Origin: a virus
Direction: 5' to 3' (one strand)
Virus record (IMG/VR): IMGVR_UViG_3300045282_000200
Location: 1 to 40,354 of that record
Length of the DNA stretch: 40,354 nt
The position numbers were made by a program, and so were the translations under genes. Shown in pieces: positions 1 to 40,354 of the stretch (its first letter is position 1; the number at the start of each line of letters is the position of its first letter). Under the pieces are notes generated by a model. It searched no databases, had not been told where the DNA came from, and saw only the letters and a program-made list of their open reading frames with translations.

Positions 1-159
1 CGGAGGAGGCCGCAGCCAGGTACTAGGGCAAGTCTCTAAATGTGCGGGCGAAGTCAGGCCAGTCCCAACGGGTAGCCGGCCACGGTCCGGAGGGCCTGAG
101 CCTGGACTGCGGCTTAAGAACGAGGCTGTCGCTACACGCCTACTCCTCCGGACACACGA
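1..159. other. Left-edge non-coding stretch
   Basis: I support no protein gene here: the plus frame from 42 stays open only because the DNA is GC-rich and it reads through the terminator. CGGAGGAG at 1-8 is complementary to CTCCTCCG at 143-150, so a transcript could fold with its ends paired and stop at the terminator just downstream. That would suit the 3' part of a structured RNA or flanking host DNA. I recognise no tRNA, tmRNA, RNase P or SRP signature. Confidence 0.3.
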
Positions 160-190
160 AACCCCCGGCCCCTACTGGTGGCCGGGGGTT
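160..190. terminator. Bidirectional intrinsic terminator
   Basis: An 11-base perfect inverted repeat (AACCCCCGGCC at 160-170, GGCCGGGGGTT at 180-190) encloses a 9-base loop. A T run (189-193) follows on the plus strand and a shorter T run follows on the minus strand. It ends the leftward operon, whose last gene stops at 201, and would also stop transcription arriving from the left. Confidence 0.85.
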
Positions 191-200
191 TTTCGCATCC

Positions 201-311
201 CTACTTCTTGCCGCCCTTCCCCTTCGGCGGATTGTCGAACGTGCTGCCGTTCTTGACCTGCTTCGGCATCTTCGGCAGCGGCTTCGGCCTCGGCGGCTTC
301 GGCTTACTCAT
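201..311 (-). CDS. 36-residue Pro/Lys-rich peptide
   Basis: Last gene of the leftward operon. It encodes a very basic, proline-rich peptide (MSKPKPPRPKPLPKMPKQ...) ending in KGKGGKK. Its ATG overlaps the stop of the gene before it by 4 bases, so it is probably translated by coupling. It has no membrane segment or known motif. The composition suggests nucleic-acid binding or a disordered tail, but no function can be assigned. The terminator starts 11 bases downstream. Confidence 0.5.
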   Translation of the reverse strand: MSKPKPPRPKPLPKMPKQVKNGSTFDNPPKGKGGKK

Positions 312-475
312 TTCTTGCCGCCCCTCCCTGAGCCGCCCTTAGCATGCTTCCCCGTCGACTTGCTCTTCGCGTTGCCGTGCAGGTTGCCGCCGTGATGCTT
401 ACCCAGCTTCCCCGTGTCGCCCTTCCCGGATGCTTTGCCGTTCTCCCCCGTGTCGGACGGGACCGCACCAGCCAT
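308..475 (-). CDS. 55-residue Gly/Lys/His-rich disordered protein
   Basis: Low-complexity basic protein rich in Gly, Lys, Ser and His, ending GRGGKK much like its downstream neighbour. I chose ATG 475 because a GGAAG ribosome site sits a few bases upstream, overlapping the end of the DUF6221-like gene. ATG 490 is the alternative. The stop overlaps the next start as ATGA. Function unknown. Confidence 0.5.
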   Translation of the reverse strand: MAGAVPSDTGENGKASGKGDTGKLGKHHGGNLHGNAKSKSTGKHAKGGSGRGGKK

Positions 476-480
476 CGAAC

Positions 481-858
481 TCACTTCCATTCAGGGTTGT
501 AATCGGGATGGTCGCTGTAAACGGCGGCCAGGGCACGCACAGTCGGGCATGGCCATTCGCCCTCAATGACGCCGTCCGGTGCCTGGCATTCGCAGTACCA
601 CGCTCTGACGTTTTGGGTGGTCCGCCGGGCATACGGCGGCGGGTTGTTGCCCCAGAACGGCACCGGTTCATGGATGGTGAGAATGGCGCGTTTCGCGTTA
701 ACCTCACGCACCACCCGCAGCGGGCTGTAGCGGTCAATGAAAGCGTCCACCGCCGGATGAACCGCTGGCCAGTTCAGCGCAACCCCCGGCCCGAAAGCAG
801 CCTTCGCCGTCTTCTCGTCGTCATCGAGCCGGGCAGTCAGGAACGCAGCCAGCTCCAT
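481..858 (-). CDS. DUF6221-like protein
   Basis: A 125-residue protein beginning MELAAFLTARLDDDEKTA, with the block REVNAKRAIL, a CECQ motif, and an end of the type CPTVRALAAVYSDHPDY. This order matches the DUF6221 family, common in Streptomyces-type actinobacteria and their phages, whose biochemical role is unknown. ATG 858 was preferred over 873 because GGGGGTGA lies at the right distance. It overlaps the upstream gene by 38 bases. Confidence 0.75.
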   Translation of the reverse strand: MELAAFLTARLDDDEKTAKAAFGPGVALNWPAVHPAVDAFIDRYSPLRVVREVNAKRAILTIHEPVPFWGNNPPPYARRTTQNVRAWYCECQAPDGVIEGEWPCPTVRALAAVYSDHPDYNPEWK

Positions 859-997
859 CAAAATCACCCCCATCCGCCTTCGCCATGAAATCGGCAACCA
901 ACTGCCGGAACAGCGGCGGGTTGTCTTGGGTGTCGCGGAGGTTCTGGTACCAGGCGGCGAGGGTGACGTCACGGCCCCTGTCAGCCACGTCACTCAC
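821..997 (-). CDS. 58-residue hypothetical, GTG start
   Basis: Begins VSDVADRGRDV at a GTG that overlaps the previous stop by 4 bases (GTGA). Has an aromatic stretch (LAAWYQNLRD) and an acidic C-terminus with two Cys. The first 20 or so bases of the gene are identical to the start of the 48-residue gene ending at 1218, part of a 23-base direct repeat. No family recognised. Confidence 0.55.
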   Translation of the reverse strand: MSDVADRGRDVTLAAWYQNLRDTQDNPPLFRQLVADFMAKADGGDFDGAGCVPDCPAR

Positions 998-1221
998 GAC
1001 TGCTTGGCCTCTGCCTGGAGGTCGGTAACGTCGACCCATACGCCATCGACGCGAATCTCTGTCTTCTTCATGTCGCCGCAGGAGCAGCGATGGCTTCCTG
1101 CGTGCCCGGGGTCGTCGTGGCAGTAATGGGTGCCCACCCTTATGCCGCCGGTCCATGCGACCGCGCAGGGTGGCTGACCAGACACCCACGCACCCCGGCC
1201 GCCGTGCTCGATCCTGCTCAC
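994..1221 (-). CDS. 75-residue Cys/His protein, probable zinc binder
   Basis: GTG start at 1221 supported by a strong AGGAGGT ribosome site five bases away. Residues follow the pattern C-x(n)-HYC-x(n)-GHAGSHRCSCG, seen in many small actinobacterial proteins and likely to bind one zinc ion. The C-terminal part (EIRVDGVWVDVTDL) looks like a small beta domain. It overlaps its neighbours by 4 bases on both sides. Role unknown. Confidence 0.6.
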   Translation of the reverse strand: MSRIEHGGRGAWVSGQPPCAVAWTGGIRVGTHYCHDDPGHAGSHRCSCGDMKKTEIRVDGVWVDVTDLQAEAKQS

Positions 1222-1364
1222 TCCGTACCTCCTGTCAGGCACCACATGTTGTGACCCGCGCAATCCACACACCACCCGCAATCCCGGCACACGTCGTGGC
1301 CGGCCTGGGCGGCTATCTGGCCGTAGCTAAGCCCCGCGACCGCACTGTCAGCCACGTCACTCAC
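1218..1364 (-). CDS. 48-residue Cys-rich protein
   Basis: GTG start with a GTGA overlap. The sequence VSDVADSAVAG is followed by C-x2-C-x2-C-x2-C spacing (CRDCGWCVDC) and a further Cys, so a metal-binding role is likely. The 5' end lies in a 23-base perfect repeat shared with the gene starting at 997. The stop region carries the ribosome site of the next gene. Confidence 0.5.
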   Translation of the reverse strand: MSDVADSAVAGLSYGQIAAQAGHDVCRDCGWCVDCAGHNMWCLTGGTE

Positions 1365-1474
1365 GACGCCAGCCAGCCATTGATCAGCCAGCCCGTAAGC
1401 CAGATGAAGCCACCGGCGAGAACGGCCGCACCCAGGAACCACACCACCGGCGACCCGAGTATGCGTTCCTTCAT
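1361..1474 (-). CDS. 37-residue single-pass membrane peptide
   Basis: Short protein that is almost entirely one hydrophobic segment (about residues 8-35, VVWFLGAAVLAGGFIWLTGW). Preceded by GGAGGCGG and coupled by ATGA on one side and GTGA on the other. Small membrane peptides beside integrase genes are common in temperate actinophages; a holin-like or exclusion role is possible but unproven. Confidence 0.5.
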   Translation of the reverse strand: MKERILGSPVVWFLGAAVLAGGFIWLTGWLINGWLAS

Positions 1475-1563
1475 GACCGCCTCCGTGCCACGATGAACGC
1501 GGCTGTCAGGCAGATGAATAGCGTGCAGAACACGATCGTGCCCGCCAGATCACCGCTGCTCAT
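1471..1563 (-). CDS. 30-residue single-pass membrane peptide
   Basis: MSSGDLAGTIV followed by a hydrophobic helix ending ARRRS, so the C-terminus is probably cytoplasmic by the positive-inside rule. An AAGGA ribosome site lies upstream. The stop overlaps the next ATG by 4 bases. With its neighbour it forms a pair of tiny membrane genes. Existence rests on coupling and hydrophobic pattern only. Confidence 0.45.
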   Translation of the reverse strand: MSSGDLAGTIVFCTLFICLTAAFIVARRRS

Positions 1564-1739
1564 CCGCGTGTCCTTTGCTGGCGCACGTACTCGTCGACGT
1601 CCTGGCCGCCGCACCAGTCCGGGTCCGCATACCACCACCACCGGCCAGACGTGTCCTGCCGCCAGTGCGGGTCGTCCGGGTCGTGCCAGTTGTCAGGCAG
1701 TTCGGTCCCCGCGACCGCAGGGTTCACCTGATCGTTCAC
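1560..1739 (-). CDS. 59-residue Trp/Asp-rich hypothetical
   Basis: Starts at GTG 1739, overlapping the integrase stop as GTGA. Rich in Trp, Asp and Pro, including a WRQDTSGRWWWYADPDW segment that is probably a compact beta fold. No family recognised. Co-translated with the integrase and the genes below it. Confidence 0.5.
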   Translation of the reverse strand: MNDQVNPAVAGTELPDNWHDPDDPHWRQDTSGRWWWYADPDWCGGQDVDEYVRQQRTRG

Positions 1740-2611
1740 GACGCCTCCCGCATCGGCTCCGGCGGCGGACTCCCCGGGAACGGCAGCGCAGCCACAGCCG
1801 CCGTCACACCCGCCCGCGAGAACGCCGCATACTTCGCTGTCGTCGACGGCGACACATGCCCCATCAGGTCACCCACCAGCCGCAGATCCTTCGTCGCCTG
1901 ATACATCTGCGAAGCGAAACGATGCCGCAAGTCATGGAACCGGGCCTTCGTCCCGCATCCCCGCAGATGCTCGTTAAGCGTCCTTGACATGAACCACGGC
2001 GTGAACGGCCGCCCGTAAGCATCAGTGAACGCGTACCCGGCCAGCGGCAGGTCGTAGGCGAACAACTCGCGGACCACAAACGGGCTGAGTTCCACGACGC
2101 GTTCCTTGCGGCCCTTCGCCGACTCAGCGGACACGATCACGACCGGCGGCAGGTCATGCAGCCGCAGGTTCTCCACCCGCAGCCCCGCTATCTCACCGAC
2201 CCGCAACCCGCACCAGCCGCCGAGAACGAACGCCGGCCGCAGCCACATCTTGTGGGTAGTCGCGTCCAGGGCAGCCATCAGGTCGGCTTCGGGGATCGGC
2301 CGCGGGATCCGGTCCGGCATCTTCGGCACCGGGACACCCTTCATCGGGTTCTCCTCGACGAGCCCTTCGTCTTTCGCCCACGCGTAAAACGACTTGATGT
2401 GGGAGAGGTAGCAGGCGACGGATGCGGGTTTGATGGTGAGCCCGGCCCGCCACTGGTACAGGTGGTCACCCGTCGCATCGAGCAGCGGAACGGGGAGTGC
2501 GGCGGCGACGCGGGCGAGGGCTTGTTCGCGGCGTTCTATGGTGTACCGGGATTTGCCTTCGAGGGTGAGGTGCTTGAGGTGCCGCCGCACAGCCAGCTCA
2601 GCCCCGCTCAC
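1736..2611 (-). CDS. int: Tyrosine site-specific integrase
   Basis: A 291-residue recombinase that integrates and excises phage DNA at att sites. Residues 1-90 form the SAM-like core-binding domain. The catalytic domain shows Arg137 in GLRVGEIAGLR, a Lys near 167-169, HDLRH at 226-230, His252 in GHVSPSTT and the nucleophile Tyr261 in TAKYAAF. All catalytic residues are present and the length is normal, although there is no large N-terminal arm-binding domain. ATG 2611 overlaps the upstream stop by 4 bases, so it is expressed with the repressor-side operon. Downstream sit tiny coupled genes rather than an excisionase; the candidates for that are the MerR-like genes at 3913 or 4979. Confidence 0.95.
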   Translation of the reverse strand: MSGAELAVRRHLKHLTLEGKSRYTIERREQALARVAAALPVPLLDATGDHLYQWRAGLTIKPASVACYLSHIKSFYAWAKDEGLVEENPMKGVPVPKMPDRIPRPIPEADLMAALDATTHKMWLRPAFVLGGWCGLRVGEIAGLRVENLRLHDLPPVVIVSAESAKGRKERVVELSPFVVRELFAYDLPLAGYAFTDAYGRPFTPWFMSRTLNEHLRGCGTKARFHDLRHRFASQMYQATKDLRLVGDLMGHVSPSTTAKYAAFSRAGVTAAVAALPFPGSPPPEPMREAS

Positions 2612-2886
2612 TCGTCGTCCTCGCCGTAGTAGGCGGCACGGAACGCGGGATCTTCGCTCGCCTTCACGAGCGTCGAATCGAACTCATCCCGCATGTGCTG
2701 GTTGTGCCATCCGACGTGACGGCCGAGGGTGTCCGATCCGAGCGCTTCGAATGCGACTGCGGCACCGCAGACCCGGCAGCCGAACAATGTCGGCCCTTCC
2801 CAGGCAGTGGTGCGGTTCTCCAGCTGCTCGAACCATTTAGCGCCCTCATCGGTGAGGCCGTAGTAGTCGCCGTAATCGTTCGTCAT
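2608..2886 (-). CDS. 92-residue hypothetical, acidic, zinc-finger-like
   Basis: Begins MTNDYGDYYGLTDEGAKWF. The middle has C-x2-C (FGCRVCGAA) then H-x3-H (GRHVGWH), which would suit a small C2H2-like zinc site. The C-terminus is acidic. No good ribosome site precedes ATG 2886. It lies between repressor and integrase and overlaps the integrase start, so it may take part in integration control; that is inference. Confidence 0.6.
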   Translation of the reverse strand: MTNDYGDYYGLTDEGAKWFEQLENRTTAWEGPTLFGCRVCGAAVAFEALGSDTLGRHVGWHNQHMRDEFDSTLVKASEDPAFRAAYYGEDDE

Positions 2887-2954
2887 GGTTCACAGACCCG
2901 TCAGGTGGCCGAAAGGTTTACATGTCGTAAAGAGAAGACTCCCGGCCAGCCGTT
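2887..2954 (-). promoter_or_regulatory. Spacer before integrase genes with operator-like copy
   Basis: Non-coding gap between the repressor stop and the next gene. On the minus strand it contains AGTCTTCTCT (2931-2940), matching the GTCTTCTC core of the repeats in the 3823-3912 control region. A TTTAC/GTAAA dyad lies about 2918-2932. It could hold a repressor-controlled promoter for the integrase genes, or part of an attachment site. No clear -35/-10 pair was found. Confidence 0.4.
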
Positions 2955-3293
2955 TCATGACGCGATCTTAACCTGTGAATAATGCATATTGTTTACACGG
3001 CGTCTGACCTGCGACGATGTGCCGTTCGTGACGGGTTGCGGGCCGAGGTCGCATGGTTCCAGCGATCCGTGACAGAACCATGTGTAGGCGATCCCGGTGC
3101 GCAGCGCCCACAGTTTCATCGTCTGCGAGCTAGGGTCGATGCGGCCGTTGATCCACGTGGAGACGGTGGAACGGTCGACGTCGAGGTAGTCGGCCATGTC
3201 CTGCACGGACAGTCCGGCGTGGCGGAGCGATTTCCGCATCTTGTCGGCCAGGTCCCAGCGGGGCAGGGCGGCCGTGTCTGGCTGCTCAGTCAT
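2955..3293 (-). CDS. XRE-family HTH repressor (candidate immunity repressor)
   Basis: 112 residues. Residues 15-66 form a lambda-Cro/XRE helix-turn-helix: LADKMRKSLRHAGLSVQDMA, then DYLDVDRSTVSTWINGRIDP, with the recognition helix around 41-49. The rest is short, so there is no self-cleaving peptidase domain and induction would not be of the LexA type. It is the most likely lysogeny regulator because it is transcribed leftward from the operator region. The 3' end of the gene is AT-rich and contains an ATGCAT dyad (2978-2990). ATG 3293 overlaps the upstream stop. Confidence 0.8.
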   Translation of the reverse strand: MTEQPDTAALPRWDLADKMRKSLRHAGLSVQDMADYLDVDRSTVSTWINGRIDPSSQTMKLWALRTGIAYTWFCHGSLEPCDLGPQPVTNGTSSQVRRRVNNMHYSQVKIAS

Positions 3294-3502
3294 GGGCTTC
3301 TCCGTTCGGCGAGGATCAGCGGGCAGTCGGGGGAGTGGTCTTCGATCATCCAGCCGTCGTCGGTGATGGCGTGGTAGCCGTCGCAGCATGCGGGTTGCGC
3401 CAGCAGCGCGGCGAAGTGTTCTGGTGTGCCGTCCCATGTGTCGGCAGGGAATGTGACGCAGTGTCCGCAGATGATCGCGAACACTGCGTGCCTTCGGCGC
3501 AC
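3290..3502 (-). CDS. 70-residue Cys/His hypothetical
   Basis: GTG start at 3502. Contains CGHC and further Cys/His (PACCDGYHAI, HSPDCPL), so metal binding is likely. Its stop overlaps the repressor start by 4 bases, which places it in the same operon. No family recognised. Confidence 0.5.
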   Translation of the reverse strand: MRRRHAVFAIICGHCVTFPADTWDGTPEHFAALLAQPACCDGYHAITDDGWMIEDHSPDCPLILAERRSP

Positions 3503-3505
3503 GGT

Positions 3506-3703
3506 TCAGATGGTGATGCCGACCGCGGCGCAGTGCGCGCGCTTGCCAGCCTGGTACGCGTCTTCGTTGCGCATCAGCGTCAGGAACTGGTCGCGGTTCA
3601 TGGCCGTCGGCGCGGTCAGCGGACCGCCGCACATGCGGCACGTGGTGTCGACGGTGGAGTGCAACGCGCACCCGGAGGCGCAACTAGCGACTGTGTAGGT
3701 CAT
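3506..3703 (-). CDS. 65-residue zinc-ribbon-like hypothetical
   Basis: Starts at ATG 3703, coupled to the preceding stop (ATGA). Contains C-x3-C (ASCASGCA) and C-x2-C (TTCRMCGGP), followed by an amphipathic helix and a Cys near the end. The pattern suggests a small zinc ribbon, perhaps a regulatory partner of the repressor. Longer upstream frames are out-of-frame shadows of the 40-residue gene. Confidence 0.5.
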   Translation of the reverse strand: MTYTVASCASGCALHSTVDTTCRMCGGPLTAPTAMNRDQFLTLMRNEDAYQAGKRAHCAAVGITI

Positions 3704-3822
3704 CGTGCGAGCCCTTCCATGATGGCGTCGATCATTTCTTCGGTGACGGGGATGCTGCGGTACCGGTTGGCCAGCATCTGGCGGATGGTCTCGCGGTCTG
3801 CCTGGGTCTTGTTCTCGCTCAT
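3700..3822 (-). CDS. 40-residue first gene of the leftward operon
   Basis: Encodes a small, largely helical charged protein (MSENKTQADRETIRQMLANR...). It directly follows the operator region. ATG 3822 is preceded by GAGAAG, which belongs both to a ribosome site and to the nearest operator repeat. It is coupled to the next gene by ATGA. Function unknown. Confidence 0.55.
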   Translation of the reverse strand: MSENKTQADRETIRQMLANRYRSIPVTEEMIDAIMEGLAR

Positions 3823-3912
3823 GAGTAAATCTTCTCACACACCAGGGAACTAATCAAGTCTTCTCACCAACTTCTCTTGCGCGATCTTCCCACAATGTGA
3901 GATGGTCTACGC
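3823..3912. promoter_or_regulatory. Divergent control region with four operator-like repeats
   Basis: This 90-base gap separates leftward and rightward transcription. It holds ATCTTCTCAC (3829-3838), GTCTTCTCAC (3858-3867), AACTTCTCTTG (3869-3879) and ATCTTCCCAC (3884-3893), with a partial inverted copy TGTGAGAT at 3896-3903. Spacing of about 29, 11 and 15 bases is irregular, as in phage operators. A further copy of the core lies at 2931-2940. Likely bound by the XRE protein and/or the HTH protein at 3913. Promoter boxes could not be fixed. Confidence 0.6.
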
Positions 3913-4119
3913 ATGAGTGACGAGACGCTAGTCGGCAGCGAGGAAGCCAGCCGCATCATCGGTGTTCCCCGGTCGACGTTCCTGCGCTGGGTCCAGCGCG
4001 GCCGCGTTCCCCACCCCACAAAGATGCCGGGCCTCAGCGGTGCCTACCTGTTCTTCCGCGCTGACATCGAGCAACTCGCCCGCGAAGTGCAGGCCGTAGC
4101 TGATGAGCGCGTGTCCTAA
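3913..4119 (+). CDS. MerR-type winged-helix protein (Cro- or excisionase-like)
   Basis: 68 residues. The order is GSEEASRIIGVPRSTFLRWV, then an RGRVPHP wing and a C-terminal helix FFRADIEQLAREV, which is the helix-turn-helix 17/excisionase fold. It is the first rightward gene, ten bases past the operator region. It could be the Cro-like switch partner or the excisionase for the integrase. Overlaps the next frame by 17 bases. Confidence 0.75.
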   Translation: MSDETLVGSEEASRIIGVPRSTFLRWVQRGRVPHPTKMPGLSGAYLFFRADIEQLAREVQAVADERVS

Positions 4120-4681
4120 AGGCGGCCAGCACGTCCCCCGCTTCCCCGCCAGCCAGGAGAACGGCTGGATCATCCACTACTGCAAGAAATGCGGCACCGA
4201 AATGAACAGACGCCCCGCCAGCAACCGCCTCGCGGTCGCAGCGGCCGCCATCACCATCACCGGTGCACTCACCGCCGGGTGCGGGCCGTCACTCGGATCC
4301 GACGTCCAGCTCATCAACCCCCACCTCACATTCTCCGGCGGCAACACCCACACCATCTTCACCATCCACGAAACCCGCCGCCCCCTCCTCTTCTTCGTCG
4401 TCATCTACACCCAGCACCGCACCGGCCCCCCCGGACACAGGAAATGGATCAACCTGTCAAAGATCATCATCCACAGGTCCGACCTCCCCGGTGTCGGCAG
4501 GGACAGGCATTACAACAAGACCGGCGCCTGCTACCAGAACACCCACGAACGGGTGTACGTGAACGGGTCCGGGGTGTCGGCAGACGGAGTCCATAAGGAA
4601 ACGAAGTGGTGGGGGCCGAACTGGAAGCTGGGTAAGGCGACCGGTGATTGTGATGTGCCGATCCCGCCGGGCACGCCATGA
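4103..4681 (+). CDS. Zinc-ribbon-like head joined to lipoprotein-like body
   Basis: 192 codons open from ATG 4103. Residues 1-33 have C-P-K-G-G-Q-H and YCKKCGTE, a zinc-ribbon pattern. From Met34 (ATG 4202) the chain looks like a lipoprotein signal: MNRRPASNRL, a hydrophobic run, then LTAGC (lipobox) near residue 60. The remainder is a predicted extracytoplasmic beta-rich domain with two late Cys. Either the ribbon is a cytoplasmic head or translation really starts at 4202. Exported lipoproteins encoded by temperate phages often act in superinfection exclusion; that is inference. Confidence 0.55.
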   Translation: MSACPKGGQHVPRFPASQENGWIIHYCKKCGTEMNRRPASNRLAVAAAAITITGALTAGCGPSLGSDVQLINPHLTFSGGNTHTIFTIHETRRPLLFFVVIYTQHRTGPPGHRKWINLSKIIIHRSDLPGVGRDRHYNKTGACYQNTHERVYVNGSGVSADGVHKETKWWGPNWKLGKATGDCDVPIPPGTP

Positions 4682-4893
4682 ACCACGGACTGAACTGCTA
4701 CGTCAACCACCACTGCCGGTGCAGCGAATGCCGTGCCGCCATGACCGTGTACCGGCGTGGCCTCCGCGCCTACCACAAAGGCAAGCCGCCGCCTGGCGGG
4801 CATGGCACGGCGAACGCGTACGACAACTACGGATGCCGGTGCGGTGAATGCCGTGCCGGAAAGGCGTCCAGGGACCGCGGACGCCCTAGATAG
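4678..4893 (+). CDS. Two-copy HGxxxYxxxGCRCxxC zinc protein
   Basis: 71 residues made of two repeats: HGLNCYVNHHCRCSECRAAM and HGTANAYDNYGCRCGECRAG, each followed by basic residues. Each copy has C-x-C-x2-C plus His, suited to zinc binding. The motif is widespread in actinophage small proteins, with unknown role; DNA or RNA binding is plausible. ATGA overlap with the upstream gene. The next 85 bases carry no gene. Confidence 0.65.
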   Translation: MNHGLNCYVNHHCRCSECRAAMTVYRRGLRAYHKGKPPPGGHGTANAYDNYGCRCGECRAGKASRDRGRPR

Positions 4894-4978
4894 ACGACGG
4901 CGACCCCGCGTACACGGAGCCGCCGTCAGCCGGAACCAACCGGCACACCGAATCTAACAGGAGAGAAGGAACCAACCC

Positions 4979-5188
4979 GTGACCCCCCAGCGCAAGCCCC
5001 TCAACTACGACCGGCTCCTCACCCCCGGCGAAGCAGCCTCCCTCCTCGGCGTCGTCCCCAAAACGACGATCACGTACGCGAACCGGGGACTCCTGACAAC
5101 GGTGCGGACCATCGGCGGGCATCGCAGGTTCTTTGAGGATGAGGTCCGGCGGCTGGTCGCGGAGTCGAAAGAGCCGAGGCGGCCATGA
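4979..5188 (+). CDS. BldC/MerR-like DNA-binding protein
   Basis: 69 residues from GTG 4979, preceded by AGGAGAGAAGGA. LTPGEAASLLGVVPKTTITY is followed by the wing GLLTTVRTIGGHRRF and helix FEDEVRRLV. This is the BldC-like winged-helix fold found in actinobacterial regulators. It is the second MerR-type protein of the early region and could be an excisionase or regulator. ATGA overlap with the next gene. Confidence 0.8.
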   Translation: MTPQRKPLNYDRLLTPGEAASLLGVVPKTTITYANRGLLTTVRTIGGHRRFFEDEVRRLVAESKEPRRP

Positions 5189-5361
5189 GCGGCACCGAAC
5201 TCACCCAGGATGAGATCAATGACCTCGTCGCCGAGCAGTTCGACTCGTGGTTTGAGGACAACACCCCCATGTCCGCGTGGGTGGCGGAGAAGTGTCAAGA
5301 AGCCTTCCACAGTGGCTGGCATTTCGGCCGCGAAGCTGGCAGGCAGGAGCGGACGCCGTGA
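5185..5361 (+). CDS. 58-residue acidic hypothetical
   Basis: Starts MSGTELTQDEINDLVAEQFD. Acidic, with a helix containing HSGWHFGREAGRQER at the C-terminus, a pattern frequent in short actinophage early genes. Coupled on both sides by 4-base overlaps. No known function. Confidence 0.55.
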   Translation: MSGTELTQDEINDLVAEQFDSWFEDNTPMSAWVAEKCQEAFHSGWHFGREAGRQERTP

Positions 5362-5546
5362 GTTTCGTGTGTCCGAACTGCAACAAAGGTTCCGTGCCGG
5401 GGCCGACGAAGTTCCGGAAAGCCAGCCACTGCACCGCGCAGGTGAAGTCGGGGCGGCGGGGCGTCATACATCAGCGGCTGGTGCGCTGTAACGGGCTGGT
5501 GTGCGGCGAATGCGGGCAGTGCAACCGGGTCGGAGAACACCGATGA
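5358..5546 (+). CDS. 62-residue zinc-ribbon-like protein
   Basis: GTG start overlapping the previous stop. Begins VSFVCPNCNKG; later CNGLVCGECGQC gives a second Cys cluster, so one or two zinc sites are likely. The centre is basic (KSGRRGVIHQRLVR). Probably a small nucleic-acid-binding protein. Confidence 0.55.
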   Translation: MSFVCPNCNKGSVPGPTKFRKASHCTAQVKSGRRGVIHQRLVRCNGLVCGECGQCNRVGEHR

Positions 5547-5767
5547 CACCGTCACTGATCACCCACGACTTCCCGCTGCGAGACGACCTCATCGTCCGCC
5601 TCACACTGCCTGTCGACCTCACCGACGAGGACGCGAAACGGATGTGCCAGTTCATCGGCAGCCTTGCGTTCGCAGCTGACCAGACCCGGCTCCGCGAGTT
5701 CTTCCTGAAGTCCGATGAGGAACTGTCCGGCGGCCAGCCTGCGCTTGATCTCGGCGGCGGTGCGTGA
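5543..5767 (+). CDS. 74-residue conserved-type hypothetical
   Basis: MTPSLITHDFPLRDDLIVRL, then LPVDLTDEDAKRMCQFIGSL and a helix with QTRLREFF. The DLT-x-DA-x(n)-FI pattern recalls a small alpha/beta protein common in actinophage early regions. ATGA start coupling, GTGA coupling to the next gene. No function known. Confidence 0.55.
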   Translation: MTPSLITHDFPLRDDLIVRLTLPVDLTDEDAKRMCQFIGSLAFAADQTRLREFFLKSDEELSGGQPALDLGGGA

Positions 5768-6012
5768 TGGGTGGCGGCATCGTCTACCTCGCTGTCCTCG
5801 GCCTCGGCGTCGCCATCGGCTGCGCCTTGACCGGCGGGATGCGGGGCGGGAACCGGCAAGCCCGCAACGGCTCGTACCGGCGGATGCCCGGCGCACACCG
5901 CCGCACGACACCCGCTGTGCGGATCAGGGCGGGGATGCCGGCGTGGGACGGCTCCGACCTCACCGACACGATCCTCCCCGGCACCATGACCGCGATCGGA
6001 CGGACGCCATGA
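5764..6012 (+). CDS. Small membrane protein with basic tail
   Basis: 82 codons from GTG 5764 (ATG 5767 is one codon later). Residues 4-28 are a glycine-rich membrane segment (IVYLAVLGLGVAIGCALTGG), followed by a basic, Arg-rich cytoplasmic part. One-pass topology. Coupled to both neighbours. Confidence 0.5.
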   Translation: MMGGGIVYLAVLGLGVAIGCALTGGMRGGNRQARNGSYRRMPGAHRRTTPAVRIRAGMPAWDGSDLTDTILPGTMTAIGRTP

Positions 6013-6209
6013 GCGAGCACCGGTTCACCGTCTACGTCGGCGTCGACCTCACTGAGCGACCAGACGACGACGACCGCGACGACGCGCAGTTCGCCGAAGC
6101 CGTCCTGTGGCACGCCGGTACCCGGTACGCGCAGAACACAGACGGGTGGGCTGACTGCGTCGGCACCGGCTGGATAGCCGACGTCCAATTCGAGGAGAGC
6201 CACCCATGA
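6009..6209 (+). CDS. 66-residue acidic hypothetical
   Basis: MSEHRFTVYVGVDLTERPDD, an Asp-rich stretch, an AEAVLWHAG helix and a Trp-containing C-terminus. Predicted small alpha/beta fold. The ATGA overlaps on both sides support expression. Family not recognised. Confidence 0.5.
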   Translation: MSEHRFTVYVGVDLTERPDDDDRDDAQFAEAVLWHAGTRYAQNTDGWADCVGTGWIADVQFEESHP

Positions 6210-6874
6210 CGCATGACCAGCGGATCGCCGGCCTGATGATCCTCGCCCTCATCGCCGTCGGCCTCGCCGACTGTGTCTGGTATTACCGGACGTGGTGGCG
6301 TGACCGGCTCGCCGCAGTGCAGGCGTGGTGCGGGACCCCCGTCTACGCCGGCGCGCACCGTGCCGCGAACCTCCCCCGGTCTGGCCCGACAGTAAACGCG
6401 GCAGAAGGCGCCACGCCGGTGAATGCAGCCAGGCCGGGGGAGCCAGGATGGGACGAAGACGACGACGAAACCCTCACCTGGCTCACTGAACTCGTCGACG
6501 AGGTCCAGCTTTCGCAGACCCAGGAATGGGCCACGCTGACCGATCCGCCCGACGACACGGCTGAGCTTGACTACGACGCCCCCGTCCCCGCCGACGCGAT
6601 CCGGACTGAACGGATCGGCGGCACCCACGTCCCGAACCTCGGCTACGACCCAGCCGAACTCAACCTGCCCCGGCCCGGACACATGCCTGTGCCCCCCGGG
6701 CCGGGGCAGCCCTACCATCCCCGGTCCGGACCACCCGCATGGCACCCCCCGAAACCATTCGAACCGTGGACATGGAACGGCCGCCAGTGGATACGGCAGG
6801 CACCCGCCGGCGCCCTGTGGATCGACGTCCTGTGCACCATGCCGCTCCGCCAGCTCGAAGCAGCACAAGCATGA
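6206..6874 (+). CDS. 222-residue membrane-anchored Pro/Asp-rich protein
   Basis: N-terminal signal-anchor (about residues 7-27, IAGLMILALIAVGLADCVWY), then a basic WWRDRLA flank, an acidic low-complexity middle (DEDDDETL) and a Pro/Trp-rich C-terminal part. The tail (WTWNGRQWIRQAP) looks folded. One-pass membrane protein with a largely disordered body; role unknown. Confidence 0.5.
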   Translation: MTHDQRIAGLMILALIAVGLADCVWYYRTWWRDRLAAVQAWCGTPVYAGAHRAANLPRSGPTVNAAEGATPVNAARPGEPGWDEDDDETLTWLTELVDEVQLSQTQEWATLTDPPDDTAELDYDAPVPADAIRTERIGGTHVPNLGYDPAELNLPRPGHMPVPPGPGQPYHPRSGPPAWHPPKPFEPWTWNGRQWIRQAPAGALWIDVLCTMPLRQLEAAQA

Positions 6875-6993
6875 ACACCGACGAACGCGTCACCGAACTT
6901 GAACAGCGGACCCGCGAACTCGCACAACTGCTCGCCAGGGTTGCCATCGCCGTCACCCGCCTCGAAGTCGACATCAAGGCGGCCACGCGATGA
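6871..6993 (+). CDS. 40-residue coiled-coil peptide
   Basis: MNTDERVTELEQRTRELAQLL... shows heptad spacing of Leu, Val and Ile throughout. It is paralogous to the peptide at 11040-11189, which starts MTIDERVTELEKCV. Both are probably oligomeric helical peptides. Coupled by 4-base overlaps. Confidence 0.5.
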   Translation: MNTDERVTELEQRTRELAQLLARVAIAVTRLEVDIKAATR

Positions 6994-7208
6994 CTGTGAT
7001 CCTGGTCGTCATCGGCGCCCTGTGCCTCGCCGTCGCCGCTGCCCTCATCTACCTCCTCGCCGCTGTCACCATCGGCCGGTTCATCCGCCACGGCCACGGC
7101 CCCGACATCGAAGCACTGATCGACGCCACCCGCGAGGACCGGAACCACGCTGAAGAAGTCTGCCTCGACACCAGTTGCCCAATCCACAGCGAAACCAGGC
7201 AGCCATGA
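6990..7208 (+). CDS. 72-residue one-pass membrane protein
   Basis: N-terminal hydrophobic helix (VILVVIGALCLAVAAALIYL) running on into AAVTIGRFI, then a hydrophilic tail with two Cys (EEVCLDTSCPIHS). Upstream of the nuclease gene and coupled to it by ATGA. No specific function. Confidence 0.5.
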   Translation: MTVILVVIGALCLAVAAALIYLLAAVTIGRFIRHGHGPDIEALIDATREDRNHAEEVCLDTSCPIHSETRQP

Positions 7209-7960
7209 CCGCGTTCACTGGCCGCAAGAACCACGGCCGCGGCCACACCTACTACATCGACGGCCAGAAAGTCGACGGCGTCACCACCATCATCAACAAA
7301 GGACTGCCTAAACCTGCCCTGGTGAAATGGGCCGCTAGCACGGCGGCCGCCGCAGCCGTCGACCGGTGGGACGAGCTCGCCCAGATGGACGTCAGCCAGC
7401 GGCTGAAGATCCTCACCGACGCACCCAACGCAGCACGCGACACAGCCGGGGTACGCGGCACCAGGATCCACGCCCTCGCCGACCGGCTGGCCCACGGCGA
7501 ACAGGTAGCCGTCCCCGAAGAACTCGCCGGCCACGTCGAATCCTGTGTCAAGTTCCTCGACGAATGGGACGTCGAAGAACTCCACACCGAATCGCCTGTC
7601 TTCTCGAGGCAATGGCAGTACGCCGGCACCCTCGACCTCATCGCGAAAGTCGCCGGGAAGACATGGCTCCTCGATTGGAAAACCTCGAGGTCGGGTGCGT
7701 TCGGCGACACGGCGTTCCAGCTCGCCGCCTACAGGTACGCCGAGTTCACCATCGACGGCGACGGCAACGAGCAGCCGCTGCCTGAGGTCGACGAATGCGG
7801 TGTCGTCTGGCTCCGCGGCGACGGCTACGACCTGTACCCGTACCACGCTGACCAGGGCGTGTACCGCCAGTTCCTTTACATCCAGCAATGCGCCCACGCC
7901 GCCGACGACTGCCGCGACTACCGCGGCGACGCCCTCCTGCCGCCAGTAAGGACACCATGA
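7205..7960 (+). CDS. PD-(D/E)XK nuclease, Cas4/RecB-like exonuclease
   Basis: 251 residues. Shows the family motifs in order: GTRIHAL (His89), YAGTLDLIA (Asp144), LLDWKTS (Asp157, Lys159) and QLAAYRY (Gln172). These are the metal-binding and catalytic residues of the RecB/Cas4-like nuclease superfamily. Placed directly before RecT, it would act as the phage exonuclease that makes single-stranded tails for RecT-mediated recombination, like Red alpha. No Fe-S cysteine cluster of the Cas4 type is visible. Confidence 0.85.
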   Translation: MTAFTGRKNHGRGHTYYIDGQKVDGVTTIINKGLPKPALVKWAASTAAAAAVDRWDELAQMDVSQRLKILTDAPNAARDTAGVRGTRIHALADRLAHGEQVAVPEELAGHVESCVKFLDEWDVEELHTESPVFSRQWQYAGTLDLIAKVAGKTWLLDWKTSRSGAFGDTAFQLAAYRYAEFTIDGDGNEQPLPEVDECGVVWLRGDGYDLYPYHADQGVYRQFLYIQQCAHAADDCRDYRGDALLPPVRTP

Positions 7961-8940
7961 CCAGCACCGACATTGCACTGCGCGACAGCAACGGCCACAT
8001 CGCCGAACGGGACGTCGTCGACGGGTGGGCAGCCATGCTCGGCCCCGTCGCCGAATACGCCAACCAGATATCCCGCACCGACTTCGTTCCCAAGGTTCTC
8101 CGCGGCAACACCGCAGCCGTCACCGCCTGCATCATGACCGGCCGCGAAATGGGTCTCGGCCCCATGCTGTCCCTCAAGGTGATCCACATGGTGGAGGGCC
8201 AGCCCACCCTCAGCGCCGAGTACAAACGGGCGCGTGCCCTCGAGGCTGGCCACGAGATCACCTACGACGAAACCACCATCACCCGCTGCGTCGTCCGCGG
8301 CCGCCGCCGCGGCACCACCGACTGGACAACCGTCACCTGGTCCATGGACGACGCCAAGAGGGCCAAGCTCGACGGCCGCCCCAACTACCGCCTCCACCCC
8401 CGCCGCCAACTCGAAGCCCGAGCCACCGGCGAACTCTGCGACCTCATCTTCGCTGACTGCACCTACGGACTCGCCACCCTCGAAGTCATCGAAGACGGCG
8501 ACGACTACGAACGCGAAATCCCCCCCACAGAAACACCAGCCCCGCCCGCGCCGGCGCAGCGCACCGCCCAGCGCAAAACACGGGCCCCCAAGACCCCCGC
8601 GGCCGCTGTCCCCCCGGCGGCCGCGGGACACCAACTCCCGCCCCTCCCCGGTGAAGAGCCAGACGAAACCGACTACGACAGTTTCGGCACCGTCACCAAA
8701 GACCAGCTGACCGCCCTGTGGGCCACCTTCACCACCGACTTCGGGTTCGGGAAAGACGACAAAGCCAAGGCCCGCGAAACCGTCGAACAACTCATCGGCC
8801 GCAAGCTGATCGGCGGCACCACAGGCAACCTGTCCCGCAACGAAGCATCCACCGCGACCGACATCCTCAAGCAATGCGGGACACGGGACCGGCTCCTCGC
8901 ACTACTCGCAACCGGCGAACTACCGGACGAGGACAGGTGA
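7957..8940 (+). CDS. recT: RecT-family single-strand annealing protein
   Basis: 327 residues, ATGA-coupled to the exonuclease. The RecT core lies in about residues 30-190: AVTACIMTGREMGLGPMLSL, then KVIHMVEGQPTLSAEYKRA and the RRQLEARATGEL block. A Pro/Ala-rich linker (about 195-245) follows, then a helical C-terminal region. RecT proteins anneal complementary strands at resected ends. With the nuclease and the VRR-NUC protein it forms a complete phage recombination set. Confidence 0.85.
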   Translation: MTSTDIALRDSNGHIAERDVVDGWAAMLGPVAEYANQISRTDFVPKVLRGNTAAVTACIMTGREMGLGPMLSLKVIHMVEGQPTLSAEYKRARALEAGHEITYDETTITRCVVRGRRRGTTDWTTVTWSMDDAKRAKLDGRPNYRLHPRRQLEARATGELCDLIFADCTYGLATLEVIEDGDDYEREIPPTETPAPPAPAQRTAQRKTRAPKTPAAAVPPAAAGHQLPPLPGEEPDETDYDSFGTVTKDQLTALWATFTTDFGFGKDDKAKARETVEQLIGRKLIGGTTGNLSRNEASTATDILKQCGTRDRLLALLATGELPDEDR

Positions 8941-8941
8941 T

Positions 8942-9268
8942 GTGACAGCACGAGTGGTGACGCTCGACGTAGGCGAGGCGCAACTCATGGAAGCCATCCG
9001 TGACCTGTCCCGCCTATTCGGCCTGCGCGTCTTCCACTGCTATGACGCCCGGCGCGGATGGGGTCGCGGATATCCAGACCTCACCATCGCCGGCAACGGC
9101 GGAGTCATATTCCGCGAATGCAAGACCGAACGAGGCAAGACCAGCGCCGAGCAAGACGACTGGGCTGTCGTGCTCCAGGCGGCCGGCCAGGACTGGGCCA
9201 TATGGCGTCCCAGTGATCTGACCTCAGGACGGATTCAGCGGGAACTCGAGAAGGTGAGGGGACGATGA
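8942..9268 (+). CDS. VRR-NUC domain nuclease
   Basis: 108 residues from GTG 8942. Key motifs are GYPDLTIAG (metal-binding Asp) and FRECKTERGK (Glu and Lys), then SAEQDDWAVVLQAAG. This is the minimal VRR-NUC fold, a PD-(D/E)XK relative that in other proteins cuts branched DNA. Likely a Holliday-junction or flap nuclease finishing recombination before packaging. Confidence 0.85.
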   Translation: MTARVVTLDVGEAQLMEAIRDLSRLFGLRVFHCYDARRGWGRGYPDLTIAGNGGVIFRECKTERGKTSAEQDDWAVVLQAAGQDWAIWRPSDLTSGRIQRELEKVRGR

Positions 9269-9921
9269 GGCTCGCGTCCTACATGCGCATGGAGAAGACC
9301 ATCCTCGCCAGTGACGGCGACACGATCACTGAGCGTTGGAAGTGGGGTCGGCGCGTCCTCAACGATGACACCGCCGTCACGCCACGCGGATACCTACAGC
9401 ATGGTGTTCTAGATCGCTATCTAGCTAAGGCTAAGTCGCAAGGAATCCGACTGTCTGAACGCGAGATTCAGCGTCGGCTCAAGGCTGCTCGGACCTACAG
9501 AACTGAGGCCGAAATCCGTCACGCCGTGTCGGATTTCAACACCTGGCATGACCTCGTGGCAGCTGCATTTCCGGAGGTAACTCTGGATGATCCTGGTGAG
9601 CCTTACGACCCGCGACACCATGACGAAAAGCTCCGGGACAACGGCCGGAAACTCCGCCGCGCCGAACTCGAGCGCTGGCAGCAATCGTTCCCCGGCATGG
9701 ATGAGTACACCACCCTGCAAGACATGGTGAAGCTGCTCGCCGAACGCCAAGGGCTCACGTCTCGCCGCGTCCGCGAGGAAGCCGTGCTCGCCGGTGAGCT
9801 CCAGTCCCTGATTGACGCGGTCGACGGTGACCTTTCAGCCACTGTCGAGGAGGCACTGGACGCACTCGATGCCCAGAACGGGCTCACTGACGACACCGAA
9901 GCCGACGACACCGACAACTGA
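9265..9921 (+). CDS. 218-residue acidic helical protein
   Basis: Starts MRLASYMRMEKTILASDGDT. Mostly helical and charged, with a basic stretch (LRDNGRKLRRAELERWQQ) and a very acidic C-terminus (TEADDTDN). The local base composition near 9400-9440 is less GC-rich than its neighbours and includes CTAGAT/ATCTAG arms (9409-9424). It sits between recombination and replication genes, so a replication accessory or DNA-binding role is possible. No family recognised. Confidence 0.6.
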   Translation: MRLASYMRMEKTILASDGDTITERWKWGRRVLNDDTAVTPRGYLQHGVLDRYLAKAKSQGIRLSEREIQRRLKAARTYRTEAEIRHAVSDFNTWHDLVAAAFPEVTLDDPGEPYDPRHHDEKLRDNGRKLRRAELERWQQSFPGMDEYTTLQDMVKLLAERQGLTSRRVREEAVLAGELQSLIDAVDGDLSATVEEALDALDAQNGLTDDTEADDTDN

Positions 9922-9954
9922 AAGTCCGCTTACTGAGGAGACAGGACGACTTGA

Positions 9955-10530
9955 GTGCCGTGGTTCCACGTGGATGACGGATTTCACTCCCACCCCAAAG
10001 CGCTTTCAACGTCGCTTTCAGCAAGGGGTCTATGGGTGACAGCGGGTTCCTGGTCGAGCGCCCACCTAACCGGCGGGGTCGTGCCAGATCAGGTTCTAGT
10101 GTCACTCGGCGGCACCCCAGAGCTAGCGGCCGAGCTAGTCGCTGCGGGGATGTGGAAAAGAATCCGCTCCGGCTACCGGTTCCATGAGTGGCACGAAAAC
10201 GGAAACCCGACGAAGCAAGATGTCCTCCACATGCGTGAAATCAAGGCTGCTGCAGGCCGGAAAGGTGGCCTGGCCAGCGCAAAGACGCGAAGCAAACCGC
10301 AGGCACGTGCTTCACCACCTGCTTCGCCTGTGGTTGAACCCCAAGCCTTTAGCTCTTACAGAGCTAAAGACGAGGGCGGCCGCGCTTCGCCGCGCGGCGC
10401 ACCGCCCTCGCCCAAATCGAAACCCAAACCGCCGTGGTGCGGCATGTGCGACCGCGACACCCGCCTCACCGGACCCGACGACGCCCCACACCGCTGCATC
10501 AACTGCCACCCCCTCATCGAAAGGTACTGA
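9955..10530 (+). CDS. Phage replication initiation-like protein
   Basis: 191 residues from GTG 9955 (GGAGACAGGA upstream). The start PWFHVDDGFHSHPKALS followed by RGLWVTAGSWSS is a signature of actinophage winged-helix replication proteins. Residues 1-85 should bind DNA. The middle is Ser/Pro/Lys-rich and the end has C-x2-C plus C-x2-C-like zinc ligands (WCGMCDRDT, HRCINCHPL). The gene contains a perfect 10-base hairpin at 10347-10369 that may mark the origin, as in lambda O. Confidence 0.75.
   Translation: MPWFHVDDGFHSHPKALSTSLSARGLWVTAGSWSSAHLTGGVVPDQVLVSLGGTPELAAELVAAGMWKRIRSGYRFHEWHENGNPTKQDVLHMREIKAAAGRKGGLASAKTRSKPQARASPPASPVVEPQAFSSYRAKDEGGRASPRGAPPSPKSKPKPPWCGMCDRDTRLTGPDDAPHRCINCHPLIERY
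10347..10369. repeat. Perfect 10-base inverted repeat inside replication gene
   Basis: CTTTAGCTCT (10347-10356) pairs with AGAGCTAAAG (10360-10369) across TAC. It is AT-richer than the flanking DNA and interrupts the Pro/Lys-rich linker of the replication protein. A hairpin inside an initiator gene is a plausible origin element or transcript control structure. Confidence 0.6.
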
Positions 10531-10532
10531 TC

Positions 10533-10760
10533 GTGCCGCACAAGCCGATCATCCCGGTCAGGTTCCCGCCCACCCTCGCCGCCACCGCACGCATCGCCGC
10601 CGACCGCGACGGCATGAACCTGTCCGCCTGGATCCGGCACCTCATCGAACAGGAAATCGGGCGCCGCGACGGCGTCTGTCCGACGTGCGGGCATGTGACA
10701 GCGGACACCGCTGAGGTCACAGCTGCCCGACGCAACGAACTCGAGCGGGGTTCCGGGTGA
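10533..10760 (+). CDS. RHH protein with C-terminal zinc motif
   Basis: 75 residues from GTG 10533. PVRFPPTLAATARIAADRDG, then MNLSAWIRHLIEQEI, is the beta-helix-helix pattern of ribbon-helix-helix DNA-binding proteins. The C-terminal CPTCGHVT adds Cys/His ligands. Probably a dimeric regulator of nearby transcription. Confidence 0.65.
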   Translation: MPHKPIIPVRFPPTLAATARIAADRDGMNLSAWIRHLIEQEIGRRDGVCPTCGHVTADTAEVTAARRNELERGSG

Positions 10761-10843
10761 GTGTGATCGTGGTGCAGCGTGACGCCCGCGAGCAGGCATT
10801 GAAAACCGAAGCCCGCACCAAAGCAGAAAGAGACGCGACATGA
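10757..10843 (+). CDS. 28-residue peptide, copy of methylase start
   Basis: GTG 10757 overlaps the previous stop. Its first 35 bases match the start of the DNA methyltransferase at 11199 in 32 positions, giving VSVIVVQRDARE against VSVLVVQGDARE. After that it diverges to a helical Lys/Glu/Ala peptide and stops at 10843. It is probably a remnant of a duplicated 5' end rather than a working enzyme. Confidence 0.4.
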   Translation: MSVIVVQRDAREQALKTEARTKAERDAT

Positions 10844-11043
10844 AGTACTTGCTGCAGATCAGCGAAGACTCAGCCCGCCACCTCGAGCAGTGGCTAGCCG
10901 GTCCCCTGCATATCGGCACCGATGTCTGCACGGCCGTACCCGTCGACAGCCTTGCCGCAGTCACCGATGACGAGATACAGCCCATCCTTGAGCGACTTGC
11001 AACTAGCGGCCCGATCTATCACTTCGGAGGCGCCTCGTCATGA
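10840..11043 (+). CDS. 67-residue hypothetical
   Basis: MKYLLQISEDSARHLEQWLA and a C-terminal helix with ILERLATSGPIYHFGG. Small soluble alpha/beta protein. ATGA overlaps on both sides. No known family. Confidence 0.5.
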   Translation: MKYLLQISEDSARHLEQWLAGPLHIGTDVCTAVPVDSLAAVTDDEIQPILERLATSGPIYHFGGASS

Positions 11044-11189
11044 CCATCGACGAACGTGTCACCGAACTCGAAAAATGCGTGCTGGCACTCCAGCATGAAC
11101 TCCGGCAACTCAGCCGGCTTGTAAACCAGCTCACCACGTGGCCACCCGATGTTGCGGACGGCGCGGAAGTCGCGGCAGCGGGCAGCTAG
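11040..11189 (+). CDS. 49-residue coiled-coil peptide
   Basis: MTIDERVTELEKCVLALQHE is a continuous heptad helix, followed by a short acidic tail. Paralogue of the 40-residue peptide at 6871. Ends 9 bases before the methyltransferase start. Confidence 0.5.
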   Translation: MTIDERVTELEKCVLALQHELRQLSRLVNQLTTWPPDVADGAEVAAAGS

Positions 11190-11198
11190 GCGGGCAGC

Positions 11199-12440
11199 GT
11201 GAGTGTGCTTGTGGTGCAGGGTGACGCCCGCGAACTGCCGCTACCTGACGCGTCGGTGGACCTGATCGTCACGTCACCGCCGTATTTCGGGCTCCGTAGC
11301 TACACGGATGGTGGTGAGCATTACATCGGCCAGATCGGGTCCGAGGCGACCCCGGCGGCGTATGTGGCGGCGCTGGTGGCGTGCACGGCTGAGTGGGTGC
11401 GGGTTTTGAAGCAGTCGGGGAGCCTGTTCGTCAACCTCGGCGACAAATACGCCGGGAGTGGCGGCGACGGTAACTCTGGGCTAGCGCATTCCTACGCCGG
11501 GGACGTGAAGCACATCCCGCGCAGCGGCAAGCGGTGGACGCATCCTGCGAAGTCGTTGCTGGGGTTGCCGTGGCGTTACGCCCTCACCGTCACCGACCAG
11601 CTCGGCCTCATCCTCCGCGCCGAAATCATCTGGGCCAAACCCAACGGCCTCCCCGAGTCGGTGACGGACCGGGTGCGGCGGGCGCATGAGCAGGTGTTTC
11701 ATTTCACGGTCCGGCCGCGGTATTACTCCGCCGTAGACGAAATCCGCGAACCCCACAACCCGGCCACGCATGCACGGGGCCGCAACGGTGCGATGGAACG
11801 TGACGGTGTATCGCTGCCGACGTGGGGGGCCAGCGGCACGCAGAGTCTTCGCGGTGTCGAGAAGCGATACCTGCAGGACCCGCTGGGGAAGTTGCCGGGG
11901 TCGGTGTGGTCTATCCCGTCGCAGCCGCTCACCGTCCCCCCCGCCCTCGGCGTCGACCATTTCGCGGCGTTCCCGATGGAACTACCGCGCCGGCTGATTT
12001 TGGGGTGGTCGCCGCCGGGGGTTTGTGTGGGGTGCGGTCAAGGCAGACGACCAGTCACAGAACGGCAGGCCATGGTGGTCCGTCCCAGCACCCGCCGCTT
12101 GCTAGCGCAGGCAAACGGCAATGCCAGCCGCACAGCCACCGGCGGGACGGTTGTCACGCCGCCGTCAGCGACCATCACCGGCTACGCGTGCCGCTGCGCG
12201 ACCCCCGCCGCACCAGTCAACCCCGCTGTTGTCCTTGATCCGTTTGGCGGGACCGGTACGACCGCGCTCCTCGCCCACACACTCGGCCGCACCGGCATCA
12301 CCATCGACCGATCCGCCGACTATGCACGCATCGCCGCCTGGCGCACCACCGATCCGGGTGAACGTGCCCGCGCCATGCAAGTCGACCGGCCACCACCCGT
12401 CCACCCAGACCAAGACACACTCTTTGAGGTGACCTCATGA
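11199..12440 (+). CDS. DNA (cytosine-N4 or adenine-N6) methyltransferase
   Basis: 413 residues from GTG 11199. Catalytic motif IV is TSPPY (25-29) and the AdoMet-binding motif I DPFGGTGTT (347-355) comes late, giving the beta-class order. TSPPY fits m4C or some m6A enzymes. Residues 276-333 carry Cys pairs (CVGC, CRC), a probable zinc-binding insert. No restriction partner is next to it, so it is likely an orphan enzyme protecting or marking phage DNA. Confidence 0.85.
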   Translation: MSVLVVQGDARELPLPDASVDLIVTSPPYFGLRSYTDGGEHYIGQIGSEATPAAYVAALVACTAEWVRVLKQSGSLFVNLGDKYAGSGGDGNSGLAHSYAGDVKHIPRSGKRWTHPAKSLLGLPWRYALTVTDQLGLILRAEIIWAKPNGLPESVTDRVRRAHEQVFHFTVRPRYYSAVDEIREPHNPATHARGRNGAMERDGVSLPTWGASGTQSLRGVEKRYLQDPLGKLPGSVWSIPSQPLTVPPALGVDHFAAFPMELPRRLILGWSPPGVCVGCGQGRRPVTERQAMVVRPSTRRLLAQANGNASRTATGGTVVTPPSATITGYACRCATPAAPVNPAVVLDPFGGTGTTALLAHTLGRTGITIDRSADYARIAAWRTTDPGERARAMQVDRPPPVHPDQDTLFEVTS

Positions 12441-12775
12441 AACGACCTGTCAGTCCCGTCGAAGCCAAACCCGCATTCGCCAGCATCGCCGCGTTCATCG
12501 TGTCGGGGGTGTTCGCGTTCGACGGGTTTTACCACTGGTTCACGCCGCCGCCGGCGTATCTGGTGACGATCCTGGTGACGGCTGCGACCGCGGTTGCCGG
12601 GTACCTGGCACCCCACACGAGCCGGCCCGTCAACCCGACCATCAACGAGATTGCTGCGGCCGCTCACACGCTCGGTCTCGATGTCAGTGCAGTTGGCGTG
12701 CGCCGGACCCCTGCCCCTGAGCCAGCTGAGCCTGTCGTGCAACCGCCAGCCACCACCACCGGACCCGCCACGTGA
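12437..12775 (+). CDS. Two-helix membrane protein, possible holin
   Basis: 112 residues. Two hydrophobic segments (about 14-36 and 42-58) separated by a short polar turn with PPP, then a soluble Pro-rich C-terminus. It lies two genes before the amidase, the usual holin position, and has the usual holin size. No specific holin family recognised. Confidence 0.55.
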   Translation: MKRPVSPVEAKPAFASIAAFIVSGVFAFDGFYHWFTPPPAYLVTILVTAATAVAGYLAPHTSRPVNPTINEIAAAAHTLGLDVSAVGVRRTPAPEPAEPVVQPPATTTGPAT

Positions 12776-12888
12776 AGAAATGCTGCGGCACATCCATGTG
12801 CACCTGCCACCGCGGCTGCGACTGCAAATGCCTGTACTGCGTCTGCGCAGGCTGGCAAGACGAACACCCACCGGAAGGAACCCCATGA
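12772..12888 (+). CDS. 38-residue nine-cysteine peptide
   Basis: GTG 12772 overlaps the preceding stop (GTGA) and the stop overlaps the amidase start (ATGA). Cys at 4, 5, 10, 12, 16, 18, 20, 23 and 25 gives C-C, C-x-C and C-x2-C spacings, followed by a WQDEHPPEGTP tail. No signal peptide, so it is probably a cytoplasmic metal-binding microprotein, metallothionein-like or a zinc knot. Confidence 0.5.
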   Translation: MKKCCGTSMCTCHRGCDCKCLYCVCAGWQDEHPPEGTP

Positions 12889-13631
12889 CCACGCCAGCCC
12901 GGCTCACCATCGACCACGCCACCGGCAAACTCCACGACCCCGGCGGCCATACCAACATCACGTACAACACGCCCTGGCCGCTCGCGTTCTCCCGTGCCGG
13001 CGTGACCGGACCGATGAACGGCTGCGTCCTCCACACCATGGTCGGCACCCTCGAATCCTGCATCAACACGTTCAACAGCAAGAACGCGCAAGGTTCAGCC
13101 CACGTCGGCATTTCCCAGACGGGACGCATTCACCAGTTCGTCCCATTCGGGAAAGGCTACGAAACGTTCCACGCGTTCGCGGCGAACCTGTCGTGGTACG
13201 GCATCGAAACCGAGGACAACGGCAAGCCGCATATCCCGATCGCCGACGCTGGACTTGACGCGTGGGCGCAGGTGCTCGAATGCCTCAGCTCGTTTGCCGG
13301 GTTCCCGTTGCAGGTGACGGATAACTGTCACGGCCGCGGTCTCGCCTACCACCGGATGTGCCAGTCATGGAACCTGTCCGCCCACTCCTGCCCGGGTGCG
13401 ACGTTCCAGGATGTGGTGCGGGTGAATCAGCGGGCCGAGATCGTGAAACGCGCCAAGGCGATCCGGGCGGCAGGGACGACGGTGCCGCGGACGCCGGGGC
13501 ATGTGGCGTATGCGGCGCACGGCGACTACCTGGCCTGGGGGGACGGCAGCACCCGGATCCCGTGGTGGGTCGAGCTGGCGGGGCCGGAGCGTCTGGCGTG
13601 GGAAGCGGCAGCGAAAGCCGTGATGTCATGA
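12885..13631 (+). CDS. N-acetylmuramoyl-L-alanine amidase (endolysin)
   Basis: 248 residues. Amidase_2/PGRP fold with His50 (CVLHTMVG), IETE at 107-110, His156 in AYHRM and His167 with AHSCPG, the zinc and catalytic residues of this class. It cuts the bond between muramic acid and L-alanine at lysis. The C-terminal 50 residues are a likely wall-binding or linker part. It lies before the terminase rather than after the tail genes. Confidence 0.85.
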   Translation: MTTPARLTIDHATGKLHDPGGHTNITYNTPWPLAFSRAGVTGPMNGCVLHTMVGTLESCINTFNSKNAQGSAHVGISQTGRIHQFVPFGKGYETFHAFAANLSWYGIETEDNGKPHIPIADAGLDAWAQVLECLSSFAGFPLQVTDNCHGRGLAYHRMCQSWNLSAHSCPGATFQDVVRVNQRAEIVKRAKAIRAAGTTVPRTPGHVAYAAHGDYLAWGDGSTRIPWWVELAGPERLAWEAAAKAVMS

Positions 13632-13705
13632 CCGTCCTGCTCTCCTTTCATTCGCCAGTACGGGCCGTTGTCGCCGAGCAGCAGTTCGTAGGGATGTTCC
13701 CGTGA
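13628..13705 (+). CDS. 25-residue coupled peptide
   Basis: Very short frame starting at an ATGA overlap with the amidase stop and itself ending with GTGA. Encodes MTVLLSFHSPVRAVVAEQQF then GMFP. Existence rests on coupling only; it may merely re-initiate translation for the next gene. Confidence 0.35.
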   Translation: MTVLLSFHSPVRAVVAEQQFVGMFP

Positions 13706-13833
13706 CGGCCGTAGCGGCTGTGGCAGCCGTCTGCCTCGCCGTCATAGCCGCCAGTACCTACCGGTGCCGCAAATGTGACCGCACCGGAAACATGTTCTGG
13801 GGCGCCTTCCACCTGCACAGGAGAAAACCATGA
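13702..13833 (+). CDS. 43-residue membrane peptide with CxxC tail
   Basis: GTG 13702. Residues 2-17 are a hydrophobic helix (AVAAVAAVCLAVIAA), then YRCRKCDRTG and a basic end. The combination of signal-anchor and Cys pair suggests a small membrane-linked metal protein. It is coupled on both sides. Confidence 0.45.
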   Translation: MTAVAAVAAVCLAVIAASTYRCRKCDRTGNMFWGAFHLHRRKP

Positions 13834-14081
13834 CCGCAACCGCCCGCAACTACCACGACACTGGCGGCGTAGACGTCACCTACGTCAAACGCCGCTCATC
13901 CGCCGTATGCGGCAACTGTGACTGGTCAGCCGTATCTGACGGCACTGACAGCGAATCGATGGCAGGACTGAAACGATCCGCTAACTGTCACTCAGCGTTC
14001 AAGAAGCATCGCGTCACGCTCACGCTGACCCAGGACATCTTCATCGAGCCGCGCATCAAGGCCGAGCCAGTGGCGTCATGA
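13830..14081 (+). CDS. 83-residue hypothetical with zinc ligands
   Basis: MTATARNYHDTGGVDVTYVK, then CGNCDWSAVSDG and ANCHSAFKKH, so Cys/His ligands may bind zinc. The C-terminus is a beta-rich segment. AGGAGAAAA ribosome site. Similar short proteins occur near actinophage lysis or packaging genes; function unknown. Confidence 0.55.
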   Translation: MTATARNYHDTGGVDVTYVKRRSSAVCGNCDWSAVSDGTDSESMAGLKRSANCHSAFKKHRVTLTLTQDIFIEPRIKAEPVAS

Positions 14082-14299
14082 CGGTCATGTGGATGGTGCT
14101 GGAACGCACCAGCGACGGCACCGGGAAGGCATTCGGCAACCCCATCGCCTTCTACACCGACCACGACGAGGCCGTCACCTTCGCTGACAAACTCCTACAG
14201 CAATGCCGCCATGGCATTGCTGTCGAACGATGGGACTGTTCCTCCTCCTCGCCAATCATCATCGGACACCGCCTCACCGACGGCCAAGGATGGGGCTAA
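14078..14299 (+). CDS. 73-residue hypothetical
   Basis: MTVMWMVLERTSDGTGKAFG, a small alpha/beta protein with an acidic helix (DHDEAVTFADKLLQ). ATGA coupling to the previous gene. No motif recognised. Confidence 0.5.
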   Translation: MTVMWMVLERTSDGTGKAFGNPIAFYTDHDEAVTFADKLLQQCRHGIAVERWDCSSSSPIIIGHRLTDGQGWG

Positions 14300-14303
14300 C
14301 CAC

Positions 14304-14393
14304 GTGACCGTCCATGACTGGCTGCAAGCCACCCTGCAATCCGTCACTGTCGCGCTACTCCTCGTCCTCATCTTCAGGAAGCGGGGAACATGA
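14304..14393 (+). CDS. 29-residue membrane peptide
   Basis: GTG start 4 bases after the previous stop. VTVHDWLQATLQSVTVALLL, then VLIFRKRGT, one membrane helix with a positive C-terminal flank. ATGA coupling to the next gene. Confidence 0.45.
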   Translation: MTVHDWLQATLQSVTVALLLVLIFRKRGT

Positions 14394-14929
14394 CGCTGAC
14401 GGAAGTGTGTCCTGACCTCCAAGCCTGGCTTAGCGTCCTCGGCGAGCTCATCACCGAACCCGACACCCAACCCACCATCGGCCGCACCGCACCCGGCAGT
14501 ACGCCCCCATGGAACACAGCCGCAGCAAACGCCATGATGGACATCCACGCCCTCGTTCGCGAACTCGAACAAAACTTGCGCTACCAGGTCACCGGCACTT
14601 TGATCGTCCGCGGCGGCTCCCACGGCAACACCGTCGCAGCGTTGGAAACCATTCCCCGTCTTGCTGAAGCTGTCCCCCGCGATGTTGCCGAACAGCACGC
14701 CCATTTGATCTCCCGGCAGATCACCATCGTCATGCAGCTACCGGCGATTGACCTGGAGGAACGGTGGCGGCCAGTACCGGCACCATGCCCCCGCTGCCAG
14801 CGGCCCATGCTGCGAGCCTGTCTCCGTGACGGCCGTGTCGGCTGCCTCGGCTGCACGCACAGGGGTCAGATGATGCCCGGCACCGTCAGCGACGGCTACA
14901 TCCAATGGGACGACGGAGAACTCACATGA
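14390..14929 (+). CDS. 179-residue helical protein with zinc ribbon
   Basis: Residues 1-125 are mostly helical (LQAWLSVLGELI; ALVRELEQNLRYQV). The C-terminal third has CPRCQRPM and CLGCTHRG, a clear four-Cys ribbon. Architecture of an actinophage regulatory or packaging accessory protein, but I do not recognise the family. Coupled to both neighbours. Confidence 0.6.
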   Translation: MTLTEVCPDLQAWLSVLGELITEPDTQPTIGRTAPGSTPPWNTAAANAMMDIHALVRELEQNLRYQVTGTLIVRGGSHGNTVAALETIPRLAEAVPRDVAEQHAHLISRQITIVMQLPAIDLEERWRPVPAPCPRCQRPMLRACLRDGRVGCLGCTHRGQMMPGTVSDGYIQWDDGELT

Positions 14930-15141
14930 ACGACTTGCGCTGCGCACGCTGCCAAATCGAGTGGTACTACATCAAAGAAAAAGCGGCTACAGACCCCGAC
15001 TACGCAGTCCTCGCGAAAGAAGGCATGATCCTAGGTGCCGCAGACGTCATCTACGAAGGCCGCACCCTCTGCGTGAAACATCTCATCGGCCATATCCGTC
15101 TCCAACTCAGAGACGCGCCGCTCGAAGCCCTCGACGGCTGA
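14926..15141 (+). CDS. 71-residue protein with CxxC
   Basis: MNDLRCARCQIEWYYIKEKA begins with a Cys pair; another Cys and His come later (TLCVKHLIGHIR). The C-terminus is amphipathic. ATGA overlap with the previous gene. Probably a small zinc-binding protein. Confidence 0.5.
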   Translation: MNDLRCARCQIEWYYIKEKAATDPDYAVLAKEGMILGAADVIYEGRTLCVKHLIGHIRLQLRDAPLEALDG

Positions 15142-15160
15142 AGCGTGTCACCATGAACGG

Positions 15161-15499
15161 GTGGACGTCGACCTCACCCTCACCGAAGCCACCACCCTCA
15201 TGAACCCCACCATCAGCGAACCACAACTACGCGCCATCATCCGCGCCCTCCACATCCCCCACACCGGCACCCGGCCCAACGGCCACCCAGGACGCCCCGC
15301 CCTCACCTACCCAGCCAGCCAGCTCATGCAACTCCACGCCGCGCTAGTGCCATGGCTCGGGATAACGTACAGTAATGGGCACGCGACGCATCTCTCTGAA
15401 AGCGTCACGCTCCATGTCAAGCCCCCGGCGGAAGACATGATCAGCCTGATGCGTAAGTACCGGAAACTGAATGGCCCGGACCGCGGGCACAACGACTGA
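15161..15499 (+). CDS. 112-residue winged-helix-like protein
   Basis: From GTG 15161 (ATG 15200 is the alternative; neither has a good ribosome site). VDVDLTLTEATTLMNPTISE, then PQLRAIIRALHIPHTG and PALTYPASQLMQLHAAL resembles a MerR/HTH-type fold with a wing. Ends with MRKYRKLNG and overlaps the HNH gene by 29 bases. A DNA-binding role next to the packaging site is plausible. Confidence 0.5.
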   Translation: MDVDLTLTEATTLMNPTISEPQLRAIIRALHIPHTGTRPNGHPGRPALTYPASQLMQLHAALVPWLGITYSNGHATHLSESVTLHVKPPAEDMISLMRKYRKLNGPDRGHND

Positions 15500-15773
15500 A
15501 CGTGGCTACGGCTACGACCACCAGCAAACCCGAGCCTGGTACATATCCCAATGGCGGCCAGGCCAGCCCTGCGCCCGCTGCGGCCAAGGCATATGGACGC
15601 TGGCCAAGTACATACTCGGCAGGCGAGTCTCCATGGTGGACCTCGGGCATAACGCCACACGCACTGCATACACCGGACTCGAACACCGGGCATGCAACAG
15701 GGCAGACGGCGCACGGCGGAAGAACAGCAAGCGCACACCAGTACGCACAGCACCAGCATCACGACAGTGGTAG
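15471..15773 (+). CDS. HNH endonuclease beside terminase
   Basis: 100 residues. Zinc and active-site pattern: Cys34-x2-Cys37 (PCARCGQ), DLGHN (57-61), then LEHRACNRADG (His72, Cys75, Asn76) and a basic tail. HNH proteins next to terminase genes are required with the large subunit for cos cleavage in many cos phages, so this supports cos-type packaging. Start ATG 15471, inside the end of the upstream gene. Confidence 0.8.
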   Translation: MARTAGTTTERGYGYDHQQTRAWYISQWRPGQPCARCGQGIWTLAKYILGRRVSMVDLGHNATRTAYTGLEHRACNRADGARRKNSKRTPVRTAPASRQW

Positions 15774-16062
15774 TCGTAGCACCCATCACACACAGTGACC
15801 ACCCTTTCCCGGCCGGCCGTACGGAAAATACAAACGCACGATTAGATGACCATCCCCACGGCACGGTCACCCTCCGGAGCGAATCGCCACCCTCCGTCAC
15901 CATCCAACCGGATGACCGCAGTCTGGCGTCCCCCCCCCTTGTGTCCGCGCGGCGACTGTGCGTGACCGGCTCACATAAAAACCCTTTCAAAATTTTCCTG
16001 CCGTCCTTGTGTTCGAATTTCTGCGGACTTGTTCGATTTTTTCTGGGGGTGTTCGAATTTCT
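15774..16062 (+). other. Non-coding block before terminase, candidate cos/pac site
   Basis: About 290 bases without a supported gene. Holds an imperfect dyad around TTTCC, GGCCGGCC (15811-15818) and GGAAA, a run of nine C at 15930-15938, an AT-rich stretch near 15974-16000 (unusual here), and 20-base-periodic GTTCG repeats from 16011. It lies between HNH and small terminase, where cos or pac sites are usually found. Confidence 0.55.
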
Positions 16063-16080
16063 GTGAGCAAGTTCGGGCCG
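16011..16080 (+). repeat. Four GTTCG repeats at exact 20-base steps
   Basis: GTTCGAATTTCTG starts at 16011, GTTCGATTTTTTCTG at 16031, GTTCGAATTTCTG at 16051 and GTTCGGGCCG at 16071. The first and third are identical for 13 bases; the fourth is inside the small terminase gene. Steps of 20 bases are about two helix turns, so bound protein would lie on one face. Likely a terminase or regulator binding array. Confidence 0.75.
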
Positions 16081-16344
16081 GTGGAGACGGCGGTCCGGCG
16101 GGATCTGCGGCGGTTGCCTGCGGCTTCGCGGGGTTGCACGCTGGCGGCGTCGGCGCTGGCGCTGGCGCAACTGCTGGATGAGGCGGAGCCGAGCGTGACG
16201 ACGGATAAGCGGATGGCGGCGGCGGCGCAGGCTGCCCGGGAGTTGCGGTCGACGATGGGTGACCTGCTGAAGGATGCGCCGGCGGCGAGGAGCGGGATCG
16301 ATGACCTCCGTGCTCGCCGTGCCGCGCGTTCCGCTGCTGGGTGA
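16063..16344 (+). CDS. terS: Terminase small subunit (probable)
   Basis: 93 residues from GTG 16063. KFGPVETAVRRDLRRLP, then LAASALALAQLLDEAEP and KRMAAAAQAARELRSTMGDL form the short helical pattern of actinophage small terminases, which recognise packaging DNA. The start lies inside the 20-base repeat array. Overlaps the large subunit gene by 44 bases. Confidence 0.7.
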   Translation: MSKFGPVETAVRRDLRRLPAASRGCTLAASALALAQLLDEAEPSVTTDKRMAAAAQAARELRSTMGDLLKDAPAARSGIDDLRARRAARSAAG

Positions 16345-17743
16345 TCAGCGGCCGCGGCTGTCGTCGTTGCCGCTGGCTGACAGCCGGACGCAGGGTGACG
16401 ACGCTGTCGAACTGGCGCGGCAGGCGGGGCTGGTACTGGATGACTGGCAGCGGTATGTGCTGCGGCAGGCGCTGGCTACGCGTGGCGGGAAGTGGGCGGC
16501 GTTTGAGGTCTGCCTGATCGTGTCGCGGCAGAACGGCAAAGGCAGCGTTATCGAGGCGCTTGAGCTGGCGGCGTTGTTCCTGTTCGACGACGTGCAGCTG
16601 ATCTTGCATTCGGCGCACAAGTTCGACACGGCCGCGGACGCGTTCCGCCGGATCCTGGCGCTGATCGAGTCCAACCCGGATTTCAGCCGTGAAGTGAAGA
16701 AGGTTGTCCGGTCCCACGGCTCGGAGTCGATCGAGCTCCATAACGGGAAGCGGCTCCGGTTCATTGCCCGCTCGAGCGGTTCGGGTCGCGGGTTCGCTGC
16801 CGACCTGGTCATTCTCGATGAGGCGTTCAATATCGGCGAGGACGCGATGGCGTCGATGCTGCCGACAATGAGCACGCGGCCGAATCCGCAGGTGTGGTAC
16901 ACGTCAACTGCCGGGATGCCTACATCGGTGCAGCTGGGACGGGTACGCGGCCGCGGGGTCGCTGGCGGTGACCCGTCGCTGGCGTTTTTCGAGTGGTCCG
17001 TCGATTCCGGCGGTTATGACGCGGCGGACCCTGCTGAGTGGGCGAAAGGCAACCCCGGGCTCGGGATCCGGATCACTGAGGATTACGTCGAACTTGAGCG
17101 GGCTGCGCTGGCACCGGAGGATTTCGCGCGGGAACGCCTGGGGGTCGGCATGTATCCGACCGACCTCGCGGACGCGTGGCAGGTGATATCGCGGGATGCG
17201 TGGCTGTCGCTGACAGATGCACTGTCGGTGCCGGATGATCCGGTGTGTTTCGCGGCGGATGCGATGCCGGGAGGTTCACACGCCGCGATCGGCGTCGCGG
17301 GGCGCCGTTCTGACGGTTTGCTGCATGTCGAGGTCGTCGACCACAAGCCCGGTACGGCGTGGGTCGTTCCCCGCCTGGTGGAGCTCGTCCGCAAGCATGA
17401 TCCGTGTGCGGTCGTGGTCGACGCCACAGGGCAGGCCGCGAGTTTGATCGGGCCGCTCGAGCAGGCCGGGATTGAAGTTCTGGCACCGGCGGCGCGTGAT
17501 GCGGGTAAGGCGTGCGGCCAGTTCTTCCAGGCGGTCACTGATAGCCGGGAGATTCGGCATCGCGGGGATTCTGCGCTTGCGTCGGCGCTGGGCGGGGCGC
17601 AGACACGGCCGCTGGGCGATGCGTGGGCTTGGGCGCGTCGTTCAGCGGCCGTGGACATCAGCCCGCTGGTCGCGGTCACGCTCGCGGCGTGGGGTCATGG
17701 CGTGAAAGCCCCGGTCGCCGATCCGGGCGTCTGGATCATCTAG
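16301..17743 (+). CDS. terL: Terminase large subunit
   Basis: 480 residues from ATG 16301 with GAGGAGCGGG upstream. N-terminal ATPase with a variant Walker A SRQNGKGS (75-82) and Walker B DLVILDE (168-174), followed by FNIGEDAMASML. The C-terminal nuclease half shows CFAADAMPGG and VVVDATGQ, with conserved Asp residues. It pumps DNA into the prohead and cuts it. The variant Walker A is typical of this actinophage and HK97-like family. Confidence 0.95.
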   Translation: MTSVLAVPRVPLLGDQRPRLSSLPLADSRTQGDDAVELARQAGLVLDDWQRYVLRQALATRGGKWAAFEVCLIVSRQNGKGSVIEALELAALFLFDDVQLILHSAHKFDTAADAFRRILALIESNPDFSREVKKVVRSHGSESIELHNGKRLRFIARSSGSGRGFAADLVILDEAFNIGEDAMASMLPTMSTRPNPQVWYTSTAGMPTSVQLGRVRGRGVAGGDPSLAFFEWSVDSGGYDAADPAEWAKGNPGLGIRITEDYVELERAALAPEDFARERLGVGMYPTDLADAWQVISRDAWLSLTDALSVPDDPVCFAADAMPGGSHAAIGVAGRRSDGLLHVEVVDHKPGTAWVVPRLVELVRKHDPCAVVVDATGQAASLIGPLEQAGIEVLAPAARDAGKACGQFFQAVTDSREIRHRGDSALASALGGAQTRPLGDAWAWARRSAAVDISPLVAVTLAAWGHGVKAPVADPGVWII

Positions 17744-17752
17744 GGAGACATC

Positions 17753-17977
17753 GTGCGGACACCGGTTGTGCTGCTGCTGCTTGCCATGGCCGGGTTTATC
17801 GGCGGTGCGGCCCTGATCGGCGTGTGGGCTATCGGGCTTGCGGTCATGACGGTGTCGGTCGCTGGCGCGTATTTCGCGTTGTTCTATGACTGGCCGGATG
17901 TGAAGCCGGGCGTGCATCTGGTTCCATCTGCGAGGTCGGTTGCTGACGTTCTTGAGCGGGCGCGTGCCGCGTCGTGA
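17753..17977 (+). CDS. Two-helix membrane protein between terminase and portal
   Basis: 74 residues from GTG 17753, with AGGGAGA upstream. Two hydrophobic segments (5-23 and 28-46), then a short soluble tail. The position between terminase and portal is common for small actinophage membrane proteins of unknown use. Stop overlaps the portal start by 4 bases. Confidence 0.6.
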   Translation: MRTPVVLLLLAMAGFIGGAALIGVWAIGLAVMTVSVAGAYFALFYDWPDVKPGVHLVPSARSVADVLERARAAS

Positions 17978-19422
17978 GGCTGATTGACCGCTGGACGCGG
18001 CGTGCCGGCTACTGGGAGGGGATGGCGTCCGGCGCCGCTGTCTTCACCTCCACGTACGGGTCGTCGAATAAGGAAGCGGTCCTGCCGCAGGTGACGGCGT
18101 GGGCGCAGCAAGAATACGGCTCCAACTCGGTCGTCTTCAGCGCGATCCTTTTGCGGCTGATGCTGTTCTCTGAGGCGTTGCTGTGCTGGCAGCACCTGGA
18201 CGACAAGTCACTGTGGGGTTCCGTCACCGACATGCGGACCAAAGGCTCGAGCGCCCTTCGGCTGTTGCAGGAGCCGTGGCCGGACGGGTCGACGGGTGAA
18301 TTGCTGGTCCGGATGGAACAGGACGTGTCGCTGGTCGGCACCGCGTACATCTGGAAGGTTCCGGATGAGCCGCTGCTGGTCCGGTTGCGACCGGACTGGA
18401 CGACGATCATTTCCGAGTTGGTGAATGTGCCGGGCGGCGGGCAGTACCGGCGCCGCGTCGGGTACTGGGTTGAACCGCCGAAGACGGTCCTGGATCAGGG
18501 CAAAGGCCAGTTTTATCCGGCGGATGAGGTGGCGGCGTGGGCGCCGATCCCCGACCCGCAAGCCGCGTTCCGCGGCATGAGCTGGCTGACACCGGTGTAC
18601 CGGGACGTCAAGGGCGACGACGGGATGACGACGTACAAAATCAAGTACCTCGACAATGCTGCCAGCCCGAACATGCTGATCAAGTACGCGCAGAAACTGC
18701 AGCCCGGCACTGTTGACGCGGTGCGGGAGCGGATGCAGGCCCGGTACGCGGGACCGGATAACGCGTTCAAGACCCTGGTCCTGGATCAGGGCGCGGATGC
18801 GACGGTGATCGGCAACAGCCTGCAGCAGATGGACTTTTCCGGGGTGGCGGCTGCGGGTGAGCAAAGGATTCTGGCTGCTGCCATGGTTCCCGGGGTCCTG
18901 GTCGGTCTCGAACCACTGCGCGGGGCCGGCCGGGGCTACCAGGAGTCGATGCAGAAGTTCGCGAACATCTGGGCGCGGCCGCAGTGGCGCAGTGCGTGCG
19001 GTGCCTTGTCGAAGCTTGTGGCCGTCCCTGACGGGTCGCGGCTGTGGTTCGACGCTAGCGATATCGCGGCGCTGCAAGACGGCGAGATGGAAAAAGGGCA
19101 GACCGCCCTCGTCAAAGCGCAGGCACTGCTGGCACTGTCGCAGGCCAATTACACCCACGAGTCGTCGGTCGCGTACATCACATCGATGGACCCGGCGACC
19201 CTGAAAGAAAACCCCATCCCGGTCGCGCCGCCGTCGCAGCCGGTGCAGCATCTGCTGCCGCAAACCCAGCCCGGTGTCACCGCGTCTCCGTTGCCGCCAG
19301 CCAGCCCCAGGCTGCCCGTAGGGCCGGCATCACCCGGGCAGGGCGGCGACGGCCGCAGGCCCATCCCCCGCGCTACAGCGGCGCGGAGGGCGATCACGAC
19401 CGGCGCGAACGGTCATGGCTGA
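17974..19422 (+). CDS. Portal protein
   Basis: 482 residues from GTG 17974. Shows portal features: FSAILLRLMLFSEALLCWQH near the start, GTAYIWKVPD, ADEVAAWAPIPDP, then MVPGVLVGLEPLRGAGRGYQ and a helical C-terminal part with a Pro-rich tail. It forms the dodecameric ring at one vertex through which DNA passes and where the tail joins. Overlaps the protease gene by 8 bases. Confidence 0.9.
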   Translation: MRLIDRWTRRAGYWEGMASGAAVFTSTYGSSNKEAVLPQVTAWAQQEYGSNSVVFSAILLRLMLFSEALLCWQHLDDKSLWGSVTDMRTKGSSALRLLQEPWPDGSTGELLVRMEQDVSLVGTAYIWKVPDEPLLVRLRPDWTTIISELVNVPGGGQYRRRVGYWVEPPKTVLDQGKGQFYPADEVAAWAPIPDPQAAFRGMSWLTPVYRDVKGDDGMTTYKIKYLDNAASPNMLIKYAQKLQPGTVDAVRERMQARYAGPDNAFKTLVLDQGADATVIGNSLQQMDFSGVAAAGEQRILAAAMVPGVLVGLEPLRGAGRGYQESMQKFANIWARPQWRSACGALSKLVAVPDGSRLWFDASDIAALQDGEMEKGQTALVKAQALLALSQANYTHESSVAYITSMDPATLKENPIPVAPPSQPVQHLLPQTQPGVTASPLPPASPRLPVGPASPGQGGDGRRPIPRATAARRAITTGANGHG

Positions 19423-20641
19423 ATCCGGCACCGAACGCCTCCACCAGTACTGGGTCCACGGTGAAGGCGCAGCCAAAATCGGGTGGGGTGCCCCCGGCGA
19501 CTTCGACCGCTGCGTCCTGCACCTGTCGAAGTACATCCGGGACGCCAAGGGTTACTGCAACCTTGCGCACCACGCCGCCCTCGGGATTTACCCGGCGACG
19601 CATGCGAAAGAAATGGGAAGGGCGGCCGTGGCCGATAACAAGCCGTACGGCGACGTCAAGTACGCCGACCCCAAAAACGGGAAATACCCCGTCGACACCG
19701 AGGCGCATGCGAAGGCGGCGTGGTCGTACATCAACATGCCGAAAAACGCTGCCCAGTACCCGATGAACGGCGTAACGCTCAGTGAGGTGAAGGGCCGGAT
19801 CATGGCGGCATGCAAGAAGTTCGGCATCGAGATCAGCGACGACTCATCCCGCGGCGACACCGTGCCGCCGATGCCGTTTGTCCGGTCGTTCCCGCTGCAA
19901 GACATTTCCATCCGTGCTGGCGGTGACGGCCGCACCGTCGACGCCTACGCGACCGTGTTCGACACGCCGGCGCCGATCCACGATAAGGACGGCGACTACA
20001 TCGAGGTGATTGACCGGCGGGCGTTCGACCGGATCCTGCCGAAGCTGGCGCCGTCGGGTAGCCGGTCGGGGTGGCGGCTGGGCGTGTTCTACAACCACGG
20101 CATGACGATCCACGGCACCCCGTCGGACCGGCATTCGATGCCGATCGGCGTCCCCCTCGAAGTGAAGGCCGACGACCACGGCCTGTTCACCAGAACCCGC
20201 TACCACAAGGGCGAACTCGCCGACCAGGTGCTCGAGGCGATCCGCGAAGGATCCCTGTCCGGCTATTCGTTCTCAGGTGCGTTCCACCGGTCCACGCCGC
20301 TCGTCCCTAGGGGCGGGTTCCGCCCCGACCGGGCCGGCAATTTGCCGACGGTGCGGAGGACTGAAAGCACGCTGCGCGAGTACGGCCCGACGCCGTTCCC
20401 CGCGTACGCGGACGCCGACATCATCGGCGTCAGATCTGAGCAGATCATGGCTCAGCTCGACCACATCACCGAATTGCTGCGCTCCGGCACTCCCCTCGGG
20501 GACTTGCCGGAGCTTTCCGCCGCTCCCAATGAAGGGGACTCGGCGTCCGAGGACTCGCACATCGTGCGCTCCGGTCGGCCAGTGAAGCAGGTAATCCAGG
20601 CCAACAGGTCGGATTTCCTGCAAAGGCAGCACCGGAGGTAG
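19415..20641 (+). CDS. Prohead protease with extra N-terminal domain
   Basis: 408 residues. Residues 155-345 form a HK97-type serine protease: VDAYATVFDTPAPIHDKDGD, His228 in FYNHG and the LSGYSFSG motif (281-288) with the nucleophile Ser. Before it lies about 150 residues: QYWVHGEGAAKIGWG, CNLAHHAALG and a block near 83-140 resembling what I recall as DUF6582. The protease matures capsid and scaffold. A separate scaffold gene is not seen; the C-terminal region may serve. Confidence 0.85.
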   Translation: MAESGTERLHQYWVHGEGAAKIGWGAPGDFDRCVLHLSKYIRDAKGYCNLAHHAALGIYPATHAKEMGRAAVADNKPYGDVKYADPKNGKYPVDTEAHAKAAWSYINMPKNAAQYPMNGVTLSEVKGRIMAACKKFGIEISDDSSRGDTVPPMPFVRSFPLQDISIRAGGDGRTVDAYATVFDTPAPIHDKDGDYIEVIDRRAFDRILPKLAPSGSRSGWRLGVFYNHGMTIHGTPSDRHSMPIGVPLEVKADDHGLFTRTRYHKGELADQVLEAIREGSLSGYSFSGAFHRSTPLVPRGGFRPDRAGNLPTVRRTESTLREYGPTPFPAYADADIIGVRSEQIMAQLDHITELLRSGTPLGDLPELSAAPNEGDSASEDSHIVRSGRPVKQVIQANRSDFLQRQHRR

Positions 20642-20643
20642 CT

Positions 20644-22113
20644 GTGACCGCAGTTGACGACCGGACCGCGACCGCGGCTCCGGATGATGAGGCACGCGCC
20701 CGGCAGACGGCGCTCCGTGCCCAGTACCGCACCCTGCAGGAGCAGGAATCCCGGCAGCGTTCCATCGTCGCCGAGCTCGCGAAGATCGACGACATCCCTG
20801 AGCCTGACGACGGTGACCTGTCGTGGCAGGGGACGCTGATCACCGAGCACGACGACCTGGATGTCCTCGCCGAGCCGTTGCGGAAGCGGGCGAAGGACAT
20901 GGAACGTGTCCGCGCTGCGCACGCGAATCCGGCGAACCGTGAGGGCCCGGAGCGGACCCCGGATCTGGTGACGAGCAATGTCATCAAGGATGACCCGTTC
21001 CGTGAGATGGACCGGGTGTCGCGTGGCCTGGTGGAACCGATGGAGGTCCGTGGCCGTGCCCAGGACGCCATCGAGTTTTACTCGCACCGCGGTGATCTGA
21101 CGCATGATTTCGCGGAGAACGCGGCTCAGATGGCGCAGGACCAGTTCCTGGGTCAGGCGAACGTGGCGCGTCACATCCTCGAAACCGGCAGCCCTGACTA
21201 TTACGACGCGTTCCGCGCGTACCTGTCGGACCCGGCGAAGTACTCAGCCCGTGCGTCACTGACGCTGACCAGCGCGAATGGTGGTTATTTGCTGCCGTTT
21301 GTCCTGGATCCGACCATCATCTTGACCAACTCGGGATCGGCGAATCCGTGGCGCCGCATCTCGAACATCAAGCAGACAACGAGCTCGACGTGGAACGGCG
21401 TCAACTCCGCTGGTGTCACCGCGGCGTGGCTCGCTGAGGCAACCCCCGTCATCGACCAGGCGCTGACGGTCGGTCCCGTCGTTGTCACTCCGAGCAAGGC
21501 TGCTGCGTGGGTCTACGGATCGTACGAAGTTCTCGAAGATACAGATTTCGGGCAGCAGCTGCCTCGCTTGCTGGCAGATGCGAAGGACCGGCTCGAGGAG
21601 GCGGCGTTTGCCACCAACACGACCGCTGGTATCCCGATCGGCATCGTCCCTGCCGCGACCACGGTGGTGACGACCGGTACGACGCTGGTGATCGCACTGG
21701 CCGACGTGTACGCCGTTCAGGCCGCCCTGCCGGCAAGGTTCCGGAACAGTCCGAGTGCGGCTTGGGTTGCGAACGTCGCGCAGATCAACAGGATCCGGCA
21801 GCTTGACACCGCGGGTGGTTCGTCGTTCTGGACGAACCTCGGCAAGGGTCAGCCGGAAACCCTGCTGGGTGCCCCGATTTACGAGTCGACGACCATGTCC
21901 GGGACTGTCGCGTCAGGTCAGCTCGAAGCGATCTTCGGGGACTTCTCGCAGTACATCATCGTGGACCGCGTCGGCGTGTCCATGATTTACGACCCGCTGG
22001 TTCAGGGTGCGGGCGGCATCCTGCCGTCCGGTCAGGCCGGATGGTTCATGTTCTGGCGGGTGGGCGCGAACCTGACCACGGTCAACGGGTTCCGCGTCAT
22101 GAAGGGCGCCTAA
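20644..22113 (+). CDS. HK97-like major capsid protein
   Basis: 489 residues from GTG 20644. Residues 1-200 are a helical, charged delta/scaffold region probably removed by the protease. The mature HK97 fold begins near LTLTSANGGYLLPFVLDPTI and includes the E-loop area (TAAWLAEATP), SYEVLEDTDFGQQLP and the P-domain up to FRVMKGA. It builds the icosahedral shell. Confidence 0.93.
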   Translation: MTAVDDRTATAAPDDEARARQTALRAQYRTLQEQESRQRSIVAELAKIDDIPEPDDGDLSWQGTLITEHDDLDVLAEPLRKRAKDMERVRAAHANPANREGPERTPDLVTSNVIKDDPFREMDRVSRGLVEPMEVRGRAQDAIEFYSHRGDLTHDFAENAAQMAQDQFLGQANVARHILETGSPDYYDAFRAYLSDPAKYSARASLTLTSANGGYLLPFVLDPTIILTNSGSANPWRRISNIKQTTSSTWNGVNSAGVTAAWLAEATPVIDQALTVGPVVVTPSKAAAWVYGSYEVLEDTDFGQQLPRLLADAKDRLEEAAFATNTTAGIPIGIVPAATTVVTTGTTLVIALADVYAVQAALPARFRNSPSAAWVANVAQINRIRQLDTAGGSSFWTNLGKGQPETLLGAPIYESTTMSGTVASGQLEAIFGDFSQYIIVDRVGVSMIYDPLVQGAGGILPSGQAGWFMFWRVGANLTTVNGFRVMKGA

Positions 22114-22126
22114 CCGCCTAGTGGTT

Positions 22127-22160
22127 GTTCCCGGCCGCGTCCCCCGTCGCGGCCGGGAAC
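22127..22160 (+). terminator. Hairpin after capsid gene
   Basis: GTTCCCGGCCGCG (22127-22139) pairs perfectly with CGCGGCCGGGAAC (22148-22160) across 8 bases. There is no T run after it, so it is more likely an attenuator or mRNA-stabilising hairpin between capsid and accessory genes than a full stop. Confidence 0.65.
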
Positions 22161-22179
22161 ATCAGACAGGAGACAGATC

Positions 22180-22395
22180 ATGGCCGCAAGGTTCGCCACC
22201 GTCGGCTACACGTACGTCAACGCCGCCGGCGCGTCGGTCACGATCCTGCCCGGCGTCACCCGCGACTCCGTGACCGACGCCACCGAGATCGCTATCTTCG
22301 CGGCGAACTGGACGGCGACCGTCCCCACCGCCGCGACGATCGGGCAGACACTGTCCGGGTGGGAAGCGTCATATCCCAAAGGACAGGTGAGCTGA
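22180..22395 (+). CDS. 71-residue beta-rich head-accessory protein
   Basis: MAARFATVGYTYVNAAGASV and AIFAANWTATVPTAATIGQT suggest a small beta protein. Directly downstream of capsid, preceded by ACAGGAGA. Position and size fit a decoration or cement protein, but the family is not recognised. Confidence 0.5.
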   Translation: MAARFATVGYTYVNAAGASVTILPGVTRDSVTDATEIAIFAANWTATVPTAATIGQTLSGWEASYPKGQVS

Positions 22396-22653
22396 ATGGC
22401 GTACCAGGCAACCGACACGTTCGTAGCCGAGATCGACGGCGCCCCCGTCGCTGTCCAGCGGGGTACCGTCCTCGCACCGGATCATCCGGTGGTGAAGGCA
22501 CTCGGGAAGACAGCACTGTTCACGCAGGTCACCATGGATGATGAGGCGCCGAAGAAGAAGCGTGGCCGCCCTTCCAACGCCGACAAGGCCGCAGCTGCGG
22601 CTGCCGAAGAGAACGGCGACAGCGACGACGGGGACGACGGGGACGACGGGTAA
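22396..22653 (+). CDS. 85-residue protein with AT-hook and acidic tail
   Basis: N-terminal 50 residues are a folded domain (VAEIDGAPVAVQRGTVLAPD), followed by KKKRGRPSNADKAAAAAAE, which includes the AT-hook core RGRP, and a DSDDGDDGDDG end. Basic-then-acidic layout suggests DNA or capsid-surface contact. The stop overlaps the next start by 1 base. Confidence 0.6.
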   Translation: MAYQATDTFVAEIDGAPVAVQRGTVLAPDHPVVKALGKTALFTQVTMDDEAPKKKRGRPSNADKAAAAAAEENGDSDDGDDGDDG

Positions 22654-22985
22654 TGCCGACACCGCCGGGCTACAAGATCTGGGAAAACGCGACCGCCCTC
22701 ACCGTCAGCACCACGCTCACCGGGTTTTACGACACCACCGGGTACACCAATATCTTGCTGTCAGCCGTTATCGCGAACTCGACGGGCACAACCACGTTCA
22801 CGATCGAGGGCAGTTTCGACGGCACCACCCTCGACGCGACGATGGTGTACACCCCGGCAGTGACCGCGTCGACTGGCGTGGCCGGGACAGTGTTCGCAGT
22901 CCAGCATCCCTTCATCCGGTTCAGGGTCGTCCAGGCGACCGCGACCGCGACAACCAGCACTTTCTTCGTCCAGTCAAGGGCGTGA
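22653..22985 (+). CDS. 110-residue beta-sandwich-like protein
   Basis: MPTPPGYKIWENATALTVST is followed by strands rich in Thr, Val and Phe (TFTIEGSFDG, FIRFRVVQATATATT). The pattern fits a small jelly-roll or Ig-like decoration protein. No enzyme motif. Confidence 0.5.
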   Translation: MPTPPGYKIWENATALTVSTTLTGFYDTTGYTNILLSAVIANSTGTTTFTIEGSFDGTTLDATMVYTPAVTASTGVAGTVFAVQHPFIRFRVVQATATATTSTFFVQSRA

Positions 22986-22989
22986 TGAG

Positions 22990-23487
22990 ATGCCGTATTA
23001 CCCTCCGGATACCCCGCCGGCGGAACCGGCGCAGATGCCGCAGGCCACTACCCCCGGCCCTGCGCCCGTGCCGTACACGGGAGGGGACCAGTCACCCGAA
23101 CCGCCCGTCTACAGCCCTATGCCGGTGTCGCTGGACCCCCCTTCCGTTGAGGTGATGAATGGGGTGTCCGGCAACGCGATCCAGGAATCCGGGTACGCCC
23201 ACGACATCAACGCCGGCCTCGTCACCACCTATTACCCCGGTGTGACGTCGCCGATCTTCGTGGGCGGCGACCCTGACCCGGGTGGCCGCGACATCGCGTC
23301 ATCCACCGTGCAGGGTGCTGTCGACGCCCGGGAAGCGTTTTACATGAACCAGGAAGCCGACACCCATCCCCAGGGCAGCAACCTCGGCGGGCAGATGACG
23401 TTCCCGCCGGCGCCGGTCGACCCCGGTGCCGGTCCTGGCGAAGCAATGCCGTCCGGTGCTTACTACGATCCCCCGCGGAGTTACTGA
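22990..23487 (+). CDS. 165-residue Pro-rich protein
   Basis: Pro, Tyr and Gly-rich N-terminus (PPDTPPAEPAQMPQATTPGP), a central block (GNAIQESGYAHDINAGL), then a Pro-rich end. Probably disordered structural or linker protein in the head module. The last base is shared with the next start. Confidence 0.5.
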   Translation: MPYYPPDTPPAEPAQMPQATTPGPAPVPYTGGDQSPEPPVYSPMPVSLDPPSVEVMNGVSGNAIQESGYAHDINAGLVTTYYPGVTSPIFVGGDPDPGGRDIASSTVQGAVDAREAFYMNQEADTHPQGSNLGGQMTFPPAPVDPGAGPGEAMPSGAYYDPPRSY

Positions 23488-23828
23488 TGACGAACCCGAT
23501 GCAGCAACTGGACCCGCAGCCCGCACCCGACCCGATTACTCCGCGTGACACGCCCAGCAACCCGGCCGGGTTCGCGCAGGTGACCCCCCACGGTCAGGGT
23601 CCGTCGTGGTATGACATTCAGGCACCGATGGCGGATCTGTCAGGCGCGTATGACGCTGCGGGCGCGGTCGGCGGTGCCGGGATCGTGTACCCGCAGGGTC
23701 CGCGGCAGGCGCAGACTGAGCAGCTGATCCAGTCGCCGCAGGGGTTCGCGACTAGCGGGTATGACATTGACGCCGGGTGGACCGGCGGGTGGCCGAACGA
23801 CGTTGAGCCTGACGTCGCCGGCCCGTGA
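23487..23828 (+). CDS. 113-residue Gly/Pro/Gln-rich protein
   Basis: MTNPMQQLDPQPAPDPITPR and a Gly/Ala-rich centre, ending FATSGYDIDAGWTGGWPNDV. Composition resembles the previous protein. It precedes the methyltransferase gene, which overlaps it by 4 bases (GTGA). Function unknown. Confidence 0.5.
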   Translation: MTNPMQQLDPQPAPDPITPRDTPSNPAGFAQVTPHGQGPSWYDIQAPMADLSGAYDAAGAVGGAGIVYPQGPRQAQTEQLIQSPQGFATSGYDIDAGWTGGWPNDVEPDVAGP

Positions 23829-24436
23829 CAGCACCCGCACTCACGAACCATCGCCGGGCAGCGACCGGGACGCGCCTGAACCTCGGGTGCGGCCGCGACA
23901 TCCGGCCAGGCTGGGTCAACGTCGACTGCGTCCCCGCAGCCGGCGTCGACGTGGCGACCGACTTCGACCACGACCCGGTCCTGCCGTTCGCCGACGGGAC
24001 CGTCGGTTATTCCGAAGGCATCCACGTCATCGAGCACCTGCACAATCCGCTGCCGTTCATGCAGGAACTGTGGCGGGTCACCCGATCCGGCGGGCAGGTG
24101 GTGTTCCGCTGCCCGTACGGGTCCACCGACGACGCCGACGAGGACCCGACACACGTCAGGCGGATGTTCGCGGGGTCGTGGGGGTATTTCAGCCAGCCCT
24201 ACTACCACCGCGCCAGCTACGGGTATGAGGGCGACTGGCAGCTGACCGACCTGACCCTGTCGGTGTTTCCCGAGTTTTCGGACTGCTCGGACAGTGAGCT
24301 GTGGTCGATGATCCGGTTCCAGCGGAACGTCGTCGCCGAGCAGACGGCTGTGCTGCGGTGCGTGAAACCGGTGCGGAAGCCGCTTAGGGATCTGCAGGAA
24401 AAGTTCGCCCTGACCCTGCACCGGCGGGCGAAGTGA
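23825..24436 (+). CDS. Class I SAM-dependent methyltransferase-like
   Basis: 203 residues from GTG 23825. AdoMet-binding start LNLGCGRDIRPGWVNVD (motif I LGCG 20-23, acidic D34), then YSEGIHVIEHLHNPLPFM and WRVTRSGGQVVFR. This is the small-molecule or sugar-type fold, not a DNA methylase. Lies just before a glycosyltransferase, so it may methylate the added sugar. Confidence 0.75.
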   Translation: MTAPALTNHRRAATGTRLNLGCGRDIRPGWVNVDCVPAAGVDVATDFDHDPVLPFADGTVGYSEGIHVIEHLHNPLPFMQELWRVTRSGGQVVFRCPYGSTDDADEDPTHVRRMFAGSWGYFSQPYYHRASYGYEGDWQLTDLTLSVFPEFSDCSDSELWSMIRFQRNVVAEQTAVLRCVKPVRKPLRDLQEKFALTLHRRAK

Positions 24437-24576
24437 TCCGGGGATGGCTTCACCGTCGCCGTTGTAGCCGCGCTGCGCCGCGTCCTCTGACCGAGGCTGC
24501 GCGTGAGGCCTATTTCGGTGGCTGGAAGTTCTATTGTCCTCGCTGCGGACAAGGCTGGGGAACTTTCCGTGCCTGA
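24433..24576 (+). CDS. 47-residue Cys-pair protein
   Basis: GTG 24433 overlaps the methyltransferase stop (GTGA) and its own end overlaps the glycosyltransferase start by 8 bases. Basic N-terminus (RGWLHRRRCSRAAP), then FYCPRCGQGWG, a half zinc ribbon. It sits between two sugar-related enzymes, so a helper role is possible. Confidence 0.5.
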   Translation: MIRGWLHRRRCSRAAPRPLTEAAREAYFGGWKFYCPRCGQGWGTFRA

Positions 24577-25222
24577 CCTAGTCGCCGGCTATGTGCATGG
24601 CGGGACGGTGCGGGCCGAGTTCGCCGCGTCCGTCCTTGACATGGTGACGAAAGGACCCGTCAAAGTCGAGGCGGTCCTGGCGTACCAGTCAGGACCCAAC
24701 ATCTCCACCGGCCGGAACCTCCTCGTCAACTCGTTCCTGACGGAATACAGCGCGCCGTGGCTGCTCATGCTGGACACGGACATGGTGTTCGCCCCCGACG
24801 CCGCCGCCCGCCTCATCGAAGCTGCTGACCCCGTCGACCGGCCTGTCACCGGTGCGTTGTGTTTCTCGCAGAACTTTCAGGGTGAGCCGTACTCCACCAT
24901 GTACGAGCTCACCGAACCGGAACCGGGCAGGCTGGCGTTCGCCCGCCGCTCCGACTGGCCCGACGATGAATGCGTCCGCGTGTCAGCGACCGGCGCGGCG
25001 TGTCTGCTCATGCACCGCGACGCCCTCGAGTTGGTGGGGAAGACGTCGAAAGACCCGGCCGCGCCGTGGTTCCGCGAAAACTCGGTCGGTGCCCCGCTGG
25101 CTTTGATGGGGGAGGACATGACGTTCTGTCTCCGCTGCCAGGCCGCAGGAATCCCCGTCCACGTGTACACCGGCGTTCAGGCCGGTCATATGAAAGCCAT
25201 GATGCTCGGAAAGGTGACCTGA
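24569..25222 (+). CDS. GT-A glycosyltransferase-like protein
   Basis: 217 residues from GTG 24569. Contains STGRNLLVN, the metal-binding DxD (MLDTDMVF, Asp69 and Asp71), ATGAACLLMHRDA and a GED motif followed by FCLRCQAAGIPVHV. These are hallmarks of family-2-like GT-A enzymes using nucleotide-sugars. Lack of membrane helices suggests it acts in the cytoplasm, perhaps on head or tail proteins. Confidence 0.78.
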   Translation: MPDLVAGYVHGGTVRAEFAASVLDMVTKGPVKVEAVLAYQSGPNISTGRNLLVNSFLTEYSAPWLLMLDTDMVFAPDAAARLIEAADPVDRPVTGALCFSQNFQGEPYSTMYELTEPEPGRLAFARRSDWPDDECVRVSATGAACLLMHRDALELVGKTSKDPAAPWFRENSVGAPLALMGEDMTFCLRCQAAGIPVHVYTGVQAGHMKAMMLGKVT

Positions 25223-25223
25223 C

Positions 25224-25715
25224 GTGCCCAACAGCGAGTTGTATACCTGCAGGTCAGGCATCGTGACCGTCAACTCGGGGACGGCGACGCCGCTGCATTC
25301 CGTGGTGGCGGCGGCGACGTTCCGGGCGTGGGCTGTCGGTGTCCGCGTCAACATCGTCGCCTCCACCGCCGCCGCCGGGCAGAACGTCCTGTTCCAGCTG
25401 GCGCGGCCGCTGGTCGCCACATCGACGGGCACCACCGCGACCCCGATCCCGGTGCCGCATGACTTTTCCGCCCCGGCGTCGCTGCTGACGAACTACACCG
25501 CCTGGTCGACACCGCCGACGATAGGCGTGGTCGTGTGGGAGCAGGAACTGCCGTTCACGTCCGGGTCGAGCTGGGAGGAGTTCCCGCCGACCGGTTATGA
25601 GTGGCAGATCCCCGCCATCGCGAACGGCGCGGCGAACAACGGCGTCCACATGTTCGTCACCTGCTCTATCGCGAACTCGTCCACGTTCACATCCGACATC
25701 ATCTGTTCCTACTGA
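25224..25715 (+). CDS. 163-residue beta-rich structural protein
   Basis: From GTG 25224. Thr, Ala and Val-rich strands (TPLHSVVAAATFRAWAVGVR, VLFQLARPLVATSTG) and two Cys near the end. Fits a head fiber or tail decoration. Next to the glycosyltransferase, it is one possible target. No specific family. Confidence 0.5.
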   Translation: MPNSELYTCRSGIVTVNSGTATPLHSVVAAATFRAWAVGVRVNIVASTAAAGQNVLFQLARPLVATSTGTTATPIPVPHDFSAPASLLTNYTAWSTPPTIGVVVWEQELPFTSGSSWEEFPPTGYEWQIPAIANGAANNGVHMFVTCSIANSSTFTSDIICSY

Positions 25716-25718
25716 CCG

Positions 25719-26100
25719 ATGGCGAACCATTTCCCCGCGAACCCGGGGATGCAGCTGGCGAACCTGCAGTATCAGATCGACATGGCACCGGTCGCGGGGT
25801 CGCATAACTCGTCGCCGGAACAGTCGATGCAGGCTCGTCAACTTCGGGTTCGAACGCACAGACCCCGGTACGGGCGCGATCACGTTCGACTTCTCGCTGT
25901 TCGATCAGGACAACTATGAGGCCGGGCTGCGGACGATGCTGACCGGCATCTGCACGTCTTGGGCGGGGAACCTGGGTGTCCCTTTGGCGACCACGCAGGC
26001 GGGAATGACGGTGACCAGGGTGTGGACGTTCGGGTCGGCTGACTCACTGGGCGGCACGTCGCCTGTGTTCACGATGACCGACACGATGACCTACCCGTAG
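25719..26100 (+). CDS. Frameshifted structural protein
   Basis: The N-terminal part MANHFPANPGMQLANLQYQ (frame from 25719) is sensible up to about 25833 (MQA); the C-terminal part VNFGFERTDPGTGAITFDFS to TDTMTYP is in the next frame from about 25831 to 26100. Neither half alone has the other. Joining them gives about 127 residues. There is no start codon for the second half just upstream. Either a 1-base indel (assembly error or mutation) or a +1 frameshift. The rest of the sequence suggests a small tail or head protein. Confidence 0.55.
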
Positions 26101-26110
26101 GAGCGGCGCC

Positions 26111-26686
26111 GTGAGCTACCAGTCAGGCACGCAGACGGAGGTCATGTATTCGGTCGCGTCACAGTCGACGGAACTGGCGACGTTCACGACCGAGGACAAC
26201 CTGCAGAAAACATATCCGCCGTGGATCGGGATCCAGCCCGGGTTCTTCACCCGCGCCACCCCGTACGCGACATGCCTGAAAATCAAGGCCAGCGGCCAGA
26301 TCGGCGGGACGACGACGCCGACGTTCCTGTTCTCACTGCGGCTGATGGCGAACACGTCGACGTGGGCGAACACCGGCCTGCTCCTCGGCGCGACCGCAGC
26401 GCAGGCTATCTCAGGGACACTGGTGCGATGCCCGTGGTTCGCGGACATCGACGTAACCGTCCGGTCGCCGGCACTAGGGGCGAACACCACCGTCGTGACG
26501 ACGGGCACGATCATCTCCCCGATTTTCACGCTGCCGGTCACGATGCCGTCGCTGGCTGTGTCCCCGGCAGTGGCGACGCTCGACGCGAGCTCGACGTATT
26601 TCCCGTTCCTGTCGGTGGCGTGCGGCACGTCGAATGCGCTGAACCTGATCAACATGCAGACGCTGAAGGTTTACGGCGAGAACTGA
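26111..26686 (+). CDS. 191-residue beta-rich structural protein
   Basis: From GTG 26111. Thr and Ser-rich beta protein (LATFTTEDNLQKTYPPWIGI, FLFSLRLMANTSTWANTGLL). Fits a tail or head decoration. Similar in style to the 163-residue protein at 25224. Confidence 0.55.
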   Translation: MSYQSGTQTEVMYSVASQSTELATFTTEDNLQKTYPPWIGIQPGFFTRATPYATCLKIKASGQIGGTTTPTFLFSLRLMANTSTWANTGLLLGATAAQAISGTLVRCPWFADIDVTVRSPALGANTTVVTTGTIISPIFTLPVTMPSLAVSPAVATLDASSTYFPFLSVACGTSNALNLINMQTLKVYGEN

Positions 26687-26717
26687 CCGGGAGGCTTCCC
26701 GCTTAGGGCGGTGACGC

Positions 26718-28607
26718 GTGGCCTGGTCGGTCCTGCAGTCCAACTCCGCCATCAACGCCGGCAGCGGCAACGCCGCTGTCACGTTCACGACGGCGAACCT
26801 GTCAGCCGGGACGAAGATCATTGTCTGGGTTGAGGTTTCGGCGTCGACGTCGCCGCAGACGGCCGTCACCGCTGTTAAAGACGGTGCGCTGAACGCGTGG
26901 ACGCAGCTGCGGGTCGCGTCGAACAACTCCAGCGGCGCTATCTTCCTGTTCGCCCTGGACACTCCGGCCGGGGATGTCGGGACGAAGCCGACGATCACGG
27001 CGACGATCAACGCCAACTTCGGCGCCGCGATCCTGGTGCAGGAAGTCTCCGGGCTGCTGGCCGGGAACACGTCGGCGATGCTGGACGGCACCCCCGGCAT
27101 CGCGACGGGGACCACGAGCCCGGCAACGACCGGCGCGCTTACGACCGCAGCGGCGAGCGAGTTCCTGACCGCCGGCTACGGCGACCCGGGCGACTCGATC
27201 ACGGTCACCACCCCCGGCGGGTGGACGGCTGACGGCAAGAACGTCGGGCCGTCCACGCAGCAGGACCTGTCTGTCTACTACAAGAACAGCACGGGTGCTG
27301 CCGAGTCGGCGTCGCTGACACTGTCCGGTACTGCGGTCGACGGCTGGAACACCATCCTCGCCGCGTTCAAGCTTGCGGCTACGGCCAGTGGCGGACTGCC
27401 GGCGGTCCGGCCGGGCAAGACGTGGCTGCAGCGGTTCCGGCACAAGCAGGTCATGCCGTTCGCGGCACTCCCGGCAGCGGCTGCCGTCATCCCGGCGGTG
27501 CCGCAGCGGCCGGTCATCATCCCGCGCCCTCCGGCGAGGGCCAGGATCGGGCCGCGGGGTTTGTGCGCGGCCGGTGTCGCCGTGGCTGCGGCGGTCACGG
27601 TACCCGCTGCAGCACCCCCGCGGCCACCAGCACCCCACCGTCTCCCGCCAGCCCGCGCCCATATAGGGCCGCAGGGACGCTCGGGTGCCGGTATCGCCTC
27701 GAGCATCGTCACGCCGCTCGGGTCACCGTCACGACCGCACCCGTTTGTCTTCCGGTCCCCGGCTCCGGCACGCGGCCGCTGGCACGGCAACGCAGGCCCG
27801 CAGCCAGTCACCGTCGTTGTCGTCGCCTACCAGCGGCCACCGCCGCAGATCCCCCGCCAGCGGTCGCAGCGGGCCTTGTGGCGCGGATTCGGCAGCCGGG
27901 TCGTCACGCCGCTCGGCACACCAGGGCCGTTGTGGCGGCCGCAGCCACGCCACCCGGCACCGGCCAGGGTCGTATGGCGCGGCGGTGCCGGTCCGTTCGC
28001 TGCCGCCGTCGTGGCGCCGCAGGCATACCAGCATCCGCCAGCCCAGGCCAGGCGCCCGGCACCCAGACGGGCACTGTGGCGCAGCGGTGCCGGGGCGAAT
28101 GCGGCTCCGGTTGTCACCGCCGTTCAGCATCCGCTGCCGCTGCCGCGCAGCAAACCGCCGCGTCGTGCCCTATGGCACGGCAACACCGGTCCGCAGCCAC
28201 CGGCCGTCCAGGCGACCGCGCTGCCGCATTGGCAGCCGCTCCCGGCCAGGCGGAAGCCAGCACGGGCTGTCTGGCGGTACATCCTCGGCCTCGTCAACGC
28301 ACCACCGCCAGTCGTCACCGGCCCGTGGACGCTGACAGCAGGTGACCAGGCCACCGCCGGCCTCACCCCGGCACAGGCCGCGGCCGCGCTGACGGCGGCC
28401 GACACGGGCAGCAAACTCACCGCGACCGGCACCTCATCGGCACTGACCGCGACCGGAGCCGGAACCACGACGCAGACCCCGGCAGCCGCTGACCCGTCGG
28501 GCGCAGGGCACGGCAACGCCACCGACAAGCCCGGTTCGGCTATCACGGCAACCACGCAGCCCGCCACCTCAACTACGACGACGCAACGGACGGGAGGCCC
28601 GGGTTGA
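26718..28607 (+). CDS. Fiber-like protein with eight Arg-Trp-Gly repeats
   Basis: 629 residues from GTG 26718. Residues 1-222 look like a beta-sandwich (SAINAGSGNAAVTFTTANLS ... AAFKLA). From 272 to 525 are eight copies of a 33-39-residue unit with core RRALWRGGAG (near 272, 311, 350, 384, 415, 450, 482 and 515) separated by Pro-rich linkers. The end is Thr/Ala-rich. Positively charged repeats suggest a disordered or collagen-like surface appendage on head or tail. Function not known. Confidence 0.6.
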   Translation: MAWSVLQSNSAINAGSGNAAVTFTTANLSAGTKIIVWVEVSASTSPQTAVTAVKDGALNAWTQLRVASNNSSGAIFLFALDTPAGDVGTKPTITATINANFGAAILVQEVSGLLAGNTSAMLDGTPGIATGTTSPATTGALTTAAASEFLTAGYGDPGDSITVTTPGGWTADGKNVGPSTQQDLSVYYKNSTGAAESASLTLSGTAVDGWNTILAAFKLAATASGGLPAVRPGKTWLQRFRHKQVMPFAALPAAAAVIPAVPQRPVIIPRPPARARIGPRGLCAAGVAVAAAVTVPAAAPPRPPAPHRLPPARAHIGPQGRSGAGIASSIVTPLGSPSRPHPFVFRSPAPARGRWHGNAGPQPVTVVVVAYQRPPPQIPRQRSQRALWRGFGSRVVTPLGTPGPLWRPQPRHPAPARVVWRGGAGPFAAAVVAPQAYQHPPAQARRPAPRRALWRSGAGANAAPVVTAVQHPLPLPRSKPPRRALWHGNTGPQPPAVQATALPHWQPLPARRKPARAVWRYILGLVNAPPPVVTGPWTLTAGDQATAGLTPAQAAAALTAADTGSKLTATGTSSALTATGAGTTTQTPAAADPSGAGHGNATDKPGSAITATTQPATSTTTTQRTGGPG

Positions 28608-29494
28608 GTCGCTATCCGACCGGTCAGCCGATCCGCCTGTCCACCACAGTCCGCGACGTCACCGGCACTTTGGTCGACGCCGGCGTGCTCACCCTGCTGG
28701 TGAAGATCCGCAACGCCGACGGCACCACGACAACCACCGGCACCTACGCCACCCCCGTCCACGACGGCACAGGGCTGTACCACCAGGACGTCCCCGTCGC
28801 CGACCTCGGCCTGCTCGGCCACTACCAGTACACGTGGACAGCGACCGGAACCGGCGCCGGTGTCTCCTTCGGCGACTTCGACGTGTTCGACCCGTTCGAA
28901 CCTGCCTTGCTGCCGTTGCAGGACGCCAAAGACGCCCTGAACATCCCGCAAACCAACACGACGGTAGACAGTGAGCTCGGCTCATATATCGCCGCCATTG
29001 AGTCAGCTATCGAGTCGTATACGGGCGGCCCGATCCTCAACACGACGATCGTGGAACGTGCCGAACTACAAAGCGCCTACACCGTCCTCTGCGTCCGGCA
29101 GCGGCCCCTCGTCTCAGTCACGTCCATCGTGTCCATCGCGTCCGGGCAGGCCATCGACATCTCAGCTGGTCTTGACCTCGACGTGAACGCGGGGCTGATC
29201 CGCCGCAAACTCGGGTGGCCGTTCTACGGCCCCTACTTCACGTGGCTGCCCGCCATGAACGTCACCTACGTCGCCGGGTGGGGTGTCACCGTCCCTGCAG
29301 CGTTCAACGTCGCCGCCCGGCTGATCATCCAGTCGCTGTGGGAATCCCAGCACGGACCCAGCGCGCGGCCGTCGATGGGCGGCGGCGACATGGCGTCACT
29401 GCCGGGGTTCGGGTTCGCGATCCCCAACCAGGCCGCCGAGCTACTCGACGGCGCACAAGGCGGCGTGCCGTTCATGTCGGAAGCGTACGTCTGA
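28604..29494 (+). CDS. Head-tail connector with Ig-like N-domain
   Basis: 296 residues from TTG 28604, overlapping the upstream stop by 4. Residues 1-100 look like an Ig-like beta domain (IRLSTTVRDVTGTLVDAGVL); from about 105 comes the helical HK97 gp6-type adaptor: LPLQDAKDALNIPQTNTTVD, AAIESAIESYTGGPI and the end near NVTYVAGWGV and LIIQSLWESQHGP. It attaches to the portal and closes the head. Confidence 0.7.
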   Translation: MSRYPTGQPIRLSTTVRDVTGTLVDAGVLTLLVKIRNADGTTTTTGTYATPVHDGTGLYHQDVPVADLGLLGHYQYTWTATGTGAGVSFGDFDVFDPFEPALLPLQDAKDALNIPQTNTTVDSELGSYIAAIESAIESYTGGPILNTTIVERAELQSAYTVLCVRQRPLVSVTSIVSIASGQAIDISAGLDLDVNAGLIRRKLGWPFYGPYFTWLPAMNVTYVAGWGVTVPAAFNVAARLIIQSLWESQHGPSARPSMGGGDMASLPGFGFAIPNQAAELLDGAQGGVPFMSEAYV

Positions 29495-29495
29495 C

Positions 29496-30023
29496 GTGCG
29501 TCATCCGGTCGTTCCGCATCACCCGATCCACCACAACCCGACGGGCGGCGGCCGCGGCGGCCCGGTGCATAAGAAGCCGCTGCCGCCCGGCAAGGCGCAC
29601 AAGAAGCCGAAGCCGGCGAAGAAGCCGAAGAAACCCCCGGCGAAGAAACCTGCCCGGAAATGGTCACCTGGCTGGGACGTGGCGTGCTGCTCCGCTGAAG
29701 CGGTCGGCCTGCTGCTCGGCTTTTCGGACGCCGAAGTGCTCGAGCTCTACTGGGCGACCGCGGATGACCCGGACGAGGGCGCATCCATCGAAGACACGCT
29801 CGGGGCGGCGTGGCCCGGTCTTGGCAGCCTCCATCCGGCATCCCGGCGTATGGGCGCGGTTCCGGGCCACGCCGCTGGCCTGATTCTAGGCATCCAGCTC
29901 GCCGAGCCGCATGCGGTCGCGGTCACCCCCGACGGCACCTGGTGGTCCTGGGGCCAGCCCTGGCAGCCGCCACCCGGCCTCATCATCGACGAAGCATGGG
30001 CGGTGCTGCTATGCCAACCGTGA
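29496..30023 (+). CDS. Lys-rich head, cysteine-protease-like C-domain
   Basis: 175 residues from GTG 29496. Residues 10-55 are Lys/Pro-rich (KKPLPPGKAHKKPKPAKKPK). The C-terminal 120 residues contain WDVACCSAEAVGLLLG, EPHAVAVTPDG and WWSWGQPW, matching Cys, His and the Asn/Ser-Trp-Gly corner of papain-like peptidases. An active peptidase or a fold-only structural protein are both possible; catalysis is inference. It sits between connector and tail completion genes. Confidence 0.55.
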   Translation: MRHPVVPHHPIHHNPTGGGRGGPVHKKPLPPGKAHKKPKPAKKPKKPPAKKPARKWSPGWDVACCSAEAVGLLLGFSDAEVLELYWATADDPDEGASIEDTLGAAWPGLGSLHPASRRMGAVPGHAAGLILGIQLAEPHAVAVTPDGTWWSWGQPWQPPPGLIIDEAWAVLLCQP

Positions 30024-30511
30024 CGAGTCGCATCCCCGCACTCACCGACTACCTCGTCAACCTCTTCACCAGCGCCGCCACCCTCGGCACCGCGACACCA
30101 CCGGTCACCATCTTCGACGGGCCCCCCACCACCGAACTCGACCCGCCGCTAAAGCTCTACATCGGGTGGACCGACCCCGACGATGCCACCGGAGAACCCG
30201 GCGCCGAATCAACGCAGGACTGGGCGGGGTTCGGGCGCCTCGCTCGCGACGAGTTCGTCACCATTCACTGCTGCGCCGAAGCGTGGTCCGGGGTCGACGA
30301 CATCAAGGCGATGCGGACAGCCTGCACCGCCATCACAGGTGCCGTCGAAACGCTGATGCAAACCGACAACAGCCAGTTCGGCGGCAACGTCCTGTATCCG
30401 GCGCCGGGACTGACGAACGTGTCAACCCCCCAGAACAGCAACACCGGCAAAGGGTCGCTAGTGCGGCAAACATTCGACCTGATTTTCAGATGCAGGATCG
30501 GCGGTTTCTAG
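30011..30511 (+). CDS. Tail terminator/completion-like protein
   Basis: 166 residues. RIPALTDYLVNLFTSAATLG, then LYIGWTDPDD and the beta strand DEFVTIHCCAEAW before the helix VETLMQTDNS. Matches the tail-terminator or gp17-like fold that caps the tail tube. Overlaps the gene before it by 13 bases. Confidence 0.6.
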   Translation: MPTVTSRIPALTDYLVNLFTSAATLGTATPPVTIFDGPPTTELDPPLKLYIGWTDPDDATGEPGAESTQDWAGFGRLARDEFVTIHCCAEAWSGVDDIKAMRTACTAITGAVETLMQTDNSQFGGNVLYPAPGLTNVSTPQNSNTGKGSLVRQTFDLIFRCRIGGF

Positions 30512-30518
30512 GAGAGCC

Positions 30519-30713
30519 ATGAGCAAGGTAAAGAACATCTCCGGCGGGCCGCTGGACGTGCCGCTGCTGAACCGGCAAGTCGAAGCGGACGAGGTCGTCG
30601 ACGTCCCCGATTTCCAGCCCGGCCACACCGACGAGGATCCGCTGCCGATCATCTGGCCGCCCGACAAGTGGGCGCCGGTAGCTGACAAGAAGACAAGTAA
30701 GGCGGCTGGCTGA
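30519..30713 (+). CDS. 64-residue conserved tail-region protein
   Basis: MSKVKNISGGPLDVPLLNRQ, VPDFQPGHTDEDPLPIIWPP. Short beta-type protein usual just before the tail tube gene in siphophages. AGGAGAG ribosome site. Shares one base with the next start. Confidence 0.6.
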   Translation: MSKVKNISGGPLDVPLLNRQVEADEVVDVPDFQPGHTDEDPLPIIWPPDKWAPVADKKTSKAAG

Positions 30714-31810
30714 TGCCTACCTATGCGTCCGGACTGAGCGGCCAGGTCGGCGTCATCGCTGAGTCAACGTACGGGACCCCGGTGACGGTAACTAAGTTCT
30801 ACGAGTTCCTGTCAGAGAACCTGCAGTACAACCCGACATGGCTTGACGGCATGGGCCTGAAATCCGGGCAGGCGTTTAACCGGTTCTCCCGGACCGTGGT
30901 GTCGCAGAAGGATGTCAACGGCGACCTCACCATGGAACACACCTCCGGTGAGGCCGCGAACGCGGTCGCCGACAGCATGGGGTTCTGGTGGAAGTTCGCC
31001 CTCGGCTCCACGCTGGTCACTCCCACCGTCGTGCTCGGTACGGCGTTTAAGCAAGTCCACACGCCAGGGTCGAAGGCTGGCCAGTTCATGACGGTCCAGG
31101 TCGGCCGTCCCCAGATTTCTGGTGTCACCGTCCAGCCATTCACCTACACCGGCGTGAAACTGACCGACTGGGAATTCTCGTGTAATGACAACCAGATCGC
31201 CCAGCTGAAGGTCACGTTCGACGGCCGCGACGAAGGCACCGGCACCGGCCTCGCCGCCGCGTCCTACCCGACCCCCAACGGCCTGTTCGCGTTCTCCCAC
31301 GCATCGGTGATGACGATCGGCGGCACCGCATCGACGTCCGCTGGTGAGACAACGGTCGCGGCCGGGGTGTCCCTCGGGTCCCTGGTCAACGGCATCGTGA
31401 TCACAGGGTCGAACCCGATGAAACTCGACCGGTACGGCCTCGGCAACCAGGGCCTTAAGGGTGAACCGATTGAAAATGCTATCCCGACAATTACGGGCAC
31501 TCTTAACACCGAGTTCTTTTCTAGGACAGAACTTTACGACGTCTTCAAGACCGCAGCGGGGACGGCGCTGCAGCTCGACTTCACGAAGTTCGATTCGGCT
31601 GGCCTTGACGCGAACGGCGTCGCCTCAGGGCCGAACCCGTTCCGCCTGTCGTTCATCTTCCCGAAAGTCCTCTTCAAGACTGGCAGCGTCAACGTGAACG
31701 GGCCGGACGTTGTGCCGCAGCAGGTCGGGTTCCAGGCGTACGACGACGGGTCCGGCACCAACCCTGTTATGCAGGTGAAGCTGGTGAGTAAAGAGTCGTC
31801 AGCTATCTGA
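30713..31810 (+). CDS. Major tail (tube) protein
   Basis: 365 residues. MPTYASGLSGQVGVIAESTY, PFTYTGVKLTDWEFSC, later NGIVITGSNPMKLDRYGLG and FRLSFIFPKVLF. The size, strand pattern and position (after completion proteins, before chaperones) fit a tube subunit. Overlaps the minus-strand RHH gene by 12 bases at the end. Confidence 0.82.
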   Translation: MPTYASGLSGQVGVIAESTYGTPVTVTKFYEFLSENLQYNPTWLDGMGLKSGQAFNRFSRTVVSQKDVNGDLTMEHTSGEAANAVADSMGFWWKFALGSTLVTPTVVLGTAFKQVHTPGSKAGQFMTVQVGRPQISGVTVQPFTYTGVKLTDWEFSCNDNQIAQLKVTFDGRDEGTGTGLAAASYPTPNGLFAFSHASVMTIGGTASTSAGETTVAAGVSLGSLVNGIVITGSNPMKLDRYGLGNQGLKGEPIENAIPTITGTLNTEFFSRTELYDVFKTAAGTALQLDFTKFDSAGLDANGVASGPNPFRLSFIFPKVLFKTGSVNVNGPDVVPQQVGFQAYDDGSGTNPVMQVKLVSKESSAI

Positions 31811-31954
31811 CCCGCGCTGTTCCGCTTCGATGAGTTCTTCGATGAGCTGACTGCGGGTGATGTCACGTTCCGCGGCCCGGACCCTGAGCCAGCGGACGAG
31901 GTCGTTCCGCACCCAGACGGAGATCTGCCGCCTGGGTGCCGCGTCGTCTGTCAT
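31799..31954 (-). CDS. RHH regulator of the reverse-strand unit
   Basis: 51 residues on the minus strand. RRQISVWVRNDLVRWLRVRA, then AERDITRSQLIEELIEAEQR is a CopG-type ribbon-helix-helix: beta strand 9-16, helix 17-29, turn DITR, helix 35-44. Probably a dimeric repressor. It is the second gene of a two-gene reverse unit, 4 bases after the membrane gene, and its end overlaps the tail gene by 12 bases. Confidence 0.75.
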   Translation of the reverse strand: MTDDAAPRRQISVWVRNDLVRWLRVRAAERDITRSQLIEELIEAEQRGSDS

Positions 31955-31958
31955 CGGG

Positions 31959-32234
31959 TTAGTACCCGGTGCCGCTCTGGCTGACGGCTGCGGCGAGGCT
32001 GATCAGGAACGCGACGATGATGGCGGCGCCGACAGCGAACCACAGCCAGCCGAGCACGACAGCCCACGTTGCCAGTGCGGATGCACGGTAGCCTGCTCGC
32101 TTTGCCTGGCCCATGGACACGTGGCCCATGATGGCGCCGACGGGCGGCACGATCCAGGCGAGGACGAACGCCCAGATGTCGATGTTCTGGGCGTTGGCCC
32201 TGGGCCGCTGGCGGGGGAGTACCTGGCTGTTCAT
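31959..32234 (-). CDS. DUF4190-like membrane protein (moron candidate)
   Basis: 91 residues, minus strand, with AGGAGG at good distance from ATG 32234. Two hydrophobic segments: IWAFVLAWIVPPVGAIMGHV (20-39) and a second covering about 51-83. The motif GHVSMGQAKRAGYRASALA between them matches DUF4190. It is in the opposite direction to the tail operon and has its own promoter, so it is expected to be made in the lysogen. A membrane role in exclusion or host change is inference. Confidence 0.78.
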   Translation of the reverse strand: MNSQVLPRQRPRANAQNIDIWAFVLAWIVPPVGAIMGHVSMGQAKRAGYRASALATWAVVLGWLWFAVGAAIIVAFLISLAAAVSQSGTGY

Positions 32235-32258
32235 TAACTGCCTCCTGTTGTCAATACC

Positions 32259-32287
32259 AAAGTATTCGGCCTACTTAAGGATGTCAA
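32259..32287 (-). promoter_or_regulatory. Consensus-like promoter for the reverse unit
   Basis: On the minus strand, TTGACA (complement of 32282-32287), a 17-base spacer, then TACTTT (complement of 32259-32264). The match to a vegetative sigma promoter is strong. AATAC/GTATT arms at 32253-32266 overlap the -10 and could be an operator for the RHH protein. The -35 box covers the ATG of the plus-strand gene at 32287. Confidence 0.75.
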
Positions 32288-32616
32288 TGGCGGACCACAC
32301 GGTTGCCGCGGCGAAAATCATCGCCGCCGAGGCGCAGCGGCTTGCCGCCCGGTGGTCGGTGCAGGTGCCGCCGTCGATCCGGGTAACCGGCGGCGGCACC
32401 TCCGCCACCATCATCAGCCAGGTCGGCCCGTCGTATCCGAATGAGGTCGCCGGGGTCCGGCACCCGGTGTACGGGAACCGGCACAACTGGGTCCTCAACC
32501 AGTACCGGCCGTTCCTCGCACCGGCTGCGGATGCGAAGGCGGATGCGGCAGCCGCGGAGGTCGCGAAAGTGGTCGACGACTACGCCCACGCCGACGGATT
32601 CGCGGGTACCGGATGA
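32287..32616 (+). CDS. HK97 gp10-like tail completion protein
   Basis: 109 residues from ATG 32287 (ATG 32281 possible; AAGG lies 8 bases before 32287). ADHTVAAAKIIAAEAQRLAA, then RHPVYGNRHNWVLNQYRPFL and a C-terminal helix follow the gp10-like head-tail joining pattern. Its start overlaps the reverse promoter. Confidence 0.65.
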   Translation: MADHTVAAAKIIAAEAQRLAARWSVQVPPSIRVTGGGTSATIISQVGPSYPNEVAGVRHPVYGNRHNWVLNQYRPFLAPAADAKADAAAAEVAKVVDDYAHADGFAGTG

Positions 32617-32981
32617 AGATCGAATTTCAGGGCCGCACGTGGCAGGTCGACACGGATGAGATCGGCCTGCGGCAGGCGATGGTGATCACGTCCCGGCTCG
32701 GGTCATCGCTGACCGGGTGGGAGAAAACCCTGACCGATCCCGACAGCCCGCAGTGGCTGACCGCGGTGGAATGCCTGTACTGGCTGATGCTGGCGCAAGA
32801 CGGGCAGCAGGTCCCGATCGGCGAAGTCGATTTCCCGGTCCTGAAACTGGCGGAGGCGTTCGCTGACGCCGCGCTCGCCGAAGCGAAGCAAACCGCAGCC
32901 GAGCAGGAGCCGGACCCTACGAAGTCCGCCGCCAGCAACGGCGCGGCGGCGCCTCAGCCAGCAACACCGGTAACTGGCTGA
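32613..32981 (+). CDS. Tail assembly chaperone, short form
   Basis: 122 residues. MKIEFQGRTWQVDTDEIGLR, QWLTAVECLYWLMLAQDGQQ and a C-terminal Glu/Ala-rich part. Placed directly before the tape measure; these chaperones bind the tape measure protein during tail assembly. The long form is made by -1 frameshift near 32912. Confidence 0.75.
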   Translation: MKIEFQGRTWQVDTDEIGLRQAMVITSRLGSSLTGWEKTLTDPDSPQWLTAVECLYWLMLAQDGQQVPIGEVDFPVLKLAEAFADAALAEAKQTAAEQEPDPTKSAASNGAAAPQPATPVTG

Positions 32982-33172
32982 ACCGGTACCGGGACGAACC
33001 TGACCTGCGGGCGTTGCGGTACCGGTACCTGTTCGACCTTGCCCAGATCTGCCACTGTCCCCCGCCGGTCGTCGACGAGCTGAGGTTCCTCGACTTCGCG
33101 TTCCTCGCCGAAGGGCTGGAGAAGATGCGCGCCGACCAGCAGAAAGCCGAGGCCAGGAATGCCGCTCGTTAA
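32613..33172 (+). CDS. Tail assembly chaperone, -1 frameshift product
   Basis: In the -1 frame the sequence after 32918 reads YEVRRQQRRGGASASN, then WLNRYRDEPDLRALRYRYLF and FAFLAEGLEKMRADQQ to a stop at 33170-33172, a typical second chaperone domain without its own start. A slip at GGACCCT (32912-32918), where the CCT codon could re-pair as CCC, is the best candidate. The fused product would be about 186 residues. The stop overlaps the tape measure start by 14 bases. Confidence 0.7.
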
Positions 33173-34949
33173 GTCGGTGCTGGTGCGGCTCGGCGTGACC
33201 GGCGAAGACAAGGTCAAGACAAAGCTCGACGAGTTGCGTGCCAAAGCAGACGCCCTCGGGCATATGGACCCGAAGATCAAAATTGATCTCGAGATCGCCC
33301 GGGCTGAGCTGAACCTGAAGATTTTGCGGGAGGAGATCACCGCAGAAGACGCAGCGAAGATGAAGCTGCAACTGGACACGTCTGAGGGGGTGGCGAAACT
33401 CGCGGCGCTGCAGGCCATGAAAGACCATCTCGACGACCCCATCGACATCAAGATCAAGACCGATAAGCGGTTCAACTTCGCCGGCGCCGGTGGCGGCTTC
33501 TTCGGCACCATCACCAAGGGGCTCGAGTCGATCCTGAACCTCGGCCCCGCCGCCATCCCCGTCCTCGCCGGTATCGCCGGCATCATCCTCGTCATGATCC
33601 AGTACATCGGCGCGCTTATCACCGAGCTGGCGGCCGCGGGGATCGGTATCGCCGCGTTCGGTGTCCTCGCGATCCCGACGTTCATGAAAATCTTTGCCGG
33701 CATCCAGGCTGTGTCCGGCGCGGCCGATAAGGTCGCGAAGGCGGCGGCGTGGAAAGCGATCCCGGCTGCGATCCGTCCCGCTGTCCAGGCTGGCCTGGAC
33801 CTGAAGGGGACGTTCGACAAGCTTGTCCTGGCGATGCGGCCGCAGGCTGTCCGCATCTTCGGCGATGCCCTGAAAATCGTGTCTGACGCGCTGCCGCTGC
33901 TGCTGCCCATCGCCCATTCGGTGGGGAAGGCCATCGACGGGTTGCTGCGAGGGTTCGACGGGTTCGTCAAGTCGGCCGGGTTCAAGGCGTTCATGTCGCA
34001 GATGGATGCACTCGCCGGGCCCGCGGTCAAAGCGATCGGCGTCGGGCTCGGGGAGGTCGCGACAGCGCTGGGTGACCTCATCCAGGCGGGCACGAACCCG
34101 GAAGGTCTGCAGATGCTGGCGGCCACGTTCAAGATCCTCGCCGGCACCATCCGCGGTATCGCGAACGCTATCCGGATCGGGCAGAACGCCTTTTACGCGT
34201 TCATGGGTTTCATCACCGGCCCGTTCGCCTCCGTTGTCATCGGCACGGCGAAACGGGTCGCGGACGCGTTCCTCACCATGATCTCGACGGTCGCCCGGAT
34301 CGGCAGCCATGTGCCGGGGTTCGGGTGGCTGAAAGGCATCGCCGACTCCGCTGACCGCGCGAAAATACGGGTCGATAACTCGCTCGAAGGGATGCTTGCG
34401 AAGGCGAAAGCGGTCAACGCGAGCATCAACAGCCTGCAGACGGTGTTCAAGCTGCAGGGCAACATCACTGACCTGCAGAACAAGATCGCGGCAGCGAAGG
34501 CGTCGCTGAGAACGGTTCCCAAGTCGCAGCAGACAAGAATCCGGGCCGACATCAGTCAGGCGCAGCAGCAGATCGCGGCGATCCGGGTCGCTTTGATGGC
34601 GCTGAATGGTCTTACCGCTACCACGTACGTGAACACGATCAGCATCGGCGGCGGGAACCGGATCCGCGGTTACGCGTCCGGTGGTCCCGTCACTGCAGCT
34701 GCGACGGGTGGTCTCCGGTCTGGGCTGATCAAGGTCGGTGAGCTCGGCCCCGAACTCATCAGCGTTCCCGTCGGATCGTACGTGCACACCGCATCTGAGT
34801 CGCGGACCATGACGGCGGCCGCCGGCGGCGGCGGCGACTTCATCATCAACAACCTGTACGTCACGACGCCCGACGGTCCCAGCCTCGTCCGGTCGCTGCA
34901 GGACTACGCGAAACGGAACGGCCCGATCAAGCTGAGAGTCAGGAGCTGA
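33159..34949 (+). CDS. Tape measure protein
   Basis: 596 residues. N-terminal charged helices (VTGEDKVKTKLDELRAKADA), a hydrophobic centre with several membrane-like stretches (IPVLAGIAGIILVMIQYIGA), long helical repeats, and the family's C-terminal block YASGGPVTAAATGGLRSGLI / VGELGPELISVPVGSYV. Short for this family. At about 1.5 angstrom per residue it predicts a tail near 90 nm. Confidence 0.9.
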   Translation: MPLVKSVLVRLGVTGEDKVKTKLDELRAKADALGHMDPKIKIDLEIARAELNLKILREEITAEDAAKMKLQLDTSEGVAKLAALQAMKDHLDDPIDIKIKTDKRFNFAGAGGGFFGTITKGLESILNLGPAAIPVLAGIAGIILVMIQYIGALITELAAAGIGIAAFGVLAIPTFMKIFAGIQAVSGAADKVAKAAAWKAIPAAIRPAVQAGLDLKGTFDKLVLAMRPQAVRIFGDALKIVSDALPLLLPIAHSVGKAIDGLLRGFDGFVKSAGFKAFMSQMDALAGPAVKAIGVGLGEVATALGDLIQAGTNPEGLQMLAATFKILAGTIRGIANAIRIGQNAFYAFMGFITGPFASVVIGTAKRVADAFLTMISTVARIGSHVPGFGWLKGIADSADRAKIRVDNSLEGMLAKAKAVNASINSLQTVFKLQGNITDLQNKIAAAKASLRTVPKSQQTRIRADISQAQQQIAAIRVALMALNGLTATTYVNTISIGGGNRIRGYASGGPVTAAATGGLRSGLIKVGELGPELISVPVGSYVHTASESRTMTAAAGGGGDFIINNLYVTTPDGPSLVRSLQDYAKRNGPIKLRVRS

Positions 34950-34952
34950 CCT

Positions 34953-35357
34953 GTGCCTGATGTTGACATTGCGATCACGGCCGGTTCCGGGACCCCCGTC
35001 CGGGCGTTCCAGAAAGTGTCTGGCGACTATGACCAGTATGTTCGCGAAGCCGGGGCGACCGCGAAAGGGACCCTGTCCAATATTCCGTGGCTGGTGACGA
35101 CGACGGGGCTCACTACTGTCATCGCGGCGGACGTGACCCGGGTCGGGCTGGTTCTGGTCAGCGCGGCGACGGGGACCGTGTACCTGCGGTTCGACGCGAC
35201 CGTCCCGACGCCTCTGGCGACGCCGCCGTTGTATGACTGGTACCTGCAGCCTGGCGACCGGTATGAGGTGCCGATGGCTTTCGACTCGCTGGCGGTGTCG
35301 ATGATCGGGACGACAGCGGGCGGTTATATTCTCGCCGCGTCGGGGGTGTGCGCCTGA
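34953..35357 (+). CDS. 134-residue tail-tip accessory protein
   Basis: From GTG 34953. MPDVDIAITAGSGTPVRAFQ, Thr and Val-rich strands, and a Gly/Tyr region before the end. Beta-rich, suited to a tail tip component. The stop overlaps the next start by 1 base (TGATG). Confidence 0.5.
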   Translation: MPDVDIAITAGSGTPVRAFQKVSGDYDQYVREAGATAKGTLSNIPWLVTTTGLTTVIAADVTRVGLVLVSAATGTVYLRFDATVPTPLATPPLYDWYLQPGDRYEVPMAFDSLAVSMIGTTAGGYILAASGVCA

Positions 35358-37105
35358 TGCCTGTATCGCCGGCGGGGGTGGCGCAGGTCCCGAACTACTG
35401 GACGGTGTTCGGCCATTCCTATTTTCAGCACACCTTCGGCACGAGGACGCAGGCGGGCCGTGCTGACGCCTTGTTCCGTAATTTGCTGAACGTTGACCAC
35501 ACGTCGTTCGCGAACCTCGCGATCACCGGTTCGACGCTGACGCATCAGGGTGCTGCGCAAGGCGGGTACGCCCGCCTGCTGCAGAACGTGACCGGGTTCG
35601 AGCTCGGCACCAACGCCGGCCTCGGCCCGTACGTGGCGGGCGGCGGATCGTATCTGCTGACGTGGGGTATCAACGATCTCGGGTTCAACGGCAACACCGC
35701 CCAGTTCAACTCCGCCTACATTCAGGCCCTGCGGATGGCTATCAGCCGGTGCCGCATGTCAGTTCTCCGCGACGACGACTACGCGGGGGGTGCCGGGACC
35801 GGTGTCATCACGTACGGGGCCGGGTTCACGATCACGTTCTTCAACTCGGAGATCGCATCAGGGAACACCCTCCACACATGTAACACGACTGGTGCGAACG
35901 CCACTGTCACCATCACCCTCCCGACGGATTACAACGGGGAGGTGGTGGCGCTTTCGTTTATCTGCAACGGCGGCGTCAACGGCGGAGTCGTCACGTTCTC
36001 CGGCACCGCGGGCGTGACCGGCACCCTGTCACTGTCGAACATCATGCCTGCCACCTCCCTGTCAACATCGCCAGTCATACAGCGGATCAAGAACCTCACC
36101 TCCGCTAATGCGGGGCAGACGATCATCATCACCGTCACGTCGCTGGACGCCGGGCCGGGTGTCGTCTTGTTCGACGGGTACTGGCTTGAGGCGAAAAACC
36201 CGCCGCCGGTCCTGGTGTGCAACACTGCGCGGCTCCTCACCGCCGGGTATGCCGGGTACCTGACCGGTATCGGTGACGCTGACGTGAACACGTTCAACGC
36301 GCTCCTGCCTGCCCTGGTGGCTGAGTTTGACGGCATGGTCCAGATCGTCGACATCGACTCGGCGCTGAACAAGGACACCAACAAGTTCGCGTTCGACGGG
36401 CTGCACCCGAACGAGCTGGGCGCGGCTGCGATGTCGGATGCGATCCTGGCGGCGGTGCGGCGCCTGCCGGCGAATCAGTGGGGTGTCGCCGCATCGATCC
36501 AGCCGCCCGCGCCTCGCTCCGCTGCCGTGGTGCTGCCTGTCATCAACGGCCTGTGGTACACGTCGCAGTCCGACGGCGGACCTAACGGCACCGCGTACAC
36601 GTCCGTGGCAGGGGATGTGTGGGCGATCCCGTTCGAGGTAACATCCGGGTTCTCCCGGTGGGTGCAATGGGATGTTGAGCTCATCACGTCGACCGTGGCG
36701 ACGACGGTCCTGATGTGCATTTATGATGACCGCCGGTACCTGGGGTATCCGCAGCAGCTGTATCAGCAGCCCGCGAACGTCGCAGGCACGCCGTTGTCGC
36801 TGGCGACCGGTGCGGGCGCGAAACTATCCAGTACGACCCCGGCAACGAACGGGTACCTCAACATCGCTCCCGACCCGGGTTTGTACTGGCTGGCCCTGAA
36901 AATCATTACCGCGGGGACGACAACGTTCCGCACCATCAAAGGACCGTCGCTGTTCCTGCCGAACATGACCGGCGCCGGTCTCGGCGGTGTCGCGCCGTGC
37001 GGGTTCAAGCTGACCGGGCAGGGTGCCACCGCGCTGCCGGGGTCGTTCCCTGCTGGCGGGGTGGCGTCTGATAACGCGGTGATGATCGGCCTGCTGACCG
37101 GGTGA
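35357..37105 (+). CDS. SGNH/GDSL hydrolase-type tail protein
   Basis: 582 residues. Block I VFGHSYF (Ser21), block III WGINDLG (Gly104, Asn106, Asp107), block V FDGLHPNELG (Asp347, His350) make the Ser-Asp-His triad of an SGNH esterase. Between blocks III and V, about residues 150-285 form a beta-rich insert (NTTGANATVTITLPTDYNGE) that looks carbohydrate binding. The last 200 residues are another beta domain. Likely removes acetyl or acyl groups from a host surface polymer during adsorption. Confidence 0.8.
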   Translation: MPVSPAGVAQVPNYWTVFGHSYFQHTFGTRTQAGRADALFRNLLNVDHTSFANLAITGSTLTHQGAAQGGYARLLQNVTGFELGTNAGLGPYVAGGGSYLLTWGINDLGFNGNTAQFNSAYIQALRMAISRCRMSVLRDDDYAGGAGTGVITYGAGFTITFFNSEIASGNTLHTCNTTGANATVTITLPTDYNGEVVALSFICNGGVNGGVVTFSGTAGVTGTLSLSNIMPATSLSTSPVIQRIKNLTSANAGQTIIITVTSLDAGPGVVLFDGYWLEAKNPPPVLVCNTARLLTAGYAGYLTGIGDADVNTFNALLPALVAEFDGMVQIVDIDSALNKDTNKFAFDGLHPNELGAAAMSDAILAAVRRLPANQWGVAASIQPPAPRSAAVVLPVINGLWYTSQSDGGPNGTAYTSVAGDVWAIPFEVTSGFSRWVQWDVELITSTVATTVLMCIYDDRRYLGYPQQLYQQPANVAGTPLSLATGAGAKLSSTTPATNGYLNIAPDPGLYWLALKIITAGTTTFRTIKGPSLFLPNMTGAGLGGVAPCGFKLTGQGATALPGSFPAGGVASDNAVMIGLLTG

Positions 37106-37109
37106 CCTG

Positions 37110-39206
37110 ATGCCGATCCTGCTGATCCCCACCGGTCTTACATCGGTCCCCGCCGCTGCGGCGTTCCCCGTCGTCACTATCGAGGCGATGTTCACCGGGT
37201 CGGCGTGGACGGACGTGTCCTCGTTTTACGACTCGAGCGGCGGCGGCCAGATCACGATCACCCGCGGTTCGAACCGCGTCGAATCACCGGTCATCCGCTA
37301 CGACGCCGGAACGTGCTCGATTCCGTTGCTGAACACGGACCGCCGGTTCGACCCCGCGAACCTCGCCGGCCCCTACGTCACCGGCGCGTCGAGCTCGACG
37401 TTGCAGTGGCTGGCTGACGGGGCGAATACGCACACCATGTTCGGGTCCGACGCTGCGACGACGCGGACGTTCTTCGACAACAGCCGCGGGTTCCTGATGG
37501 GCGGCAACCCCGCGGTCAGCCCGGTTCAGGACGGCCTCGCCGCGAACCCGGTCCTGAACTACAAGTCGTATGTCCAGTTCCAGGCCGACATTGCTGGCAG
37601 CGTTATTAACACCGGCATCTTCCACTGGCTGCTGTATGACCCGGAATCGTGGTCGTTCACCCCGCTCGCCGAGCAGCAGGACCCGTGGACGGCGATGACG
37701 AGTTTCTGCACATTGGCCCATGCTCACGGGTTCCAGGTCATCCTCACCCCGGGCCGGGACCTCGGCAACACGGCGACAGCGCGGCCGAAAAACCCGGGCG
37801 AAACCCTCGACGACTGGTACATCCGCACCGGCATCGCGACCACCGCCGCAGCCGTCGGGGACGTGTTCGAGGTGCAGGACCAGGCCAACACCCTGAACCT
37901 GACTGAGTTCACGTCGTTTTTTACCCGCGCCTATAACCAGGCCAAAGCCTCCAACGCGGCCACCCCGGTATGGTGCGGCATCTCCACGAACTACGGCACG
38001 CCGCAGCAGATGTTCAACGCGTGCGTGACGGTGCCGCAGGCGCAGGGATTCTGGCTCAACATGATCGGCGACATCCCCGACAGCCTGTCATTCCTCCGCA
38101 AAGCCGTCGCCCTGTCAACCGGTGCGCCGCGGGCCACCCAGGTGCAGCCGATGGTTCCCATCCGAGTGTCGGCAACGTTCGCGTCGGTGACGTACCGGTT
38201 GTTCAACGGCACCGCCGACTCATGGACCCTCACATATTCGCCGCCGTCAGACGCCGACGTCACCGTCGCGTGCACCGACGGGTTCAAGATCCTCGCCGCC
38301 CAGGCGAGACAAGCCAACAAGACATTCGCCGGCGGCGGTGAGACCACCGGTGCCCGCGTCACCCGGATCCTGAACGACTGCAACTGGCCCTCCGCGAAAC
38401 GGACCATCGGGACCGGGATCGCGACCCTGCAGCCCACCCTCCTCGGCGGCGCGCCCGTCCCCGGCACCCCCGCCGCCGTCGCCGCCGCCGGCGGTGCCAC
38501 GACCGTCAACCTCCAGTCCGCGATCTCTACATCGGCGCCCCTCGACGAACTCCAGCTCGCCGCCGACACCGAGATGGGCGAACTTTACGTCAACGGAAAC
38601 GGGTTCCTTGTTTTCCGGGGCCGGAACGCCTTGTTCACCGATACCCGGTCGAACACCAGCCAGGCACAGTTCGGCGACGACCCCGCCATCCCCACCGCTG
38701 AACTGCCGTACGCCACCGTCAACGTCGCCTACGACGACGTGACGCTGTGGAACGGCGCAGCCATCGCGAACCAGGGATCCGGCGTCCAGAACGCAGCCGA
38801 CGCCGGATCGCAGGCCATATACACCCCCCACGTGTACGACTCGGAGAACCTGTTCGCCGACTCCGATTTCCAGGCCCTCTCCTACGCCCAGTACATCGTG
38901 CTGACGAGCGCACTCCCGGAGTTGCGGTTCACGGACATGGCTGTTGACCCCCGCGCCCAGCCGACGGATTTGTTCCCGCAGGTGCTGGGCCGGGAAATCG
39001 GGGACCGGATCACGATCACCCGGCGCCCGCCCGGCGGCGGCGCACCCAACACCCGCGACGCGTTCATCCGCGGCATCGCGCACACCATCACTGACTCGTC
39101 GTGGCTGACGACCTGGACCCTCGAAGATGCCACGTCGCTGCCCGATCCGTTCATCCTGGACGACCCCGCCCGCGGCGTCCTCGACAACAGCCCGATCGGA
39201 TTCTGA
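37110..39206 (+). CDS. Tail tip protein with inserted barrel-like domain
   Basis: 698 residues. Residues 1-90 and 343-698 read as one minor tail protein: SIPLLNTDRRFDPANLAGPY joins to MVPIRVSATFASVTYRLFNG. Residues 91-342 interrupt it and resemble a glycoside-hydrolase-like alpha/beta barrel (LLYDPESWSFTPLAEQQDPW, FCTLAHAHGFQVILTPGRDL, QGFWLNMIGD). The C-terminal part has FLVFRGRNALF and DRITITRRPPGGG. A tail or baseplate protein carrying a sugar-degrading insert is the best reading. Confidence 0.7.
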   Translation: MPILLIPTGLTSVPAAAAFPVVTIEAMFTGSAWTDVSSFYDSSGGGQITITRGSNRVESPVIRYDAGTCSIPLLNTDRRFDPANLAGPYVTGASSSTLQWLADGANTHTMFGSDAATTRTFFDNSRGFLMGGNPAVSPVQDGLAANPVLNYKSYVQFQADIAGSVINTGIFHWLLYDPESWSFTPLAEQQDPWTAMTSFCTLAHAHGFQVILTPGRDLGNTATARPKNPGETLDDWYIRTGIATTAAAVGDVFEVQDQANTLNLTEFTSFFTRAYNQAKASNAATPVWCGISTNYGTPQQMFNACVTVPQAQGFWLNMIGDIPDSLSFLRKAVALSTGAPRATQVQPMVPIRVSATFASVTYRLFNGTADSWTLTYSPPSDADVTVACTDGFKILAAQARQANKTFAGGGETTGARVTRILNDCNWPSAKRTIGTGIATLQPTLLGGAPVPGTPAAVAAAGGATTVNLQSAISTSAPLDELQLAADTEMGELYVNGNGFLVFRGRNALFTDTRSNTSQAQFGDDPAIPTAELPYATVNVAYDDVTLWNGAAIANQGSGVQNAADAGSQAIYTPHVYDSENLFADSDFQALSYAQYIVLTSALPELRFTDMAVDPRAQPTDLFPQVLGREIGDRITITRRPPGGGAPNTRDAFIRGIAHTITDSSWLTTWTLEDATSLPDPFILDDPARGVLDNSPIGF

Positions 39207-39215
39207 GGAGCCGCC

Positions 39216-39731
39216 GTGACACTGAAAGTGTTCGCCGTCGGCGACATCCTCGCCGCCGCTGACGTCAACGAATACCTGGTGAACACCAAATACGCCGAGA
39301 AACTCGGTGCCGGGACGACCCGGGTCAGCACCACCACCCTGGCTGTCGACCCGGACCTGTCGCTGCACCTTGACGCCAACAAGACGTACTGGATCGAGAT
39401 GCTCGCCCCGGTCACGTCACCGGCGGCCGCCGGGTTCAAATGGTCGTTCAACGTCCCCGCCGGGGCTGTGTTCACCGGGTACGCGAACTATGCCCTCGAC
39501 TCCACCGGCGGATCGTATTACGTGTACTCGTCGGGGAACCGGTTCATCACCGCGAACATCAGTAACAGCAGCAGCGGCGGCGGCACGGATGATCTTGTGC
39601 AGATCCGCGGCACTCTGGACACTGCGGGGACGGCGTCGAATTTTTCGTTCCTGTGGGCGCAGAACGTGTCGAACGGCGGGAACACGATTGTCCGGTCGGG
39701 GTCGTTCATGCTGGCCCGCCGCGTCTCCTAA
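39216..39731 (+). CDS. 171-residue tail fiber-like protein
   Basis: From GTG 39216. LKVFAVGDILAAADVNEYLV is the start seen in many actinophage tail-end proteins. The rest is a beta-rich Thr/Ser/Gly jelly-roll (WIEMLAPVTSPAAAGFKWSF). Probably surface-binding. Confidence 0.65.
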   Translation: MTLKVFAVGDILAAADVNEYLVNTKYAEKLGAGTTRVSTTTLAVDPDLSLHLDANKTYWIEMLAPVTSPAAAGFKWSFNVPAGAVFTGYANYALDSTGGSYYVYSSGNRFITANISNSSSGGGTDDLVQIRGTLDTAGTASNFSFLWAQNVSNGGNTIVRSGSFMLARRVS

Positions 39732-39747
39732 AAGGGGATGAGAATGA

Positions 39748-40152
39748 ATGAAGGCCTACTACACGGGCGGGTACACGGTGTCGGAGAACGGGTCAGCGTT
39801 TGACCGTGGCGTAGCCGCCGGCGAGATCGCTGCCCGCCTCGCCAACCACGACGCCCACTTCGCGGCCATCAACGGATCCATTGACCGGTCCGCGTCCGAG
39901 CTCCGTGACCTGCGGCTGGCGGTGCAGCGGCTGACCGACGCCACCACCGGCGCCGCCGAGGCGGCCAGGGCGACCGCTCAGGCGCTGAAAGAGTCTGACG
40001 AGACACGGCGGGTCGCGTTGCAGGACGCGGCGACGCAGGCCCGGTCTTCGTCCGAGTCGCGGTGGCAGCCTCTGAACAGGTTCAGCCTCATCATCAGCGG
40101 CGTCGTCGGCATCGTCGGCATCACCGCGTTCATCTTGTCCATCGTCCACTAG
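39748..40152 (+). CDS. Coiled-coil protein with C-terminal membrane helix
   Basis: 134 residues. Acidic N-terminus, heptad region (AVQRLTDATTGAAEAARATA), then SLIISGVVGIVGITAFILSIV at the end as a tail anchor. ATG 39748 is preceded by AAAGGGG. Layout resembles XhlA-type lysis accessory proteins, but family membership is not certain. Confidence 0.6.
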   Translation: MKAYYTGGYTVSENGSAFDRGVAAGEIAARLANHDAHFAAINGSIDRSASELRDLRLAVQRLTDATTGAAEAARATAQALKESDETRRVALQDAATQARSSSESRWQPLNRFSLIISGVVGIVGITAFILSIVH

Positions 40153-40162
40153 GGAGGCGACC

Positions 40163-40327
40163 ATGTTCGGAATCGCAGCGATCGTCGCGTTCGCTATCGC
40201 CTTGATCTTGCAGCTTGCGTCGGTGTCGAAGGGCGTGTTCCTGACGGTGACGACGTTCGCGCTGATCGGCCTGTTGTGCCTGGCGGTGCACCTGTCAGTA
40301 TCATGGGGACACCGCTCCGGAACCTGA
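40163..40327 (+). CDS. 54-residue two-helix membrane protein, holin-like
   Basis: MFGIAAIVAFAIALILQLAS and TVTTFALIGLLCLAVHLSV are two membrane segments with a short basic loop. AGGGAGGCG ribosome site. Small membrane proteins at the end of a tail operon, after an XhlA-like gene, are often holins. A second lysis-related membrane protein besides the one at 12437. Confidence 0.6.
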   Translation: MFGIAAIVAFAIALILQLASVSKGVFLTVTTFALIGLLCLAVHLSVSWGHRSGT

Positions 40328-40328
40328 C

Positions 40329-40354
40329 ATGCCGCGTCGTTACGGGTGGCGCGT
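40329..40354 (+). CDS. Start of a gene cut by the window edge
   Basis: Only MPRRYGWR is visible, one base after the previous stop. Arg-rich start followed by YGW recalls the N-terminus of some papain-like (C1) peptidases, but eight residues do not allow a call. Confidence 0.35.

Follow-up and report, generated by a model that had tools for sequence, protein, structure and literature searches.

A minus-strand gene pair in the tail operon of a temperate, actinobacteriophage-like virus: a putative autoregulated moron with exchangeable membrane effectors

Two small genes that run against the surrounding late genes in the tail operon of a virus raise the question of what such a pair does there and when it is read. 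The window, i.e., the whole stretch of DNA analysed here, is a virus record of 40,354 bases given as a single strand, and between its tail-tube gene and the next tail gene there are indeed, as the initial annotation had claimed, two ORFs on the minus strand. The gene read first (31959-32234, minus strand) encodes a small membrane protein of 91 aa that belongs to the DUF4190 family (Pfam PF13828) and is the proposed effector. The second gene, which starts 4 nt past the DUF4190 stop codon (31799-31954, minus strand), encodes an RHH protein of 51 aa, recognised by weak Pfam RHH matches together with its fold, and is the proposed autorepressor. The left border of this slot is the tail-tube gene (30713-31810, plus strand; Pfam PF18906, E 2.8e-19), whose 3′ end is overlapped by the final 12 nt of the RHH gene in such a way that the RHH stop codon is the antisense of a tube-gene Ser codon. 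The right border is a tail gene at the position of phiC31 gp40 (32287-32616, plus strand; PHROG 11991, E 1e-11), for which the label HK97-gp10-like corresponds to a weak Pfam HK97-gp10 match (E 0.11). Apart from the pair, a simple gene caller places one more minus-strand gene in the late region, as a shadow of this gp10-like gene, and no further one is found across 14.4 kb upstream and 5.4 kb downstream.

The pair also appears to have its own expression signals. The promoter-like site described earlier is present on the minus strand at 32259-32287 (-35 TTGACA at 32282-32287, a spacer of 17 nt, and -10 TACTTT at 32259-32264), as is the Shine-Dalgarno sequence AGGAGG (32241-32246, minus strand), which is 6 nt away from the DUF4190 start codon ATG. 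TTGACA-N16-18-TANNNT has one match on both strands of the 40-kb window, where 0.14 are expected, and the promoter score of the window lies above that of dinucleotide shuffles (p=0.003). A generic promoter scanner passed over this site because the -10 matches the consensus at only 3/6 positions. The -35 overlaps the ATG of the next tail gene at 32287, so that the promoter does lie on top of the start of that gene. Candidate operator elements are found in the same stretch (32249-32288, minus strand), i.e., a direct repeat of ATTGACA with copies 33 nt apart (32249-32255 and 32282-32288) and an AATAC-N4-GTATT dyad (32253-32266). The dyad had been pointed out in the initial annotation and exists in the sequence, but in the window neither it nor the ATTGACA repeat goes beyond chance, and as an operator the dyad was rejected, since dyads with 5-bp arms are found in 42% of late-region 60-mers. 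No terminator-like site was found near the 3′ end of the cassette at 31799, where the RHH gene continues into the tube gene. Because its own terminator is missing, the pair is termed moron-like in layout, as read from the sequence, rather than a full classical promoter-gene-terminator moron; such a terminator is common in morons, although not always required.

A moron of this kind would be read from its own promoter while the late genes are silent. The window encodes a tyrosine integrase (1736-2611, minus strand; Pfam PF00589, E 3e-19), indicative of a temperate lifestyle, and, in what appears to be the lysogeny module, an HTH repressor-like protein (2955-3293, minus strand; Pfam HTH_3, E 1e-8); a prophage state is therefore likely, and the cassette would be expressed in the lysogen. 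Of 18 relative contigs, 4 have an integrase, and 3 of these belong to the four contigs that reach at least 45 kb; a tyrosine integrase was not seen in many relative contigs, most of which are fragments. Prophages with a closely related tail tube were not found among genome contigs. The window virus appears to be a temperate, actinobacteriophage-like one, its actinobacterial affiliation being suggested by the phiC31-like tail. Two further ORFs of this tail (32613-32981 and 33014-33172) occupy the position of phiC31 gp41/gp42, which are annotated with ribosomal slippage, so that a tail-chaperone frameshift is likely in the window as well.

If the pair is a moron, related phages should differ in its presence. 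Searches of IMG/VR with the tail tube returned 25 and then 48 loci, in overlapping lists, most of them with 69-90% tube identity. Their genes were called with a codon model trained on those loci, and once duplicates had been collapsed there remained 29 distinct genomes that are complete from tube to tape measure, and one partial locus (L091); slot counts were taken by hand from the gene lists, and all related loci are metagenomic. Minus-strand cargo occupies 22 of the 29 complete slots (23/30 with L091), either immediately past the tube gene or one gene further on. No slot cargo is present in L017, L020, L021, L047, L057, and L060, and the L011 slot holds a plus-strand HNH-type gene. Minus-strand calls number 27 in 43.8 kb between tube and tape measure and are sparser upstream, with 11 in 111.8 kb. 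At the level of gene content, about 30 distinct IMG/VR relatives with a closely related tail tube thus have a hotspot between tube and tape measure.

With respect to the window itself, a next gene of the same type follows directly after the tube gene (within about 20 nt or less) in L019/L020, L021, and L060, and the post-tube genes of L019, L021, L060, and L047 are 50-55% identical to that of the window (aligned protein). Further relatives retrieved by the next gene are likewise without a minus-strand insert there, and in phiC31 gp39, gp40, gp41/42, and gp43 are contiguous. Since the slot is empty in L019/L020, L021, L060, and phiC31, the window pair is an insertion relative to these, and the cassette would have entered the tail operon in reverse orientation, at a slot that is variable. 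The exact gene pair of the window was found in no relative examined, which disposes of the case, raised in the initial annotation against its own moron reading, that the two genes always accompany the tail genes. Thus, the moron layout proposed earlier agrees both with the integrase and repressor-like protein of the window and with a slot that is empty in some relatives and filled with unrelated minus-strand cargo in others. Use of this slot may reflect either a tolerance of the late genes for insertions or the proximity of targets. It should be noted that in L004, L007, L022, L023, L024, and L038, as well as in the window (31799-31810), unrelated minus-strand cargo ends within the last bases of the tube gene, and the stop codons of these cargo genes therefore use tube-gene sequence. 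A second slot with small minus-strand genes precedes the tube gene by a few hundred bases in L008, L013, L015, L016, L020, and L057; this pre-tube slot holds a 90-aa membrane protein in L020 and an HNH-like gene in L009.

In 21 of the 23 cargo loci, a transmembrane protein or lipoprotein is encoded, as judged by hydropathy only from a hydrophobic helix or a lipobox. DUF4190 is present in the window and in L014, the only other locus with DUF4190 and an RHH protein. Imm_superinfect (PF14373) scores above the cut-off in L010, L037, L039, and L054, lipoproteins are found in L004/L070, L009, L013, L022, L023, and L024, a one-helix HILHLLLT family in L005, L006, L026, L064, L091, and perhaps L012, and other small membrane proteins in L007, L013, L015, and L038. 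Of the 23 cargo loci, 11 also have an RHH-type gene. The call is made firm by Pfam in L014, L009, L037, and L091 and by the fold in the window; it is weaker for L013 and L016, and for L007, L008, L012, and L054 it is tentative. Many slots contain an effector without an RHH gene. The position of the window cassette could also be taken as a sign of a different role. With a -35 overlapping the start of the next tail gene and an RHH gene overlapping the 3′ end of the tube gene, the pair might have a lytic-cycle function, as T4 imm does, or its minus transcript or RHH protein might tune the tail genes by antisense or promoter occlusion, and Imm_superinfect homologues are also found in many enterobacterial and mycobacterial phage records. 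However, unrelated cargo and unrelated RHH genes sit at differing positions between tube and tape measure, and some slots are empty, which speaks against a conserved role in tail expression; a lytic or tail-tuning function has little probability.

The DUF4190 protein would be an effector in the host membrane. Its match to the family lies just above the Pfam cut-off (35.2 vs. 35 bits, E 1e-8), in agreement with its previous description as a DUF4190-like membrane protein; the frame is backed by codon usage (about +51 log2 units over 91 codons), and hydropathy reveals three hydrophobic stretches. The predicted model consists of two long helices at low confidence (pLDDT 66), and a structure search among viral proteins with this poor model gave no match. 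Close homologues were found neither in viral contigs nor in phage records nor in genome contigs, PADLOC gave no hit, and NCBIfam gave no useful match. The protein has no Pfam match to Imm_superinfect, and homology between DUF4190 and Imm_superinfect was rejected (hhalign probability about 1%). To our knowledge, DUF4190 has no known function, and a search of the literature on DUF4190 in phages or membranes found none.

The RHH protein of the window is better defined by structure than by sequence. With the RHH at residues 8-46, it falls below the Pfam cut-offs (RHH_10, E 1.8e-4), its codon usage is neutral (about +1), and no close homologues were found in viral contigs. Nonetheless, the predicted model (pLDDT 87) has the strand-helix-helix fold of about 45 residues and matches CopG, Arc, and other RHH structures at a TM of about 0.7-0.8, with Foldseek E-values that are weak for this very short chain. 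Thus, the RHH regulator of the initial annotation is retained on the basis of its predicted fold, and the protein resembles the CopG/Arc repressors in what the model suggests is a minimal RHH fold.

The most informative relatives are L014, L009, L037, and L091, which have one RHH in common (88-96% identical). In all four, this RHH precedes an effector gene with an ATGA overlap, and in each the effector is a different one: L014 has DUF4190, L009 a 174-aa lipoprotein, L037 Imm_superinfect, and L091 an HILHLLLT one-helix protein. The shared RHH has a dN/dS of 0.08-0.32, and several slot effectors have values below neutral. By this exchange, DUF4190 is placed in the same functional position as Imm_superinfect without being homologous to it. 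Judged by gene order and sequence, the exchange of effectors behind one RHH is the strongest indirect argument for a membrane role in phage exclusion.

Two other readings of such a pair have to be weighed here. Two adjacent small genes, one of which encodes an RHH protein, could form a toxin-antitoxin or addiction pair, with DUF4190 as a membrane toxin neutralised by an RHH antitoxin, and related RHHs do have Pfam matches of antitoxin type, e.g., TacA1, FitA-like, and CopG_antitoxin. However, the window RHH (51 aa; others 44-46 aa) stops right after its DNA-binding domain, so that the C-terminal toxin-binding segment is missing and no tail is left to neutralise a toxin, one RHH with four unrelated effectors is a poor fit to a specific antitoxin, and effectors occur without an RHH in many slots. 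The short RHH and the swapping of effectors therefore make an addiction pair quite improbable. It is somewhat less improbable, though still unlikely, that the cassette is a lysogenic-conversion unit which modifies the envelope for a benefit other than exclusion (stress, transport, or signalling) by means of a host-derived DUF4190 protein. A DUF4190 match is indeed found in a cellular control genome, that of Corynebacterium glutamicum, where it is below the cut-off, and no exclusion function is known for the lipoproteins and one-helix proteins among the cargo, whereas Imm_superinfect in the same slots of four relatives and the single RHH that serves both Imm and DUF4190 effectors speak against such a unit. 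Thus, as relatives' slots hold Imm_superinfect, also behind an RHH common to a DUF4190 gene, superinfection exclusion is indirectly supported.

Regulation can be approached through the sister cassettes. As a group, the stretches upstream of 20 cassette operons have promoter scores above those of shuffles (Fisher p 1.2e-4, an optimistic value given that the cassettes are partly related), and 108 plus-strand gene-start controls give p 0.99; the strongest single cases are the window and L012 (TTGACA-16-TACGCT, p 0.010). All four cassettes with the shared RHH have two copies of GGTATAACC upstream of it, at a distance of 21-24 nt from each other (L009:8509-8541, L014:6093-6124, L037:6653-6682, and L091:2756-2785), and among 95 loci the paired motif is limited to these. 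Between the pair and the shared RHH gene there is a long leader of some 200 nt or more. A CCCAGG/CCTGGG dyad is present in the leaders of the shared-RHH cassettes, in the form CCCGGG/CCCGGG in L091, and clustered GGTACC is found in 264 kb only at the cassette promoters of L054 and L008. When all cassette promoters were put through a general test for repeats, only those of L016 and L054 reached p<0.05. Operator-like motifs that recur in this way are seen only where the RHHs of the cassettes are related; they are clear in the sister cassettes, and as sequence motifs at promoters and leaders they fit autoregulation of the sister cassettes by their RHHs. By analogy, the window RHH may likewise bind the cassette promoter and keep expression low. 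These observations also bear on the idea that the cassettes are functionless passenger DNA which arrived with homing endonucleases that also use the slots, as HNH-type genes in L009, L011, L013, and L016 could suggest. Given the purifying selection on the shared RHH, the dN/dS below neutral in several effectors, the promoters and repeated operator-like motifs, and the strong bias towards membrane proteins and lipoproteins, this idea deserves hardly any credence.

Taken as a whole, the cassette would be an autoregulated moron with exchangeable membrane effectors that most likely serves superinfection exclusion. It would be drawn from a pool which exchanges small membrane proteins and lipoproteins at this place, and it is because of this pool that the effector is most likely directed against superinfection; it would protect the lysogen by acting where entering phage DNA has to pass the envelope, as T4 Imm, HK97 gp15, and TP-J34 Ltp do. 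The reading that we rank first, and hold to be slightly more probable than all others together, is superinfection exclusion or an envelope effect closely related to it. Among known systems, the HK97 gp15 moron is similar in that it encodes a membrane superinfection-exclusion protein of a temperate long-tailed phage and has its place in the tail gene cluster, close to the tape measure gene; it belongs to another host group, we know of no RHH partner for gp15, and the likeness is one of role and gene position. Imm_superinfect proteins (T4 Imm and Bxb1 gp66-type) are small two-helix membrane proteins; in four relatives, members of this family occupy these same tail slots, and behind the shared RHH one takes the place of the effector, whereas DUF4190 is a separate Pfam family to which hhalign finds no homology, and the Bxb1 gene is located near the repressor and not among tail genes. 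Exclusion proteins of long-tailed phages, e.g., HK97 gp15, TP-J34 Ltp, and Tuc2009 Sie, interfere with DNA entry at the membrane, and escape from gp15 and Ltp maps to the tape measure or tube (PMC10883804, PMC3952083); injection of DNA is likewise blocked by T4 Imm (PMC11436027). Such a mode of action fits small membrane proteins and lipoproteins encoded beside the tube and tape measure genes. TP-J34 Ltp, a prophage-expressed lipoprotein that blocks DNA injection and has been discussed as a moron (PMC3952083), is similar by type to the lipoproteins that fill the slot in six relatives, but ltp is located in the lysogeny module. The anti-phage hotspots of P2 and P4 are small high-turnover loci between two conserved phage genes (PMC9122126); turnover between two conserved genes is high here as well, but those hotspots hold larger defence systems near cos, whereas the tail operon harbours one or two very small membrane-protein genes.

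If the exclusion reading is right, position among tail genes could be used as bait for new exclusion proteins in uncultured actinophage-like viruses, and DUF4190 would obtain a testable role. The cassettes would also be a clear example of a single regulator whose membrane effectors can be exchanged, and they lead to an idea that can be tested, namely that exclusion genes move together with those tube and tape-measure genes by which their targets are set. A bolder proposal, which we consider tentative and on balance doubtful, is that the tail modules of these soil phages carry a family of RHH-controlled cassettes in which the RHH stays while membrane effectors replace one another at a constant ATGA junction, beside the tube and tape-measure genes on which exclusion proteins of this kind usually act, that DUF4190 constitutes a new class of entry-exclusion protein, and that, being linked to tube and tape measure, attacker and self-escape can be exchanged by a phage in one step. 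A few other features deserve mention. In L047 (201-2387), L048, and L049, a second tail-tube-like gene lies directly after the first, as a duplication or as two paralogues. In the window, a predicted tail-region protein (35348-37105) has a GDSL lipase/acylhydrolase-like domain (Pfam E 3.5e-7), and an N6/N4 DNA methylase gene is found at 11199-12440 (Pfam E 8.6e-34).
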